NCBI GenBank assembly: GCA_002470515.1
Contig: DKML01000021.1
Location: 1 to 55,721 of the forward strand
Direction: 5' to 3'
Origin: Proteobacteria bacterium UBA7415
GTDB lineage: Bacteria; Pseudomonadota; Gammaproteobacteria; Arenicellales; Arenicellaceae
Length of the DNA stretch: 55,721 bases
Positions within the stretch are counted from its first letter, which is position 1. Each line of letters begins with the position of its first letter. This document shows positions 1 to 55,721 of the stretch, piece by piece. A program made the position numbers and the translations under genes. Under the pieces are notes generated by a model, which worked only from the letters and a program-made list of their open reading frames with translations, did not search any database and was not told where the DNA came from.

Positions 1-7
1 TGAGTAG

Positions 8-1482
8 AGACTGTGTCAAAACTCAAAACATATTTGATTCTAGTCTAACGTATCAACTTCTTTTCTTCCAATCGAGCAACTTTTAAAATGATAGACGCAG
101 CTACGCGGTCTCTATCGCTTTAATTAGTGGCTTTACACCAATAATATTGATCATTCTTTTCATGTTGTAAGCCAGAACATACAAACTCATTTCAGAACTC
201 ACGTTCCTCAGCCTTTTTGTTTTGAAGTGCGCCATACCCATCCATGATTTGATCGTCCCGAATGGATGCTCTACGGTTTGTTTTCGAAGCTGCATCATCG
301 TTGGATTGTTAGTCATCCGTCTCTCATGATCTTCGATGACTTTGCCATGTTCCCAACGCGTGACTCGGCGTTCTTTGCCCGTCGTACATTTTGATTTCAG
401 AGCGCACTCACCGCATTCTTTACTCCAGTATCGATACATTACTTTGCCTGCATCCATCGTCTTTGTGCGTTTTGGCAAACGCCTATTCGCAGGGCACTTA
501 TATTCGTCGTCCGCTTCAATATAAATAAAATCACCGCGATCGAACTTCCCGTGTTTTCGATTACTGGAAGTCAGTGATTTGGGAACGTAAGGTGTAATAC
601 CTTGATCAACAGTGGCTTTGATCTCTTCCATTTTGAAGTAACCTCGATCCGCTAACACCTTCAGCTTCTTCAGCCCCGTTGCTTCTCTTGCTTGCAACGA
701 CATCCTAGTCAGCATGCTTCGGTCGCCCATCTCCATAGACACGTCGTGCGCTACGATTAAATGATGCTTAGTATCCACGGCCGTTTGTACGTTGTAGCCA
801 ACAGTGCCTGAGCTTGGAGCATTGGTGGACATAGCCCTTGCGTCGGGATCAGTAAGCGATATTTGTTTACCTGGTGCTAAATCGATCACCGCTTCAATCG
901 CTTTTACCTCAGCCATTTGACGCTTAAGGGAATCAAGTTGTTTATGAATGTGCTTAGTTTTAACGTCAGGAATCGCTTCGTCTTTTCGATCAAAACTATC
1001 GAGTTGAGACAGATAACGATCAAGGCTTTTGTTGATCGCGTCTATGCGTCTTTGAACCTTCGCTTTGGTGTAGTTTCGATCTCGATTGTTAACCGCACTA
1101 AAGCGGCTGCCGTCGACAGCTATTAGAGATTCAGCGAACATATTCATCTGTTTGCACAGCATCACGAACTGGCGGCAAACCGATTTAATCGCTGCGCTGT
1201 TATCTTTTCTAAAGTTCGAGATAGTTTTAAAGTCTGGTGCAAGTCGTTCCAGCAACCAGATCAATTCCAGGTTTCGATTCGCTTCTCGCTCTAACTTACG
1301 GCTCGACTGAACCTTATTAAGGTAGCCGTAAATGTAGAGTTTGAGCATTGTTGATGGATGGTACGCTGGCCGCCCAGTTAACTTGGGCTGAGCTGATTCA
1401 AAGCCTAGTTCAAACAAATTGAGTTGGTCTACAAACGCATCGACAACCCTGACGGGGTTCTCCAAAGCAACTAAATCATTAG
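8..1482 (-). mobile_element. IS1182-family element, truncated at the transposase 5' end
   Basis: The element contains a near-complete IS1182-type transposase gene. Its outer end is AGACTGTGTCAAAAC at 8-22, and the same 15 bases recur at 55707-55721. No inverted copy of this end occurs on the other side. The transposase reading frame meets a stop near 1484 and abuts the stop codon of the DUF1178 gene at 1479. The promoter-proximal end and one terminal repeat therefore appear lost, so the copy is probably unable to transpose by itself. Confidence 0.7.
101..1465 (-). pseudogene. IS1182 family transposase, N-terminally truncated
   Basis: This is a DDE transposase of the IS1182 family that would cut and join element ends. 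The protein has the family block GRPAYHPSTMLKLYIYGYLN near its start, an Asp in IAVDGSRF, a second Asp in ADRGYF, a late Glu in EHPFGTIKSWMG, and a Cys-rich segment (ECALKSKC) before it. It has 454 residues against roughly 480 usual for close relatives. The first recognisable residues (ENPVRVVDAF) normally lie about 30 residues in. The only available start is a TTG, and an in-frame TAA lies seven codons upstream. The missing N-terminus and missing terminal repeat point to a 5' deletion. The catalytic part looks intact. Confidence 0.75.
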
Positions 1483-1961
1483 TTTAGCTTATCTTTATCA
1501 ACTGGTTTACGAGGCAGGCCGAGTGCCGAAACACCTCTTTCTCGTAGCTCTTTTGTCTGCTTTGCAGTTGCTGTTCCGCGGATATTCTTTTGCTCTAATT
1601 GCCCGTTATGCATCGCAATGGCTTTTTCAGCGAACTTTGATCCGGCGTCGTCGAAATTCTTTTCAACGTAGTCGTGAACTGTTTTGAGAGCTTCATGGTA
1701 TTCCAAGTATTGGCGTTTTTTGTCAGCTCTTGTTTCCTTTACTGGCTGAGCCGCCATTTGTTCTTCTGGTTGCGTAGCTATCTCGTTACCTTGCGAAGTT
1801 TTACCTAACTTAGGTGCAGACAGCTTCTTCTCAACAAAAATGCTGTCGCACATCGGGCAACACAATAGAGTGCTCTTCTGCTGTGCAATATAATCCTCGG
1901 AATTGGCAAACCAACCCTCGAAAGCATGTCCTGATTCGCACTCTAGATCGTAGATTACCAT
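1479..1961 (-). CDS. DUF1178 family protein
   Basis: This 160-residue protein matches the DUF1178 family of proteobacteria, whose function is unknown. The N-terminus (MVIYDLECESGHAFEGWF) has the family's Cys-His pair, and CCPMCDS near residue 34 adds a CxxC pair, so a small metal-binding fold is likely. A variable middle stretch of Gln and Lys follows, then the conserved C-terminal part around NIRGTATAKQ. It lies 25 bp downstream of bipA on the same strand and may be co-transcribed with it. Its stop codon is exactly where the truncated IS element begins, so its native terminator has probably been lost. Confidence 0.8.
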   Translation of the reverse strand: MVIYDLECESGHAFEGWFANSEDYIAQQKSTLLCCPMCDSIFVEKKLSAPKLGKTSQGNEIATQPEEQMAAQPVKETRADKKRQYLEYHEALKTVHDYVEKNFDDAGSKFAEKAIAMHNGQLEQKNIRGTATAKQTKELRERGVSALGLPRKPVDKDKLN

Positions 1962-1986
1962 CGCCTTGTTTAAGACCCTAAGCTTC

Positions 1987-3813
1987 CTAAGCTTCCTTAG
2001 CTTCTTTAGGTGCGCGCGATGCGCGCTTGCGCTCGTTCTCCGACAGGAATTTCTTTCTGATACGAATACTTTCCGGAGTGATTTCCACTAGTTCATCATC
2101 ATCAATGAATTCCAACGCTTCTTCGAGCGTATGCAATATTGGCGGAACTAGCGCTATTGCATCGTCTTTGCCAGACGCACGCACGTTAGTTAACTGCTTG
2201 CCTTTAAGCGGGTTTACCGTGAGGTCATTTTCACGCGAATGAATTCCAACCACCTGCCCTTCGTAAACCATCTGCGAAGGCGACACCATCATCTTGCCAC
2301 GTTCTTGCAAGTTGAAAATAGCAAAACCAAGTGCTTTACCCGTTCCGTTTGAAATAAGTACACCGTTCTTTCGTTGACCGAACTGACGTGTTTTCTTAGG
2401 CCCGTAATGATCAAATACGTGATAAATCAAACCAGAACCAGACGTCATGGTCAGAAACTCTGTTTGAAAACCAATAAGACCGCGCGACGGAATTATAAAA
2501 TCGAGTCTTACTCGACCTTGGCCGTCGGGAGCCATGCTTTGTATGTCGCCACCACGTTCTTGTAGGGCCTTCATTACCGTACCCTGCTGATCTTCCTCAA
2601 TATCTACTGTGAGGTTTTCGAATGGCTCTTGTACCACCCCATCTACAGTTTTATAAATTACTTCTGGGCGCGAAACCGCCATTTCATAACCTTCGCGACG
2701 CATATTCTCTAACAATATAGACAAATGCAGCTCACCGCGACCAGACACCTTGAATTTTTCTGGGTCTGGGGTGTCTTCTACTCGCAAAGCCACATTGTGG
2801 AGTAACTCTTTCTGCAAACGCTCACGAATCTGTCTAGAGGTAAGGTATTTACCTTCCTGACCCGCGTATGGCGACGTGTTAACTTGAAACGTCATCGTTA
2901 CCGTTGGCTCATCGACTGTAAGCGGCGGCAATGCTTCAACAGACTCACGATCACAGATCGTATCTGAAATATGCAATTCATCGAGGCCTGTTATGGCAAT
3001 GATGTCGCCCGCGTTAGCTACGTTAATATCTACGCGTTCAATGCCGTGGAAGCCAAATAGCTTAGCGACTCGGCCATTTCGAGTTTTTCCTTGATCATCA
3101 ATAACGGTAACAGGCTTGTTCAGCGTAACACTACCGCGTTTCACTCGGCCAATACCAATAACGCCGAGATAGCTTGAGTAATCTAACTGTGAGATTTGCA
3201 TCTGGAACGGTGCATCAAGCTCAACAGGTGGCGGAGGTACGTTGTCGATAATCGTTTGGAACAACACATCCATGTTGTCAGTTTTTTGATCCGCTTCAAC
3301 CGTGGCATAGCCTTGAATTGCCGATGCATAGATAACTGGAAAGTCCAATTGCTCATCGGTAGCGCCTAATAGATCGAAAAGATCAAATGTTTGGTCAAGA
3401 ACCCAATCAGGTCTCGCGCCTTCTCGGTCAATTTTGTTGATCACGACGATTGGCTTTAGGTTATGCGCAAACGCTTTTTGCGTAACAAAACGCGTTTGAG
3501 GCATAGGGCCGTCAACAGCGTCTACTAGCAAAATAACTGAATCGACCATAGACATGATTCGCTCTACTTCGCCACCAAAGTCAGCGTGTCCTGGTGTATC
3601 AACAATATTAATGCGGTAGTCTTTCCACTTCAAAGCGGTTGGCTTTGCCAGAATGGTAATACCACGTTCTTTTTCGATCTCATTGCTGTCCATAACGCGC
3701 TCAACAAGTTCTGCGCGATCGCTGAACGTGCCAGATTGTTGTAAGAGTTTATCGACAAGTGTAGTTTTTCCATGATCGACGTGAGCGATGATGGCGACGT
3801 TTCTGAGCTTCAT
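1987..3813 (-). CDS. typA: Ribosome-associated GTPase BipA/TypA
   Basis: BipA is an EF-G-like translational GTPase that acts on 50S subunit assembly and stress adaptation. The start is placed at the ATG giving [18 protein letters not shown], where family members begin. A longer frame to 3885 would add 24 unrelated residues. The protein has 608 residues, the usual length. Visible are the G1 motif AHVDHGKTT (residues 10-18), RGITI in switch [13 protein letters not shown] (G3), NKID (G4), then the EF-G-like beta-barrel and the BipA C-terminal domain with GRGELHL and SRGLIGF. It is followed by the DUF1178 gene on the same strand. Confidence 0.96.
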
Positions 3814-3904
3814 AAGAACTATTTTGGTGTGGAAATAAAGGGCGCGATTATAGGGGTTCTGGGCATAATTACTACCGCTCAGCATGAATTAGTTGCGCTA
3901 TCTC

Positions 3905-3927
3905 AAAAGCCACGCTTAGCGGCTTTT
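3905..3927 (-). terminator. Hairpin downstream of the dimethylarginine hydrolase gene
   Basis: AAAAGCC (3905-3911) and GGCTTTT (3921-3927) form a seven-pair stem around a nine-base loop, so A/T tracts lie on both sides. A second hairpin, AAGCCTT/AAGGCTT at 3976-3997, lies between it and the gene's stop codon. Both sit between the hydrolase gene and bipA and plausibly end the upstream transcript. The T tract is short, so this is only a likely terminator. Confidence 0.5.
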
Positions 3928-4020
3928 ATACCCATTTGCTGATGCTCCCGCTTGTATTTCTTAAGACTGACCAATAAGCCTTGATAAACTAAGGCTTGCA
4001 GGCCATTCCGGTACGAGTAC

Positions 4021-4809
4021 CTAGAAACGCAGAGACAGGCAACTTAAGCCACCATCGAGCTTTTGAAACTCGGTCATAGCGACTTCTCTGACCTTGTACC
4101 CCATGCTCTCTATAGCCGAAGACGTGCTCGCAAAGCCCGCGGGTACAAGCACAGTGTCGTTTATCCACACACTGTTCGCTGAATAGCTGTCTTGCATCGA
4201 TACCTGGGCACGCTTGAAACCGCTAAACTGTTGCTTACTAACAAATTCGCCACAGACTAACAAATGGCCGTTCTCTAGATAGCTCAGACCCGTTTTTAGA
4301 TGCAACATCTCAGACATTTCGACAACTTCGCCCGATAAGCCATAGCGCTCAAGAATATTGATCAGTTGGGCAGCACCAATAGAGTTGGTGCGGTCAGACA
4401 AGCCAATATAATAGTGACTACCCACCATCATAATATCGCCCGCCTCTACTGTTCCGGGCGCCGTTATACGCTCTACATGGTCGTACGAGTCGCATACCGC
4501 GGCTTCGATGTGCGCAACCTCGCCTTGCCGTGAGGCGGCGCCTGGGTGCATTAGAATTGCGCACTTAGGCGTTAACAACGCCGCATCCTCTACAAAACAG
4601 CTGTCTGGATAGTCGTTCAAAGCATCTAACTCTGTTACTTCTAAATTGCATTCCTTCAAGGCTTCAACGTAATCTTCGTGTTGTTGACAGGCAAGATCAA
4701 AATCAGGCGAGCCCATATCGGCTTCGGTGAGCCCTTGCACCATATTTTCGCAAGGTCGACGAACAATAGCCTTTTTAAAGTAATGGGGAATATCAAATTG
4801 AGTAGTCAT
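4021..4809 (-). CDS. Dimethylarginine dimethylaminohydrolase / arginine deiminase-type amidinotransferase
   Basis: The family hydrolyses the guanidinium group of (methyl)arginine, giving citrulline plus dimethylamine in the DDAH case. The 262-residue protein has the catalytic set: Glu74 in CFVEDAA, His170 in MLHLKTG and the nucleophile Cys257 in DGGLSCLS near the C-terminus. MVGSHYYIGLSDRTN and GHLLVCGEF are further family blocks. An amino-acid permease gene lies 80 bp upstream on the same strand, which fits uptake and breakdown of arginine-like compounds. The exact substrate (dimethylarginine or arginine) cannot be decided from sequence alone. No strong ribosome binding site is visible before the ATG. 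Confidence 0.85.
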   Translation of the reverse strand: MTTQFDIPHYFKKAIVRRPCENMVQGLTEADMGSPDFDLACQQHEDYVEALKECNLEVTELDALNDYPDSCFVEDAALLTPKCAILMHPGAASRQGEVAHIEAAVCDSYDHVERITAPGTVEAGDIMMVGSHYYIGLSDRTNSIGAAQLINILERYGLSGEVVEMSEMLHLKTGLSYLENGHLLVCGEFVSKQQFSGFKRAQVSMQDSYSANSVWINDTVLVPAGFASTSSAIESMGYKVREVAMTEFQKLDGGLSCLSLRF

Positions 4810-4889
4810 GTTTTTTATCTAGATCTAAGTAAAATAATTTGTCTGTTAAAAGCAATAAAGCCTATTGCTGGCGGTGATCGGTAAAGGGG

Positions 4890-6110
4890 CTATTGGTACA
4901 GTGTCCAGGCACCATAAATAGCCGCACTTGAAAACAACAGACCGAGTACGGAGCAAAAAAGCGTTAATGGTGAAACTTCTCTACCGTTTGCCTTGTCAAC
5001 TGAATGCAGTTTAATACCAGCCAATGCTGCACCAAAATAAACGATGAGCACTGAGAAAGTTGAAATCAGGATCATAAATTCAAAAGAACCTAATAAGCCT
5101 TTACTGGCATTCATCAATATCAACAATGACGCGATGCCGCTAGACATTAATAATGCGTTGCGAGATGAGTCGCGTCCTTGTGACTGAACCAATGCTTTCG
5201 GAAAGAGGCCGTCTTTTGCGCCCGCATGAGGAATCGAGCCGGTTAAAAACACACAGGCATTGAGCGCACCACCAATCGAGATCAACGCCCCTATTCCGAC
5301 CAAGCTCGCACCCCATGATCCAAACACTAAGTTTGCGGCGTCCGCGAATGGGTGAGTCGAGCTAGCGAGTTGGTCTAAGGGTATTAAGGCCATCACGCCG
5401 GCTAATGCAAGCACATAAACGGCCGTTGCCGTCACCGTGCCCCAGAACAAAGCGAGAGGTATTGTTTTCTTAGGGTCCTTAGTTTCATCTGATGGGATAG
5501 TGGCGGCCTCAATCCCAATATAGGACCACATTATCAGCAGCATGATTCCTGCGATCATGGTGACAAAAGACTCATTGTTGGGCCGAGCCGGTTCAATATT
5601 GCTCAAATCCCCCATACTTAGGCCTGCAAAACCAAGCAGTAACAGCGGGATTATCTTTAAGATAGTAGTCCAAAGCTGTAGCAAACTAGCTTGCTGGGTT
5701 CCCCAGAGACAAACAGCGGTAAACAACCACACAATCCCTAGCGCCGTTAAGGAACTGAACACCGGGTTGGTGGCAATAACGGGTACAAAAACGGCAAGGT
5801 AGCCGGCAAAAGATAATGCAATAGCAGCGACAGCAACGACTAAAGACACCCAGTAACCCCATGCAACCACAACGGCTGGGCCTTGCCCAAATGCTTCAAG
5901 TACATACGCCTGAGGACCACCCGCTCTAGGGTTTCTGGCCGCCATATAGCTCATAGAAAAAACTAGGCTTAATGCCCCTACCACAGTTATCGCCCATGCC
6001 AAGAAACTGTAGGAGCCATAAGGTGCTAAAATTGCAGGCAAAGTGAAAATCCCAGAACCGACCATCATTCCGACCACTAAGGCCCAAGACCGCCAAAAAC
6101 CAATAATCAT
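4890..6110 (-). CDS. APC-superfamily amino acid permease
   Basis: This 406-residue membrane protein starts with the APC signature (ALVVGMMVGSGIFTLPAIL) in TM1, followed by about eleven further hydrophobic segments. GGPQAYVLEAFG after TM2 and IGIEAATIPSDETKDPKKTIP in the middle are conserved loops of the basic amino acid/antiporter group. The ATG is supported by a strong GAGGAG ribosome binding site about nine bases upstream. It sits between a YheT-type hydrolase gene (55 bp upstream) and the dimethylarginine hydrolase gene (80 bp downstream), all on one strand. An arginine or methylarginine substrate is an inference from that context. Confidence 0.85.
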   Translation of the reverse strand: MIIGFWRSWALVVGMMVGSGIFTLPAILAPYGSYSFLAWAITVVGALSLVFSMSYMAARNPRAGGPQAYVLEAFGQGPAVVVAWGYWVSLVVAVAAIALSFAGYLAVFVPVIATNPVFSSLTALGIVWLFTAVCLWGTQQASLLQLWTTILKIIPLLLLGFAGLSMGDLSNIEPARPNNESFVTMIAGIMLLIMWSYIGIEAATIPSDETKDPKKTIPLALFWGTVTATAVYVLALAGVMALIPLDQLASSTHPFADAANLVFGSWGASLVGIGALISIGGALNACVFLTGSIPHAGAKDGLFPKALVQSQGRDSSRNALLMSSGIASLLILMNASKGLLGSFEFMILISTFSVLIVYFGAALAGIKLHSVDKANGREVSPLTLFCSVLGLLFSSAAIYGAWTLYQ

Positions 6111-6164
6111 CAGATAACTCTCCTCTGGGAAATGAATTGTCGAGCAACAGTCATATTGCGGCTC

Positions 6165-7169
6165 TCAAGGCTTCGTCGGTTCAAAGCTACTCACAATTTG
6201 AACCAATCGCTCATCTTGCCACGAGTCAAAACGCCAGTTACTCAAAAACCCGCAATGCCCCCCGTGCTCCGTCACCACAATCTGCAAGTTACCGTGATTA
6301 TTAATACGTTCAACGCCTTCTACGGGGATAATCATGTCGTCTTTTGCAAAGTGTAGATAACAAGGGCAGACCGTTTTTCTTAGTCTGTCATCCACTATTG
6401 CGTAGGCGTCAAAGTAGTCACTGAGTTGCGTAAACGATGTGTATCTTGGAATAAGTTCGCGATTCATGTCGTCGAGCGACTTTAGACGTGCAAATTGTTC
6501 TAACGCATACGTTTCTGGAAAATGTAGATTCTTCAGCCGCAAAGAGCGCTTCCACTTGCGCACAAAATACGCGTTGTACAACCAATTACGAGGCTCAACC
6601 AAAGCGGAGTTAGCAAGCTCTGCATGCACCACCGGGCAAAATGCCGTTGCGCTGCTTAGCCGAATAGCATGATCGTGCGCGGCGGCGGCTACACGTAAAC
6701 AGAAGTTACCGCCTAACGAAAAACCAGCAAGGTGGTATCGCTCGTAACTTAACTGAGATTGAATGGCTTCGACCGCTTCAACCATTTCTACAAGCAATGT
6801 TGAATTAAATGCTTCTTCATTAAGGTGATGCGAATTGCCATGGTCACGCATATTTAAACGAACTACATCGTAGCCTTCGTCTAACAAAGAAGCCGCCGCA
6901 GAGAGCATATACGAAGACACCTCGCTGCCCTCCCATCCATGAATCATAATCACCAAAGCCTTAGCAGGGGCTCGTTCAGATACGCTGTGGTAACACAGCA
7001 GGCGGATGTCATCGCTCAAGCTCAATGTGTGCTCGGTGGCCGACTTAGCTAATTGCCGCTTTATCCGACTTAGTTTAATTCTACGCGGGCCAACACTCGA
7101 CAATATTGTTTGTAGATGTTGATTCGACAGACCCCAAGGAGGTTTAAAGACGCTAGGCTCAATATGCAT
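6165..7169 (-). CDS. YheT-like alpha/beta hydrolase (COG0429)
   Basis: A serine hydrolase of the YheT/EMB8 group, probably a cytoplasmic esterase of unknown substrate. The N-terminal FKPPWGLSNQHLQTIL block is the hallmark of the family. HGW at residues 77-79 forms the oxyanion region, the nucleophile is Ser151 in GFSLGGNF, the acid is an Asp in AKDDMIIP (277-278) and the base is His305 in EHGGHCGF. At 334 residues the length is normal. It is divergent from the CsiV-like gene, with 244 bp between them that must contain both promoters. It may be the first gene of a three-gene transcript with the permease and the dimethylarginine hydrolase. Confidence 0.9.
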   Translation of the reverse strand: MHIEPSVFKPPWGLSNQHLQTILSSVGPRRIKLSRIKRQLAKSATEHTLSLSDDIRLLCYHSVSERAPAKALVIMIHGWEGSEVSSYMLSAAASLLDEGYDVVRLNMRDHGNSHHLNEEAFNSTLLVEMVEAVEAIQSQLSYERYHLAGFSLGGNFCLRVAAAAHDHAIRLSSATAFCPVVHAELANSALVEPRNWLYNAYFVRKWKRSLRLKNLHFPETYALEQFARLKSLDDMNRELIPRYTSFTQLSDYFDAYAIVDDRLRKTVCPCYLHFAKDDMIIPVEGVERINNHGNLQIVVTEHGGHCGFLSNWRFDSWQDERLVQIVSSFEPTKP

Positions 7170-7413
7170 AGTTTTAATAACTGAGAGATGTTTGGCCAGT
7201 GTTGCAAAATAATATGTGTGAGAACTCCAAACGCAAGTTTAGCATTAATGCTCACAATCTTAGGCGAATCAGGCTCGATAAAACCTTAGGGAAATTGTAG
7301 GGCTCATTTAACATTGTTTAATCAATATCTGCGGTTTTCGGAGCTTCGTATGCTGGAGTTGGTGGTACTATCTACGGCATAGCAAAAATAACCAAACCAA
7401 CCCTACAAAGACT

Positions 7414-8007
7414 ATGTTTGCCCTACTCCACGCGAAAGACAATTTGTGTTCGGGTCTTGAAAAATCTAAACCTGGGTCAGCTGAAAAACGCATACCCTAT
7501 AGCCTGATCATTGGATTCATGCTGCTGGTTGGAATGAATAGCACCAGCACGTTTGCAAAAGACTATAAAGTCGAAGCCATTGTATTTAAACAACTGAATG
7601 CAGGTGCCGCAGCGGAGAGTCATCGATACACCCCGCCATCCTCTCCACATTCAGCAAGCGCAACTTGGGCCATTGATGCTTCGATGTTGGTTGACGATGT
7701 TGTATCACTCAATGAATCGCCAGACTATGAAATAGTTCAGACCTTTTCCTGGGCTCAGGAATCATTGCCATTCTCAGAATCAGCATCAATGAGTATGTAC
7801 GAACCTAGCCTAAAAGGATGGATCAAGGTTTATGCGAACAGTTTGCTTTATGTGAACCTCGACTTAGAAATGGAAGGGTTTAGACTTACAGAGAAACGCC
7901 GAATAAAACTAGATGAAAAACACTTCTTTGATCACCCTAAGTTCGCCGTTTTGATGCAGGTATCTCGGCTCGAAAAGCCAGCTGAAGAGACAGTAGAAAC
8001 GCCTTAG
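7414..8007 (+). CDS. CsiV-like periplasmic protein
   Basis: The protein resembles CsiV, a peptidoglycan-binding envelope protein first studied in Vibrio. After a basic N-terminus, a hydrophobic segment (IPYSLIIGFMLLVG) ends in the likely signal cleavage site TFA-KDYKV. The mature part starts with the family's YKVEAIVFKQ strand and closes with RRIKLDEKHFFDHPKFAVLM, a typical CsiV ending. It has 197 residues. The segment before the signal peptide is unusually long (about 30 residues) and no ribosome binding site precedes the ATG, so the start is uncertain. The common mfd neighbour of csiV is not here. Confidence 0.65.
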   Translation: MFALLHAKDNLCSGLEKSKPGSAEKRIPYSLIIGFMLLVGMNSTSTFAKDYKVEAIVFKQLNAGAAAESHRYTPPSSPHSASATWAIDASMLVDDVVSLNESPDYEIVQTFSWAQESLPFSESASMSMYEPSLKGWIKVYANSLLYVNLDLEMEGFRLTEKRRIKLDEKHFFDHPKFAVLMQVSRLEKPAEETVETP

Positions 8008-8020
8008 GAAATCAGCTTAC

Positions 8021-8866
8021 TTAGTTGTCGCTTTCTTCTTCTAGCAATAGCAACAAAATAGGCGGGATCATCACCTCGTTGAGTTCGATAATGAAATCAA
8101 TATTACTCAGGTTGTTCGCTGTGTTGAGAGAATTAGGAAACACTTTCCCCCCTTTGAAGTCCGGCGAACAATTTGAACAGTTCATATAGGCTTTTACTAT
8201 GCCTATTCCAAAGCGGGACACCTTGTTAATAGAATATGTCGCAGAAGAATTTCCGCTCTGTATGGTAAACACAGCTCTCTGACCAGTAATGGCCAGACCG
8301 TCCGCACTGAGTAAACGAACCTCAATCTTTAAATCACGCGTTGCCAGCATGCCGTCAGGTAACGACACTTGACCCGTCACAGTATTGTTAGTTAATAGGC
8401 TTATATCTAAGACCTCAGGCAGCTCAACCGGTCTATTGAAAAGCACTTGCTGAGAAAAGCCTGTAAACGTACCAGAAGGCCCCCTATATTGGGTTCCGAT
8501 GACTTTATCGCAGTTGGCGCAGTCAATTCTAACCGATGAAAAATAGGTTCCATCCGTAGAAATACCAGCCACCGAGTACTGCGTTGTTGACTGTCCTTTT
8601 AGCATTGTGGTTGTGGTGCTCTTAGTATCCACAATCGGAAATAATATTCCTAAATTCGGAAGCACAACAATTGTGTGTCTTTGGATCTTTAAGAGTAAGG
8701 AATAATTTTTGGCCGCTACGCCTCGATCTAAACTAATAGCTCCAGTAACGGTCATGGTTGATGGCGGAGTCTGTGCAAAGACTTGTTCAGACAGCGCTGC
8801 TAGAAAAGTAATTAGCATTAAAGCTAGTAGAGATACACGACAAACGCCAACGTTAGAATAGAACAA
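8021..8866 (-). CDS. Secreted protein with two internal repeats, each with a CxxC pair
   Basis: I do not recognise the family. A signal peptide is clear (hydrophobic core LLALMLITFLAALSE, cleavage after VFA). The mature protein is two copies of one domain of about 100 residues. Both begin TVTG-(A/Q)-(I/V)-SL, both have a mid-domain segment with a CxxC (CANC, CSNC) at the equivalent place, and both end in a D-(I/F)-(S/I) strand. The repeat and beta-strand pattern suggests Ig-like or prealbumin-like folds. The C-terminus is odd: a short run of Pro, Ile and Leu followed by acidic residues. Only a TTG is available as start in the region before the signal peptide. It converges on the CsiV-like gene with 13 bp between stops. 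Confidence 0.6.
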   Translation of the reverse strand: MFYSNVGVCRVSLLALMLITFLAALSEQVFAQTPPSTMTVTGAISLDRGVAAKNYSLLLKIQRHTIVVLPNLGILFPIVDTKSTTTTMLKGQSTTQYSVAGISTDGTYFSSVRIDCANCDKVIGTQYRGPSGTFTGFSQQVLFNRPVELPEVLDISLLTNNTVTGQVSLPDGMLATRDLKIEVRLLSADGLAITGQRAVFTIQSGNSSATYSINKVSRFGIGIVKAYMNCSNCSPDFKGGKVFPNSLNTANNLSNIDFIIELNEVMIPPILLLLLEEESDN

Positions 8867-8910
8867 CTGCTTTAATGCCCGTGGACCCGACGACTAAGCC
8901 AAGGCACTGC

Positions 8911-10776
8911 TTATGCGTTGCGTTCTTGTAACGGCTCAAGGTCATGAGCTCGGTATTCAGGAATCATGTGGCGTAGCGATTGAATCAATGAGTCATCAAA
9001 GCGATCCATTTTAGATAACAGGTCCTCAAGAAGCTCACTGGCTTTTTGTGAGTCAATGGTTCGGGTGGCCGCCAAATGAATCTTCTCGTAATCCGTGTCC
9101 GAGAGATTTTCGTCTGTATGGAACAACTCTTCATGCAGTTTCTCACCTGCTCGCAGCCCCGTGTATACGATTCTTATGTCCTTGTGAACTTCTTTACCGC
9201 TTAACTGAATAAGTTGCTCGGCTAAGTCAGATATCAGCACTGGCAAGCCCATATCTAGAACATAGATACGTCCACCCTCCCCCATTGCACTTGCTTCTAA
9301 TATTAGCTGCGAGGCTTCCGTGATAGTCATAAAGTAGCGAGTCATCTCAGGGTGCGTAACCGTCACTGGTCCACCGCGCTTGATCTGCTCTTGGAATTTA
9401 GGGACTACACTTCCTGCGGAACCCAACACATTACCAAAGCGAACTGTTATAAAAGTAGTTTCGCTCTGAGGAGCAAGTTGCTGAATATAGATTTCGGCAG
9501 CACGCTTGCATGCTCCCATCAGCGAACTTGGATTAACGGCTTTGTCCGTAGAGATTAGAACGAACTTTTCAACACCACTAGAGTGTGCCAAATCAGCCAC
9601 CTGTTTAGTGCCGAAAACATTATTACGAACCGCCTCTCTTACTTGGCCTTCGAGTAGCGGAACATGCTTGTACGCAGCTGCGTGAAATACAGCGGCTGGC
9701 TTATAACGCGCGAATATGTGCTGCATCGCTACAACATCGCATACATCACCGAGTACCGGAGAAAGAGTCACATTGGGGAAGCGCTCGGAAAGCTCTTCTT
9801 CAATCCGGTAAAGGTTGTATTCACTTTGATCAAGAATAACCAACCGTGCTGAGCAAACTGAAGCCAATTGACGACAAAGCTCTGCGCCTATAGAGCCTCC
9901 AGCGCCTGTTACCAATACCGTTTTGTCGCATAAACTGTCTTTTATACGATGCCAATCTAGCTTGACGGGGTCGCGCCCCAAAAGATCGTCGATACGCACT
10001 TCGCGCATATCGCCAAGCTGCACCTTGCCAGATACGAGTTCATGGGCGCCAGGTAGAGTTTTGAACTCAACACCCGACTTTTCGCACAAACCAACCAGCC
10101 TCTGCATTGTTTTCTCGCTCGCAGACGGCACTGCGATAAGCACCAATTCAATACCCCAGCGCTCAACGACATCTAGCAGTACTTCAGTTGAAGCTATTAT
10201 GGGTACTCGGTGTATTTGTCGACCTACCTTTTCGGGATCGTCGTCTAAAAAGCCAATAATATTGTAGCGATTAGGATGGTTACGACGTAGATCTCGTGAC
10301 AACTGCTCACCAGCGGCTCCCGCCCCTAACACTAAGACCTTACGGCCAGCCTTGGTTGTAAAGTGTCTATCCTTAAAGAGTCTAAAAACCAACCTCGAGG
10401 AGCTCATCAATACGGCTAAAACTAAGGCATATAGAATAAAAACCGAACGCGGCACGAAAGCCAAACGCTCTGCAACTAGGAACAAACTAAATGCTATAGC
10501 GATAGTACCGGTAACGGTAGCTCGCAAAATAAGCGAGAGATCTGGTAACGAAACAAACCGCCACTCACCGCGATGAACGCCAACAAAATAGTTGGCTGTT
10601 AACTGAACAGCTAACACTACCGGAAGCGCAAAGAAGGCGCCCCGTAAAAAATCTTCAGGGATAACGCCTAAGTTGTAACGTAACCAATACGCGACCAACC
10701 ACGCCACAGGTATGACTAAAGCGTCATGAAGGAGAATTCTCCACTGATACAGAAGTAGTCCAAATGAGCGAATCAT
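8911..10776 (-). CDS. Membrane nucleotide-sugar 4,6-dehydratase (WbpM/CapD/PglF-like)
   Basis: Enzymes of this type convert UDP-GlcNAc to the 4-keto-6-deoxy sugar used for QuiNAc, FucNAc or bacillosamine. Four N-terminal membrane segments (about residues 10-130) are followed by a first nucleotide-binding region with GAGAAG (151-156). The catalytic Rossmann domain has TGAGGSIG (290-297) and STDKAVNP...MGACKR (409-425), with Met420 in place of the usual Tyr and Lys424, as in the large membrane forms. It has 621 residues, a normal length. It is the last gene of the polysaccharide locus, 294 bp downstream of the initiating transferase, so it may also have its own promoter. Confidence 0.93.
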   Translation of the reverse strand: MIRSFGLLLYQWRILLHDALVIPVAWLVAYWLRYNLGVIPEDFLRGAFFALPVVLAVQLTANYFVGVHRGEWRFVSLPDLSLILRATVTGTIAIAFSLFLVAERLAFVPRSVFILYALVLAVLMSSSRLVFRLFKDRHFTTKAGRKVLVLGAGAAGEQLSRDLRRNHPNRYNIIGFLDDDPEKVGRQIHRVPIIASTEVLLDVVERWGIELVLIAVPSASEKTMQRLVGLCEKSGVEFKTLPGAHELVSGKVQLGDMREVRIDDLLGRDPVKLDWHRIKDSLCDKTVLVTGAGGSIGAELCRQLASVCSARLVILDQSEYNLYRIEEELSERFPNVTLSPVLGDVCDVVAMQHIFARYKPAAVFHAAAYKHVPLLEGQVREAVRNNVFGTKQVADLAHSSGVEKFVLISTDKAVNPSSLMGACKRAAEIYIQQLAPQSETTFITVRFGNVLGSAGSVVPKFQEQIKRGGPVTVTHPEMTRYFMTITEASQLILEASAMGEGGRIYVLDMGLPVLISDLAEQLIQLSGKEVHKDIRIVYTGLRAGEKLHEELFHTDENLSDTDYEKIHLAATRTIDSQKASELLEDLLSKMDRFDDSLIQSLRHMIPEYRAHDLEPLQERNA

Positions 10777-11070
10777 GTATTTTAACGGCCTTTAGAGAGT
10801 CCTAAGGCACTGTAAAGGAATGCGCAGTACTGTTCTACGCGGTGCGTGCCTTATGGTAATAGCCATATGATACTGCAAATTGACTCGATTCGCTCTAAAC
10901 GCTTTGAGCTATTGTTCTAATAGAGATTCAGAGTAGATAAACCTAGGCTGAGTTAGCGTTATAAGGTATTGATCGTTGACCGACAATACTAAAACTTAAG
11001 GCTACTGGAGGCACTAAAAACGGGACGAAAATGGACCATCAGTAGGACAAACGAAACCCTATAAAGAACG

Positions 11071-12099
11071 TCATTCGGGTTTAGTCCGGGTAACTATGCT
11101 TACGCCAATAGCCAATAGAGTGACCAACAGAGCCAAGCCAGCGGAAATTGGCAATAAAAGTTCTTGCTGATAAAGACTTACGGTTGCGGCCAACGAGCAA
11201 ACAATCATTAGCCCAATATAAGCAACGACAATATAGGCATGGGAATAGCCTGCGTGTGCTAATCGTTGGTAAAAATGACTGCTGTGAGCTTGCCATACCT
11301 TCTCTCCGCGTCGCACACGTAAAATCAAAGTCAGCATACTGTCGCCAATAAACACCAACAGTAACAACACACTAGACAGCACAGGAATGTCGAAACGGTT
11401 GTGCCCCACAATTAACAATAAAGCAAAAACAGCTCCCAAAAATATACTGCCCACATCCCCCATAAAAATCGAAGCGGGACGCCAGTTATGCCAAAGAAAT
11501 CCGTAGCTTGCCGCTGCAATTACAGCACAAATTACAGCCATCTCGGTTCCGCCATGGCCCAAGAACCAAAACGCAAAGGTTGTGGCGGCAACTATCGCTT
11601 GAGACGCAGCCATACCATCCATACCATCCATAAAGTTATAGAGATTGGCCATCCAAACAATGCCCAAGACACTCATGGGTAGCCCCCACCAACCTAGCTG
11701 AATAACGGTTTGAGGCGAAAGCGTCAGATGATTTATCCAGCCAAGCGCTGCAATAGCCGCAAAGGCGAGCAAGAACTGGATTAAAAAGCGCAATTTTGGT
11801 GATAAATCGTAGACGTCATCGGTCCACCCTAATACAGCCCAGCCAAGCATGATGATAATAATCGCTGTAAACAGCAGCGGTGTTGCAGAGAAAAATATCG
11901 CCCAAAGCATGGCTAACAAAGTCATAAACACAATCACAATTCCGCCCCCACGAGGAATTGAACCTGTGTGCAACGTTCTATGATTAGGCTCGTCTACCTG
12001 GTGCCATGCGCGAAGTACTGGAATCAGGCGGTCAACTAAGAAGACCGACACCAACAGCGCTACGGCCAACAACAGTAAAGTAGAAAGAAAGTACGGCAT
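11071..12099 (-). CDS. Undecaprenyl-phosphate sugar-1-phosphate transferase (WecA/WbpL-like)
   Basis: This polytopic enzyme attaches the first HexNAc-1-phosphate to undecaprenyl phosphate and so starts O-antigen synthesis. Hallmarks of the MraY/WecA superfamily are present: PRGGGI near residue 49, the DD pair in GWTDDVYDLSPKLRF (94-95), NLYNFMDGMDGMA (152-164), GDVGSIFLG, and a His-containing loop SSHFYQRL. About ten membrane segments are visible in 342 residues. Neighbouring a WbpM-like dehydratase and an epimerase-like reductase, it most resembles the WbpL arrangement, in which the first sugar is QuiNAc or FucNAc. That sugar specificity is inferred. Confidence 0.9.
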   Translation of the reverse strand: MPYFLSTLLLLAVALLVSVFLVDRLIPVLRAWHQVDEPNHRTLHTGSIPRGGGIVIVFMTLLAMLWAIFFSATPLLFTAIIIIMLGWAVLGWTDDVYDLSPKLRFLIQFLLAFAAIAALGWINHLTLSPQTVIQLGWWGLPMSVLGIVWMANLYNFMDGMDGMAASQAIVAATTFAFWFLGHGGTEMAVICAVIAAASYGFLWHNWRPASIFMGDVGSIFLGAVFALLLIVGHNRFDIPVLSSVLLLLVFIGDSMLTLILRVRRGEKVWQAHSSHFYQRLAHAGYSHAYIVVAYIGLMIVCSLAATVSLYQQELLLPISAGLALLVTLLAIGVSIVTRTKPE

Positions 12100-12307
12100 T
12101 GTGTTGTCGTTATCGAGGTCTCAGCAGAATTTTAGGTTGTGTGCTTTCAGCCAAAGAAGGCCAGTTAAACATGATTAGATTAGGAGTGTACTTTACGTAG
12201 GGCCAATTTGGACTGATTAACTTATTTTTTGCAGCCCTATCTTACAGTCCTCTTTTGCAGCCTTCTGTCGCATTTATCCTCCAACACTTATTCTTGGGTT
12301 AGAAGCT

Positions 12308-13234
12308 CTAATCCTGGTCGGCGCTAACACCAGCACCAACATCAAAGCTCGGGGCAAATGCGCGAGCTTTATAATTAAAGTCCTTCTGTGCTGCTTCGCA
12401 ATCATAAACTAGGTCTTTGTTCATACGGTTTGCCATGTCGGCGGTGTAGCCGAAACTAGATATCCAGGACAAAACGGTTAACCCTGCTCGCATCATCCAT
12501 AAAGGCAATGAAATAATGATCGGACGCACACCCAATTCAGCAAATATGCGCAACACCATCAAGCGGTAGCTCAATGTCTCACCACCAACAACATTGTAAC
12601 TCTTGCCATATGTCTCAGGCTTATCTATTACGCTAAGTGCGGCACTGACTAAATCATCGGCGTGCACAGGTTGACGTAATCCACTCCCTTTACCCACAAT
12701 CAACATGCATCTGAATCGACGTATTGTTTGGGCGATCTTACTCACATTTTGGTCTCTACCGAAACCATAGATAAGCGAGGGCCGCAAGATAGTTAAGTTA
12801 ATGCCTAGGGCTTGGCAGCGTCGCATAATTCGATCCTCAGCACCTTTTAAGAGCTGAATAAGCTCTCGCTCATGTGTGCTAGATGAGTCACTTTTCCCTT
12901 CGATACTAGTCGACGAAAACGCAACAATTCTAGCTAAACCCCGTGCGGCTAAGGCGTCAATATGAGCATCCTGCAGCACCCAAAGTGGTGCGCAGTGAAT
13001 TAGGGTTGTTAATTGCGCTGAAGTCGACTTATTGTGTGCCCACGATATTGGATCTAAAGACTGATCTAAATCCCAGCTAAGCCACTTACCTTGACCCCTT
13101 ATATGACTGCTAACAGAAGAGGTTTCCGAAATAGCGGGTTTTCGTGTTACCGCCAAAAATTTAACCGCTTGTGACGAAAGTCTTTGGCACAAAGGATACC
13201 CGACTACGCCCCGAGCACCTGTCACCAGGATCAT
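12308..13234 (-). CDS. NAD-dependent epimerase/dehydratase-family protein (WbpV/WreQ-like context)
   Basis: An extended short-chain dehydrogenase of 308 residues. The dinucleotide site is TGARGVVG at residues 5-12. The conserved C-terminal part includes ILRPSLIYGFGRDQNVSKIA and LRQPVHADDLVSAAL. SSTS is at 107-110, but the Tyr-xxx-Lys pair expected some dozen residues later is not visible; the region reads STHERELIQLLKGAE. In gene order between WbpL-like and GT2 genes, such proteins are usually assigned as 4-keto-HexNAc reductases. The missing Tyr leaves the reaction uncertain. Its start overlaps the upstream glycosyltransferase stop by four bases (ATGA), so the two are translationally coupled. 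Confidence 0.75.
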   Translation of the reverse strand: MILVTGARGVVGYPLCQRLSSQAVKFLAVTRKPAISETSSVSSHIRGQGKWLSWDLDQSLDPISWAHNKSTSAQLTTLIHCAPLWVLQDAHIDALAARGLARIVAFSSTSIEGKSDSSSTHERELIQLLKGAEDRIMRRCQALGINLTILRPSLIYGFGRDQNVSKIAQTIRRFRCMLIVGKGSGLRQPVHADDLVSAALSVIDKPETYGKSYNVVGGETLSYRLMVLRIFAELGVRPIIISLPLWMMRAGLTVLSWISSFGYTADMANRMNKDLVYDCEAAQKDFNYKARAFAPSFDVGAGVSADQD

Positions 13235-14142
13235 GACGACTTACTCTTGGCAGCAGTTAGTATTTTGCTTAGACCAGAGCGAAGTAACCCTAAGGCAACC
13301 CGCATGACAAAGCTCACATAAATTCCGAGTTTGGTGAGTCCGGTTATAAAGAAGCCATATTGCTTACGGTAATGTTTATTGAAAAAACGAATCATTCCCG
13401 TATGTAAATTCCACAACACACCAATCGGCCTCGACTTGGAGCTAATCCCTTTGGCATGTACCACACTTGACTCACTCACATAAGCAATATCGATCCCGGC
13501 TAGTTCGCACCGCTTACACCAGTCAAGATCTTCGCAATGCATAAAATAGCCTTCGTCCAACAACCCAACGGTGTCTAAGGTTGATTTACGAATTACCATA
13601 AACGCTCCAGATATCGCTGGAACCAAACTCATAGGCTCATGCTTATGTGCATTGCCGCCAAAATCAAAGTTTTTTGCCCACTCTGGAGGATTAGGCAAAC
13701 GATGCAATTGCGCCATTCGAGCTAGTGCAGACAAAGGAGTTGGAAAATGGCGTCTTGATGTTACTTGGTTAGAACCGTCATCATTCAAGATACGGCAACT
13801 AGCGGCACCTGCGTTTGCGTGTTCAGCGAGTGCGGCCAATATTGGCTGCATTGTTTGGCCGTTGATTAAACAATCAGGGTTCATTAATACTGCAATATCT
13901 TCCTTTAGAACCGACAATGCTTGATTGTTTGCCGCAGCAAATCCTACATTTTCCGAGTTGGCCATCCACGTTATACGATGGTCTCCAAGCGCTGTTTGAG
14001 CCGCCGAAAAACTCTGATCCTGCGAGGCATTGTCCACCACGGTAATCTGGCCATCACTAAACTCTAAAACGGACTCAACCGCTCGTTGCAGCCATTCGCC
14101 AGAATTATAGTTAACTAAAATAAATCGCGTAGTGTAGGTCAT
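13231..14142 (-). CDS. Glycosyltransferase family 2 (WbbL-like)
   Basis: A GT-A fold enzyme of 303 residues, likely adding a sugar to the lipid-linked O-antigen on the cytoplasmic face. The N-terminus reads RFILVNYNSGEWLQRAV, the nucleotide-binding strand gives TVVDNASQD, MNPDC is the DxD-like site, and DEGYFMHCEDLDWCKR is the acceptor/catalytic block shared with WbbL rhamnosyltransferases. A hydrophobic C-terminal segment (ITGLTKLGIYVSFVMRVALG) may anchor it to the membrane. Its ATG directly follows the TAA of the upstream GT2 gene, and its own stop overlaps the epimerase start. Rhamnose as donor is possible because rmlA and rmlB lie in the same locus, but this is not shown. Confidence 0.88.
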   Translation of the reverse strand: MTYTTRFILVNYNSGEWLQRAVESVLEFSDGQITVVDNASQDQSFSAAQTALGDHRITWMANSENVGFAAANNQALSVLKEDIAVLMNPDCLINGQTMQPILAALAEHANAGAASCRILNDDGSNQVTSRRHFPTPLSALARMAQLHRLPNPPEWAKNFDFGGNAHKHEPMSLVPAISGAFMVIRKSTLDTVGLLDEGYFMHCEDLDWCKRCELAGIDIAYVSESSVVHAKGISSKSRPIGVLWNLHTGMIRFFNKHYRKQYGFFITGLTKLGIYVSFVMRVALGLLRSGLSKILTAAKSKSS

Positions 14143-15186
14143 TTATTTGGCCTTATCTGACGCTACAGCGTATTCGACAAGCTTACCCGAGCGCCCGATA
14201 ATCCCGTGCCAAGCGCCCTTGAGCATCATCGACAAATTGCTCAGCCTCGGTGCTTTAAACACGCCAAACATCACAGCTATAAGGACTAGCCTTTGTAGGT
14301 CGTTCCATTTCCACAACCACGAGGTGCCACGACGTTTGTAGAGGAGCACTGAATTACGGAAAATATAGTAATAGCGAAATGGCTTGTGTTGAGGCACGTT
14401 GCGCTTACGCCCACCAAGACTAACTTGATGTGTATCTTCGCCAAGCTCGTGACCCATCATTGCATCAGCAACCCCAAAGCTCTGATAACCCAATGCGCGG
14501 GACCGCAAAAACCATTCTGTGTCGACATGATCTATAAACAAGGATTCGTCCATTAGACCAATATGGTTAAGCGCTTCAACGCGACAAAGACTTCCTGAAG
14601 AAATCAGGAAATCCGCTTCGATACAGCCGTGCTCATCGGCTTCGGCCTTATAGGCTCGCTTGAACTTTAAGTAGCCAAATCTAACGAAGAAGGATTCAGT
14701 GCCATTTTGCGCATTTCGATACACCGGCCCAACTGCGGCGACCTTAGCGCTTTGGGATTTTTTTTTGTGGGCTCTTAATAGTGACTCAATCATATTTGAA
14801 TCAGGCAGACTATCTTGATCGAACAGAATCGCGTAATCGTAATTGCCGTTCTGAGCTGCTCTTAAGCCTATGTTTTGCGCGCTTCCGAGGCCTAAGTTTG
14901 TTGCTTGCAGATCAACGGTGACTCTTTCAGGATTGGGCTTGAGCGCCAATGGAAACGCCGAGGCATTATCGACAACATAACAATCGCAGCCTTGGTCCAA
15001 GACACTCTTGATATTCTCAGCTAACACGGCATTGTCGGGGTTGTAGGTGACGAATACCGCCAATACTCTAGACTTGCCAACCGTTGTCGATGGATCTGAT
15101 CGAGCTGCTGATTCAGTCACGCGGCACACCACTATAATGCTCGACTGACCTGCTAGCACAAACACCAAGCATGCCTGAAGCCGCAA
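14143..15186 (-). CDS. Glycosyltransferase family 2, rhamnosyltransferase-like
   Basis: The conserved part starts at VLAVFVTYNPDN, followed by VVDNAS, NLGLGSAQNIGL and LFDQDS, the DxD-like site. FIDHVDTEWFLRSRALG and HKPFRYYYIFRNSVLLYKR follow. These blocks are typical of bacterial rhamnosyltransferases of the RfbF/WbbL type. The frame is open for 347 codons but opens with a TTG and about 42 residues that look unlike the family. A GTG further in (VTESAARS) is an alternative, so the true start is uncertain. It is packed directly against the next GT2 gene, 0 bp apart, with the membrane GT2 gene 56 bp upstream. Confidence 0.85.
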   Translation of the reverse strand: MRLQACLVFVLAGQSSIIVVCRVTESAARSDPSTTVGKSRVLAVFVTYNPDNAVLAENIKSVLDQGCDCYVVDNASAFPLALKPNPERVTVDLQATNLGLGSAQNIGLRAAQNGNYDYAILFDQDSLPDSNMIESLLRAHKKKSQSAKVAAVGPVYRNAQNGTESFFVRFGYLKFKRAYKAEADEHGCIEADFLISSGSLCRVEALNHIGLMDESLFIDHVDTEWFLRSRALGYQSFGVADAMMGHELGEDTHQVSLGGRKRNVPQHKPFRYYYIFRNSVLLYKRRGTSWLWKWNDLQRLVLIAVMFGVFKAPRLSNLSMMLKGAWHGIIGRSGKLVEYAVASDKAK

Positions 15187-15242
15187 ACCTACTTTGCGTA
15201 TAACACATGCAGTTGCCCTTTATATCAAGCAACTCAATTCAC

Positions 15243-16322
15243 TTACGCGGTCTTGGTGCTTTTCTTGGTCGTTCGCTTAGCCACTTTTTTAGCAGCAGGC
15301 TTTCTAGGAGACTTGGCGACCGTTTTGTTAGCCGCAGCTGCTTTTTTCGCTGATGCAGCCGCACGTTTTTTTGGCTCAAAATCAAAGCCTATGGTACTGC
15401 GCACGTGGTATATCGGCTTGTTCTGACTCTCGTAATAGGTCCGCGTTTGCATCTCCCCTATTAAGCCAAACAATATGAATTGCAAACCAATTATCAGCAG
15501 CATAAATGCGAATATAAGCAGAGGCCTATCACCTAACGGCACCGCAAAGAACAAGCGTGCGATGGTTAGATACGCAATTAAAACACCGCCAAGGCCACCC
15601 AATGCTAAACCCGGCATTCCGAAGAAATGTAATGGTCTCGCGTGGAAACGCAACAAAAATTTAACCGTAATTAAATCTAAAACAACGCGAAATGTTCTCG
15701 AAATTCCATATTTAGATTCGCCAGCAGTACGTGCACGATGATTTACTTTCACTTCTGCAATCTTCGCCCCTACTCCACTCGCCACCGCAGGAATAAAGCG
15801 GTGCATTTCACCATACAATGTCACGCGTTTAGCAAGGTCGTGGCGCATTGCTTTAAGCGTGCAACCGTAGTCATGCAAACTAACATCCGTGATTTTAGAG
15901 ATTAGCTTATTCGCTAGCATCGAAGGCAGTTTGCGAGACATGTAGTTGTCTTGTCTATCAAAACGCCACCCGCATGCCATGTCATAACCTTCATCCAGTT
16001 TAGCGACTAAAGCTGGGATATCCGCAGGGTCGTTTTGACGATCAGCATCCATCGTAACAACCACATCGCCTTGCGCATGGTCAAGACCGGCGACCATAGC
16101 TGCGGTTTGACCAAAATTACGTCGAAAGCTCACGACTTTAATTTGTGGCATTTGTGTTCGAAATGACTCAAGCACAGCGACACCATCATCAGTGCTGCCA
16201 TCGTCAATAAAAACGATTTCATACTCTTTATCCATTGAGTCCAAAGCCATTTTTAACTCTTCGCACAAAGGCTTTAGGTTTGGCGACTCATTTAAAAATG
16301 GAATAACGACTGAAACGTCCAT
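15243..16322 (-). CDS. Membrane GT2 (GtrB/ArnC/DPM-like) with lysine-alanine tail
   Basis: Related enzymes transfer a sugar from a nucleotide donor to polyprenyl phosphate. The catalytic domain shows SVVIPFLNESPNL, FIDDGSTDDG, MDADRQNDP (DxD) and YGCTLKAMRHD. GESKYGISRTFRVVLDLI precedes two membrane helices (about residues 230-255 and 267-290). After the helices comes an unexpected tail of about 40 residues made almost only of Lys, Ala, Thr, Arg, Ser and Pro, with repeats such as PAAKKVAKRTTKKS, resembling histone H1-like or AlgP-like tails. The body is about 320 residues, normal for the family, so the tail is an addition. The start has AGGA nine bases upstream. Confidence 0.9.
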   Translation of the reverse strand: MDVSVVIPFLNESPNLKPLCEELKMALDSMDKEYEIVFIDDGSTDDGVAVLESFRTQMPQIKVVSFRRNFGQTAAMVAGLDHAQGDVVVTMDADRQNDPADIPALVAKLDEGYDMACGWRFDRQDNYMSRKLPSMLANKLISKITDVSLHDYGCTLKAMRHDLAKRVTLYGEMHRFIPAVASGVGAKIAEVKVNHRARTAGESKYGISRTFRVVLDLITVKFLLRFHARPLHFFGMPGLALGGLGGVLIAYLTIARLFFAVPLGDRPLLIFAFMLLIIGLQFILFGLIGEMQTRTYYESQNKPIYHVRSTIGFDFEPKKRAAASAKKAAAANKTVAKSPRKPAAKKVAKRTTKKSTKTA

Positions 16323-16598
16323 GACACTGATCCTGTATTGATTGGTTTAAGCCTCAATGGCTTTTTAGTCACTGCTAAATACGATACAACACAAGCTCAA
16401 TTGCTGTATTACCTATCCTGGGCTAATAGCTCTGCCCATATTTACCTGTACTGCTGTTATTTATTTCTAACCTGTAACATCACGCTATATTCAAGCGGGT
16501 AATTATACGAAATTTTTGCGCCAGTTCGTGCACTCAACTGTAATTAATCGACAATCAAGCACTAAAAGTATTGGGACTCGGTTCAAACCTTACTTAAT
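16323..16598. other. 276-base spacer inside the polysaccharide locus
   Basis: No gene is visible between the large glycosyltransferase and the membrane GT2 gene. The stretch is A/T-rich and not coding on either strand. It could hold an internal promoter for the six downstream genes. I see no JUMPstart/ops element. Confidence 0.5.
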
Positions 16599-18623
16599 TC
16601 AACCTGTTTGACCAACATATACCAATTTGTCCGACTCATTGCTTGGCATCTGCGGGTATACGCCTTCGTCACTAATGCGTAAATGCTTGCTGTAATACTT
16701 ATCAACGAAGCCTTTTGACTTCCAACGCTTCTGAAACACACCCAGCTCTCTAAAGTAACGGGCAATGTGTTTTTCTGATAAATCATCGCCACGACTCACA
16801 GATTCGTGGTGATAAAGCTCTGCTTCAGGCGTCCATATGACATCCAAACCGCTAGACTCAACCCTTAAACAAAAGTCGATATCGTTATAGGCCACTTTAA
16901 ATTGCTCACTATCTAGTCCACCAACCTGGTTCCAAACCGCGCGAGGCGTTACTAAACACGCAGCGGTAACGGCCATCATGTTTTGAGTCGCCGCGCAACG
17001 ATACTGATATCCTGTGGAGTCTCGCGGTTCTAGTCGATGAATGTGCCCTGCCGCATTGCCCATGCCAATGGTTACGCCGGCATGTTGCACTAAGCCGTTA
17101 CCAAACAATAGTTTTGCACCGACAATGCCGACACTAGGTTGGGTTGCCCACGCCATCAAATGCGTTAGCCAATCCCCTTCAATGACCTCGATGTCGTTGT
17201 TAACTAATCCAACGTACTCTGCATTACTTTGTTCTACCGCAAAATTATTTATAGCGGAGTAATTAAACTCACCTGGATAGTCAACAATCTTTACCTGTTG
17301 GTATTGCCCTAATGTTTCAAAATAAGCCAGTGTTTCAGCTTTCTCACTGCCATTGTCGACAATCGTAATTGAGTAGTTTTTATAATCCGTTCGCTCCAAA
17401 ATACTGCTTATGCAGGGCTGAAGTACATTTAGACCATCGCGCGTGGGAATCACAAGCTCTATTGATGGCTCTGATGCTAGCGGCATACCTAGCAAGGCAT
17501 TGGCTACACCTCGACGCTGCCATTCAATGCCAGGCCACGGCGATTCATTGTCGGTTGGTACAGGAGTGAACGCATCATCAGTTCGACTACTCTTAACCAG
17601 AACCTCGTCGACGTGCAATATATTTGCAGTATCCGCAAACAGCTCTAAACTCGTATAGTAGCGCTTGGATTCATCGGTTAACACAGAGAAACCCTGTTGT
17701 TCGATCACATCACTAGAAAAGCCACACGCGAACTGCACGTAATCGTAACAGTACAGGTAACAGCGACTCGGTTGTGGTTTAAACACGGGTTCTCGAGGCT
17801 GCCCTTGGTGCGCGTCATCAAACTCATAGTCATGGTCCCAATACACCATAGATGGGGCGCTTTTGGTTGTAGACGTTTTTGCAGCCTTTAGGATTGCGCG
17901 CTTTAACAATAGAAACGAGGTTTCTCTAAACTGTTCGCTAGGCGCGAGATAGGTCACAAAGTCTGCAGAATCTAAAGCAGCCGAGCGTTCAGATTCGGGG
18001 CTATCGGCTAAAATAATCTGGTCGGGTGGAAATGTCAGCCTTTGCAGTGCACCACGTTGCTTTGAATCTTTAACCACAACCAGCACGTTCAGCTTGCGGT
18101 ACCACCACCGCAGCGCGGGTGCCCAGGCGTGCCACCACTGATAGCCCTCTATAGCTGTCAAATAGCCTGATTTTGAAACATAGAATTGCAGAATGTTGCT
18201 CGATAACTCCTGCGGTTTCTGAAAAATCATCCCAATCATAATCATCAGTACTCGCAAACTCGGAAAGTCATACAAATATCTAAAACAGATTAAGCTAATG
18301 CGGGCTCTGCCCTCTAGAGTGCTAATATGAGCAAGGCGGCTAATTTGCATAGACTCGCTGTAGGCGAGCAACTTGCCAGCAGGCAAATGCACTAGCATTC
18401 GGTTGTTGCCTACGTGAAAACCCTCGAGGTAGCGATCAAAGGTATCGCCAGTATCTTGCTCGACAACAATACGAGGTAGATGGTTGATTACGCGAGCAAC
18501 CGAGAACTCAACTATGTGCCAGCCTTCTTTAACGTCTACTTGGTCAGACTCTAAGTCGTAAACATGCCACGACCGTTCAAGGCGGTTGTTTAGCTGTACC
18601 AAGCCTTTAAAAGTACCCAGCAT
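16599..18623 (-). CDS. Large glycosyltransferase: degenerate first GT2 domain, intact second GT2 domain
   Basis: The C-terminal 290 residues are a clear GT2 domain with IELVIPTRDGLNVLQPCISS, IVDNGS, GLVNNDIEV (DxD-like) and VAYNDIDFCLRV. The N-terminal half has no intact donor-site start, but YWDHDYEFDDAHQGQ...PVFKPQPSR (about residues 260-290) resembles the DEDxxD-xxG...P-x-FKP-D-W block found after the first GT2 domain of two-domain LPS glycosyltransferases. The protein (674 residues) therefore looks like a double glycosyltransferase whose first domain has decayed or changed role. The ATG directly follows the TAG of the methyltransferase gene, with no ribosome binding site, so translation is probably coupled. 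Confidence 0.85.
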   Translation of the reverse strand: MLGTFKGLVQLNNRLERSWHVYDLESDQVDVKEGWHIVEFSVARVINHLPRIVVEQDTGDTFDRYLEGFHVGNNRMLVHLPAGKLLAYSESMQISRLAHISTLEGRARISLICFRYLYDFPSLRVLMIMIGMIFQKPQELSSNILQFYVSKSGYLTAIEGYQWWHAWAPALRWWYRKLNVLVVVKDSKQRGALQRLTFPPDQIILADSPESERSAALDSADFVTYLAPSEQFRETSFLLLKRAILKAAKTSTTKSAPSMVYWDHDYEFDDAHQGQPREPVFKPQPSRCYLYCYDYVQFACGFSSDVIEQQGFSVLTDESKRYYTSLELFADTANILHVDEVLVKSSRTDDAFTPVPTDNESPWPGIEWQRRGVANALLGMPLASEPSIELVIPTRDGLNVLQPCISSILERTDYKNYSITIVDNGSEKAETLAYFETLGQYQQVKIVDYPGEFNYSAINNFAVEQSNAEYVGLVNNDIEVIEGDWLTHLMAWATQPSVGIVGAKLLFGNGLVQHAGVTIGMGNAAGHIHRLEPRDSTGYQYRCAATQNMMAVTAACLVTPRAVWNQVGGLDSEQFKVAYNDIDFCLRVESSGLDVIWTPEAELYHHESVSRGDDLSEKHIARYFRELGVFQKRWKSKGFVDKYYSKHLRISDEGVYPQMPSNESDKLVYVGQTG

Positions 18624-19907
18624 CTACAAACGCCCAAACAAACGTTGCATCGAACGCACTAGTCGCCAACCCAACGAATGCTCGATTTGGGCAAGACGTT
18701 CGCGCTCCGCCACGGTAATTCGTTGGAGCTCATCAGCATGCGTTTTGGTCGCATCTAGCTGTTGTGACAACTCATTAATCCGAGCATAAGGCGAAGGCTC
18801 AATATGCACATTTTCATCTATATAATTAAATGCTGGCTTGGATAGCTCAGTAACGGATTGCTTAGGCGATAACTGAGTGATGTCAGCGGCATCACTACCC
18901 AGCAAGAGCAAATAGGAATTGCTTAATTGTGTCAATGAATCAGCTTCAACCACACCTTGCCAAATCCGTGGTTCGTTTTCTGCCATCGGAAAGCTGTTTT
19001 GCGGACTGCAATAATCTCGTGACTCAATACGCCCTAATGCGTCAACTGCTGAGGCTTTATCCAGACTTCCTGAGTCCGCATCGATCAATAAATGCGGAAT
19101 TTTGTAGTCCGGAAAAGGCAGTAGAGTTTTGCTAGCACCAAATGGGCTTTGATCGATCAATTCGAGCCATTGAGCATGATTGTAGGTTCGTATTCCAGTT
19201 GAATCTGGGTAGTCATCTAGACCAATAAAAGGGATTGCGTAATGGTCTTCCCTAGCGCCCATGAGGTACTTTAAGCCAGTGCGATTCTCTATGGCGACAA
19301 CGACAACGCCAGTTTTAGTTAGAGAACGCTTTGCTAATTCGAGTAGATCCAGAACAGCTTGTTGATCACTACGACCGTCCGAAAAACGGCCGGCATACTC
19401 CAATACGCCAACAAACAGAACCAGATCGTAATGATTCTCTGGAATTTTGAGTGCATTAAAATTCGCAGTTAAAAAATTGATGTTGTCTAAGTCTTTGCAA
19501 CGTTTCGCAGCTAAGGCCGCTCTTACTGGACTACCTTCTATGGCATCAACCGTAAGATGACTTTGCTCGGCCAGATATCGCGAAATAGAACCGCAGCCAC
19601 AGCCTAACTCCAAAACGCGCTTACTAGTGCTTAAATTTAAAGGTCTGAGTAAGTTAGCTCGAGTAGAACTCAAATGATATTCAGTTGGCCAGTCGGACAC
19701 CTGCGACTCAAGTTCAGCGGATTGGCTTGAAAGATCCTCACTAGAAGATAAAATTTTGTCCAAAGTGCGCTCGACATTTTCACCATCGGAGTAACCAAAA
19801 TCCGCACTTGAACTCACCGTCGCATACACACCGTTTGATTGTCGCTCAAAGCCATTCAATGTGGCTATTTCTGGCACGGACCGCGCAGTTGCTTGAGTGT
19901 CTTTCAT
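18624..19907 (-). CDS. Class I SAM-dependent methyltransferase with C-terminal coiled coil
   Basis: The SAM site is VLELGCGCGSISRYLAE, followed by VDAIEGSP (acidic residue for the ribose hydroxyls) and YDLVLFVGVLEYAG. The last 55 residues form a heptad-like helix (RINELSQQLDATKTHADEL) and end in a basic amphipathic piece, SLGWRLVRSMQRLFGRL. It lies directly downstream of wzt. In the E. coli O8/O9a system a methyltransferase-containing, coiled-coil protein (WbdD) caps the chain read by Wzt. A similar role is plausible, but no kinase domain is visible. The start is put at the ATG with AAGGA eight bases upstream. A GTG six codons earlier has its own AAGGA because the spacer is duplicated. Confidence 0.85.
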   Translation of the reverse strand: MKDTQATARSVPEIATLNGFERQSNGVYATVSSSADFGYSDGENVERTLDKILSSSEDLSSQSAELESQVSDWPTEYHLSSTRANLLRPLNLSTSKRVLELGCGCGSISRYLAEQSHLTVDAIEGSPVRAALAAKRCKDLDNINFLTANFNALKIPENHYDLVLFVGVLEYAGRFSDGRSDQQAVLDLLELAKRSLTKTGVVVVAIENRTGLKYLMGAREDHYAIPFIGLDDYPDSTGIRTYNHAQWLELIDQSPFGASKTLLPFPDYKIPHLLIDADSGSLDKASAVDALGRIESRDYCSPQNSFPMAENEPRIWQGVVEADSLTQLSNSYLLLLGSDAADITQLSPKQSVTELSKPAFNYIDENVHIEPSPYARINELSQQLDATKTHADELQRITVAERERLAQIEHSLGWRLVRSMQRLFGRL

Positions 19908-19910
19908 TAA

Positions 19911-19941
19911 TTGTTCCTTAATCACTTAATCCTTAATCACT
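19911..19941. repeat. Duplicated 15-bp spacer carrying the ribosome binding site
   Basis: CCTTAATCACT occurs at 19916-19926 and again at 19931-19941, a 15-base period between wzt and the methyltransferase gene. On the coding strand each copy contains AAGGA. The duplication therefore gives the gene two ribosome binding sites and two possible starts: a GTG at 19925 and an ATG at 19907. Confidence 0.75.
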
Positions 19942-19949
19942 AAGATCAG

Positions 19950-21287
19950 CTAATCTTCAAGCGTAATGCTAAGATCCCCTTCGAGATCAGCAATTCCAAA
20001 TGCATCTAATGTTTCGCGTATGTGCACATGAATAAGGTCGTACCGTCGGTCGATAGCAATATTGTCTTTAACATCATGATCTTGTGCCACGCCCAAGGAA
20101 ATAAAGTAGTCGCCGGCTAACAAATTCAGTTTTAGGCGAAATTCAACCACTACTAAGTCGCCTGCCCGTTGTGCTGGCGTTTCGACTTCGAGCGCGCGTG
20201 AATTAGTCCCGTAAATAGCATTACCATCATTGGTTTTTACGGTGATCCCGTATATGAGATTGTCGACGTCTTGCTCAAACAAAGACCACATCCGTATGAC
20301 CAACTGGTCGCCTCTCTGCATCAAACCATTGCTTGCTGCCCCGTTTTGAAATATCTCGTAATAGCAAATCTTGGCTCGGCTATCTCCCCAGCGATGTTCA
20401 CCTGAATTGTAACTAGCCTGTTTTGGGCAGTTATCAATACTAGGGTCAAATTCGACCTTATAGTTCTCGACGTCAACTTTCACCAATGCGTCAGTGTCTT
20501 TCTCGGAACCAAACATTAGTTCTAGGTATGCCTGAACGACTTCTTTAGGACTGCCAGTGAGTTTTAATTCGCCATCGTCCAACATAATCGCGCGGTCGCA
20601 GTACTTAATAACGCTTTCGGTGCTGTGCGTTACAAAAAGAATGGAAACACCCTGCTCTTTTAATTGTTCAATACGACGAAAACATTGACGTTGAAAACGC
20701 ACATCACCAACCGCTAATGCCTCATCAACAATGAGTATGTCGGGGTTCATGTTGATCGCTACGGCAAAGGCGAGACGAACGTACATGCCGCTTGAATAAG
20801 TCTTAACAGGGCGATGTAGAAAGTCTCCTAAACCGCAAAACTCAACGATGTCGGGCAACTTATCATGAAATTCTTCGCGCGTGAGCCCCATAATAGATGC
20901 GTTCAAGCGCGCATTCTCCATACCCGTGAACTCAGGGTTAAAGCCCGCGCCTAACTCTAATAGAGCAGAGATGCGACCCTTAGTCGTAAAAGAACCCTTA
21001 GTCGGCTGCAAAATTCCGGCGATTACTTGTAACAACGTGGATTTACCAGAACCGTTTTTACCAACAATACCAACGGTTTCGCCCTTGTGAACGGTTAGAT
21101 CGATGCCTTTTAAAGCCCAAAATTCTTGATAAAAACGTCGCTTGGGCATAAAGCTCTGCCACAACCGATGAATCGGCTTGGGGTAGCTTTGATAGCATTT
21201 ATGCAGATCGTTGACCTGGATGACAACGTCGTTTGACGCCACAACACTGCCCATGTACGTATTTGGGTTAGCTTGGTTAGATGACAT
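19950..21287 (-). CDS. wzt: O-antigen ABC transporter ATPase with carbohydrate-binding C-terminus (Wzt-like)
   Basis: This is the ATPase of an ABC-2 exporter that moves finished lipid-linked O-antigen across the inner membrane. Walker A is GKNGSGKST (about residues 76-84), the signature is YSSGMYVRLAFAVAI, Walker B is DILIVDEALAVGD and the switch His is in VTHSTE. After a linker, residues from about 290 form a beta-rich domain (GEHRWGDSRAKI, LNLLAGDYFISLG) of the Wzt C-terminal type, which in known systems binds the modified chain end. The start at MSSNQ overlaps the permease stop by 11 bases. The open frame extends 14 codons further upstream. Confidence 0.92.
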   Translation of the reverse strand: MSSNQANPNTYMGSVVASNDVVIQVNDLHKCYQSYPKPIHRLWQSFMPKRRFYQEFWALKGIDLTVHKGETVGIVGKNGSGKSTLLQVIAGILQPTKGSFTTKGRISALLELGAGFNPEFTGMENARLNASIMGLTREEFHDKLPDIVEFCGLGDFLHRPVKTYSSGMYVRLAFAVAINMNPDILIVDEALAVGDVRFQRQCFRRIEQLKEQGVSILFVTHSTESVIKYCDRAIMLDDGELKLTGSPKEVVQAYLELMFGSEKDTDALVKVDVENYKVEFDPSIDNCPKQASYNSGEHRWGDSRAKICYYEIFQNGAASNGLMQRGDQLVIRMWSLFEQDVDNLIYGITVKTNDGNAIYGTNSRALEVETPAQRAGDLVVVEFRLKLNLLAGDYFISLGVAQDHDVKDNIAIDRRYDLIHVHIRETLDAFGIADLEGDLSITLED

Positions 21288-22125
21288 CTGCAAAACCATC
21301 CCGAGTTCTCTGAAAGAACCACATCCCAAGAATAAGCATTAAGCATGCAAAAACCGTATATAAACCAAGGTCCGCCCAATTTGGGTATTGCCCAAATAAC
21401 ATTACAGCACGTAATTGCTCAACGATAATAGTGAGCGGGTTAAACCAATAAACGTAAGGTTGAATCTCTATCGGTACAGATGTGAATGGGTACACGATCG
21501 GGCCTAGAAACAATAAAACCGTAATCAAGACTCCTACGAATTGCGACAGGTCGCGTACGTACACGCCGAGTACCGCCACGAAGAATGACAGGCCAATGAG
21601 AAATATGAGAAACGGCGCCAATACCACTGGAGTGAGCAAGACTGTCGAATGAATCGGGTTACCAGACGCTACAAAAAGAACCATCAGTATTAACAGCCCT
21701 AAGAGCATGTGCAGAAAAGCATTCGCAATACTCACGAAATTAAGCACTTCTAACGGGAATACAACCTTCTTAACGTATTGACCATTACCTCTAATAATTC
21801 CAACCGCACCCATAACTACTTCGGCAAGCAGTCCGTGGCACAACAAACCCGCAAACAAAATTAGTCCAAAATCGATATTGTCCTGCCCCTCGACGCCCCA
21901 TTTAACGCGCATAACCATGCCAAACACGAAGGTGTACACAAGCAGCATCATAATCGGGTACAGAAATGCCCAAAGGAATCCCAATTGCGAACCACGATAG
22001 CGCTGCAAAACATCTCGTTGGAGCATTTGCCCAAACAAGTAGCGATTGGTGTATAAGCTGCGAAGTATTGTCATCGAAGTCTGTGGGTTAGATAATCGGT
22101 TGGGATCTATTTGGATAAGAGCCAA
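21277..22125 (-). CDS. wzm: O-antigen ABC transporter permease (Wzm-like)
   Basis: A six-helix ABC-2 permease of 282 residues, partner of Wzt. The cytoplasmic N-terminal piece LFGQMLQRDVLQRYRGSQLGFLW leads into TM1, a typical ABC-2 polysaccharide exporter signature. PIVYPFTSVP lies in a late loop, followed by YWFNPLTIIVEQLRAVMLFG. The frame opens with a TTG at 22125 that has GAAGG just upstream. An ATG 17 codons later is the alternative. The gene follows rmlA by 13 bp and overlaps wzt, so all three are on one transcript. Confidence 0.92.
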   Translation of the reverse strand: MALIQIDPNRLSNPQTSMTILRSLYTNRYLFGQMLQRDVLQRYRGSQLGFLWAFLYPIMMLLVYTFVFGMVMRVKWGVEGQDNIDFGLILFAGLLCHGLLAEVVMGAVGIIRGNGQYVKKVVFPLEVLNFVSIANAFLHMLLGLLILMVLFVASGNPIHSTVLLTPVVLAPFLIFLIGLSFFVAVLGVYVRDLSQFVGVLITVLLFLGPIVYPFTSVPIEIQPYVYWFNPLTIIVEQLRAVMLFGQYPNWADLGLYTVFACLMLILGMWFFQRTRDGFADVI

Positions 22126-22138
22126 TTGGCCTTCAACG

Positions 22139-23029
22139 CTAGTCGATTCCTAAAAATTGGTGCTTGTTCTCTAACACCATTTTAAGATACTTACCGTAAC
22201 TGCTTTTACCGTAACGATGTGCGGCTTCGGCTAACTCATTTTCGCCAATAAATCCTTGGCGGAATGCGATTTCTTCTAAGCACGCTACTTTTAAACCCTG
22301 CCTGCTCTCGATTGTTTCTATAAACATGCCCGCTTGTAACAGTGACTCGTGTGTTCCCATGTCGAGCCAAGCAAGACCTCGACCAAATACTTGTACGGAC
22401 AAATCGCCCCAATCCAAATACTGTTTGTTTACATCAGTAATCTCAAGTTCACCACGTGGCGATGGTTTGATACTTTTTGCAACGTCAACGACTCTATTGT
22501 CGTAAAAATACAAACCAGTAACAGCGTAGTTCGACTTAGGTTCAGTCGGCTTTTCTTCCAAACTGACGGCGTTGCCATCCTTATCAAACTCAACGACTCC
22601 GTATCGCTCAGGGTCGTGTACTGGGTAGGCAAATACGGTAGCACCTTTAGCTTTTTGACCCGCTTGACTCAAGTCTTTGCTCAAATCGTGGCCATGAAAA
22701 ACATTGTCTCCTAAAACAAGAGCGCAATCATCTTTGCCTATAAACTCAGACCCGATAATAAAGGCTTGAGCTAGACCATCAGGAGATGGCTGTACGGCGT
22801 AACTAATATTCATACCCCACTGCGACCCGTCTTGCATCAACTGTTGAAATCGCGGTGTATCTTGCGGCGTCGAAATAATCAACACGTCTCGAATACCCGC
22901 GAGCATCAACGAGGACAGAGGATAATAGATCATCGGTTTATCGTAAACCGGCAATAGTTGCTTGGAGACTGCTTGGGTTACGGGGTGTAATCGCGTACCT
23001 GACCCACCTGCTAAAACTATTCCACGCAT
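22139..23029 (-). CDS. rmlA: Glucose-1-phosphate thymidylyltransferase
   Basis: Makes dTDP-glucose from dTTP and glucose-1-phosphate, the first step to dTDP-rhamnose and other dTDP-6-deoxy sugars. Landmarks are [20 protein letters not shown] at the N-terminus, [19 protein letters not shown] and [20 protein letters not shown]. It has 296 residues, the standard length. A GAGGA ribosome binding site lies eight bases before the ATG. It follows rmlB by 67 bp. Confidence 0.96.
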
Positions 23030-23096
23030 TTATATATCCTCGATTTTAATGTTGTCATCAAATGAGCAAACGAGCCCAATAGTTCATTCCTTAAAC

Positions 23097-24152
23097 TCAG
23101 CTTTTACCGAGACGGCCGCCGTCATAGTCATTCGAGACCTTGCCAATCCATTCTTCGTTATCCAAATACCACTGAATAGTTTTGCGGATACCTGTTTCGA
23201 ACGTCTCTTGCGGAGTCCAACCTAGCTTACTGGCTATTTTGCTGGCATCAATCGCGTAGCGTCTATCATGCCCAGGCCGGTCGGCCACAAACGTAATTTG
23301 GTTGGCGTAACCTTCGCCGTCAGCACGTGGCTTAATATCATCTAAGATGGCACAAATAGTTTCTACGACCTCGATATTGGTTTTCTCGTTGTGGCCACCA
23401 ACGTTATAAACCTCGCCCACTTCTCCTTCTTGAACGATTTTCCACAGCGCTTTAACGTGGTCATCAACATAGAGCCAATCACGAATGTTATCGCCTTTAC
23501 CGTAGATAGGTAGAGGTTCGCCATGAATGGCTTTTTGAATAACCAATGGAACCAATTTCTCAGGAAACTGATAAGGACCATAATTGTTCGAACAATTAGA
23601 AATCACCACTGGCAATTTGTAGGTTTTGTTCCAAGCTCTAACCAAATGGTCTGAGCTAGCTTTACTGGCTGAATACGGTGAGTTCGGCTTATAGCGAGTG
23701 GTCTCAGTAAACAGTCCAGTATCACCTAAGCTGCCATACACTTCGTCTGTAGATATATGATGGAAGCGAAAGGCATCTTTTTTCTGACCTTCTAAGCCTT
23801 GATAGTATTCGCGAGCGACTTCCAACAAATTGTACGTTCCGACCACGTTAGTCGTAATGAATTCACCTGGACCATCAATTGAACGATCAACATGCGACTC
23901 CGCCGCTAAATGCATTATGCAATCTGGTTGATATTCCTTAACCAGTGCTTTCATTGTCGCCATATCAACAATGTCTTCTTGATGAAAACGGTGACGCTCA
24001 TTGTCTCGCGCATCACCTAATGAGTGAAGGCTACCTGCGTAGGTCAACTTATCTACATTGACGACGGTCACGTCTGTTGCATCAACTAAGTATCGAACTA
24101 ATGCAGATCCAATAAAACCTGCTCCACCTGTTAAAAGTACTGTCTGGCTCAT
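23097..24152 (-). CDS. rmlB: dTDP-glucose 4,6-dehydratase
   Basis: Converts dTDP-glucose to dTDP-4-keto-6-deoxyglucose. The NAD site is [14 protein letters not shown], the Asp-Glu catalytic pair is in [12 protein letters not shown], and the Tyr-Lys pair is in [30 protein letters not shown] and [17 protein letters not shown] are further conserved blocks. It has 351 residues. It is the second gene of the locus, 17 bp after the regulator. No rmlC or rmlD follows, so the end product is either made with genes elsewhere or is not rhamnose. Confidence 0.96.
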
Positions 24153-24169
24153 AAAAATTGCTCTGTGTA

Positions 24170-24823
24170 TTATTGTGATATCGCCTGCTTGGCCACAGAT
24201 TCTGCGACATCAGGATTAGCTGTATTAATATTTAAATTACGCAAAAAGTCGGGCACAAGAATCACTATGTCTGGCCTGGCCCTTCTTACCTCTTCGATCA
24301 ATTCGAAAGCCTGACTCATGGCCGTTACCACTACTACACTGGCTATATTGCTACATGAGTCATTAATCGGTATTCCAAAGAGGTTTTCACGATCGGAAAC
24401 GGGGTCGTAAATCGAACGAACGCTTACTTTAGCGTCAAGTGAGCGCAAATAAGCTATTTCGGTTAAATCCGAAACGCCTAAAAGACTTACTTCGATGTGC
24501 TCTTGATCAAGGCAGGTTTGAAATAGCTGAGTATAAGCATCGCCAGCTTCTCTAAACAAGGCAAGAGATGTACTTAGGAATTCAGCGGTTAACTGGGCTT
24601 TTTCTGCAAAGCCAGTCGGCGTCAAGTAGTACAAATAGCGGTTTGCCGGCGCTGTACTAATTTTGATCCAACCCTTCTTAACACAGCGCTTTAAATATGA
24701 GTTGGCTAAACCCAGAGCAATACCCATCTCTTGAGCAAGATGGCGCTGACTAATGTCATCACGTTGCTCTATCGCTTGCAAAAGCTCTAGCGTTAATTGT
24801 TTTTGTTTTTCTGGGTCGTTCAT
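24170..24823 (-). CDS. Winged-helix regulator at the head of the polysaccharide operon
   Basis: The N-terminal 75 residues form a MarR/EPS-associated type winged helix: the recognition segment is [23 protein letters not shown], with a wing around [10 protein letters not shown]. The C-terminal half has a Rossmann-like start ([15 protein letters not shown]) and probably binds a small ligand or partner. It lies 17 bp before rmlB on the same strand, so it probably heads and regulates the locus. A 17-base palindrome at 24883-24899 in its upstream region is a candidate operator. The regulatory role is inferred from position. Confidence 0.8.
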
Positions 24824-24882
24824 TTGACGAAAAAAGCACCTAGCGTTCAGGGCGTGAACACTAACAACTTTACCTATATATT

Positions 24883-24899
24883 GTCAAAACATTTTTGAC
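24883..24899. promoter_or_regulatory. Inverted repeat between divergent regulator and phosphatase genes
   Basis: GTCAAAA and TTTTGAC flank a three-base centre. The site lies 60 bp upstream of the regulator start and 89 bp upstream of the phosphatase start. On the minus strand it includes TTGACA, a good -35 box, so a protein bound here could affect the polysaccharide promoter. Winged-helix proteins often bind such palindromes. Confidence 0.45.
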
Positions 24900-24987
24900 G
24901 GCTTAGGCAACTAATTTGCATTCTATAGCCTACACTCTTAGCTAACCCTTTCCAGCATACAAAAACTACTGTAAAGACCGGCAATCT

Positions 24988-25602
24988 ATGACACCAAATA
25001 CGAGACAAGCAGAAGAGTCAATCGTGCCCGCAAAGCTTAACAATAGATTCTATTTAATGCGCCATGGGCAGAGCTTAGCCAACGAGATTGGTTTAATCGT
25101 CTGTCGTCCTGAGAACGCCATATCGCAATACGGGTTAACACCAACGGGCCGACTGCAAGTATGCGATGCTATTACAGCATCAACTCTAAGTAGTGCGGCA
25201 CTCATCGTAAGCTCGGACTATGCTCGGGCACGCGAAACGGCAGAGATTGCTTATCGGATATTAAAGACCGGTGATATTGAATCTGATACACGGCTCAGAG
25301 AACGCTCATTTGGCGATTGGGAGCTCAAAGACCATAGCGCTTACACACATATTTGGGAGTTAGACTTGCTCCAAACCGACGAGCCTCAAAATAACGTTGA
25401 GCCCGTAGCGAGCGTCTTAAAACGCACATTGGATTGCATAATGGACCTAGACGCGCGTTTCGATTCAAGGCAAATCGTGTTGGTAGGACACGGTGATGTA
25501 TTGCAAATCGCACTCGCCCACTTCGCAGGGATTCAAGCACATCGTCACAGAAGTCTAAAGCCGCTCAAAAATGCCGAAATTCGACTCTTAGTTAGCATTT
25601 AA
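24988..25602 (+). CDS. Histidine phosphatase family protein
   Basis: A phosphoglycerate-mutase-like phosphatase of 204 residues. The catalytic His is in YLMRHGQSLAN, an Arg is in SSDYARARETAEIA, LRERSFGDWE follows, and the second His is in VLVGHGDVLQIA. The substrate is unknown; family members act on sugar phosphates, nucleotides and phosphoproteins. It is divergent from the polysaccharide regulator. The length and motifs suggest an active enzyme. Confidence 0.88.
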   Translation: MTPNTRQAEESIVPAKLNNRFYLMRHGQSLANEIGLIVCRPENAISQYGLTPTGRLQVCDAITASTLSSAALIVSSDYARARETAEIAYRILKTGDIESDTRLRERSFGDWELKDHSAYTHIWELDLLQTDEPQNNVEPVASVLKRTLDCIMDLDARFDSRQIVLVGHGDVLQIALAHFAGIQAHRHRSLKPLKNAEIRLLVSI

Positions 25603-25648
25603 AAACCACGTTCTGCGCCGATCGCTTTAAGGCATTAACTACCTGGAG

Positions 25649-26041
25649 TCAGCTTTGGAGGCCAAAACCTTCATCTATCCAACCGGTGACTCCGCCAATC
25701 ATTTTCTTTACTGGGCGGCCAAGTTTAGCGAGCTCTAAAGCAGCTTTGTCGGCACCATTGCAGTGTGGTCCTGCGCAATACACAACAAAAACAGTAGCCA
25801 TATCGTAGTCCTCAAGCGTTGCCGCATTAAGTTTATGGCGAGGTATGTTGATCGCGGCGGGAACATGGCCTTTGCCAAACATTTCTGTTGAACGAACATC
25901 AAGTAATACAAAGTCTTTGCGGTCGTTGCTAATGGCGTGATGTACATCCCAACAATCAGACTCAAATTCCAATAGTGCTGAAAAATGCGCAATTGCGCGA
26001 TCGGACTTTGCTGGTGCGGGTCTGGTAACGGCTGAGTTCAT
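25649..26041 (-). CDS. Single-domain rhodanese-like protein
   Basis: One rhodanese domain in 130 residues: FVLLDVRSTEMFGKGHVPAAINIP, then the active-site loop with Cys in VVYCAGPHCNGADKAA, and the closing IGGVTGWIDEGF. Such proteins carry persulfide sulfur or bind thiols. A clear AGAGGA ribosome binding site lies seven bases before the ATG. It is divergent from a FtrA-type regulator, with 130 bp between them, an arrangement common in proteobacteria that suggests the regulator controls it. Confidence 0.88.
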   Translation of the reverse strand: MNSAVTRPAPAKSDRAIAHFSALLEFESDCWDVHHAISNDRKDFVLLDVRSTEMFGKGHVPAAINIPRHKLNAATLEDYDMATVFVVYCAGPHCNGADKAALELAKLGRPVKKMIGGVTGWIDEGFGLQS

Positions 26042-26171
26042 GAGTATTCCTCTAAATATATTGGCCAGTCTTGGTCAGAACAACCCACTGTCGAATTGTT
26101 CCAGTACCTCAATCTAGAGTTACTTTAATCAATTTCTGCTGTTGTAAAAATGGCTTAAAAGTCATTATTAT

Positions 26172-27206
26172 ATGAATTCAAGCCAAAACACCTATTTTTC
26201 AACCCAAAACATGAGAAAGTCTGAAATTACGATGCTAGCAACATCAGCTCAAACATCAATTGCAGGCCACAAGATTGCTATTTTGGCCGGCGAGATAAGT
26301 TCTTTATTTGAACTCAGCTGTGCAGTTGAACTGTTCATTCTGCCTCGGCCTGAATTTCGTGAATGGTATTCCGGTGACGTGGTCAGCTTTGGCAACACTC
26401 AAGTACAAAGTTCTGCGGGGTTAAGCTTTAGCGTAACAGCAGTCAGTGATTTCAGCGATTACGACACGGTTTTGGTTCCCTCATGGCCAGTTGAACAATC
26501 TCCAATCGACAAAGCTTTAAAACGAACGCTTTTAGATTTTCATCTTAGAGGCGGTCGTTTAGTCAGTTTTTGCTCTGGTGCGTTTCTGCTCGGTAGATTA
26601 GGCATACTAGATAACCGAGAGGCTACGACGCATTGGCGCTATTCCGAACAATTTGAACAAGAGTTTCCCCACACGCAGTTTAAAAACAATGTGTTGTTTG
26701 TAGATCAAGGCTCAGTTGCTACGTCGGCAGGAAGTGCGGCTGCACTAGACTTGGGCATTGAACTAATTCGCCAAGATTTTGGTGCGCGCGCTGCGCAACT
26801 AGTCGCAAAGCGCTTGGTCGTATCGCCCTATCGCAAGGGTGGCCAAGCACAATTTTCTGAACAGCTCAATAATACGCACAGGGGTGATTTTGAAAACACA
26901 TTAACGTGGGTACAAAACAACCTTCAACAGTCAATTCGAGTTGAGGATATGGCGCAAAGTGCAAATATGTCGCGTCGCACCTTCGACCGCCAATTCAAAC
27001 TAAAAATGGGCCAAAGCCCCAATGCCTGGATCGTTAGTCAGCGCATCGAGCTGGCTCGATCTATCTTGGAGAACTCAAATCCACCGCTAGAGCAACTCGC
27101 CGAGCTTTCAGGGTTCGAAAACGCGGCAGCTTTGCGTCACCATTTTAAGCGACGACTAGGTGTAACACCGCGACAATACAAAGATCAGTTCTTAGCACAG
27201 CGCTAA
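26172..27206 (+). CDS. GlxA/FtrA-type AraC-family regulator with DJ-1/PfpI domain
   Basis: The N-terminal domain (about residues 30-200) is DJ-1/PfpI-like, with FCSGAFLLGRLGILDNREATTHW around the nucleophile-elbow Cys. The C-terminal 100 residues carry two AraC helix-turn-helix motifs, VEDMAQSANMSRRTFDRQFK and LEQLAELSGFENAAALRHHFK, ending in GVTPRQYKDQF. This is the architecture of GlxA/FtrA regulators. It is divergent from the rhodanese gene, its likely target. The first 20-odd residues before the DJ-1 domain are not conserved, and internal ATGs at 26211 and 26232 are possible starts. Confidence 0.88.
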   Translation: MNSSQNTYFSTQNMRKSEITMLATSAQTSIAGHKIAILAGEISSLFELSCAVELFILPRPEFREWYSGDVVSFGNTQVQSSAGLSFSVTAVSDFSDYDTVLVPSWPVEQSPIDKALKRTLLDFHLRGGRLVSFCSGAFLLGRLGILDNREATTHWRYSEQFEQEFPHTQFKNNVLFVDQGSVATSAGSAAALDLGIELIRQDFGARAAQLVAKRLVVSPYRKGGQAQFSEQLNNTHRGDFENTLTWVQNNLQQSIRVEDMAQSANMSRRTFDRQFKLKMGQSPNAWIVSQRIELARSILENSNPPLEQLAELSGFENAAALRHHFKRRLGVTPRQYKDQFLAQR

Positions 27207-27302
27207 TTCAAGAGTCACTGACAAACTCACATGGCTGCGCTATGCTTGCGCCCTAGAATTTTAGTAACAACTTTATTAGCAGCAACCTCAAAAAATATAA
27301 TT

Positions 27303-29459
27303 ATGGATATTTCCTCATCGCTCTCGCAAGACACTCAAATTCATTACCGAGCTTGCCACTTATGTGAAGCTATTTGTGGTCTAGAAATCACTACTCAAGG
27401 CGACACCATTAAAAGCATTAAGGGCGACAAGAATGACCCTGTTAGCCATGGCTATATTTGTCCAAAAGCCACAGCCATCGCCGATATACACTCCGACCCT
27501 GATCGAATTCGCCACCCCATGCGCAAGATTGATGGAGAATGGCATCAAGTTAGTTGGGAAGAAGCACTTGATTACACGGCTGAGCAATTGGTGGCATCGC
27601 AGACTAATCACGGCCCCAATAGCGTAGGCTTTTTTGCAGGCAATCCTGGCGTACACAACTACGGCAACATGACCCATGGTGCGTTGTTACGCAGAGCGAT
27701 TAAAACGCGTAATAACTTTTCGGCAACGTCACTGGATCAATTACCGCATCTTCTAGCCGCGCTAACAATGTACGGCCACCAATTTGCTGTGCCAGTACCC
27801 GACATTGACCGAACTCAATATTTCTTGATGCTAGGTGGTAATCCTTTAGCGTCAAACGGCAGCATGATGACCGTGCCAAACATTGTAAAGCGGCTTAAAG
27901 CGTTGCAAGCGCGTGATGGCAAGCTAATAATTGTAGATCCTCGTCGCAGCGAAACAGCAGACATGGCTGATCAGCACATGTTTATTCGCCCAGGCAGTGA
28001 TGCCTTTCTATTGATGGCTATTGTGCGTGAGTTGTTCACCAAAAACTTAGTCAGCCTTGGTCATTTAGCCGAGTTGATTGATGGCGTAGACGACGTTAGA
28101 CACGCCTCCCTACCCTACACCTTAGAACTGGCGGAACAACAGACTGGAATTAAAGCAGAACGAATTGCTGAAATCGCTCAATCTCTAGCAACCGTTGATA
28201 AAGCCGTTGTTTATGGCCGCATGGGCGTATCGGTCCAAGAATTTGGCGGACTTTGTCAATGGGCTATCCAAGTCATTAACTTGTTGATTGGCGCTATCGA
28301 TACAGAAGGTGGTGCAATACTTGCCTCACCTGCATTTGGTTACGTTAAACGCGGCACACCTGGCAAAGGTCATTTTGACGCGTTTCGATCTCGCGTAAGC
28401 AACTTGCCCGAGTTTGCAGGTGAGTTACCGGCTGTGGTCATGGCCGAAGAGATTCTAACGCCAGGCGAAGATCAAATTAAATCAATGGTAACCATCGCGG
28501 GCAACCCACTGATTTCATCAGCTAATACCGAAGCGCTAGAAGAAGCATTCGAGAGTTTGGATTTTTACGTTGCGATCGATTTTTACATCAACGCGACGAC
28601 GCGTCATGCGGATGTAATTTTACCGCCTACTAGCCCGTTGGAACATGACCACTACGATCTAGCGTTCTTGCGTTTAGCCGTACACAACAGCACGCGTTAC
28701 AACCCCGCGATCTACCCTAAGCCAGAAGGCTGCTTAGATGACTGGGAAATTTTCAATAAACTTAGCGCCAAGATAAGCACGCTTAAAGGCTTACCGTTCT
28801 CGCCTCTTCCAGAGCCAGTGGAGGTTATCGACCGAGGCATTCAGAGCGATGAATACAGTGAGGCCAAAGGCTCAGATTGGGCGCTCACCATGGATAAAAT
28901 CAAACAAGCTCCGCACGGTATCGACTTAGGTCCTCTTAAGCCGGGGTTAGAGGCGCGTCTAGCGAACGATTCTGGGCGTATAAATCTAGCGCCAGAAATC
29001 TATTTAGCAGACTTACCCCGCTTATTGGCCAAGTCAGAGCATAGCCAAGAAGAAGGTCGCGATTTATTGTTGATTGGTCGCCGCCATATTCGCAGCAACA
29101 ATTCATGGATGCATAACTACCACTGTTTAGTTAAAGGCAAGCCACGTTGGCAGTTATTGATGAACCCAGAAGATTTAGCAGCACGCGGATTGCAAGACGA
29201 CGACGATGTGGTTATTACGTCTAGGGTCGGTACGGTGACGACTAAAGTGGTGTCGAGCGATGAGCTAATGCCTGGCGTAATTAGCCTCCCACATGGATGG
29301 GGGCATACTAAGCCTGGTATTAAGATGGAGATAGCGAGTAAACAAGAAGGCGCTAACTGCAACCGCTTAACCGATGATCGCTTTTATGATGCACTGTGTG
29401 GAAACGCCGCGTTAAACGGTGTGCCTGTTAGCGTAAGTAAAGCAAGCGTTGCAGCATAG
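27303..29459 (+). CDS. Molybdopterin-dependent oxidoreductase with one 4Fe-4S site
   Basis: A DMSO-reductase-superfamily enzyme of 718 residues. Cys18, Cys21, Cys25 and Cys53 (ACHLCEAICG...GYICPKA) bind an N-terminal 4Fe-4S cluster. Conserved cofactor regions include VGFFAGNPG, MLGGNPLASNGSMMT, IIVDPRRSETADMADQH, RPGSDAFLLMAIVREL and YGRMGVSVQEFG. The C-terminal molybdopterin-dinucleotide domain includes LLLIGRRHIRSNNSWMHNY. The metal-ligand region reads SATSLDQLPH with no Cys or selenocysteine. No Tat signal or electron-transfer partner gene is adjacent, so it is probably cytoplasmic and its substrate is unknown. The start is set at MDISS; an ATG 24 codons earlier is possible. Confidence 0.85.
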   Translation: MDISSSLSQDTQIHYRACHLCEAICGLEITTQGDTIKSIKGDKNDPVSHGYICPKATAIADIHSDPDRIRHPMRKIDGEWHQVSWEEALDYTAEQLVASQTNHGPNSVGFFAGNPGVHNYGNMTHGALLRRAIKTRNNFSATSLDQLPHLLAALTMYGHQFAVPVPDIDRTQYFLMLGGNPLASNGSMMTVPNIVKRLKALQARDGKLIIVDPRRSETADMADQHMFIRPGSDAFLLMAIVRELFTKNLVSLGHLAELIDGVDDVRHASLPYTLELAEQQTGIKAERIAEIAQSLATVDKAVVYGRMGVSVQEFGGLCQWAIQVINLLIGAIDTEGGAILASPAFGYVKRGTPGKGHFDAFRSRVSNLPEFAGELPAVVMAEEILTPGEDQIKSMVTIAGNPLISSANTEALEEAFESLDFYVAIDFYINATTRHADVILPPTSPLEHDHYDLAFLRLAVHNSTRYNPAIYPKPEGCLDDWEIFNKLSAKISTLKGLPFSPLPEPVEVIDRGIQSDEYSEAKGSDWALTMDKIKQAPHGIDLGPLKPGLEARLANDSGRINLAPEIYLADLPRLLAKSEHSQEEGRDLLLIGRRHIRSNNSWMHNYHCLVKGKPRWQLLMNPEDLAARGLQDDDDVVITSRVGTVTTKVVSSDELMPGVISLPHGWGHTKPGIKMEIASKQEGANCNRLTDDRFYDALCGNAALNGVPVSVSKASVAA

Positions 29460-29535
29460 CAGCCCCTTTAGACGCTAGCCCAGGAACTCATCACACTCAA
29501 GAACCTGGGTGTTGAGAAAAATTAGTGCAGAGCAA

Positions 29536-29565
29536 TTTGAGTGCTCAGAAATCAGAGCACTCAAA
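29536..29565. terminator. Perfect 11-bp inverted repeat between convergent genes
   Basis: TTTGAGTGCTC at 29536-29546 and GAGCACTCAAA at 29555-29565 flank an eight-base loop. The hairpin lies between the molybdopterin oxidoreductase gene and the converging DUF1653-ABM gene, overlapping the latter's stop codon. It is a likely two-way terminator, though the T tracts are short. Confidence 0.6.
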
Positions 29566-30091
29566 GATCATAGTACTCGACCGTTGGGAATGGCTCGTAA
29601 AAATGGTGTAGCAAAGCACTCCATTGCGCGTAGTCATTAGACTGCCTAAAGCCCAAACGGTGATCGTCTATGGACTGCCACACCACTTCTAACAGGTATT
29701 GCCCTGCGCTTTCTGTTCTCGCTCTTAACTGATGGTCAATGTATCCAGACTGACGCTCAATGAGCGCTGCTGCTTGTTCAAATGCTTTTAAAAAAACATC
29801 GTCCTGCCCTTCCTTGACGTTTAACTTTGCTATTTCTAGAACCATCGTCTGGTTTTCTAGATAGGCGAATCTCGGTACGGGCTTGCTGCCTTCTGCAGTT
29901 GCCACGCTCTCTACAAACATCTCTAACGGCCGACTCCATAAGCCCTTTTGGCCGTACAACGCTTGGTATAACACCAATAGCTCTTGTGATTCAGAGTGAG
30001 TAGTAACACCCAACACGCGATATAGGGGGCCCTTATAATGCTGGTAGAGCCCAGTTTTTATCTGCGCCTTGTGCTGATTATGTTCAGACAT
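29561..30091 (-). CDS. Fusion of DUF1653 and antibiotic-biosynthesis-monooxygenase-like (ABM) domain
   Basis: Residues 1-80 match DUF1653: TGLYQHYKGPLYRVLGVTTHS, LVLYQALYG and LWSRPLEMF. Residues 83-176 match the ABM dimeric alpha/beta-barrel: VLEIAKLNVKEGQDDVFLKAF, IDHQLRARTE, YLLEVVWQSIDDH and a C-terminal HHFYEPFPTVEYY. DUF1653 usually occurs alone at about 70-80 residues, so the pair in one protein is unusual. ABM domains oxidise aromatic substrates or act as heme- or ligand-binding modules; no specific reaction can be assigned. It follows parE by 9 bp. Confidence 0.82.
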   Translation of the reverse strand: MSEHNQHKAQIKTGLYQHYKGPLYRVLGVTTHSESQELLVLYQALYGQKGLWSRPLEMFVESVATAEGSKPVPRFAYLENQTMVLEIAKLNVKEGQDDVFLKAFEQAAALIERQSGYIDHQLRARTESAGQYLLEVVWQSIDDHRLGFRQSNDYAQWSALLHHFYEPFPTVEYYDL

Positions 30092-30100
30092 AAGCTAAGT

Positions 30101-31990
30101 CTAAACCTCGGCCTGATCGCCTTTATCACTCAACCATTTCTTACGTGCCGGCACTTCCTTTTTGGCCAACAACATATTCATAATTTTGTTAGTGCTGTCA
30201 CCCGGATTGATATTCATTTGAACGAGACGACGATGATCATGCTGCATTGTGGTTTCACGCAGTTGACTCGGGTTCATCTCGCCTAAGCCCTTAAAGCGCT
30301 GCACATTGATTTTGGCGTTGGCTTTCTCGGCTTTGATCTTAGCAATAATTTGATCGTGCTCAGCATCATCAAGCGCGTAAAACACCTGTTTGGCCTGATC
30401 AATACGATACAAAGGCGGCATTGCTACATATAAGTGCCCTGCTTCGACCAGCGCTCGAAAATGTCTTACAAACAAGGCGCACAGCAATGTGGCGATGTGC
30501 AACCCATCGGAATCGGCGTCAGCCAATATGCAGATCTTTCCATAACGCAAACCTTCAAGATTGTTTGAGCCAGGATCAACCCCTATGGCAACCGAAATAT
30601 CATGCACCTCTTGCGATGCCAATACTTGAGATGATTCAACTTCCCATGTATTCAGAATCTTACCGCGTAACGGCATAATCGCCTGTGTTTTACGGTCACG
30701 AGCTTGTTTAGCTGACCCACCAGCAGAGTCTCCTTCTACCAAAAACAGCTCCGTCACATCTAAGTCTTCACTTGAGCAATCGGCTAATTTGCCGGGCAGT
30801 GCGGGGCCTGAGGTGATCTTTTTACGCGTGACTTTCTTGGCTGATTTCAAACGACTTTGAGCATTTTCTATCGCCAATCCTGCTATCTGTTCACCTTCCG
30901 CTACATTCTGATTCAACCACAAGGCAAAGGCATCTTTAACCTTGGTTGATATAAACAATAAAATCTCACGAGATGAAAGTTTTTCTTTGGTTTGACCTGA
31001 GAATTGCGGGTCCTTCATCCGAACGCTTAACACGTACTGACATTGACTCCACACGTCATCGGGTGAAATCTTGACGCCTTTTGGCAAGAGATTGCGAAAA
31101 TCACAAAATTCGCGTATCGCTTCAGTTAACCCTATTCTCAAACCATTAACGTGGGTACCGCCTTGTATGGTCGGAATAAGGTTCACATAGCTCTCAGTAA
31201 TCAACTCTGCAACTGAGGCAGACCAAGCGACAATCCATTCAACTTGCTCGTCTTTACTTTTTTCTATGCCTTGAAAGCCCTCAACAGGCAGACGTTCGTT
31301 GTCGCCCAATGCCCCCATGAGATACGCCTTTAGACCATCTTCATAGTACCAAGACTGGTTGTTCTGCGGCTTAGCCTCATCTTCAAACACAATGGTCAAG
31401 CCGGGGCTCAATACAGCCTTAGCACGCAAGAGCCTGCATAGACGACCCACATGAATATTGGGCGAGTCAAAGAACACAGCATCTGGCCAGAAACGAATTT
31501 TAGTGCCTGTATTGCGCAAACCGACGGTTCCGATCTCTTCTAGATCAGAGGTTTTAAGGCCATTGGCAAACGCCATATTGTATTCTTTGCCACCACGCCT
31601 AACCCAAACCTCAAGGTGCTTAGACAGGGCGTTGACCACTGAAATACCAACACCATGCAGACCGCCTGAAAATTCATAGCTCTTGTTAGAAAACTTACCG
31701 CCCGCGTGCAGTTTGGTCATAATGACCTCTACGCCAGGAATTTTTTCTTCTGGGTGTATGTCAACGGGCATCCCACGGCCGTCATCGACAATCTCTACTG
31801 ATCCATCTTTGTACACGGTAACTTCAATCTTCTTGCAGTACCCTGCTATTGCTTCGTCAACGCTATTGTCTACGACCTCTTGCACAAGATGATTGGGGCG
31901 CTCAGTCGCGGTATACATGCCAGGGCGCTTGCGCACCGGTTCGAGTCCGGTTAGGACTTCAATAGCGGAAGAATCGTAATCTGAGGCCAT
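30101..31990 (-). CDS. parE: DNA topoisomerase IV subunit B
   Basis: ParE supplies the ATPase and part of the DNA-gate for chromosome decatenation. The start at MASDYDSSAIEVLTGLEPVR gives 629 residues, the usual length; the open frame upstream is not family-like. The GHKL ATPase motifs are VVDNSVDEA, DDGRGMPVD, GGLHGVGISVVNALS and a QTK loop (SGQTKEKLSS). The TOPRIM domain has LFLVEGDSAGGSAKQARDRK and ILADADSDGLHI, and the C-terminus ends QRFKGLGEMNPSQL. It is divergent from xseB and followed by the DUF1653-ABM gene. Confidence 0.97.
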   Translation of the reverse strand: MASDYDSSAIEVLTGLEPVRKRPGMYTATERPNHLVQEVVDNSVDEAIAGYCKKIEVTVYKDGSVEIVDDGRGMPVDIHPEEKIPGVEVIMTKLHAGGKFSNKSYEFSGGLHGVGISVVNALSKHLEVWVRRGGKEYNMAFANGLKTSDLEEIGTVGLRNTGTKIRFWPDAVFFDSPNIHVGRLCRLLRAKAVLSPGLTIVFEDEAKPQNNQSWYYEDGLKAYLMGALGDNERLPVEGFQGIEKSKDEQVEWIVAWSASVAELITESYVNLIPTIQGGTHVNGLRIGLTEAIREFCDFRNLLPKGVKISPDDVWSQCQYVLSVRMKDPQFSGQTKEKLSSREILLFISTKVKDAFALWLNQNVAEGEQIAGLAIENAQSRLKSAKKVTRKKITSGPALPGKLADCSSEDLDVTELFLVEGDSAGGSAKQARDRKTQAIMPLRGKILNTWEVESSQVLASQEVHDISVAIGVDPGSNNLEGLRYGKICILADADSDGLHIATLLCALFVRHFRALVEAGHLYVAMPPLYRIDQAKQVFYALDDAEHDQIIAKIKAEKANAKINVQRFKGLGEMNPSQLRETTMQHDHRRLVQMNINPGDSTNKIMNMLLAKKEVPARKKWLSDKGDQAEV

Positions 31991-32020
31991 AGTTTGAATA
32001 GATTTACTTAAAATCTGAGT

Positions 32021-32052
32021 AATAGAACTGTTGAGCAATAGAACTGTTGAGT
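32021..32052. repeat. 16-bp tandem duplication upstream of parE
   Basis: AATAGAACTGTTGAGC (32021-32036) is followed directly by AATAGAACTGTTGAGT (32037-32052), 15 of 16 bases identical. The pair lies 31-62 bases upstream of the chosen parE start, in the likely 5' untranslated region. Confidence 0.85.
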
Positions 32053-32321
32053 AGCAAACAGTAAGGATGGAGCGTAAGTTTACCTTCAACTGAAAATGCA
32101 GAGAAGAAACCCAAACCAAGACCGCGATTTTAGCGCGAAAGCCTTCGTTGGAGAATCACTAAGCGCTCAGATGAGTGCATTTTCTCCCTTTTATTTCTTG
32201 AGGTGGTAAAATTTGCGACTCAGACCACTCAATACGTCTGCTTGAGCAAAACTTAACGGGTTTAAGCCGTACTTTTTAGTCATGCTATATACGTAGCACT
32301 AAACCGAACAAATATTTTCGA

Positions 32322-32579
32322 ATGAGCAAAACCAACGAAACAAAAACAGATCTTACTTTCGAGCAAGCCTTTAACGAGTTAGAAGCGTTAGTTGAACGAA
32401 TGGAGCGCGGACAACAGAACCTAGAGGATTCCCTGGGTGATTTTGAACGAGGCGTGGGATTGATGAAGCACTGCCACAGCGTTTTAAAGTCAGCAGAGCA
32501 ACAGGTTGAAATTTTAGTAAAAGACAGTGACGGTCTTTTTGTGACTAAGGCACTCGAACCATCATCCTCTGATAGCTAA
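32322..32579 (+). CDS. xseB: Exodeoxyribonuclease VII small subunit
   Basis: An 85-residue protein with the family blocks FEQAFNELEALVERMERGQQNLEDSL and FERGVGLMKHC. It partners the XseA large subunit in degradation of single-stranded DNA. Its position directly before ispA and dxs is the usual gammaproteobacterial order. It starts the plus-strand isoprenoid cluster, 35 bp before ispA. Confidence 0.95.
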   Translation: MSKTNETKTDLTFEQAFNELEALVERMERGQQNLEDSLGDFERGVGLMKHCHSVLKSAEQQVEILVKDSDGLFVTKALEPSSSDS

Positions 32580-32614
32580 GAACTAGATAACTAAAACCTA
32601 GACAGCCAGACAGT

Positions 32615-33550
32615 ATGCCTACTAATTTCGTATCCGCGGCCTCCCCAAGAAAGATTGACATCCAGGCTTGGCAAGTTGACCGCTTGGCGATGCTTGAGGC
32701 ATTTCTAAAACGCACCCTAGACGAATCTGAGGTACCTGAGCGCCTTAGAGAAGCGATGGGCTACTCGTTGTTATCCGCAGGCAAGAGAATTCGCGGATTG
32801 CTGGTTTACGCGACGGGAGACGCCCTAGCCGCGCCACTAGACTTGCTAACGCCTACCGCTGCCGCATTAGAATGCATTCACGCGTACTCACTGATTCATG
32901 ACGACTTACCCGCCATGGATGATGATGATTTACGTCGTGGCAAGCCAAGCAACCACATAGAATTTGACGAAGCGACTGCAATTTTGGCTGGTGATGCGTT
33001 ACTTACTTTAGCATTTGAGCTCATCAGCTCAACAGAACACCCGTTTAAAGCTGAGCAAAGCGTACGAATCATGCAGCAGCTTGCTGTGTCTGCAGGTCGT
33101 TCTGGGATGGTTGGCGGGCAAATGCTCGACATTCAGGCAACAGGTAAGCAGGTAAGTCTTGAGCACCTACAATCTATCCATTCAGCTAAAACCGGAGCGC
33201 TAATCAAGGCTTCTGTGCTTTGTGGCGCATATTGTGGCGCAGATGCAAACACAGCATCATCAGGCTCTGCCCTCACTGCGCTTAACCTTTACGCTGATAA
33301 CATAGGACTGGCATTTCAAATAATGGATGACATTTTAGATGAAACATCCGATACAAAAACACTAGGCAAGCAAGCAGGAGCTGATCGAGCTTTAGATAAA
33401 TCCACCTATCCACAATTATTGGGGTTACAAGAATCTCGCGCTTTAGCAGAGAAACTTTTACAAGAAGCGTTGGAAAGCATTGAGCCAATCAGTGATAATA
33501 CCGACCCTTTAAAGCATCTTGCCGAGAGAGTAGTGACGCGAGTTTATTGA
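32615..33550 (+). CDS. ispA: Farnesyl-diphosphate synthase (short-chain polyprenyl synthase)
   Basis: Condenses IPP with DMAPP and geranyl-PP to farnesyl-PP. The first Asp-rich motif is in YSLIHDDLPAMDDDDLRRGKP, the second in LAFQIMDDILDET. GKRIRGLLVYATGDALA near residue 55 binds IPP. The N-terminus has about 15 extra residues compared with E. coli IspA, so an internal start is possible, although no better ATG with a ribosome binding site is evident. It is the middle gene of xseB-ispA-dxs. Confidence 0.95.
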   Translation: MPTNFVSAASPRKIDIQAWQVDRLAMLEAFLKRTLDESEVPERLREAMGYSLLSAGKRIRGLLVYATGDALAAPLDLLTPTAAALECIHAYSLIHDDLPAMDDDDLRRGKPSNHIEFDEATAILAGDALLTLAFELISSTEHPFKAEQSVRIMQQLAVSAGRSGMVGGQMLDIQATGKQVSLEHLQSIHSAKTGALIKASVLCGAYCGADANTASSGSALTALNLYADNIGLAFQIMDDILDETSDTKTLGKQAGADRALDKSTYPQLLGLQESRALAEKLLQEALESIEPISDNTDPLKHLAERVVTRVY

Positions 33551-33617
33551 CCGACGGTTTTTTTGTAAATCAGAACCCTCCTCCCTTTAGACGCACTTAG
33601 CCCACAACCGACCGCCA

Positions 33618-33632
33618 TTTGCTGAAAGCAAA
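33618..33632. other. Small hairpin in the ispA-dxs spacer
   Basis: TTTGCT GAA AGCAAA forms a six-pair stem with a three-base loop. It is not followed by a T tract, so it is not a convincing terminator. It may be an RNA-processing or mRNA-stability element. Confidence 0.3.
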
Positions 33633-33677
33633 CACCCAGTTTCGTAATTAAAGAATAGCAGCCAGTGAAGAATTAGA

Positions 33678-35612
33678 GTGTCAGAACTAAACGACAAGTA
33701 CCCATTATTAGCGACGATTAATTCGCCAGTGGATCTGCGTGCCTGCGAGGAGCAACAGCTTCAGCAAGTGTGCGATGAAACTCGCCAGTTTCTAATCGAC
33801 ACTGTTGCAAAAATTGGCGGCCATTTAGCCGCAGGGCTCGGTACGGTTGAGCTAACCACAGCCTTACATTACGTTTTCGAAACGCCTTACGATCGCGTCG
33901 TATGGGATATTGGTCATCAAGCTTATCCTCACAAGATTCTTACGGGCCGCCGAGACAGCCTGCACACAATCCGCCAAGCCGGAGGACTTTCAGGCTTTTT
34001 AAAACGCTCAGAGAGCGAATACGACACTTTTGGTGCTGGGCATTCCAGTACATCTATCAGCGCTGCCTTAGGGATGGCCGTAGCTGCCGCTCAAAAAAAG
34101 GAGCAACGCGAAGTGGTTGCTATAATCGGCGATGGCGCACTGACAGCAGGCATGGCGTTTGAGGCCTTGAACAATGCTGGCGACATGGATGCCAACATAT
34201 TGGTCATTCTCAACGACAACGACATGTCTATTTCACCGAATGTCGGTGCTCTTAAAAACTATTTAACCCGTTTGATGACCGGCCCTACTGTTTCTTCAGT
34301 GCGTCGCGGCACCAAGAAAGCCCTAAGTTCAATCCCACCAGTGCGTGACTACGCACGCCGTTGGGAAGAACATATTAAGGGCATGGTTCTGCCCAGCACT
34401 CTGTTTGAAGAGCTAGGCTTCTATTATGCCGGCCCTATTGATGGTCACGACATTGAAACACTCGTCACCACCCTTAGAAACTTAAAAGAGATTGACGGTC
34501 CTAAGTTGCTGCATGTGGTCACCAAGAAAGGCAAAGGTTTTGAGCCTGCTGAAGGCGCGCCCATTAAGTTCCATGGCGTTTCTCCATTTAACCCAGACAC
34601 GGGTGAAACCGGCGCATCGTCAAAAGCGCGCACGTTTACTCATGTTTTTGGTGATTGGCTATGCGATATGGCCGCCCAAGATGAGCAACTGATTGGTATT
34701 ACGCCAGCCATGCGAGAAGGATCAGGTCTGGTGCGCTTTTCACAAGAATACCCAGACCGATACTTTGACGTCGCTATTGCCGAGCAACATGCACTGACCT
34801 TTGCGGCGGGCATTGCCGCAGACGGTTTGAAGCCTGTTGTGGCGATCTATTCAACGTTCTTGCAGCGCGCCTACGATCAGCTTATTCACGATATAAGCGT
34901 GCAAGACCTAGATGTAATGCTTGCTATAGACCGCGCAGGCCTAGTGGGCGCTGACGGAGCCACTCATGCTGGCGTATTTGATCTAACCTACTTAAGGTGT
35001 ATTCCCCACTGCGTAATCTACGCCCCATCAGACGAAGCTGAATGTCGCGACATGTTGTTTAGTGCCTATATGCACAAAGGACTTACCGCCGTTAGATATC
35101 CTCGCGGGACTGGCTGCGGTGCGGTCGAATCAAAAGTCATGCAAGAGATACCTTTAGGCACCGCGCAGCTTAAACGCGAGGGCCAACGAGTTGCCATATT
35201 GTGTTTCGGCACGCTGTTACACCCTGCGCTAGAAGCTGCACAAGAACTGGATGCGACCGTTGTTAACATGCGCTTCGTTAAACCACTGGATCAAGAGATG
35301 CTGGATCAGGTAGTCGCAAGCCATGACGTAATAGTAACGATTGAAGAAAATGTAGTTGCGGGTGGTGCAGGGTCTGGTGTTAACGAATACCTAGTTGCAC
35401 AAGGATCCACAAAACCGGTATTGAATTTAGGGCTTCCAGACCGATATATGGATCATGGCAGCCAAAACGAATTACTCAGCGAGTGCGGTCTAGACGCTGT
35501 AGGAATTATTAAATCCATCAACGCGTTCTACTCCGCGAGCGATGACAATGCTAACCAAGCACTGGCCTCAGGCACAATAAGTAATGTAGGCAATGCAGGA
35601 AAGCTCAAATAG
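33678..35612 (+). CDS. dxs: 1-deoxy-D-xylulose-5-phosphate synthase
   Basis: A thiamine-diphosphate enzyme that commits pyruvate and glyceraldehyde-3-phosphate to the MEP isoprenoid pathway. Landmarks are [19 protein letters not shown], the ThDP motif [15 protein letters not shown]...[26 protein letters not shown] with the catalytic Glu, and [17 protein letters not shown]. It has 644 residues. The reading frame opens with a GTG, consistent with the family N-terminus ([14 protein letters not shown]). A Ser/Ala/Asn-rich C-terminal extension of about 20 residues is present. Confidence 0.96.
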
Positions 35613-35639
35613 GTTAAGAGTTTTTTCAAAACTCGAATA

Positions 35640-35665
35640 CAGTTAGCGCAGACAACTAGCGCAAA
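35640..35665. repeat. Degenerate 13-bp direct repeat before folE2
   Basis: CAGTTAGCGCAGA (35640-35652) is followed by CAACTAGCGCAAA (35653-35665), with 10 of 13 positions identical, just upstream of the folE2 ribosome binding site. Confidence 0.55.
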
Positions 35666-35679
35666 TAGGAAGTTTCACC

Positions 35680-36480
35680 TTGAACAAAATCGACGACATT
35701 CAAATGGAAGACGTACAAAACCGCGCTGACACTCGGGAGATCCCGATCAATCGAGTGGGTATTAAGGATATATCTCACCCGATTACTGTAATCGGCAAAG
35801 ACGGCACAGAGTTTCGCAGTGTTGCCACCTTCTCTATGTCTGTGGCTTTGCCGCACGACAAGAAAGGTACGCACATGTCTCGTTTTGTACAAATGCTTAA
35901 CGAAGAAGAAACAGTCATTAGCGCAAAGAGCTTTAATAAAATGTTGAGCCGTATGGTTAAGCGTTTAGAGGCAGACGCTGGCTATATCGAAATGCAGTTT
36001 CCGTACTTTATCGAAAAGTCTGCTCCAGTGTCTGGCGTTAAAGGTCTGATGGATTATCAAGTAAATCTTGTCGGACAAATTGAGCATGGCCACGTCGCGT
36101 CAACCTTAGAAGTTACTGTCCCAGTGAAGAGTCTTTGCCCTTGCTCACGTGATATCTCAGACTATGGAGCTCATAACCAACGCTCGCACCTCACGGTAGG
36201 CATTAATACTAATCGAGACGTATGGTTAGAAGATTTAATCAAAGGCGTTGAGTCTCAAGCAAGCGCGGAACTCTTTGCGATATTGAAGCGTCCCGATGAA
36301 AAATACATAACAGAACGCGCCTACGACAATCCCAAGTTTGTGGAAGACGTGGTTCGCGATGTTGCGCATATGCTAGACGAAAATGAATCTGTAACGCGTT
36401 ACTACGTGCATGCTGAAAATTTTGAATCGATCCATAACCACAGCGCATTCGCTCTAATTGATGTAGACAAAACGATATAG
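35680..36480 (+). CDS. folE2: GTP cyclohydrolase FolE2 (type IB)
   Basis: Makes dihydroneopterin triphosphate for folate or queuosine synthesis, using a metal that need not be zinc. [21 protein letters not shown] opens the protein, the metal-site Cys is in [20 protein letters not shown], and [17 protein letters not shown] closes it. It has 266 residues. The start is a TTG with AGGAAG seven bases upstream. An ATG nine codons later would remove the residues before MEDVQNR and has no comparable ribosome binding site. It lies 67 bp after dxs and is probably in the same transcript. Confidence 0.94.
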
Positions 36481-36582
36481 AACGTCGCTTTAAGCTATTG
36501 ATTTTTATAGAAAATTCATTTGTTAATGTGGTTTCGCAGGAGCGGCAATTCGTGGTTACGCCTACCGCCTGTGAAATTTATT

Positions 36583-36633
36583 GACCGTTAGAAATTATGG
36601 GCCGTTAGATATAGCTGGCCGCTAACGATTACT
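36583..36633. repeat. Three degenerate 17-bp tandem units between folE2 and the protease gene
   Basis: Units at 36583-36599, 36600-36616 and 36617-36633 share the core G-(A/G)-CCG-(T/C)-TA. Adjacent units agree at about 11 of 17 positions. The third unit runs into the stop codon of the converging protease gene. Confidence 0.6.
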
Positions 36634-37375
36634 AGCGCGTCAAAACCATAGTGTCGCCTTCTCGCTGCATACTGACGCGGCTCAAAAAACTCATACCTAA
36701 AAGCGGCTGCTGTGGGAAGCGCCCTTCAATCACGCCCACTTGAATATCATCAAGCTCGATAACGTTGCCGCCTGTCCCAATTCTAAGATCGTCTACTAAT
36801 ACGAGAAACATGGGCGAATTACCTGACGCCGTCGCGGCGATAGTTCGAAAACCTTCGGAATAATCTAAGTCAATACTGTCCGCTGCATCGCTACTAAGCA
36901 CAACAAGATTAGCACCTGTATCAACCAAAAAGTTGAGCGACTCTCCTTCCACTTCGCCATCCACTTCAAAGAAACCGTCACGATTAACCGTTAATTCCAG
37001 TCGCGCTGGTCCAACCCTATTAACCTGAGCGCCTAAAGACTTGGTTAAAATGGTTCCGCTGTTTAAGCTAAGCGGTTGTCGCCGCCCATCAATCTCTATT
37101 ATTGCTGAACTAGTGTCAGACGAAACCAACACAAAGTTGTCTATGCGCTGTCCTACTTTATAAATACGCGCTTTTTTGCCATCTAATGAGAGCATTGCTC
37201 GATCATTAAACAAAGCAATTGCGGTCACGCTTTGTACAGCGAGCGCTGAATGTGTTGATACTAACAAGAGAATAGACGAGAAGGCTTTAACGAGACCATT
37301 CCGAGTGACAAGGCCGCAAAAGCAATTGCCCTTTTGAGAAACTGAACTTTTTAGGTACTCCATAGGCTCATTCAT
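36632..37375 (-). CDS. Membrane-anchored retropepsin-like aspartic protease
   Basis: A clan AA protease of the TIGR02281 type, a single-lobe enzyme that must dimerise. The active-site motif is FLVDTGANLVVLS, with Asp152. An N-terminal hydrophobic stretch (SSILLLVSTHSALA) is a signal peptide or anchor, so the catalytic part is periplasmic. ALFNDRAMLSLDGKKARIYKVG is a conserved substructure before the protease lobe, and QPLLGMSFLSRVSM matches the family C-terminus. It starts 3 bp after the radA stop and is co-transcribed. Substrates are unknown. Confidence 0.87.
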   Translation of the reverse strand: MNEPMEYLKSSVSQKGNCFCGLVTRNGLVKAFSSILLLVSTHSALAVQSVTAIALFNDRAMLSLDGKKARIYKVGQRIDNFVLVSSDTSSAIIEIDGRRQPLSLNSGTILTKSLGAQVNRVGPARLELTVNRDGFFEVDGEVEGESLNFLVDTGANLVVLSSDAADSIDLDYSEGFRTIAATASGNSPMFLVLVDDLRIGTGGNVIELDDIQVGVIEGRFPQQPLLGMSFLSRVSMQREGDTMVLTR

Positions 37376-37378
37376 AAA

Positions 37379-38752
37379 CTAAAGATCAAAGGCTATTGTT
37401 AGTGCTTCGTATAGGGTAGATACCGTATGAATTTTAAGTTTACCTGATTTTATTCCCGCACTATTTGCTTTAGGCATAATTAAATACTCAAAACCAAGTT
37501 TCTCCACCTCTTTAACACGATCTAAGCCGCGCTGTACTGGCCGAATTTCGCCAGTAAGACCCACTTCACCAAATACGGCCAAACTGGCATTCAATGGCTT
37601 GTCGCGCAGACTTGAGATAATACTCAACAGAATCGCAAGATCCGCAGCGGGCTCAAGCACTTTGACTCCGCCAATCACAGTCGCGAACACGTCCTGATCA
37701 TACAAAGTGATGCCTGCGTGCCGATTAGCGACCGCCAGCAACATCGATAAACGCTGAGAATCGAGCCCAACCGTCACACGGCGTGGGTTGGCCAGAGAGC
37801 TCTGGTCAACCAACGACTGTACTTCGACTAACAAAGGCCTTGTACCTTCTTGTGTGACGAGTATTACCGACCCTGTAGCATCAAGTTGAGCGCGTTTAAT
37901 AAACATAGCTGAGGGGTTAGCGACCTCTTTCAAGCCTTGATCCGTCATGGAAAAGACGCCAATTTCATTGACTGCGCCAAAACGATTCTTAATCGCTCTT
38001 ATTAGACGAAAACGGCTGTTTTGCTCGCCCTCAAAATACAGCACGGTATCAACCATGTGCTCTAACACTCTGGGGCCTGCAATAGCGCCTTCCTTGGTTA
38101 CATGTCCAACCAACACAATCGTTGTGCCAGTCTGTTTACCATAACGAACCATGCGACTCGCCGTCTCACGCACTTGCGCTACACTGCCAGGTGCTGATGT
38201 CAGTGTCTCTGTATATAGAGTTTGTATTGAGTCTATTACCAATACTTGTGGCTTATGCTGCTGCGCCACATTGAGAATATCTTCGAGTTGATTGTCGGCT
38301 AACAGAGCAAGATCTGAGTCTTGGACTCCCAAGCGCTCTGCTCGCATAGCTACTTGCTGCACAGACTCTTCGCCAGTGACATACAGCGTTTCGTGCTGTT
38401 GGCTGAGTAACGCAAGACTCTGTAAAATGAGAGTCGACTTACCGATGCCCGGGTCACCACCCAGCAGGATTACAGAGCCCGGCACCAGCCCACCGCCCAA
38501 CACTCTATCCAGTTCTGCAACGCCTGAACTAAAGCGCGGCGTCTCACCTGGATTAATGGACTTTAACTTCTGAACCTTTTGCTTAGGCGCAAATCCTTCG
38601 AATCGAGCCGCTTTGGGAGACGAAGATGTAGGCATCGCCCCAATTTCTTCTTGGAGAGTATTCCAATCGCCACAGTCCTGGCATTGCCCAGCCCACTTTG
38701 GAAATTGAGATCCGCAATTACTGCAGGAAAAAACGGTTTTTGATTTAGCCAT
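37379..38752 (-). CDS. radA: DNA repair protein RadA
   Basis: A RecA-like motor that promotes branch migration in recombinational repair. It has the four-Cys zinc finger CSNCGSQFPKWAGQCQDC (residues 10-27), Walker A GGDPGIGKST, the RadA-specific KNRFG motif, and a Lon-protease-like C-terminal domain without the catalytic serine. It has 457 residues. AAGGA lies upstream of the ATG at suitable spacing. It is followed by the retropepsin-like gene and preceded by alr after a spacer made of three 23-bp repeats. Confidence 0.97.
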   Translation of the reverse strand: MAKSKTVFSCSNCGSQFPKWAGQCQDCGDWNTLQEEIGAMPTSSSPKAARFEGFAPKQKVQKLKSINPGETPRFSSGVAELDRVLGGGLVPGSVILLGGDPGIGKSTLILQSLALLSQQHETLYVTGEESVQQVAMRAERLGVQDSDLALLADNQLEDILNVAQQHKPQVLVIDSIQTLYTETLTSAPGSVAQVRETASRMVRYGKQTGTTIVLVGHVTKEGAIAGPRVLEHMVDTVLYFEGEQNSRFRLIRAIKNRFGAVNEIGVFSMTDQGLKEVANPSAMFIKRAQLDATGSVILVTQEGTRPLLVEVQSLVDQSSLANPRRVTVGLDSQRLSMLLAVANRHAGITLYDQDVFATVIGGVKVLEPAADLAILLSIISSLRDKPLNASLAVFGEVGLTGEIRPVQRGLDRVKEVEKLGFEYLIMPKANSAGIKSGKLKIHTVSTLYEALTIAFDL

Positions 38753-38812
38753 GAATCCTTAAGGTGTTGAGAGCTAAGCTAGGCTAGCAAAAGGCATGAA
38801 TACTTAATGCTA

Positions 38813-38881
38813 GCGTCTTATTTATTTTAATGTGAGCGCCGCATTTATTTTAGCGTAAGCGCCCTACTTATTTTGAAGTGA
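38813..38881. repeat. Three degenerate 23-bp tandem units between alr and radA
   Basis: Units at 38813-38835, 38836-38858 and 38859-38881 each begin GCG and carry a TTATTTT-like core with a GTGA/GTAA end. They fill half of the 132-base spacer. The same kind of spacer duplication occurs at several other places in the window. Confidence 0.7.
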
Positions 38882-38884
38882 GAT

Positions 38885-39994
38885 CTATGAAATGCAACGT
38901 TCTACACGCGGCAAAATGCCACATGTTAGCTCGTATGCAATAGTTCCACATTGCGCGGCAACACCCTCTACAGGGTTCTTGTCGCCCCACAACTGTACAA
39001 CGTCGCCCACAGACGTTTGAATATCCGCCGCATCTAAGCTACGCAAATCAACCACCAACATATCCATTGAAACCCTGCCAAGCAGGCTTACGGTTTCGCC
39101 GTTAAGCCATACAGGCGTACCCGTAGGTGCATGGCGAGGATATCCATCACCGTAACCAACCGCAACAACGGCTATACGCATATCCTCAGGCGCCACAAAG
39201 CGGCTTGAATACCCTACTCCGTGTCCTGATTTAATCGTTTTAATCGAAATAACGCGACTATTAAAATTCATCGCAGGCTTTAGACCCAGCGTCTTGGTGT
39301 CAATGTGAGCACTGGGCGAAACGCCATACAGCATCAAACCGGGCCGTATACAATCGTACGCGCTTTTTGGAAAACCAACTACACCTGCAGAGTTTAGAAA
39401 GCTGCGACTTTGGATGTCTGCTAAGTCATCGAACTGCGCGAATTGTTCAAGCTGGCGAATGTTTAGGTCGTTATTAATATCATCTGCACTAGCCAAGTGA
39501 CTCATCAGATGAATTCCCTTAACGCCCATACAATTTTTCAGCCTCTGTAAAACTGCACTGACTTCTTCGGGCGCGAAGCCTAAGCGCCCCATTCCTGTGT
39601 CTACTTTGAGCCATACTTCAAGAGCTTTGGAAGGCTCAGACGCTCCCCATGTATCGAGCAGATTGAAATGACTATGGTCGTAGATGGTGGGCCGGCATTG
39701 GTGCTCGGCGCAAAAAGAAAGCGTTTCTAGCGTTATATGTGGAGCAAATAAATTACACGGTTTATGTATACCCGCAGCGTGTAAACGTTTTACATCATCA
39801 ATTGAGTTAACACCAAACGAGTCAGCGCTTTCTAAAGCCCCAGCCACCTCGAGGATTCCGTGGCCATACCCATCAGCCTTAATCACAGCCATGAGCTGTG
39901 CATTCGGGCACAAAGCCCGAATTACCTGCGCGTTATGCACGAGATTATGTGGTTTTATGTCTACCCATACAGGGCGAGATTGAGTATTAAGCAT
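38885..39994 (-). CDS. alr: Alanine racemase
   Basis: A PLP enzyme supplying D-alanine for peptidoglycan. The PLP lysine is in MAVIKADGYGHG, the conserved Arg in the middle is in YDCIRPGLMLYGVSP, and the second catalytic Tyr is in GVGYSSRFVAPED. GYGDGYPRHAP and LLGRVSMDMLVVDL are further landmarks. It has 369 residues. It follows dnaB by 59 bp, the common dnaB-alr order of Gammaproteobacteria. Confidence 0.96.
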   Translation of the reverse strand: MLNTQSRPVWVDIKPHNLVHNAQVIRALCPNAQLMAVIKADGYGHGILEVAGALESADSFGVNSIDDVKRLHAAGIHKPCNLFAPHITLETLSFCAEHQCRPTIYDHSHFNLLDTWGASEPSKALEVWLKVDTGMGRLGFAPEEVSAVLQRLKNCMGVKGIHLMSHLASADDINNDLNIRQLEQFAQFDDLADIQSRSFLNSAGVVGFPKSAYDCIRPGLMLYGVSPSAHIDTKTLGLKPAMNFNSRVISIKTIKSGHGVGYSSRFVAPEDMRIAVVAVGYGDGYPRHAPTGTPVWLNGETVSLLGRVSMDMLVVDLRSLDAADIQTSVGDVVQLWGDKNPVEGVAAQCGTIAYELTCGILPRVERCIS

Positions 39995-40053
39995 TCGGCG
40001 CAGTCCTTTATGCCGCTAGTTTTAAAATTACAGGTTTAGTGATACTAAAAACC

Positions 40054-41451
40054 TTACTCCATGGGACTAAAGTTTGGATTGGCATAGCTTTCAAATCGAG
40101 TGAACTCACCAAGGAATGCGAGGCGTACTGTACCAATAGGGCCATTCCTTTGTTTACCAATAATAATTTCGGCTAAGCCCTTCTGATCTGTCTCTGGCTC
40201 GTAAACCTCGTGCCGGTAAATAAACATAATTACATCGGCATCCTGCTCAATCGCTCCAGATTCTCGTAAATCTGACATTACCGGACGCTTATTCGGCCGC
40301 TGCTCTAAGCTACGATTGAGCTGCGAGAGAACCACAATTGGGCAATCAAGCTCTTTAGCGAGCCCCTTTAGCGAGCGGGTAATATTTGATATCTCGACGT
40401 TTCTATTTTCATTGTTGCCGCTATCCGAACCACGCATTAGCTGAAGGTAATCGATCATGATCATGCCTAAACCATGTTCATGCTCTCCTGCGAGCCGTCT
40501 AGCTCGGCTGCGCACCTCTAGGGGCGAGAGCGCTGGCGTATCGTCAATATAGATGCTCTTTTCCGCGAGCAAGCCCATAGCAGAAGTTAGCTTAGGCCAA
40601 TCAGAACCATCTAACTGGCCTGTTCTCAAACGTGTTGAATTAACCCGACTGAGCGAGGCCAACATTCGAGTGGCAAGCTGTGTACCCGGCATCTCCATGC
40701 TGAATACGGCAACGGGTAGGTTTTCGTTGATAGCCGCAAATTCGACCAGGTTCATCGCAAACGATGTTTTACCCATCGACGGTCTTCCAGCCACAATAAC
40801 CAAGTCTCCGCCTTGTAGGCCGCTGGTTTTTTGGTCTAAATCAACAAAACCGGTTGGCACGCCGGTAACTGTTTGTTTGGTTTTAAATAACTCTTCAATC
40901 TTCGCGACAGCGGAGTTAAGTAGAACATTAATCCTCTTAAAACCGGCCTTGGCTTGATTATTGTTTTTAGCGATTTCGAAAATAGCTGATTCGGCAAAAT
41001 CCAGAACTTCGTCGGGCTCTCTACCCTCCGGATCGTACGCTAAGCCAATGATATCGTTAGAACTTTCTATCAAACGACGCAGAATCGCACGCTCTCTAAT
41101 TATCTTAGCGTAAGACTTAACATTGGCCGTATTAGGCGTATTTTTTGCTAGTGTGCTTAAATATGCTAAGCCGCCAATTTTGTCGAGTTCGCTGCGATTA
41201 GCCAACGATTCAGAAACTGTAACAACATCTACCGCATCACCTTTTTCGTCAAGATGAAGAATTTGTTCGTAAATGGCTTTGTGATCAGAACGATAAAAAT
41301 CTCGACCTTCCAACTCTGTACTCACGTCTTCGATGACGCGACTGTCGAGCATCATTGCACCCAGCACCGACTGCTCGGCTTCAATCGCCTGCGGTGGTAG
41401 TTTTAAAAGGTTATCTTCTTTCGAAGTTTGACCAAATGAGCTGATAGCCAT
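40054..41451 (-). CDS. dnaB: Replicative DNA helicase DnaB
   Basis: A hexameric 5'-3' helicase at the replication fork. The N-terminal domain has PPQAIEAEQSVLGAMMLD. The RecA-like domain has Walker A VAGRPSMGKTSFAMN, MIMIDYLQLM (Walker B), SRSLKGLAKELDCPIVVLSQ and the Arg-finger region near the C-terminus. It has 465 residues and no intein. It is separated from rplI by a terminator and a 286-base spacer, so it has its own promoter. Confidence 0.97.
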   Translation of the reverse strand: MAISSFGQTSKEDNLLKLPPQAIEAEQSVLGAMMLDSRVIEDVSTELEGRDFYRSDHKAIYEQILHLDEKGDAVDVVTVSESLANRSELDKIGGLAYLSTLAKNTPNTANVKSYAKIIRERAILRRLIESSNDIIGLAYDPEGREPDEVLDFAESAIFEIAKNNNQAKAGFKRINVLLNSAVAKIEELFKTKQTVTGVPTGFVDLDQKTSGLQGGDLVIVAGRPSMGKTSFAMNLVEFAAINENLPVAVFSMEMPGTQLATRMLASLSRVNSTRLRTGQLDGSDWPKLTSAMGLLAEKSIYIDDTPALSPLEVRSRARRLAGEHEHGLGMIMIDYLQLMRGSDSGNNENRNVEISNITRSLKGLAKELDCPIVVLSQLNRSLEQRPNKRPVMSDLRESGAIEQDADVIMFIYRHEVYEPETDQKGLAEIIIGKQRNGPIGTVRLAFLGEFTRFESYANPNFSPME

Positions 41452-41574
41452 GAGATATCTAAGCTGGAATATGTGGGCAGATAATGTAGCACATCGGGCT
41501 TGTTAGAATCACCTGCTGCGATGCAATCTTAAGGTCAGAACGACTATTTAATTTTGTAAATACGTCCGTTTAGG

Positions 41575-41618
41575 GGCTGGGCGTAGGCTGGGCGTAGGCT
41601 AGGCATAGGCTAGGCGTC
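41575..41618. repeat. Four 11-bp tandem units upstream of dnaB
   Basis: GGCTGGGCGTA (twice), GGCTAGGCATA and GGCTAGGCGTC follow each other without gaps. The array lies between the rplI terminator and dnaB. The number of copies could vary between strains. Confidence 0.85.
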
Positions 41619-41651
41619 CTCTCCGTTCTCTGAAAAGAGATTTCACTCGCA

Positions 41652-41688
41652 CAAAAAAAACGAGACTCAAGCATAGCCTGAATCTCGT
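41652..41688 (-). terminator. Rho-independent terminator of the rpsF-rpsR-rplI operon
   Basis: On the minus strand ACGAGATTCAGGC and GCTTGAGTCTCGT form a 13-base stem with two mismatches and a TAT loop, followed by a run of eight T. It lies about 50 bp after the rplI stop codon. Confidence 0.88.
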
Positions 41689-41737
41689 CGTTTTTTACTA
41701 ATGTAATTTAAAAGGCGCTAGCTAGCGCCTTGCAATA

Positions 41738-42184
41738 CTACTCAGCAATAACCTTAACGTTTACATCCACACTTACTTCAGGGTGCAAAATAATCTGAAC
41801 TTCGTGGTCACCAATGTTCTTGATAGGGCCTTCTGGTAATTGAACTTCAGACTTAAGAAGCTCCATTCCTTTTGCCGTAAATGCGTCAGCAACTTCGATT
41901 ACGCTAACTGAACCGAACAACTTACCTTCATCACTAGCTCGGCCAGTAATTTCAATAGATTGTCCTGATAACTCATTGCCGCGTGCTTGTGCTGCTTGCA
42001 AACGGTCAGATGACGCTTTCTCAAGTTCAATTCGACGCTCTTCAAACAACTTAATATTGCCTTCAGTTGCGACCGTAGCTAAACCTTGAGGTACAAGGTA
42101 GTTACGCGCGAAACCAGGCTTAACATTAACAAGGTCGCCGAGGTTGCCTAGATTAGCAATTCTTTCTAATAGGATAACTTGCAT
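41738..42184 (-). CDS. rplI: 50S ribosomal protein L9
   Basis: The protein has 148 residues and the L9 N-terminal signature: VILLERIANLGNLGDLVNVKPGFARNYLVPQ (a longer motif, residues 3-33). A long linking helix and the C-terminal domain (LFGSVSVIEVADAF) follow. AGGAG precedes the ATG. It is the last gene of the ribosomal operon, 9 bp after rpsR. Confidence 0.98.
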   Translation of the reverse strand: MQVILLERIANLGNLGDLVNVKPGFARNYLVPQGLATVATEGNIKLFEERRIELEKASSDRLQAAQARGNELSGQSIEITGRASDEGKLFGSVSVIEVADAFTAKGMELLKSEVQLPEGPIKNIGDHEVQIILHPEVSVDVNVKVIAE

Positions 42185-42193
42185 GATTTTCTC

Positions 42194-42451
42194 CTATTTG
42201 TGACTGTCTGTGTACGGAATCAAAGCAAGATACCGTGCATTTTTAATCGCAGAAGCAAGCTGACGTTGAAAACGTGCGGCTGTGCCAGTGTTGCGACTAG
42301 GCATGATCTTTCCAGATTCTGATACATAAGCTTTGATTGTAGTCAGATCTTTATAGTCAATGCGCGTGAAGCCTTCAGCAGTAAATTTGCAAAAGCGACG
42401 GCGCTGTTGACGAAAACCTGGGCGTTTTTTCTTAGGTGCGTTACGTCTCAT
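42194..42451 (-). CDS. rpsR: 30S ribosomal protein S18
   Basis: Eighty-five residues with the S18 core [19 protein letters not shown] and [12 protein letters not shown], and a basic N-terminus. S18 pairs with S6 on the 30S platform. Its start codon shares one base with the rpsF stop (TAATG), so the two are translationally coupled. Confidence 0.98.
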
Positions 42452-43029
42452 TATTCAGTCTCCTCTTTTTCTTTAGCAGGCGCTTCTTCAGTAGGCTCGG
42501 CTTCTTCAGACGATTCTTCTTCTACAGCTTCAGAAGCTGGCTCAGCGGCAGCTTCGACTTCGGCAGCGGCTTCAGCTTCTTTTGCAGCAGCAGCATCTGC
42601 TTTAGCTTTTACTTCGGCATCAGCAGCCGCTTTTGCTTCAGCTTTAGCTTGTGCTTCAGCATCTGCAGCACGTGCAGCTTCACGTTCTTCATCGCGCTCA
42701 CGCTCAGCTTCAACTTCAAGCATCATTGGTGATGGCTCAGTTTCAGCATTCTTAGCTTTAAGTACTAAGCTACGGATAATTGCGTCGTTGAAGCGGAATA
42801 AGTTTTCGATTTCAGCCAAAGTCTCTTGGCTTACTTCTACATTCATCAAAATGTAGTGCGCTTTGTGGATTTTGTTAATTGGGTATGCCAACTGACGTCG
42901 ACCCCAATCTTCATAGCGATGTACAGTACCACCACCATCGGCGATGACTGTTTTATAGCGATCGGCCATTGCGGTGACCTGTTCGCTTTGATCTGGATGA
43001 ACCAGATAAACGATTTCGTAATGTCTCAT
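42451..43029 (-). CDS. rpsF: 30S ribosomal protein S6 with long Ala/Glu-rich C-terminal tail
   Basis: The S6 fold covers residues 1-100 ([53 protein letters not shown]). It continues into about 90 residues of Ala, Glu and Lys, predicted to be a charged helix, ending in KEKEETE. The usual S6 is about 100-135 residues. In E. coli RimK adds Glu residues to the S6 C-terminus; here an acidic tail is encoded in the gene. The start is the ATG preceded by GAGGAG; the upstream open frame is the leader. It is the first gene of rpsF-rpsR-rplI. Confidence 0.96.
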
Positions 43030-43090
43030 ATTTGAGCTCCTCACGGTTATTAGTCTCCCAGCAAATTTGCGCTGGTGAAACAAGGAGTTA
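43030..43090 (-). promoter_or_regulatory. Candidate S6:S18 autoregulatory leader of rpsF
   Basis: On the minus strand the leader holds a hairpin CCAGC-GCAAATTT-GCTGG, then AGACTAATAACCG, then the GAGGAG ribosome binding site. An upstream CTCC can pair with GGAG. Known rpsF leaders bind the S6:S18 complex through a hairpin with a CCG element near the ribosome binding site. The resemblance is by eye only. Confidence 0.5.
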
Positions 43091-43240
43091 GAGCGTTTTA
43101 GCTCGTAAAATTCTCGCACTAATTTAGCCATGCGAAAAAGGAACGCGGATTCTATCGGAAAGCATCTGAAACTGCAAAGAATTAAAGCTACAATTAGCGC
43201 ATAATCTACGACTCGAAAAAATCCGCCAAATTCACGAGAT

Positions 43241-43522
43241 ATGCCTCAATACTCCTTAAAAGATCAGCTGTCTGTCACTTCCATCGGTGAAGAGTCTGTG
43301 TTGCTTGACGTGTCCTCGGGTCAATACTTTGGCCTGAATGAGCTTGGCACCAAAATCATCGAAGGCCTCATGCAGTCTCTTAGCCTAGACGACATTCTGC
43401 TCGGCATAGTACAGGAATTTGATGTAGACATGGACCAAGCTCGTGTAGACGCAGAAAATCTTCTCAGCGAACTCGAAACGGCTGGATTAGTCTTCGCGGT
43501 ACCGAGCGTGGAAAGCGAATAG
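43241..43522 (+). CDS. PqqD-like peptide chaperone (HPr-rel-A type)
   Basis: A 93-residue PqqD-family protein: [32 protein letters not shown], then a helical half ending [11 protein letters not shown]. PqqD-type domains (RRE) bind the leader of a ribosomally made peptide and present it to a modifying enzyme. It is followed 6 bp later by an NTP_transf_5 protein and faces an HprK-like kinase. This trio resembles the HPr-rel-A system (TIGR04352/TIGR04353). I see no precursor peptide gene next to it, so the client is unknown. Confidence 0.82.
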
Positions 43523-43528
43523 ATTCTT

Positions 43529-44719
43529 ATGCCGCGCAGTCTATTTGCCATTCAAGACTCCATTGGACCTGAGCTACAAAAGCTACTGCACAGCTTAGGC
43601 CAAACCTATCTCGTCACAGCCTCACAAACTCCGCCTTCCCAGGAAGACAACGCCTCACCTCTTCCCGCCTCAATCTCTTTGACTATAGACGACCTAGCGT
43701 TTCTAGATAAGCATGGCTTGCTTATGCTGTGCAGTGAGGCACCGCTCAACAAATACCTGCCGGCAGAGCATAAGCAACAACATATGGCAGCGGTTAGCCT
43801 TGGCATAGCGGCAACCCAAACACAGACTTCCTCCTTAGAGGCAGTACTCAATACCCTTGCGCAAGAAAACTTAACGCCTGCGATCATTTTCAAAGGCTCG
43901 GCCTTAGGCCCCATTGAGTATCAACAATCTTGGCACCGCCCGAAGTCTGACCACGACTTGCTCATTCCCGTTCAAGCTAAAGCGGCCTATCACGACTCTC
44001 TGATAGAACAAGGCTTCACCCACATTGTTAGCATTTCTGGTCGTTATGTAAGCTACCAAGCGAGCTATGTGAAGCAAACATCAGGGGCCGCACACATATG
44101 GATCGACTTACACTGGAAAATCAGTAATCGGCAAATGCTCGCATCGCTGTTTGATTACGCAGACATGATTAACAGCACAAGATCGTTGCCACTGAGTAGC
44201 GACCCTGAGAAACTAAATATATCCGCACTCACTCCATCAAGAGCTGACTGCGTTGTGCTGGCTGCTCAGCATGTGATTGGCCACCACAGTGTAGATACAC
44301 GGCTATTATGGTTTTTTGATCTCTTGGTCATCATTTGCAACTGCTCAAACGATGAATTAGAGCAACTTGTTGCACGCTGCACTGAGCTGCGTGTTGCGGG
44401 CATGGTTCTCGCCGCAATCGACTACGCTGAATCAACATTTATTCCAGTACTACCAGACGATATTCGACAAAAACTGCTCGAACTCTCTGCGGGTCCCGAA
44501 GCGACTCAAATTCTGGTTACGCAGCCACATACGCGTGCACGCCTTATTTGGTGGGATCTAAAGAGTATTGATACATGGGGCGGAAAATTTAGGTTCATTC
44601 TCGAAAATCTATTTCCAGACAGAGCTTACATGGGCGCGCGTTTCGGCTCTAAATGGCTAATCATCAGTCACTTGAAACGTATTCTGGGATTTCCTATAAC
44701 GCCTAACCAATTGAAATAG
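43529..44719 (+). CDS. Uncharacterised nucleotidyltransferase family protein (NTP_transf_5-like)
   Basis: A 396-residue protein matching PF14907. The core is PAIIFKGSALGPIEYQQSWHRPKSDHDLLIP (residues 118-147, a longer motif) with Lys122 and the Asp141-His-Asp143 metal pair of minimal nucleotidyltransferases. IWIDLHWKISN supplies a further acidic residue. These enzymes could transfer a nucleotide to a peptide, sugar or protein. It follows the PqqD-like gene by 6 bp and ends 1 bp from the stop of the converging kinase gene. Confidence 0.82.
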   Translation: MPRSLFAIQDSIGPELQKLLHSLGQTYLVTASQTPPSQEDNASPLPASISLTIDDLAFLDKHGLLMLCSEAPLNKYLPAEHKQQHMAAVSLGIAATQTQTSSLEAVLNTLAQENLTPAIIFKGSALGPIEYQQSWHRPKSDHDLLIPVQAKAAYHDSLIEQGFTHIVSISGRYVSYQASYVKQTSGAAHIWIDLHWKISNRQMLASLFDYADMINSTRSLPLSSDPEKLNISALTPSRADCVVLAAQHVIGHHSVDTRLLWFFDLLVIICNCSNDELEQLVARCTELRVAGMVLAAIDYAESTFIPVLPDDIRQKLLELSAGPEATQILVTQPHTRARLIWWDLKSIDTWGGKFRFILENLFPDRAYMGARFGSKWLIISHLKRILGFPITPNQLK

Positions 44720-44720
44720 T

Positions 44721-45737
44721 TCACTTAATCGTATTTACGATTGATTCGCGAACATTGGGCAGCTGCTCCAAGTCTCGTGGGTAGCTGGCACGCCACATAG
44801 GCACAAGATGTGCTAATTGGGCACTAAACAGTGTATGGCTTTGAAGTTCTTGCGCATCAAACAGCTTTGCCCCCACGGAATGACGCACAATCTCAAGCAA
44901 TGCGTCACGCGGTGTTACGGGTTCAATCAATATCTGGTCAGTAGGCTCTGGCGCTAATCTTACAAAAGCGGCGATTGGTAATGGCGACTTTGAAGCACCT
45001 ACAGCAAAGTAGTCACTTTGTGCTGTGGGTAATTTAAGTTGCGGAAAGGCGCCCGAAATCAGTAAAGATTCGGCATCTACCACGATTACATCGTCACTGA
45101 TTTGCTGCCAATCGTCATCATGTGTTGCGGAGAGCGTGGATTTTCCAATGCCAGACTCAGCAATAAGAGCTATTGCCCCGTTGGGCGTCACCACACAACC
45201 GGCATGCAAACAATAGCGATTGCGCGCTCTGAAGAACAGCACTGTGACCGGGCCTAACATCACCTCTAGCGCGAGCCGACCAGACGGATCAGCCAATACA
45301 CAAATAGCTGTTTGGGTGGATAAGTCTAAAAAGTAAGCGTCGGTCCCATCAATTCGCACTAACCCATGATGTTGATCGCATAGGTACTCAATTTGTCTAA
45401 CAGCGCCATCAAACGGAGCGCTACCCTTATATCGTAAATTCAATGCATCAGTAGTTAGCTTAGCCTGTTTAAAGGCTGTGCTGGACTTACTCTTAACGGT
45501 CGTTGAATTAACGTTTAAAGCCGTTACTTTTGAGCTATCAACTTTAAACGCAACGAGCTGTGGAAACTCCACGGTCGAACTTAAGACTACGCCACCCAGC
45601 AAGTAATAATGCTCTTTGTTAGAGCCGTCTAAAAACTGATCATCTGGAGTTATATTGCGCACGTTGGATGGCCTTTGATAGAACTCATTCTTTAGATACT
45701 TGTTGCTACTAGCGATCTCTGCAATTACGGACTTCAC
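44721..45737 (-). CDS. HprK-related kinase (HPr-rel-A type)
   Basis: The C-terminal half resembles HPr kinase: CLHAGCVVTPNGAIALIAESGIGKST with Walker A at residues 194-201, then ISDDVIVVDAE. The N-terminal 170 residues are unlike HPr kinase. In lasso-peptide and HPr-rel-A clusters such kinases phosphorylate a peptide or an unknown partner. It converges on the nucleotidyltransferase gene (1 bp between stops) and diverges from the DUF4442 gene. A PTS role is unlikely because no HPr gene is nearby. Confidence 0.8.
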   Translation of the reverse strand: MKSVIAEIASSNKYLKNEFYQRPSNVRNITPDDQFLDGSNKEHYYLLGGVVLSSTVEFPQLVAFKVDSSKVTALNVNSTTVKSKSSTAFKQAKLTTDALNLRYKGSAPFDGAVRQIEYLCDQHHGLVRIDGTDAYFLDLSTQTAICVLADPSGRLALEVMLGPVTVLFFRARNRYCLHAGCVVTPNGAIALIAESGIGKSTLSATHDDDWQQISDDVIVVDAESLLISGAFPQLKLPTAQSDYFAVGASKSPLPIAAFVRLAPEPTDQILIEPVTPRDALLEIVRHSVGAKLFDAQELQSHTLFSAQLAHLVPMWRASYPRDLEQLPNVRESIVNTIK

Positions 45738-45895
45738 AGCATTAATGGTACATCGCCAAAATAATTGAAATTAGAACACTGAATGCTCTTAGCGGTTGAT
45801 TACGGTTAAAGTATCGAATTAGCGCGTTAAGTGCCATCGCTTTTAAAAACTATTTTACGAACCACTTATCTACGACACCTCGACCAGGATTTAAT

Positions 45896-46375
45896 ATGCC
45901 ATCTATCTACGACCGCTACCAAAAAATATCCAAGTTGCCTGCTGGTAAATTCATATTCAGCAAAATGGTCGGGTTCGGCGCGCCTTTCTTTCGATATTTA
46001 CGAGCTCAAGTTTTAGACCTCAGCCCTGCGTATTGCAAAGTCCAAGTCAAAGACCGTCGTGGCCTACATAATCATTTGGGCACTATCAATGCCGGAGCTC
46101 TCTGCTCCCTAGCTGAAATGTGTGGCGGTATGGCGCTGGATGCGGCGATAGACCCAAGCTTGCGCTGGATACCCAAAGCAATGACTGTAAAGTACATCGC
46201 CAAAGCAACCGAGACTATTACGGCCATTAGCGACTTTGAAGTGACTACCATTGAGCCTGGCGAATTTGTTGTTCCCGTGGCTGTGAGTAATCGAGCTGGG
46301 GATTTACTGTTTACCGCTGACATCAGCTTTTACATCAGTAAGAAACCAGCAAGGCCTAAGAATTGGAGAAATTAG
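45896..46375 (+). CDS. DUF4442 hotdog-fold thioesterase-like protein
   Basis: A 159-residue hotdog protein. RRGLHNHLGTINAGALCSLAEMCGGMALD is the conserved substrate-tunnel helix region with the HxxT-xxxGA-like pattern of DUF4442/PaaI thioesterases. The remainder forms beta strands (AMTVKYIAKATETITAISDF). Acyl-CoA or a related thioester is the likely substrate. Its stop overlaps the stop of the converging SDR gene by four bases. Confidence 0.85.
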   Translation: MPSIYDRYQKISKLPAGKFIFSKMVGFGAPFFRYLRAQVLDLSPAYCKVQVKDRRGLHNHLGTINAGALCSLAEMCGGMALDAAIDPSLRWIPKAMTVKYIAKATETITAISDFEVTTIEPGEFVVPVAVSNRAGDLLFTADISFYISKKPARPKNWRN

Positions 46376-47067
46376 GACTTCTTAAAAACCCGCTTTAGGG
46401 GCTGTAAGTTCAACTCATCAACAACACTGGTTGCTGGCAGTTTAAGCGCACTGAATACACTGCTGGCGATGTCTTGAGGGCTAAGGGCAAACTCTTGCCC
46501 TTGCGCTGGCTCAAACGCCAACTCGTCAAAGAAATCGCTGCGCACAGCACCTGGGTTGATCAGAATCACGCGAATATCGCTATTTGCGCACTCTGCTCTA
46601 AGACTTTGCGCTAAACCGCGTAGGCCAAACTTACTGGCGCAATAAACGCTGCCCTGCTTTGCGCCTTGTAGCGCAGCCTCGCTGCCAATTAAGACTATGT
46701 CGCCACCTCCTTTAGCTTTCATAAGCGGCACAATTTTACTTAACAGCACTATGTTAGAGGTTAGGTTGGTGGTAATGAGCTTTTCGATTTGCGCAGTAGA
46801 GAATTGTTCGATTGCACCAAACTGACCATAGCCCGCATTGAGTACAAGTAGATCTAAACCGCTAAGTAAACTGCGGTGTTCTTTACAAAACGCATCTACC
46901 GCCCCAAGATCCGATTGATCGAGTGTGATGGCTTGAGCGAAGTTAAGATCGTTTTTACTGAAGTCACGCCCTACCCCGATAGCCGTATACCCTTGCTCAA
47001 TCGCTTGGGTGGCAATAGCTCGACCAATGCCTGAAGTTGCGCCTGTGACTAGTGCATTTAAGCTCAT
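46372..47067 (-). CDS. SDR family NAD(P)-dependent oxidoreductase
   Basis: A classical short-chain dehydrogenase of 231 residues. The cofactor site is TGATSGIGRAIATQ, NAGYGQFG follows, and the catalytic Ser-Tyr-Lys are in LIGSEAALQGAKQGSVYCASKFG. INPGAVRSDFF is the usual PG motif. The substrate is unknown. It is the last gene of the minus-strand set with the photolyase-like gene 46 bp upstream. Confidence 0.9.
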   Translation of the reverse strand: MSLNALVTGATSGIGRAIATQAIEQGYTAIGVGRDFSKNDLNFAQAITLDQSDLGAVDAFCKEHRSLLSGLDLLVLNAGYGQFGAIEQFSTAQIEKLITTNLTSNIVLLSKIVPLMKAKGGGDIVLIGSEAALQGAKQGSVYCASKFGLRGLAQSLRAECANSDIRVILINPGAVRSDFFDELAFEPAQGQEFALSPQDIASSVFSALKLPATSVVDELNLQPLKRVFKKS

Positions 47068-47113
47068 ATTAGTTTTGTCCGGTTTTTACGAGGTTGTACG
47101 AATGCGACGAACG

Positions 47114-48130
47114 TTAAGTTGCGCTTCTGTACGTGTACAGCCTGTCAGCTTGAATATGCTGTAAACAAAGCTGTTCTACGTAATCGAGTATCTGCGTTTC
47201 GATATCACTACGGTAGCTTACCATCGTGCCATTACTAGGATCCTGCTGCTCTAAGCCAAAATTAAACACGGGCTCTTCGGGGTACAGCTTATACATCGCC
47301 TTAAAGAACGTTTTGGGTACGCGAAAGCTACCTAACGTCACGCTATCTAATAACTCAGGGTCTAATTGGCTAAACACCTGTTCGGCTAAGCGCGCATAGC
47401 TTTCTTGATACCCTTCATGCCATATAACGGGGTCAAAGCGAATACCGATCTTCCATCCCTGCTCTTGAAGCTTTTGCAGAGCGTCGATCCGTTTACTCAC
47501 CGCAGGTGCTCCTAGCTCTACGGCTTGCGCTACCTCTGAAGGGCTTAAACTCGCCGCAATCACAACTTTATCAGATGCTTTGCGTTTTAGAAGCGAACGA
47601 ATTTGGGTGCTCTTGGTTCGCAGCTCTAATACCGCATTCGGTATGTGCTCAAATTGCTCAATAAAAAAGTCAGCAAACTGAGACATCGGCTCAAATGCTA
47701 AACTGTCGCAGTCGTAGCCCGAAAAAAACCAAGTAGGCTTCTCGTCGTTGGCGTGGCTGCTAGCGATTTTCTTAATCTCATCAACAAACTCTTCGTAGTT
47801 TACAAACAACAAATAATGAGCAGACTGAAACATGCCTTGTAAAAAACAATAGCGACAGTCGTACAAACAATTGAGCATGTGCGAAAAATAGTAGTGCGCG
47901 CCGCCACCGGTTTCATATTGCGCAGGCGTTGGGTGCACAAATGTATTTTCCTTAAGCGCAAGAATGAGCGACGGCGATTGCTTCTGCGCACGAAAGTTCT
48001 GGTTGTGGCCATTGAATATTTCGCTATGGCTTTGCACAGTAATCACTGTGGCCGATTTATAGCGTTTTAAGATCTCTTTGCTGCGAGGATGGTCAAGCGC
48101 GGCCTGCTCTATGTAGATAGTCTGAATCAT
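47114..48130 (-). CDS. Spore-photoproduct-lyase-like radical SAM enzyme
   Basis: Radical SAM Cys residues are Cys88, Cys92 and Cys95 in CLYDCRYC. Another Cys stands at 141 in FFSGYDCDSLAFEP, the place where Bacillus SPL has its hydrogen-donor Cys141. LELRTKSTQIRSLL and RFDPVIWHEGY match later SPL blocks. SPL repairs the UV-made spore photoproduct thymine dimer. This genome does not look like a spore former, so the substrate may be the same lesion in desiccated cells or another DNA lesion. It follows the nucleosidase-like gene by 15 bp. Confidence 0.85.
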   Translation of the reverse strand: MIQTIYIEQAALDHPRSKEILKRYKSATVITVQSHSEIFNGHNQNFRAQKQSPSLILALKENTFVHPTPAQYETGGGAHYYFSHMLNCLYDCRYCFLQGMFQSAHYLLFVNYEEFVDEIKKIASSHANDEKPTWFFSGYDCDSLAFEPMSQFADFFIEQFEHIPNAVLELRTKSTQIRSLLKRKASDKVVIAASLSPSEVAQAVELGAPAVSKRIDALQKLQEQGWKIGIRFDPVIWHEGYQESYARLAEQVFSQLDPELLDSVTLGSFRVPKTFFKAMYKLYPEEPVFNFGLEQQDPSNGTMVSYRSDIETQILDYVEQLCLQHIQADRLYTYRSAT

Positions 48131-48145
48131 GTTTTGCTACTTACG

Positions 48146-48994
48146 TTAACTTGGTACGCTAAAGTTTGGCGCTATTGAATTGACCAGTACCTGTAAGTCA
48201 GCAATCGCCTTTCGCGCATCAGTTTGAGCAACTAGATCTGCATTTGATGATGCGTCCCAACGCTCAGCCAGTATGAGCTTGTATACCAGTTCACCCACAA
48301 TGCGTTTCTGGCTGTGCGATGCCCTAAAGGGTAGATCCAACATGGGAGCAAGTACATCAACCGCATCAACAAGATCACCCTTGCCTAACCGGCCTACTGC
48401 TGCGGCAAACGCGACTACATCAGCTACATGAGGCTTGATCAATGCGTAACAATCATCTTTGTTGAAGCCCGCCAAAGGTTGCTTAGCATTATCGGAAATA
48501 ACTTTAATAACGTGTACATACTCTTTACTGACAAATCTTTGTGCGGCGCAGACAAAACCACTGGCTTCCATATCAAATACAAGCTCATTGTAAGCGTCTG
48601 AGGGCTGCGCTTGAGATTCCAGCCCTGCTCTACTCCATTTGCTCTTTATTATAATAGTTGGGTAAAAAGTGCGTTCTAGCAAAGGACCACTAACGCTGTG
48701 AATTAAGCACAACGCACCAACGGCTTTGTCGGCCGTGCCGCCAATTCCAAAGTTGATCCAAACGCAGCTTCGCTCAGACATTCCCGCTAACCACGCCGCA
48801 GCCATAGAGGCATTAAGCGCGCCCATTCCACTAATGACCAATATGTGTTTTGCCTCATCCAGATCAGCGCCATCTGAATAAAAGCCAAAAGGCTTAGCAC
48901 ATTGCTTGGTAAGCGCTAACGCTTCTACAAACGGCTTCGCTTCGGCCTCAGTGGCGAATACCCAAGCGACTGATCTATGATTTGCGTAATTCAT
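48146..48994 (-). CDS. Nucleoside phosphorylase/nucleosidase-like protein (MTAN superfamily)
   Basis: A PNP/MTAN-fold protein of 282 residues. ISGMGALNASMAAAWL and INFGIGGTADKAVGAL resemble the phosphate/nucleoside-binding glycine regions, FDMEASGFVCAAQRF is the MEA motif that binds the ribose, and VISDNAKQ is the SDN block with the catalytic Asp. It could cleave methylthioadenosine, adenosylhomocysteine or 5'-deoxyadenosine. Since it is next to a radical SAM gene that makes 5'-deoxyadenosine, the last is attractive, but this is inferred. Confidence 0.78.
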   Translation of the reverse strand: MNYANHRSVAWVFATEAEAKPFVEALALTKQCAKPFGFYSDGADLDEAKHILVISGMGALNASMAAAWLAGMSERSCVWINFGIGGTADKAVGALCLIHSVSGPLLERTFYPTIIIKSKWSRAGLESQAQPSDAYNELVFDMEASGFVCAAQRFVSKEYVHVIKVISDNAKQPLAGFNKDDCYALIKPHVADVVAFAAAVGRLGKGDLVDAVDVLAPMLDLPFRASHSQKRIVGELVYKLILAERWDASSNADLVAQTDARKAIADLQVLVNSIAPNFSVPS

Positions 48995-49001
48995 AGTCGA
49001 A

Positions 49002-49889
49002 TTATCGGTTCCAACGCTCGATTTTGCGAGTCATCTCTTCAGCAAGTTGCTGGTTTGCGTGTTTAATTGCCCCATTGCGAAGAATCTTAGCTTTTTCGAG
49101 CAGTGTTGAACGAGTCTGTGCAATAAGTTCTTGGTTTAACAACCAGTCGGGCTTGGGCTTGGGCTTGGGCTTGGAATCGAAATCTGCTTGAATAAGTATC
49201 TTCTCAAGTGCCGTTACCCGAAATCGATCCATACCCCAATGCTGACGCGACAATTGATCTGCATGACCACCTGTTTTATAAATCTGAGGGCTCCCCACAA
49301 AAGCAACTTGATAATACGAGCATATTCGCAACCACAAATCATAGTCTTCACACGCAGGTAAGCCTTCATCAAAGCCCCCTACCTTAGAAAACACATCGCG
49401 GTGAATTAAAATTGAGGACGGCGACATAGCGCACAAAGGCAAACAGTGCGCGTAAATCATCCCGCCATGCTTTTGGTGTTTGTTGTGTTGGTTAACCCTC
49501 ACCCCTTTGCGGATCCATATCTCTTGCGTATGACACACGGCTAAGCCCGTCTCATCAATAGCGTCGAATTGAACACTGAGCTTTTCGGGCATCCAGCTGT
49601 CATCAGAATCCAACAAGGCTATCCATTCACCCTGCGCTACACCTAAGCCGGCGTTACGGGCCGCGCTAACGCCACGATTGTTTTGAACCAAGAGCTGTAC
49701 ATCAGGGTAGACCCGGCCAACATACTCGGCCGTACCGTCATCAGAACCATCATCAATAACAATAAGTTCGTAGTCGCGATTCAAAACCCAGCCTTCTTTC
49801 TCAAAATGACTTTGAGCCAGCACAGACTCAACTGCCACAGATAGACTGTGCAGTCGATTAAAGCTGGGAATAAGGACAGAAAGTTTCAT
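49002..49889 (-). CDS. Glycosyltransferase family 2
   Basis: A GT-A enzyme starting MKLSVLIPSFNRLHSLSVAVES, with IDDGSDDGTAEYV, VSAARNAGLGVA, LLDSDDSW (DxD) and GGFDEGLPACEDYDLWLR. It has 295 residues from the chosen ATG. The open frame extends six codons upstream to a TTG. The C-terminal part contains KPKPKPKPDW, encoded by a hexanucleotide repeat at 49149-49172. It leads a set of nucleosidase, photolyase-like and SDR genes at 7, 15 and 46 bp spacing; a functional link to them is not evident. Confidence 0.88.
   Translation of the reverse strand: MKLSVLIPSFNRLHSLSVAVESVLAQSHFEKEGWVLNRDYELIVIDDGSDDGTAEYVGRVYPDVQLLVQNNRGVSAARNAGLGVAQGEWIALLDSDDSWMPEKLSVQFDAIDETGLAVCHTQEIWIRKGVRVNQHNKHQKHGGMIYAHCLPLCAMSPSSILIHRDVFSKVGGFDEGLPACEDYDLWLRICSYYQVAFVGSPQIYKTGGHADQLSRQHWGMDRFRVTALEKILIQADFDSKPKPKPKPDWLLNQELIAQTRSTLLEKAKILRNGAIKHANQQLAEEMTRKIERWNR
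49149..49172. repeat. Hexanucleotide repeat inside a glycosyltransferase gene
   Basis: GGGCTT is repeated about four times, encoding Lys-Pro dipeptides on the minus strand. Copy-number change would keep the frame and alter only the length of the Lys-Pro run. Confidence 0.75.
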
Positions 49890-50203
49890 GGCGTATGAAA
49901 GAAGCAAGTTTCGGGGTGGAATGTACCAGAAGTGTAAGCAATAAAACTTTAATGCCGCACAAAGATTGTGCTATTTTGCATAAATAAGCACGATTAAGTG
50001 ACTGTTTTAATTAGAAATTAGAAAGTGTTGGGTATAAAACACACCAACGGTGTTGCAAAAAACTCACCAAATTAAATAAATCGTCACTTTAGGTTAACAG
50101 TACGTTAAACCAACTCTTGAGTTTCGAAACGAGTCGTATGATTAGTCCATGAAATGTAAATGAGTATTTATTTTCATAACTCTCTCTTCTTTTTGTTATT
50201 TAG
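49890..50203. other. Non-coding stretch with possible plus-strand small RNA
   Basis: No gene is visible on either strand. It contains GTTTCGAAAC (a perfect 10-base palindrome near 50127) and a near-palindrome GGTTAAC/GTTAAACC at about 50093-50112. It ends in a strong plus-strand terminator with no plus-strand gene before it. A small transcript could end there; no clear sigma-70 promoter with good spacing was found. Confidence 0.4.
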
Positions 50204-50235
50204 CGCCGCTCCCTAAACAGAGCGGCGTTTTTTTT
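50204..50235 (+). terminator. Strong rho-independent terminator with no obvious gene upstream
   Basis: CGCCGCTC (50204-50211) and GAGCGGCG (50220-50227) form a perfect eight-pair stem around an eight-base loop, followed by eight T. It works only on the plus strand. The nearest protein gene on that strand lies nearly 4 kb to the left. Confidence 0.88.
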
Positions 50236-50590
50236 GCACATGGATGTGCTTATATTGCGTGTGCATGGGTGCACAAAAGCAATGTCGGTTAGCGAAACCA
50301 CGTAAAACATCGACTCAAAGAAATAAAACAGAACTAAAGGATGGCCTTATGCCGCGAATGCATGGATGCATAAGAGCGGCGTGGTTAGCGAAACCACGTA
50401 AAACACCGACTCAAAAAACAAAACAAGACTAAAGGATGGCCTTATGCCGCGAATGCATGGATGCATAAGAGCGGCGTGGTTATAGAAAGCTCAGAATTCG
50501 CAACCCGCCGAACACAAGAAACGAAACAGGACCCAACATGTGCTTATATTGCGTGTGCATGGATGCACAAACGCGGCGTCGTTAGAGACG
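50236..50590. repeat. Array of TGG(A/G)-loop hairpins, about 96-100 bp period
   Basis: Five short hairpins have a five-pair stem and a TGGA or TGGG loop: 50236-50249, 50261-50274, 50358-50371, 50453-50466 and 50555-50568. The last four are embedded in a repeat of about 96-100 bases. Outer stems pair in three of them: ATTGC/GCAAT in unit 1 and GCCGC/GCGGC in units 2 and 3. A second hairpin GGTT-AGCGA-AACC follows in units 1 and 2. Stem changes are compensated between units, which argues that the fold matters. The consensus also contains AAAGGATGGCCTTAT between units. Confidence 0.85.
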
Positions 50591-50781
50591 CCACAAACTT
50601 ACAGGGCCACAAGAACCAATAACCAACGTAACCCAAAAAGCACTCATCCCAAACACCTCTCGATTCCAACCAAAGCCACCACACACCAATAACAAATCCC
50701 ACATCGACGCAAAACAGGCCCAAAACCTCACTCCCCACCACCCCAAACCAAACATCTCCCCACATAAACACAAATCAAAGG
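50591..50781. other. C/A-rich, G-poor non-coding tract before the tRNA promoter
   Basis: The plus strand here is dominated by A and C with few G, for example CCCCACCACCCCAAACC. An open frame on the minus strand is a by-product of this composition (Trp/Gly/Val-rich) and is not called a gene. No promoter or terminator is seen inside the tract. Confidence 0.6.
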
Positions 50782-50811
50782 TTGCTAAACCGATTCATCT
50801 CTGGATATAAT
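50782..50811 (+). promoter_or_regulatory. Sigma-70 promoter of tRNA-Leu
   Basis: TTGCTA (50782-50787) and a perfect TATAAT (50806-50811) are 18 bases apart, followed by a GC-rich discriminator (CCCGCCGC) typical of stringently controlled stable-RNA promoters. The tRNA begins 18 bases after the -10 box. Confidence 0.85.
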
Positions 50812-50829
50812 CCCGCCGCTCCATTGGAC

Positions 50830-50915
50830 GCCGGAGTGGCGGAATTGGTAGACGCGCCGGATTCAAAATCCGGTTCCTTCTGGGAGTGCCGGTTCGATTC
50901 CGGCCTTCGGTACCA
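50830..50915 (+). tRNA. tRNA-Leu (anticodon CAA)
   Basis: A class II tRNA of 86 bases including the encoded CCA. The acceptor strands are GCCGGAG and CTTCGGT, the anticodon arm is CCGGA-TTCAAAA-TCCGG giving anticodon CAA, a variable arm follows, and the T arm is GCCGG-TTCGATT-CCGGC. It has its own promoter and terminator. The DNA to its right contains transposase remnants, as is common beside tRNA genes used for integration, but no attachment-site duplicate was found. Confidence 0.96.
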
Positions 50916-50981
50916 ATGGATTATTAAGTACAGCCTTATTCATCAATAAGATAAGTTGCTGAAAAGCAGATTCAAAAAAAG

Positions 50982-51004
50982 AGCCCGCGACTGCGGGCTT
51001 TTTT
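50982..51004 (+). terminator. Terminator of the tRNA-Leu transcript
   Basis: AGCCCGC-GACT-GCGGGCT forms a perfect seven-pair stem, followed by five T and preceded by seven A, about 65 bp after the tRNA. Confidence 0.92.
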
Positions 51005-51041
51005 GTGTCTAATGTTTTCTACTATCGGAGATGTACTAGGT

Positions 51042-51060
51042 TGGTAAAGTGACACAGATT
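51042..51060. repeat. Possible outer end of the IS3-type remnant
   Basis: TGGTAAAGTGACACAGATT lies directly after the transposase stop and begins with TG as IS3 ends do. No second copy is seen, because the other end of the element is missing. The boundary is therefore tentative. Confidence 0.35.
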
Positions 51061-51063
51061 AAT

Positions 51064-51843
51064 TTAAGAGTTTTCGTACGCATTTGGCGTTTCATAACCT
51101 AATGTTGAGTGAAGCCGAGTTCCGTTATAGTAACGGATGTAGTGATTAACGTCATTGATAATCCCCTCACGAGTTAAATGGATAACGTTAGCCAGCCATT
51201 CATATTTCAGACTACCAAAAAATCGCTCAACAACCGCATTGTCATAGCAGTTGCCTTTGCCGCTCATTGAGCTTTGCATGCCATAATCAGCAAGCTGTTT
51301 CCGATAAGCACGGCTTGTGTATTGCGATCCTCTGTCGCTGTGATGAAGCAATCCGTTTAATGGTTTTCGCAGTGCGTGAGCATGCTTTAAGGCGCGTATT
51401 ATTAAGGCTGTTGTCATACGCTCGGCCATCGCCCAACCAATGATCTTACGTGAGTGTAAGTCCATCACAATGGCAAGATAAACCCACCCCTGACGAGTCG
51501 CCAGATACGTAATATCAGTGCTCCAGACTTGATTGGGCTTGTCGGGATTGAAGCTCTGATCTAACACATTCGGTGATATTGGATTACTGTGATTGCTGTT
51601 CGTGGTTGCTTTATACGATTGTCGTTGAGTGCACTTTAGGTTGAGCTTACGCATAATTGTTCTCGTTTTGGTTTCACCAATGGTGAAGCCTGACTTGTTC
51701 AGCGCACGGCACAGCTTCACGTAACCAAGACCACTGCGCGTTTGGTTAAATAGCCGCTTGGCTTCTCGATAAAGCAGTAACTCACGCTCACTAATAACCT
51801 TGGCTGGCTTGCGCCGCCAACGATAATAAGCGCTTGTGCTCAC
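51064..51843 (-). pseudogene. IS3 family transposase OrfB, 5'-truncated and without OrfA
   Basis: The DDE core is intact: VWSTDITYLATRQGWVYLAIVMD, LLHHSDRGSQYTS with the second Asp, and SGKGNCYDNAVVERFFGSLK with the catalytic Glu. The frame shown opens with a GTG, but family sequence (LVDLCSALRVSTSAYYRW) continues upstream to an in-frame TAG. There the sequence changes into an IS110 transposase gene on the same strand. OrfA and the left end are missing, so it is a remnant even though 259 residues are readable. Confidence 0.85.
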
Positions 51844-52250
51844 CCGTAGTGCCGAGCATAGATCAACAAGTCTCTAGATCGTTGGATTGACTGGACTGTT
51901 TGCTGGTCGATGGTCTTGTAAGGGGCTTCCTTAATGTTTGGTCGGTTAGCTGCTTCAGCTACAGCCAGAGCATCGTTGGCATCGGTCTTGTGACCCTGAC
52001 GAAAGGGTGTAACGGACATCGCTGGAAGGATTTTAGTATTGTGCCCAAACGATCGAGCAACGCGAGACCAATAGTGTGCTGTCGCACAAGCTTCAAAAGC
52101 GACCAATGATGGCTTTTGATTAGCCAAGTAGTCTCTGAATTTACGTCGACTAAACTCCTTGCTGTGCGACAACTTCCCGTTCTTAGATAAACAAGCAGCA
52201 GCAATTACGTTCTTGGCAAGGTCAACGCCGATAGTAGTATGATTATTCAT
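51840..52250 (-). pseudogene. IS110 family transposase, N-terminal fragment fused to IS3 DNA
   Basis: MNNHTTIGVDLAKNVIAAAC opens a RuvC-like DEDD domain with the first acidic residue, followed by FEACATAHYWSR and GHKTDANDALAVAEA with the later acidic residues. After SIQRSRDLL the sequence leaves the family and reads out of frame through IS3 OrfB DNA to a TGA. The Tnp serine-containing C-terminal domain is missing. The junction falls at about 51865-51880. The fragment is non-functional. Confidence 0.85.
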
Positions 52251-52460
52251 GTATGGATTCCTCAGATGAGAGTTGTGGTGATTCTCAACCCTAGCACTTA
52301 GGGTGGAGGAGTCCATACATTGAGTATACAAGAGCCCTTTGCATACACCAAACCGCCCTACTCTTATGCAACCCACCACTCTTACCAACTCCACTATGTG
52401 CAACAATCACAATGTGGTTCTCAACACACAAGGTCGCAGCACGTAAGTCGTTCCGTTTAT
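52251..52460 (-). ncRNA. Likely residual IS110 5' non-coding (bridge RNA) region
   Basis: In IS110 elements the bridge RNA is encoded between the left end and the transposase start. This 210-base stretch has that position, no gene of its own, and repeated pieces: GGACTCC near GGAATCC, and GTTGAGAACCAC / GTTGAGAATCAC about 120 bases apart on the minus strand. With the transposase cut, it would be inactive. No fold was computed. Confidence 0.4.
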
Positions 52461-52576
52461 ACTCGCCCATCAAGATTGGGGTATCGACTTAGAGCAAAGA
52501 TGTTAAAGCCAAGAGAATCGCCATCGAATAACTCATTACCTTCTCCTTTTTACTTCTATTCCTGCGAACCAACGTC
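52461..52576. other. Spacer without recognisable feature
   Basis: This stretch joins the IS110 remnant to the DUF2339 fragment. No gene, tRNA or hairpin with a T tract is seen. The left end of the IS110 element must lie in or near it, but IS110 ends lack inverted repeats and cannot be placed by eye. Confidence 0.4.
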
Positions 52577-53119
52577 CTAACCTCTAGACCTCTGTATCCT
52601 CTGATGTAAATAAGACAACCCAAGCAAGCTAAGCCCTAGCCCCATAAAGGATGCTACTCGCAAGAGACCATCTAAGTCAGACATATCAACCAAGAAGAGC
52701 TTGGCAATCACTAACCCGAGCAAGCCTATGCCTACTCGATAGATGGTCTGATTTGATTTGCTAGAGCGAAGAGCTCCACCAAGAACAAGAACCACTGCAA
52801 TCGTCAGCCAAACAATCGAATAAGTATAGAGCTCGCCGCTCTGCATAGGTTCGTATAAAAGGATGTCGCCTTGCCAGAGGTGTTTGATTTGCAAGTTAAT
52901 GAAGATGAATGCAGCTACGCCACTAAACATAATGGCCTTGGTCTTAAACGCAGGTGCGTGGTACTGCGAGACTAGCCAGCCCAATAGCACCGGCGCACCA
53001 AAGCTGAGTAACATGAGATTAACAATTGGCGTTGATGAAATATTTGTCCAAATCCAGTCACCTTGAGCCAGCGTGGCGGTTAAGATGAGAGCGTAGTAAA
53101 CCAAGCTTAGGCAGATCAA
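52577..53119 (-). pseudogene. C-terminal fragment of a DUF2339 membrane protein
   Basis: About six hydrophobic helices in 180 residues. YTYSIVWLTIAVVLVLGG, RVGIGLLGLVIAKLFLVDMS and LLRVASFMGLGLSLLGLSYLHQR match the C-terminal end of DUF2339 proteins, which are normally 800-1000 residues. Nothing of the remaining protein is visible upstream, where a short palindromic stretch (CTGTC-CC-GACAG) lies. It is probably a remnant left by a deletion. Confidence 0.75.
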
Positions 53120-53215
53120 GCCGTATGAAAACCGACAGCGTCAAAGTGTCTGTCCCGACAGCGTTAAAAAACGGCTACAGGCCTAGATTTATAAGATAAG
53201 CATTTATGGCAGACC

Positions 53216-53650
53216 TTAGGTCACAGACTTTAATCTTAGAACCTTATCACCCGTTGTTTCAAAGACTTTTTCTTCTAGATATTTAAAGCCATATCTATCA
53301 TAGAAATTTCGGCCGATGTGGTTTTCTTTGAAAACTTCCACCTCAAGTCTAGCGTGCAAGCTTTGAGCTTTATCCATCAATGCTTTACCAAGGCCACGGC
53401 CATGACATTTGGGATCAACAAAAATAGCGCCAACTTCATTGCCAATAAGCGCAATAAACCCAACTACTTTACCCTCATCTTCTACAACCCATGTATCCGC
53501 ATTTGGCAAATACATATTAGGTATATTTATTTTCTCTTGTGCGAGAAATGATTCTGATAAAAAGGGGTGAGCCAGTCTCGTTGATTTCCCCCACGCTTCT
53601 AATAGCTCGCTCAAGTCCGAGCCTATATAAGGTCTAATAATTGTGTTCAT
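53216..53650 (-). CDS. GNAT family N-acetyltransferase
   Basis: A small acetyltransferase of 144 residues. WVVEDEGKVVGFIALIGNEVGAIFVDP and the acetyl-CoA loop CHGRGLGKALMDKA are clear, followed by LEVEVFKENHIGRNFYDRYGFKYLEE. It resembles YjaB-type GNATs. The start is the ATG of MNTIIRPYIGSD with AGGA upstream; a longer frame adds 18 unrelated residues. Substrate unknown. Confidence 0.87.
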   Translation of the reverse strand: MNTIIRPYIGSDLSELLEAWGKSTRLAHPFLSESFLAQEKINIPNMYLPNADTWVVEDEGKVVGFIALIGNEVGAIFVDPKCHGRGLGKALMDKAQSLHARLEVEVFKENHIGRNFYDRYGFKYLEEKVFETTGDKVLRLKSVT

Positions 53651-53758
53651 GTCTATCCTGATTTTCTTAGTAGATGGTATTGAGCACCGTATATCTAGGG
53701 GCAACCTTACTAGCAGAACTTTAGAATAGATTGAAGAAAAACGACTGTTTAGTGATTG

Positions 53759-54595
53759 TTATTCAAAATTTCCGTACACGTCTATAGCAAAGTCTCGACG
53801 TCTCACATAGGCTGCGGGGGTAGAGCCGATATTGTCTTTTAGGTGACGAATTAAGTGCGGTTGATCACTAAATTCAAACTGAGCAGCCACATCCGCCCAG
53901 TTAATGGAGGTATCTTCCATTTGATAGATGTAATCCATAATGGCTTCCAATCTCATCATCGATTGGTATTGCTTTAAAGTAAGTTGGGTTACTCGCAAAA
54001 AACTGCGTTCTAGGGTGCGTTGAGAACAGCACAGGGCCGCACCCATGTCGGAAACGGATGTACTGCATAACTGTGGTAACGCTTTATTTGTAAGTTCGCT
54101 GTGTTTATCTGATCGACCATCCAATAACCAAGGAAGAAGTAATTCGTCCAATTCAATACAGCTATTTTGAGAATGCATGACAGTTTTGGCGAGCAGTGTT
54201 CTCAGAGCAACGTCCTCTAGCCCCATTATCTCATGCGGGTCAGCAACAACAACTTGGTCAAGTGCGGGTGCGGGTGTCATTGAACTAAGTTTCAAGGAAT
54301 ACAGCACTCCTACGTGAAACTTGATGCCAAGAATTAAAAACGGTTCCGAGTGATCCATTTCAAAGGATTTTCTATGCGCGAATATCCAATGGCACCCGCG
54401 GCCTCTCGCTGACTGAGTGTTTTGGCTGTATCGATATTCTTGCTCTGGCTTAGCAAGGATTAGATGCGCTGCAGGATCAGGATTTAGCTTTGGGTGTGTA
54501 TACCCTACGTCGCCTGGCTCTTTTTCCAGCAGCCAATAACAATCAACATACTTTGCAACAATCTTGTTTTGAGGGAATAGTTTCCAGGTTCTCAT
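53759..54595 (-). CDS. AraC family transcriptional regulator
   Basis: The C-terminal 100 residues carry an AraC-type double helix-turn-helix: VSDMGAALCCSQRTLERSFLR and WADVAAQFEFSDQPHLIRHLKD, ending GSTPAAYVRRR. The N-terminal part (KLFPQNKIVAKYVDCYWLLE) matches the DUF6597-type sensor domain found in such regulators. It has 278 residues. Inverted repeats at 54672-54702 and 54712-54725 lie in its upstream region. Its targets are unknown. Confidence 0.88.
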   Translation of the reverse strand: MRTWKLFPQNKIVAKYVDCYWLLEKEPGDVGYTHPKLNPDPAAHLILAKPEQEYRYSQNTQSARGRGCHWIFAHRKSFEMDHSEPFLILGIKFHVGVLYSLKLSSMTPAPALDQVVVADPHEIMGLEDVALRTLLAKTVMHSQNSCIELDELLLPWLLDGRSDKHSELTNKALPQLCSTSVSDMGAALCCSQRTLERSFLRVTQLTLKQYQSMMRLEAIMDYIYQMEDTSINWADVAAQFEFSDQPHLIRHLKDNIGSTPAAYVRRRDFAIDVYGNFE

Positions 54596-54671
54596 TTAGT
54601 TTGCTTTACTGTGTGTGAGAACAAACAGTCCTTATCTGCTTGATCTCAATATAAATATCTCTCCACCTTCG

Positions 54672-54702
54672 AATGTCCGCTTCGAGCCCCTATGAGGACA
54701 TT
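54672..54702. promoter_or_regulatory. Inverted repeat upstream of the AraC regulator gene
   Basis: AATGTCC and GGACATT are separated by 17 bases, about 80-110 bp before the regulator start. It could be an operator or a hairpin in the transcript. Confidence 0.35.
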
Positions 54703-54711
54703 TCTTTAGTT

Positions 54712-54725
54712 GGCGATATATCGCC
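54712..54725. promoter_or_regulatory. Perfect 14-bp palindrome GGCGATATATCGCC
   Basis: The palindrome lies between the membrane protein stop (54760) and the AraC gene start (54595). Its perfect symmetry and AT centre suit a dimeric DNA-binding protein. Confidence 0.4.
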
Positions 54726-54759
54726 CAATCGTAAAGGGCTTTAACCCCATAAATATTAA

Positions 54760-55323
54760 CTAAATAGCAAAACTGTATTCGTAAACCCACCAGAATTGTA
54801 TGGCTAGAAGAGCTAACCCAAGCGCCCAGTGAATCCCGCGATGCGCAGTAAATATTAATCCAACACACATAAAACAAAGCACCAACCTAAGAGCGTTAGT
54901 TGCGCTGACTAAGTCACCGCCTTCCAAGAACCTGTGGCTGAGCCCGAATGAGACTACAGTAGCTGTTGCGAGGAGAAAAAATGGCCGACGGCGTCGAAAG
55001 AAGTGTGTGTCGAGATCGTCTCCGTCCGACGTTTTTGGAAACAATACGGCTGCCGACATAAATAGCAGTATGGGAGGAGCGATCAGCAACATAAATTCCG
55101 GATACAGCCAACTGTCACGATCCCGAAAATTCCAGCAGGACCAGAGCCATTGTATCTGCATATTAAATATCGACAGAACCCATAACCAATGCAAGTGACC
55201 GGGCTTTAGTTCGTGTCGGAGCACTCGGACAATGCCGCCGAGCAGTTCTGCGATTCCTAGGCTGACAATTACTGTCACAAGAACTAGGATGAATTCAAAG
55301 ACATCCAACGGTTGAACCTCCAA
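54760..55323 (-). CDS. Hypothetical membrane protein
   Basis: I do not recognise the family. Its 187 residues contain about five hydrophobic helices: FEFILVLVTVIVSLGIAELLGG, LHWLWVLSIFNMQIQWLW, FMLLIAPPILLFMSAAVLF, PFFLLATATVVSFGLS and a double helix at the C-terminus. A basic loop FFRRRRPFF lies in the middle. The absence of a cleavable signal and the many Trp residues suggest an integral inner-membrane protein. It is upstream of the AraC regulator on the same strand, with 164 bp between. Confidence 0.65.
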   Translation of the reverse strand: MEVQPLDVFEFILVLVTVIVSLGIAELLGGIVRVLRHELKPGHLHWLWVLSIFNMQIQWLWSCWNFRDRDSWLYPEFMLLIAPPILLFMSAAVLFPKTSDGDDLDTHFFRRRRPFFLLATATVVSFGLSHRFLEGGDLVSATNALRLVLCFMCVGLIFTAHRGIHWALGLALLAIQFWWVYEYSFAI

Positions 55324-55706
55324 GTACTAACAGTCCCATTGTACCCAAGTCTAACGAAGGAAACTGAAACGGCTGTTGTCCTTGGTCAAAAGTGTTCAGT
55401 CGATTCTGTAATCTCTCTGATTCCCGAAGACAACAAGATAGCGGGAAACCCGCTATTTTTGACCCAACTTAGACCAAAAAATCACAACACTCATTGAATC
55501 TAATATTCTTTGCATAATTGTTTGCCCGGCACCTTGTCTGATACATGTGATATCGCCTCCTATCACCCCCCAGCTCAATCTCTCCTATCGCATTGATTCA
55601 TATACAGTATCAAGACACTCTACAAAACATAAGGTAACTATTATTTTAATAACGTGGCTGATTTAGATGGCTTGGCACCTTGGTATCTAACAACCTTAAT
55701 GAGTAC
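55324..55706. other. Non-coding end region
   Basis: No supported gene. The stretch holds the orphan hairpin terminator at 55438-55460 and is otherwise A/T-rich, with open frames too short and low in family resemblance to be called. Confidence 0.5.
55438..55460 (+). terminator. Terminator-like hairpin near the right edge
   Basis: ATAGCGGG-AAA-CCCGCTAT is a perfect eight-pair stem with a T run to its right, so it would act on the plus strand. No plus-strand gene precedes it within the window's right part. Confidence 0.55.
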
Positions 55707-55721
55707 AGACTGTGTCAAAAC
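55707..55721. repeat. Second copy of the IS1182 element end
   Basis: AGACTGTGTCAAAAC equals bases 8-22. Including the flank, 55700-55721 matches 1-22 with one mismatch (TGAGTACAG against TGAGTAGAG). The orientation is the same, so a second copy of the element probably starts here and continues beyond the window. Confidence 0.7.

Follow-up and report, generated by a model that had tools for sequence, protein, structure and literature searches.

A Conserved Gene Trio of Arenicella as a Probable Part of a Dispersed Lasso-Peptide Pathway

Three neighboring genes of Proteobacteria bacterium UBA7415 very likely encode the leader-binding protein (B1), a nucleotidyltransferase-fold enzyme (N), and a kinase (K) of a lasso-peptide pathway whose remaining genes, for the precursor and cyclase (A-C) and for the protease (B2), lie elsewhere in the genome. 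The trio occupies positions 43241 to 45737 of the window, the whole 55,721-nucleotide stretch of DNA that we analyzed. An earlier note on this DNA had called the trio HPr-rel-A-like and the function of such trios undescribed. The latter statement no longer stands: kinase, nucleotidyltransferase, and RiPP recognition element (RRE) are described together in pseudomycoidin/paeninodin-type lasso clusters (available excerpts of PMC9266682 and PMC8498205), and the same three make up the core of systems for linear polyphosphorylated peptides, LPP (excerpt of PMC13381572).

Composition and conservation of the trio

The first gene (43241..43522, plus strand) encodes a PqqD-like protein of 93 amino acids, a discrete, lasso B1-like RRE. 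It matches PF05402 PqqD with 54.7 bits (cut-off, 23.4) and NF033530 lasso_PqqD_Strm with 56.5 bits, below the cut-off of 70; its only PDB matches at E ≤ 0.01 are 6jx3 TfuB1, 9x90 (entitled "lasso peptide biosynthesis PqqD family chaperone"), and 5v1u TbiB1, all of which are lasso B1 proteins. The second gene (43529..44719, plus strand) encodes N, an NTP_transf_5 protein of 396 amino acids (PF14907, 72.6 bits; cut-off, 31.2) with a putative PsmN-like role. Residues K122, G123, R137, D141, D143, D193, H195, and W196 are invariant in an 18-row alignment, and the D-x-D motif DHD at residues 141 to 143 (43949..43957, plus strand; both Asp residues invariant in 18/18) is presumably the catalytic motif of the nucleotidyltransferase fold. 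In a Foldseek search, the best PDB matches of the AlphaFold model of N (mean pLDDT, 86.7) are nucleotidyltransferase-fold proteins, with FKRP at rank 50; these matches are too distant to tell whether N transfers a sugar or a nucleotide.

K (44721..45737, minus strand; 338 amino acids, GTG start) has no Pfam match above cut-off, PF07475 included, and was recognized as an HprK-like kinase from a weak TIGR04352 match, our profile A2, its structural model, and its place in a tree. Its sequence follows the P-loop layout of HprK/PEPCK proteins, LHA...AESGIGKST...ISDDV, and a structure search with its AlphaFold model (mean pLDDT, 78.6) found PEPCK structures. All 15 rows of alignment A2 share A193, E194, S195, G196, G198, K199, S200, and T201 of the P-loop AESGIGKST (residues 193 to 201; 45135..45161, minus strand), the motif His H178 in CLHAG (45204..45206, minus strand), and the Asp-Asp pair D215-D216 (45090..45095, minus strand). 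H178, K199, D215, and D216 fit the lasso-kinase His-Lys-Asp-Asp motif given in the excerpt of PMC9266682. The open reading frames, which we checked, and the profiles agree with the layout first noticed in the earlier note, in which K converges on the other two genes and 1 bp separates the stops (44717..44719, plus strand; 44721..44723, minus strand).

We followed the trio through 18 genomes of the Arenicella genus, our own included. N was found in 18/18, PqqD adjoins N in 18/18 (in G016 it is cut by the contig end), and K is present in 18/18 according to profile A2. K is convergent with and beside N in 17/18, a count that includes G009, where only the kinase tail is on the contig; in G013, K is on a different contig from N, and both separated halves are kept. 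The genus copies are ∼30% identical to the window copies, and the catalytic motifs are nonetheless kept. Co-occurrence of the three genes exceeds chance, and the unit is conserved across the Arenicella genus; the description of the trio as a peptide-modification module of leader-binding domain, kinase, and nucleotidyltransferase-fold enzyme was borne out.

No recognized precursor, protease, cyclase, or exporter gene lies beside the trio. The lasso precursor profile A3 found no precursor at the trio loci, and neither the five downstream window neighbors (Pfam) nor the neighbors identified by similarity include an SpI-like peptidase or exporter. The neighborhood comparison for a conserved short open reading frame that had been proposed earlier gave none that is widely common to the flanks of the 18 trio loci: the most-shared one, found at 6/18 loci, is an out-of-frame reading within rpsR, and the others listed, around the PqqD-rpsF gap, are each common to ≤5 loci. 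A loose motif scan for Y..P.[hydrophobic], which also recovered precursors in relatives' clusters, matched a few open reading frames at trio loci; two matches are the PqqD gene itself, and none has the lasso-leader Gly and Thr. The tail of ribosomal protein S6 (rpsF) was dropped as a candidate client; it is variable and acidic, and adjacency alone is no evidence. The earlier statement that no peptide gene adjoins the trio therefore held across the 18 loci compared, but its corollary of a missing client did not, as a lasso precursor is encoded in trans.

Precursor, cyclase, and protease genes at other loci

The lasso genes of our genome are not clustered at one locus but spread over three contigs: A and C on C20 (locus L151, 9063-9338 and 9427-11328, minus strand), B2 on C6 (locus L065, 9527-9985, minus strand), and the trio on C10. 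A matches the NF033521 lasso leader model with 22.2 bits, above the cut-off of 19; its match to profile A3 is weak taken alone (E = 9.6e-4). It carries a lasso leader motif and the Gly1...Asp/Glu ring residue expected of a precursor. B2, a transglutaminase-like leader peptidase, matches the lasso model NF033537 with 51.3 bits, above the cut-off of 33. The best model for C is the lasso cyclase NF033535, with 143 bits under a cut-off of 525, and its residues S281, G282, G283, D285, and S286 are invariant in 9/9 sequences.

Among the 18 genus genomes, A was found in 16 at E ≤ 1e-3. The profile used, A3, comprises 15 precursors, 14 of them from outside the Arenicella genus; it contains L100 and L071 (the latter from G002), kin of the intended targets, and leaves out two motif matches, L107 and L109. 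Run over 0.99 Mb of DNA, A3 recovered 9/9 of the A loci that we had read at length plus L071, and the next best match had an E value of 0.99. Nine of the 16 A-C loci were read at length, and A adjoins C in all nine; the other seven were read only as a short locus around A. Each of the 16 A genes shares its contig with an Asn_synthase gene of the lower-scoring class (83 to 128 bits, versus 203 to 241 bits for the asnB-like class). The leader reads YxxP...GDVRD, and the core motif G[PG][TS]xGxGES is found in 16/16; the core C termini are variable, and 15/16 do not end in Ser or Thr, while one ends in Thr. G005 and G015 each have a further precursor, again with a YGDVRD leader. A gene for a TonB receptor stands beside C in G015.

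PF13471 detected B2 in 17/18 genus genomes, not all at one site: seven copies were seen at a common site, those of G002, G003, and G006 lie away from it, the match in G010 is weak, and B2 was not found in G016. In G015, assembled into 20 contigs, A-C is separated from B2 by ∼556 kb of the same contig, and the trio lies deep inside a separate contig of 1.2 Mb; because these sites are far apart within long contigs, the dispersal is not an assembly effect. Profile searches found the trio and neither A nor C in G001 and G012; pfp, which flanks A-C, is likewise missing there, which leaves an assembly gap indistinguishable from true loss of A-C in these two genomes. The trio PqqD is the sole PqqD detected in 5/18 genomes, four of which carry A and C, and we therefore rejected a second PqqD-containing trio, on contig C18 of our genome, as the true source of B1.

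Kinship, related systems, and alternative explanations

The genes that are dispersed in Arenicella are partly linked in its relatives. In the sister genus, C, A, and K lie within ∼3 kb in 4/4 genomes, with close kin of K beside the nearest precursor-cyclase pair, and L100 also links K, A, and C. In the K tree (69 distinct rows of ≥220 amino acids, without the cut G009 kinase and with L192 dropped as identical to L130), the kinases of the sister genus and of the trio share a 24-row clade (97/98). In the C tree (47 rows of ≥540 amino acids, without a contig-cut duplicate [L198, start 3]), sister-genus C is sister to Arenicella-genus C (95), and the genus C groups with C of linked lasso loci. The sister genus has its N, B1, and B2 in a second lasso cluster. 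In the N tree (86 rows of ≥300 amino acids; L025-L036 were excluded, as was L130, a copy of L192), sister-genus N and trio N are not joined. In G039 and G036, which have N, the genus C profile found no C match exceeding 141 bits. Co-variation of distances across nine genomes did not single out lasso genes, because a mere neighbor gene of C gave a partial value of 0.46, close to the 0.47 of the K-C pair.

Like the pseudomycoidin/paeninodin systems (PsmK-PsmN, PadeK, and ThcoK, as described in the excerpts of PMC9266682 and PMC8498205), Arenicella has a nucleotidyltransferase N, an HprK-like kinase with His-Lys-Asp-Asp, and a separate B2 in the genome, along with a probable discrete B1 RRE and a probable cyclase. 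Unlike those systems as the same excerpts present them, its genes are spread over three loci with no exporter gene recognized alongside, almost all genomes of the genus carry the pathway, and the core as a rule does not end in Ser, the C-terminal residue of paeninodin. Citrulassin resembles Arenicella in that the gene for a lasso tailoring enzyme lies outside the cluster; the excerpt of PMC12971885 names only PAD as unlinked, whereas in Arenicella none of B1, B2, K, and N is linked to A and C.

An HPr-rel-A system has proteins of the same kinds, a kinase (TIGR04352) and a PqqD-like protein (TIGR04353), and the trio weakly matches both models, with 26.0 bits for K and 26.8 bits for the PqqD-like protein; these scores fall short of the cut-offs of 200 and 35. 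Thus, in the profile search suggested in the earlier note, PF14907 alone passed. The C18 trio is nearer to HPr-rel-A (TIGR04352, 86 bits, also below cut-off), and its kinase falls in a clade separate from trio K (100/100, K tree). PDB matches, trees, and the precursor search point to the lasso-peptide branch instead, and from profile scores and tree topology the HPr-rel-A assignment, a name not found in the literature that we searched, appears largely refuted and very improbable. We find it scarcely credible that K is a divergent HPr(Ser) kinase with nitrogen-PTS HPr as its substrate and with incidental neighbors: an HprK/PEPCK-like fold and the presence, judged by eye, of an HPr-like gene at the locus that contains B2 would fit, but window K lacks a PF07475 match, K clusters with lasso-cluster kinases, and PqqD and N stay with K.

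Three observations would suit a trio that serves another client in trans, be it a linear LPP-like phosphopeptide or a cellular protein, its lasso kinship being merely ancestral: LPP systems combine an RRE, an HprK-like kinase, and an NTP transferase and need no cyclase; G001 and G012 retain the trio although no A-C was found in them; and sister-genus N is not the nearest kin of trio N. We consider such a client unlikely, given that a lasso precursor with a YxxP leader is present in 16/18 genomes, four of them without another detected PqqD, and that kinases of the trio-K clade stand beside such a precursor in 4/4 sister-genus genomes and at L100. Shared with LPP is the core set itself; LPP clusters (PMC13381572) hold an SpI-like peptidase and a transporter and no cyclase; the Arenicella genome has a lasso-cyclase-like gene and B2, and no local precursor was recognized beside the trio. 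The cyclase-like gene adjoins A, the best candidate client, whose link to the trio we infer. Decay of a lost lasso cluster might also leave a trio with ∼30% identity, no recognized local precursor, protease, or cyclase, and, in G013, a lost K linkage. This is contradicted by the conserved catalytic motifs, since the frames are open, the catalytic residues are invariant genus-wide, and G013 retains both halves; a remnant is exceedingly improbable.

Proposed pathway and significance

The computations establish the genes, how widely they are conserved, their family relationships, the precursor, and the linkage seen in relatives. For the lasso-peptide pathway that we favor, we infer the physical interactions, the target residue, the sequence of the steps, and what N catalyzes as follows. 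B1 would bind the YxxP...GDVRD leader of A in trans, and K would phosphorylate a hydroxyl residue of A, with core Ser9 as the most conserved candidate and Thr/Ser3 as the second. N may then add a sugar or nucleotide to the K-made phosphate, as described for pseudomycoidin. B1 together with B2 would cut A after leader T-L/M, and C would close a Gly1-Glu8 ring.

We tentatively suggest, as a possibility that we hold with less than even confidence, that this is a near-core, vertically kept lasso trait of Arenicella and at least one genome (G024) of another Arenicellales family, in which B1-K-N acts in trans as a stand-alone service module for one or two precursor-cyclase pairs. If so, such persistence would point to a physiological role rather than to a sporadic antibiotic; the product might, for example, serve as a signal or carry metal in phosphorylated or phosphoglycosylated form, with uptake through the TonB receptor encoded beside C in G015.

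Lasso peptides are usually sought as one compact cluster. Such a search would overlook a three-locus pathway or catch only part of it, and it would leave orphan PqqD-kinase-nucleotidyltransferase trios classified as something else. We found no paper combining Arenicella with a lasso peptide in the literature searched, and none reporting a fully dispersed lasso pathway among titles and abstract openings; an earlier mention may lie deeper in a text. According to the excerpt of the review PMC9266682, what phosphorylation and the other modifications do for lasso peptides has yet to be worked out. A lasso peptide in nearly the whole genus would allow the purpose of lasso peptides, and of tailoring them with phosphate, to be tested.

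The PqqD-N-K trio and related gene sets

Re-reading the window bore out the earlier note's placement of three genes: a PqqD-like gene (43241-43522, plus strand), the NTP_transf_5 gene N (43529-44719, plus strand), and the HprK-like kinase gene K (44721-45737, minus strand). The PqqD (54.7 bits) and N (72.6 bits with Pfam NTP_transf_5) both score over the Pfam cut-offs. Three PDB entries match the PqqD at E ≤ 0.01, all of them lasso B1 (leader-binding) proteins: TfuB1, TbiB1, and a third entry that the PDB names as such. The AlphaFold model of N (mean pLDDT, 86.7) is closest to nucleotidyltransferase-fold proteins among solved folds and that of K (78.6) to PEPCK. K has weak model matches alone, and the label HPr-rel-A-like did not hold up, with window matches to TIGR04352 (26 bits versus a cut-off of 200) and TIGR04353 both falling short. 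The K sequence is laid out as HprK-type LHA...AESGxGKST...DD, and H178, K199, D215, and D216, invariant in 15/15 aligned sequences, match the His-Lys-Asp-Asp motif described for lasso-peptide kinases (PMC9266682).

We analyzed 18 genomes of Arenicella (Gammaproteobacteria, Arenicellales), including the window's own. All have N, an adjoining PqqD (cut by a contig end in G016), and K, which is convergent with and adjoins N in 17 (in G009, the contig carries the K tail only). In G013, K sits on a separate contig with its other neighbors retained; this rearrangement (L041, L143) splits K and the SDR/SPL/nucleosidase/GT2 genes from PqqD-N, leaving both halves intact. Where contigs reach, the trio lies between rpsF and SDR, SPL-like, nucleosidase-like, and GT2 genes. 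The latter form a tight minus-strand row in the window (46372-49907; SDR, SPL-like radical SAM, fast-evolving nucleosidase-like, GT2) and stay near K in the genus loci. Identity to the window copy is 24 to 31% for N and 30 to 35% for K, far lower than the 68 to 93% of neighboring ribosomal proteins; the invariance of catalytic residues despite this divergence argues against decay.

On contig C18 of the window's genome, mutY and trmB flank another trio, this one collinear (L037: N, 7539-8651; PqqD, 8714-8992; K, 9009-9848), a type present in 13/18 genomes. Its K is closer to TIGR04352 than the window K (86 bits), yet under 200, and falls into a separate clade of the K tree; a lasso-type precursor was not found in the stretches examined. 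Elsewhere in this genome, two genes ∼31 kb apart on contig C29 encode PqqD-glycosyltransferase fusions (L038 5661-6650, PF04488 plus PqqD; L039 7316-8290, PqqD plus GT25), possibly for leader-guided peptide glycosylation. Further lasso-type genes or clusters occur in some Arenicella (L071, L072, L075, and L144-L147, from G002, G004, G006, and G011); the L075 cluster encodes a sulfotransferase and an Asp-hydroxylase/sulfotransferase fusion.

Candidate precursor, cyclase, and protease in trans

Among 55 loci encoding N relatives, 40 are from outside the genus; within the stretches examined, 21 of these have a cyclase-like gene (L099 is doubtful) and 22 an HprK-like kinase, and many of the 40 yielded precursors in a scan for the motif Y..P.[hydrophobic]...G.....T. 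The earlier note saw no client peptide. This stands for the 18 trio loci, where the same scan found no ORF with the full motif, but a candidate precursor, A, is encoded in trans in 16/18 genomes. It was detected with a profile, A3, of 15 aligned precursors (14 from outside the genus, 1 from a G002 lasso cluster) at E ≤ 1e-3, each match sharing a contig with an Asn_synthase gene of an 83- to 128-bit class, versus 203 to 241 bits for the asnB-like class. These genes (C) have open frames of 404 to 667 aa; the two shortest lie close to the start of a contig. In a control search of 16,850 frames from 0.99 Mb of collected loci, trio loci included, A3 matched the nine A loci retrieved as longer stretches, as well as L071, which had contributed to the profile; after these, the best hit had an E of 0.99.

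The leaders of A carry YxxP, with GDVRD in 16/16, and all 16 cores read G[PG][TS]xGxGES, making Gly1 and Glu8 available for an eight-residue ring. In the window's genome, A (L151 9063-9338) and C (9427-11328), both on the minus strand, are 88 bp apart; A passes the NCBIfam lasso-leader model, and the best model for C is a lasso cyclase, with a score under that model's cut-off. G005 and G015 have a second precursor (L179, L180) with the same YGDVRD leader and the core GGSLNPGDPG; the contigs concerned also have a further Asn_synthase match. Apart from the PqqDs of its two trios, none was detected in G015. A TonB-dependent receptor gene adjoins the lasso cyclase in G015 (L152 6772-9003), and genes of similar size lie near C in L154, L156, and L160.

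The leader protease B2 (PF13471) was found in 17/18 genomes, weakly in G010 and not in G016; the own-genome copy passes NF033537 (lasso_biosyn_B2). Among 12 B2 loci inspected from 10 genomes, seven share a common location next to a GspC-like gene, and Lnt-like and MgtE-like genes are each present in 6/7 (neighbors named by eye); the other five lie elsewhere, some within lasso clusters. A further copy (L146, G011) adjoins a PqqD.

A probable dispersed lasso pathway

The trio probably supplies B1, N, and K of a dispersed lasso pathway. Its PqqD is the only one detected in five genomes, all of which except G012 have A and C (G003, G008, G010, and G014; 95, 78, 87, and 99% complete); by elimination, it would be the pathway B1. 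In G015 (20 contigs), ∼556 kb of a single contig separates A-C from B2, and the trio is found on a different contig of 1.2 Mb (position, 988 kb), which argues that the separation is real. The sister genus (G032, G044, G053, and G060) has C, A, and K within ∼3 kb; a second lasso cluster nearby encodes N, B1, and B2. Its K and the trio K fall into one 24-row clade (support, 97/98; bootstrap not settled), together with K of L100, K of L130, and one long-branched Lysobacteraceae row, and a quick tree of C places the sister-genus copy next to that of Arenicella as its sister (95). In L100 (G026), K, A, and C are linked, with N further along; this locus also encodes a methyltransferase (3505-4722) whose N-terminal stretch looks RRE/PqqD-like by eye. 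In G024, from another family, A-C, B1-N, and N-K are on three contigs (C12, C1, and C6), so Arenicella is not alone in having these genes apart. In three genomes from other genera of the Arenicella family (G018-G020), N is absent or marginal, and the genus C profile gives no match above 119 bits.

Some observations weigh against this assignment. A and C are absent from the G001 and G012 assemblies, as is the neighboring pfp gene. The missing B2 in G016 and the weak one in G010 count here too. In the N tree, the trio N groups with that of the B1-N pair of G024/G034 (84), away from the sister-genus N, and G036 and G039 have N with weak C matches (141 and 104 bits, genus C profile). Distance covariation across genes gave no clear answer.

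Proposed modification of the precursor

By analogy with established lasso peptide biology, described in part in PMC10885120, B1 would bind the leader of A, B1-B2 would cleave it off, and C would close the core ring. Both its motif and its family lend good support to K as the kinase that phosphorylates the precursor; candidate sites are Ser9, present in 16/16 genus cores and 22/24 precursors compared, and Thr/Ser3. N would then act on the phosphate, adding either a sugar or a nucleotide, a decoration we rate at even chances. For pseudomycoidin, PMC9266682 and PMC8498205 describe phosphorylation of the C-terminal Ser by PsmK and a requirement for PsmN in placing one or two hexoses on this phosphate; whether PsmN is itself the sugar transferase is left open there. 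The trio also resembles the core of linear polyphosphorylated peptide systems, which PMC13381572 likewise gives as an RRE, an HprK-like kinase, and an NTP transferase. The enzymes themselves are of known kinds; as far as our literature searches went, a lasso pathway spread over three loci and kept in nearly the whole genus is new.
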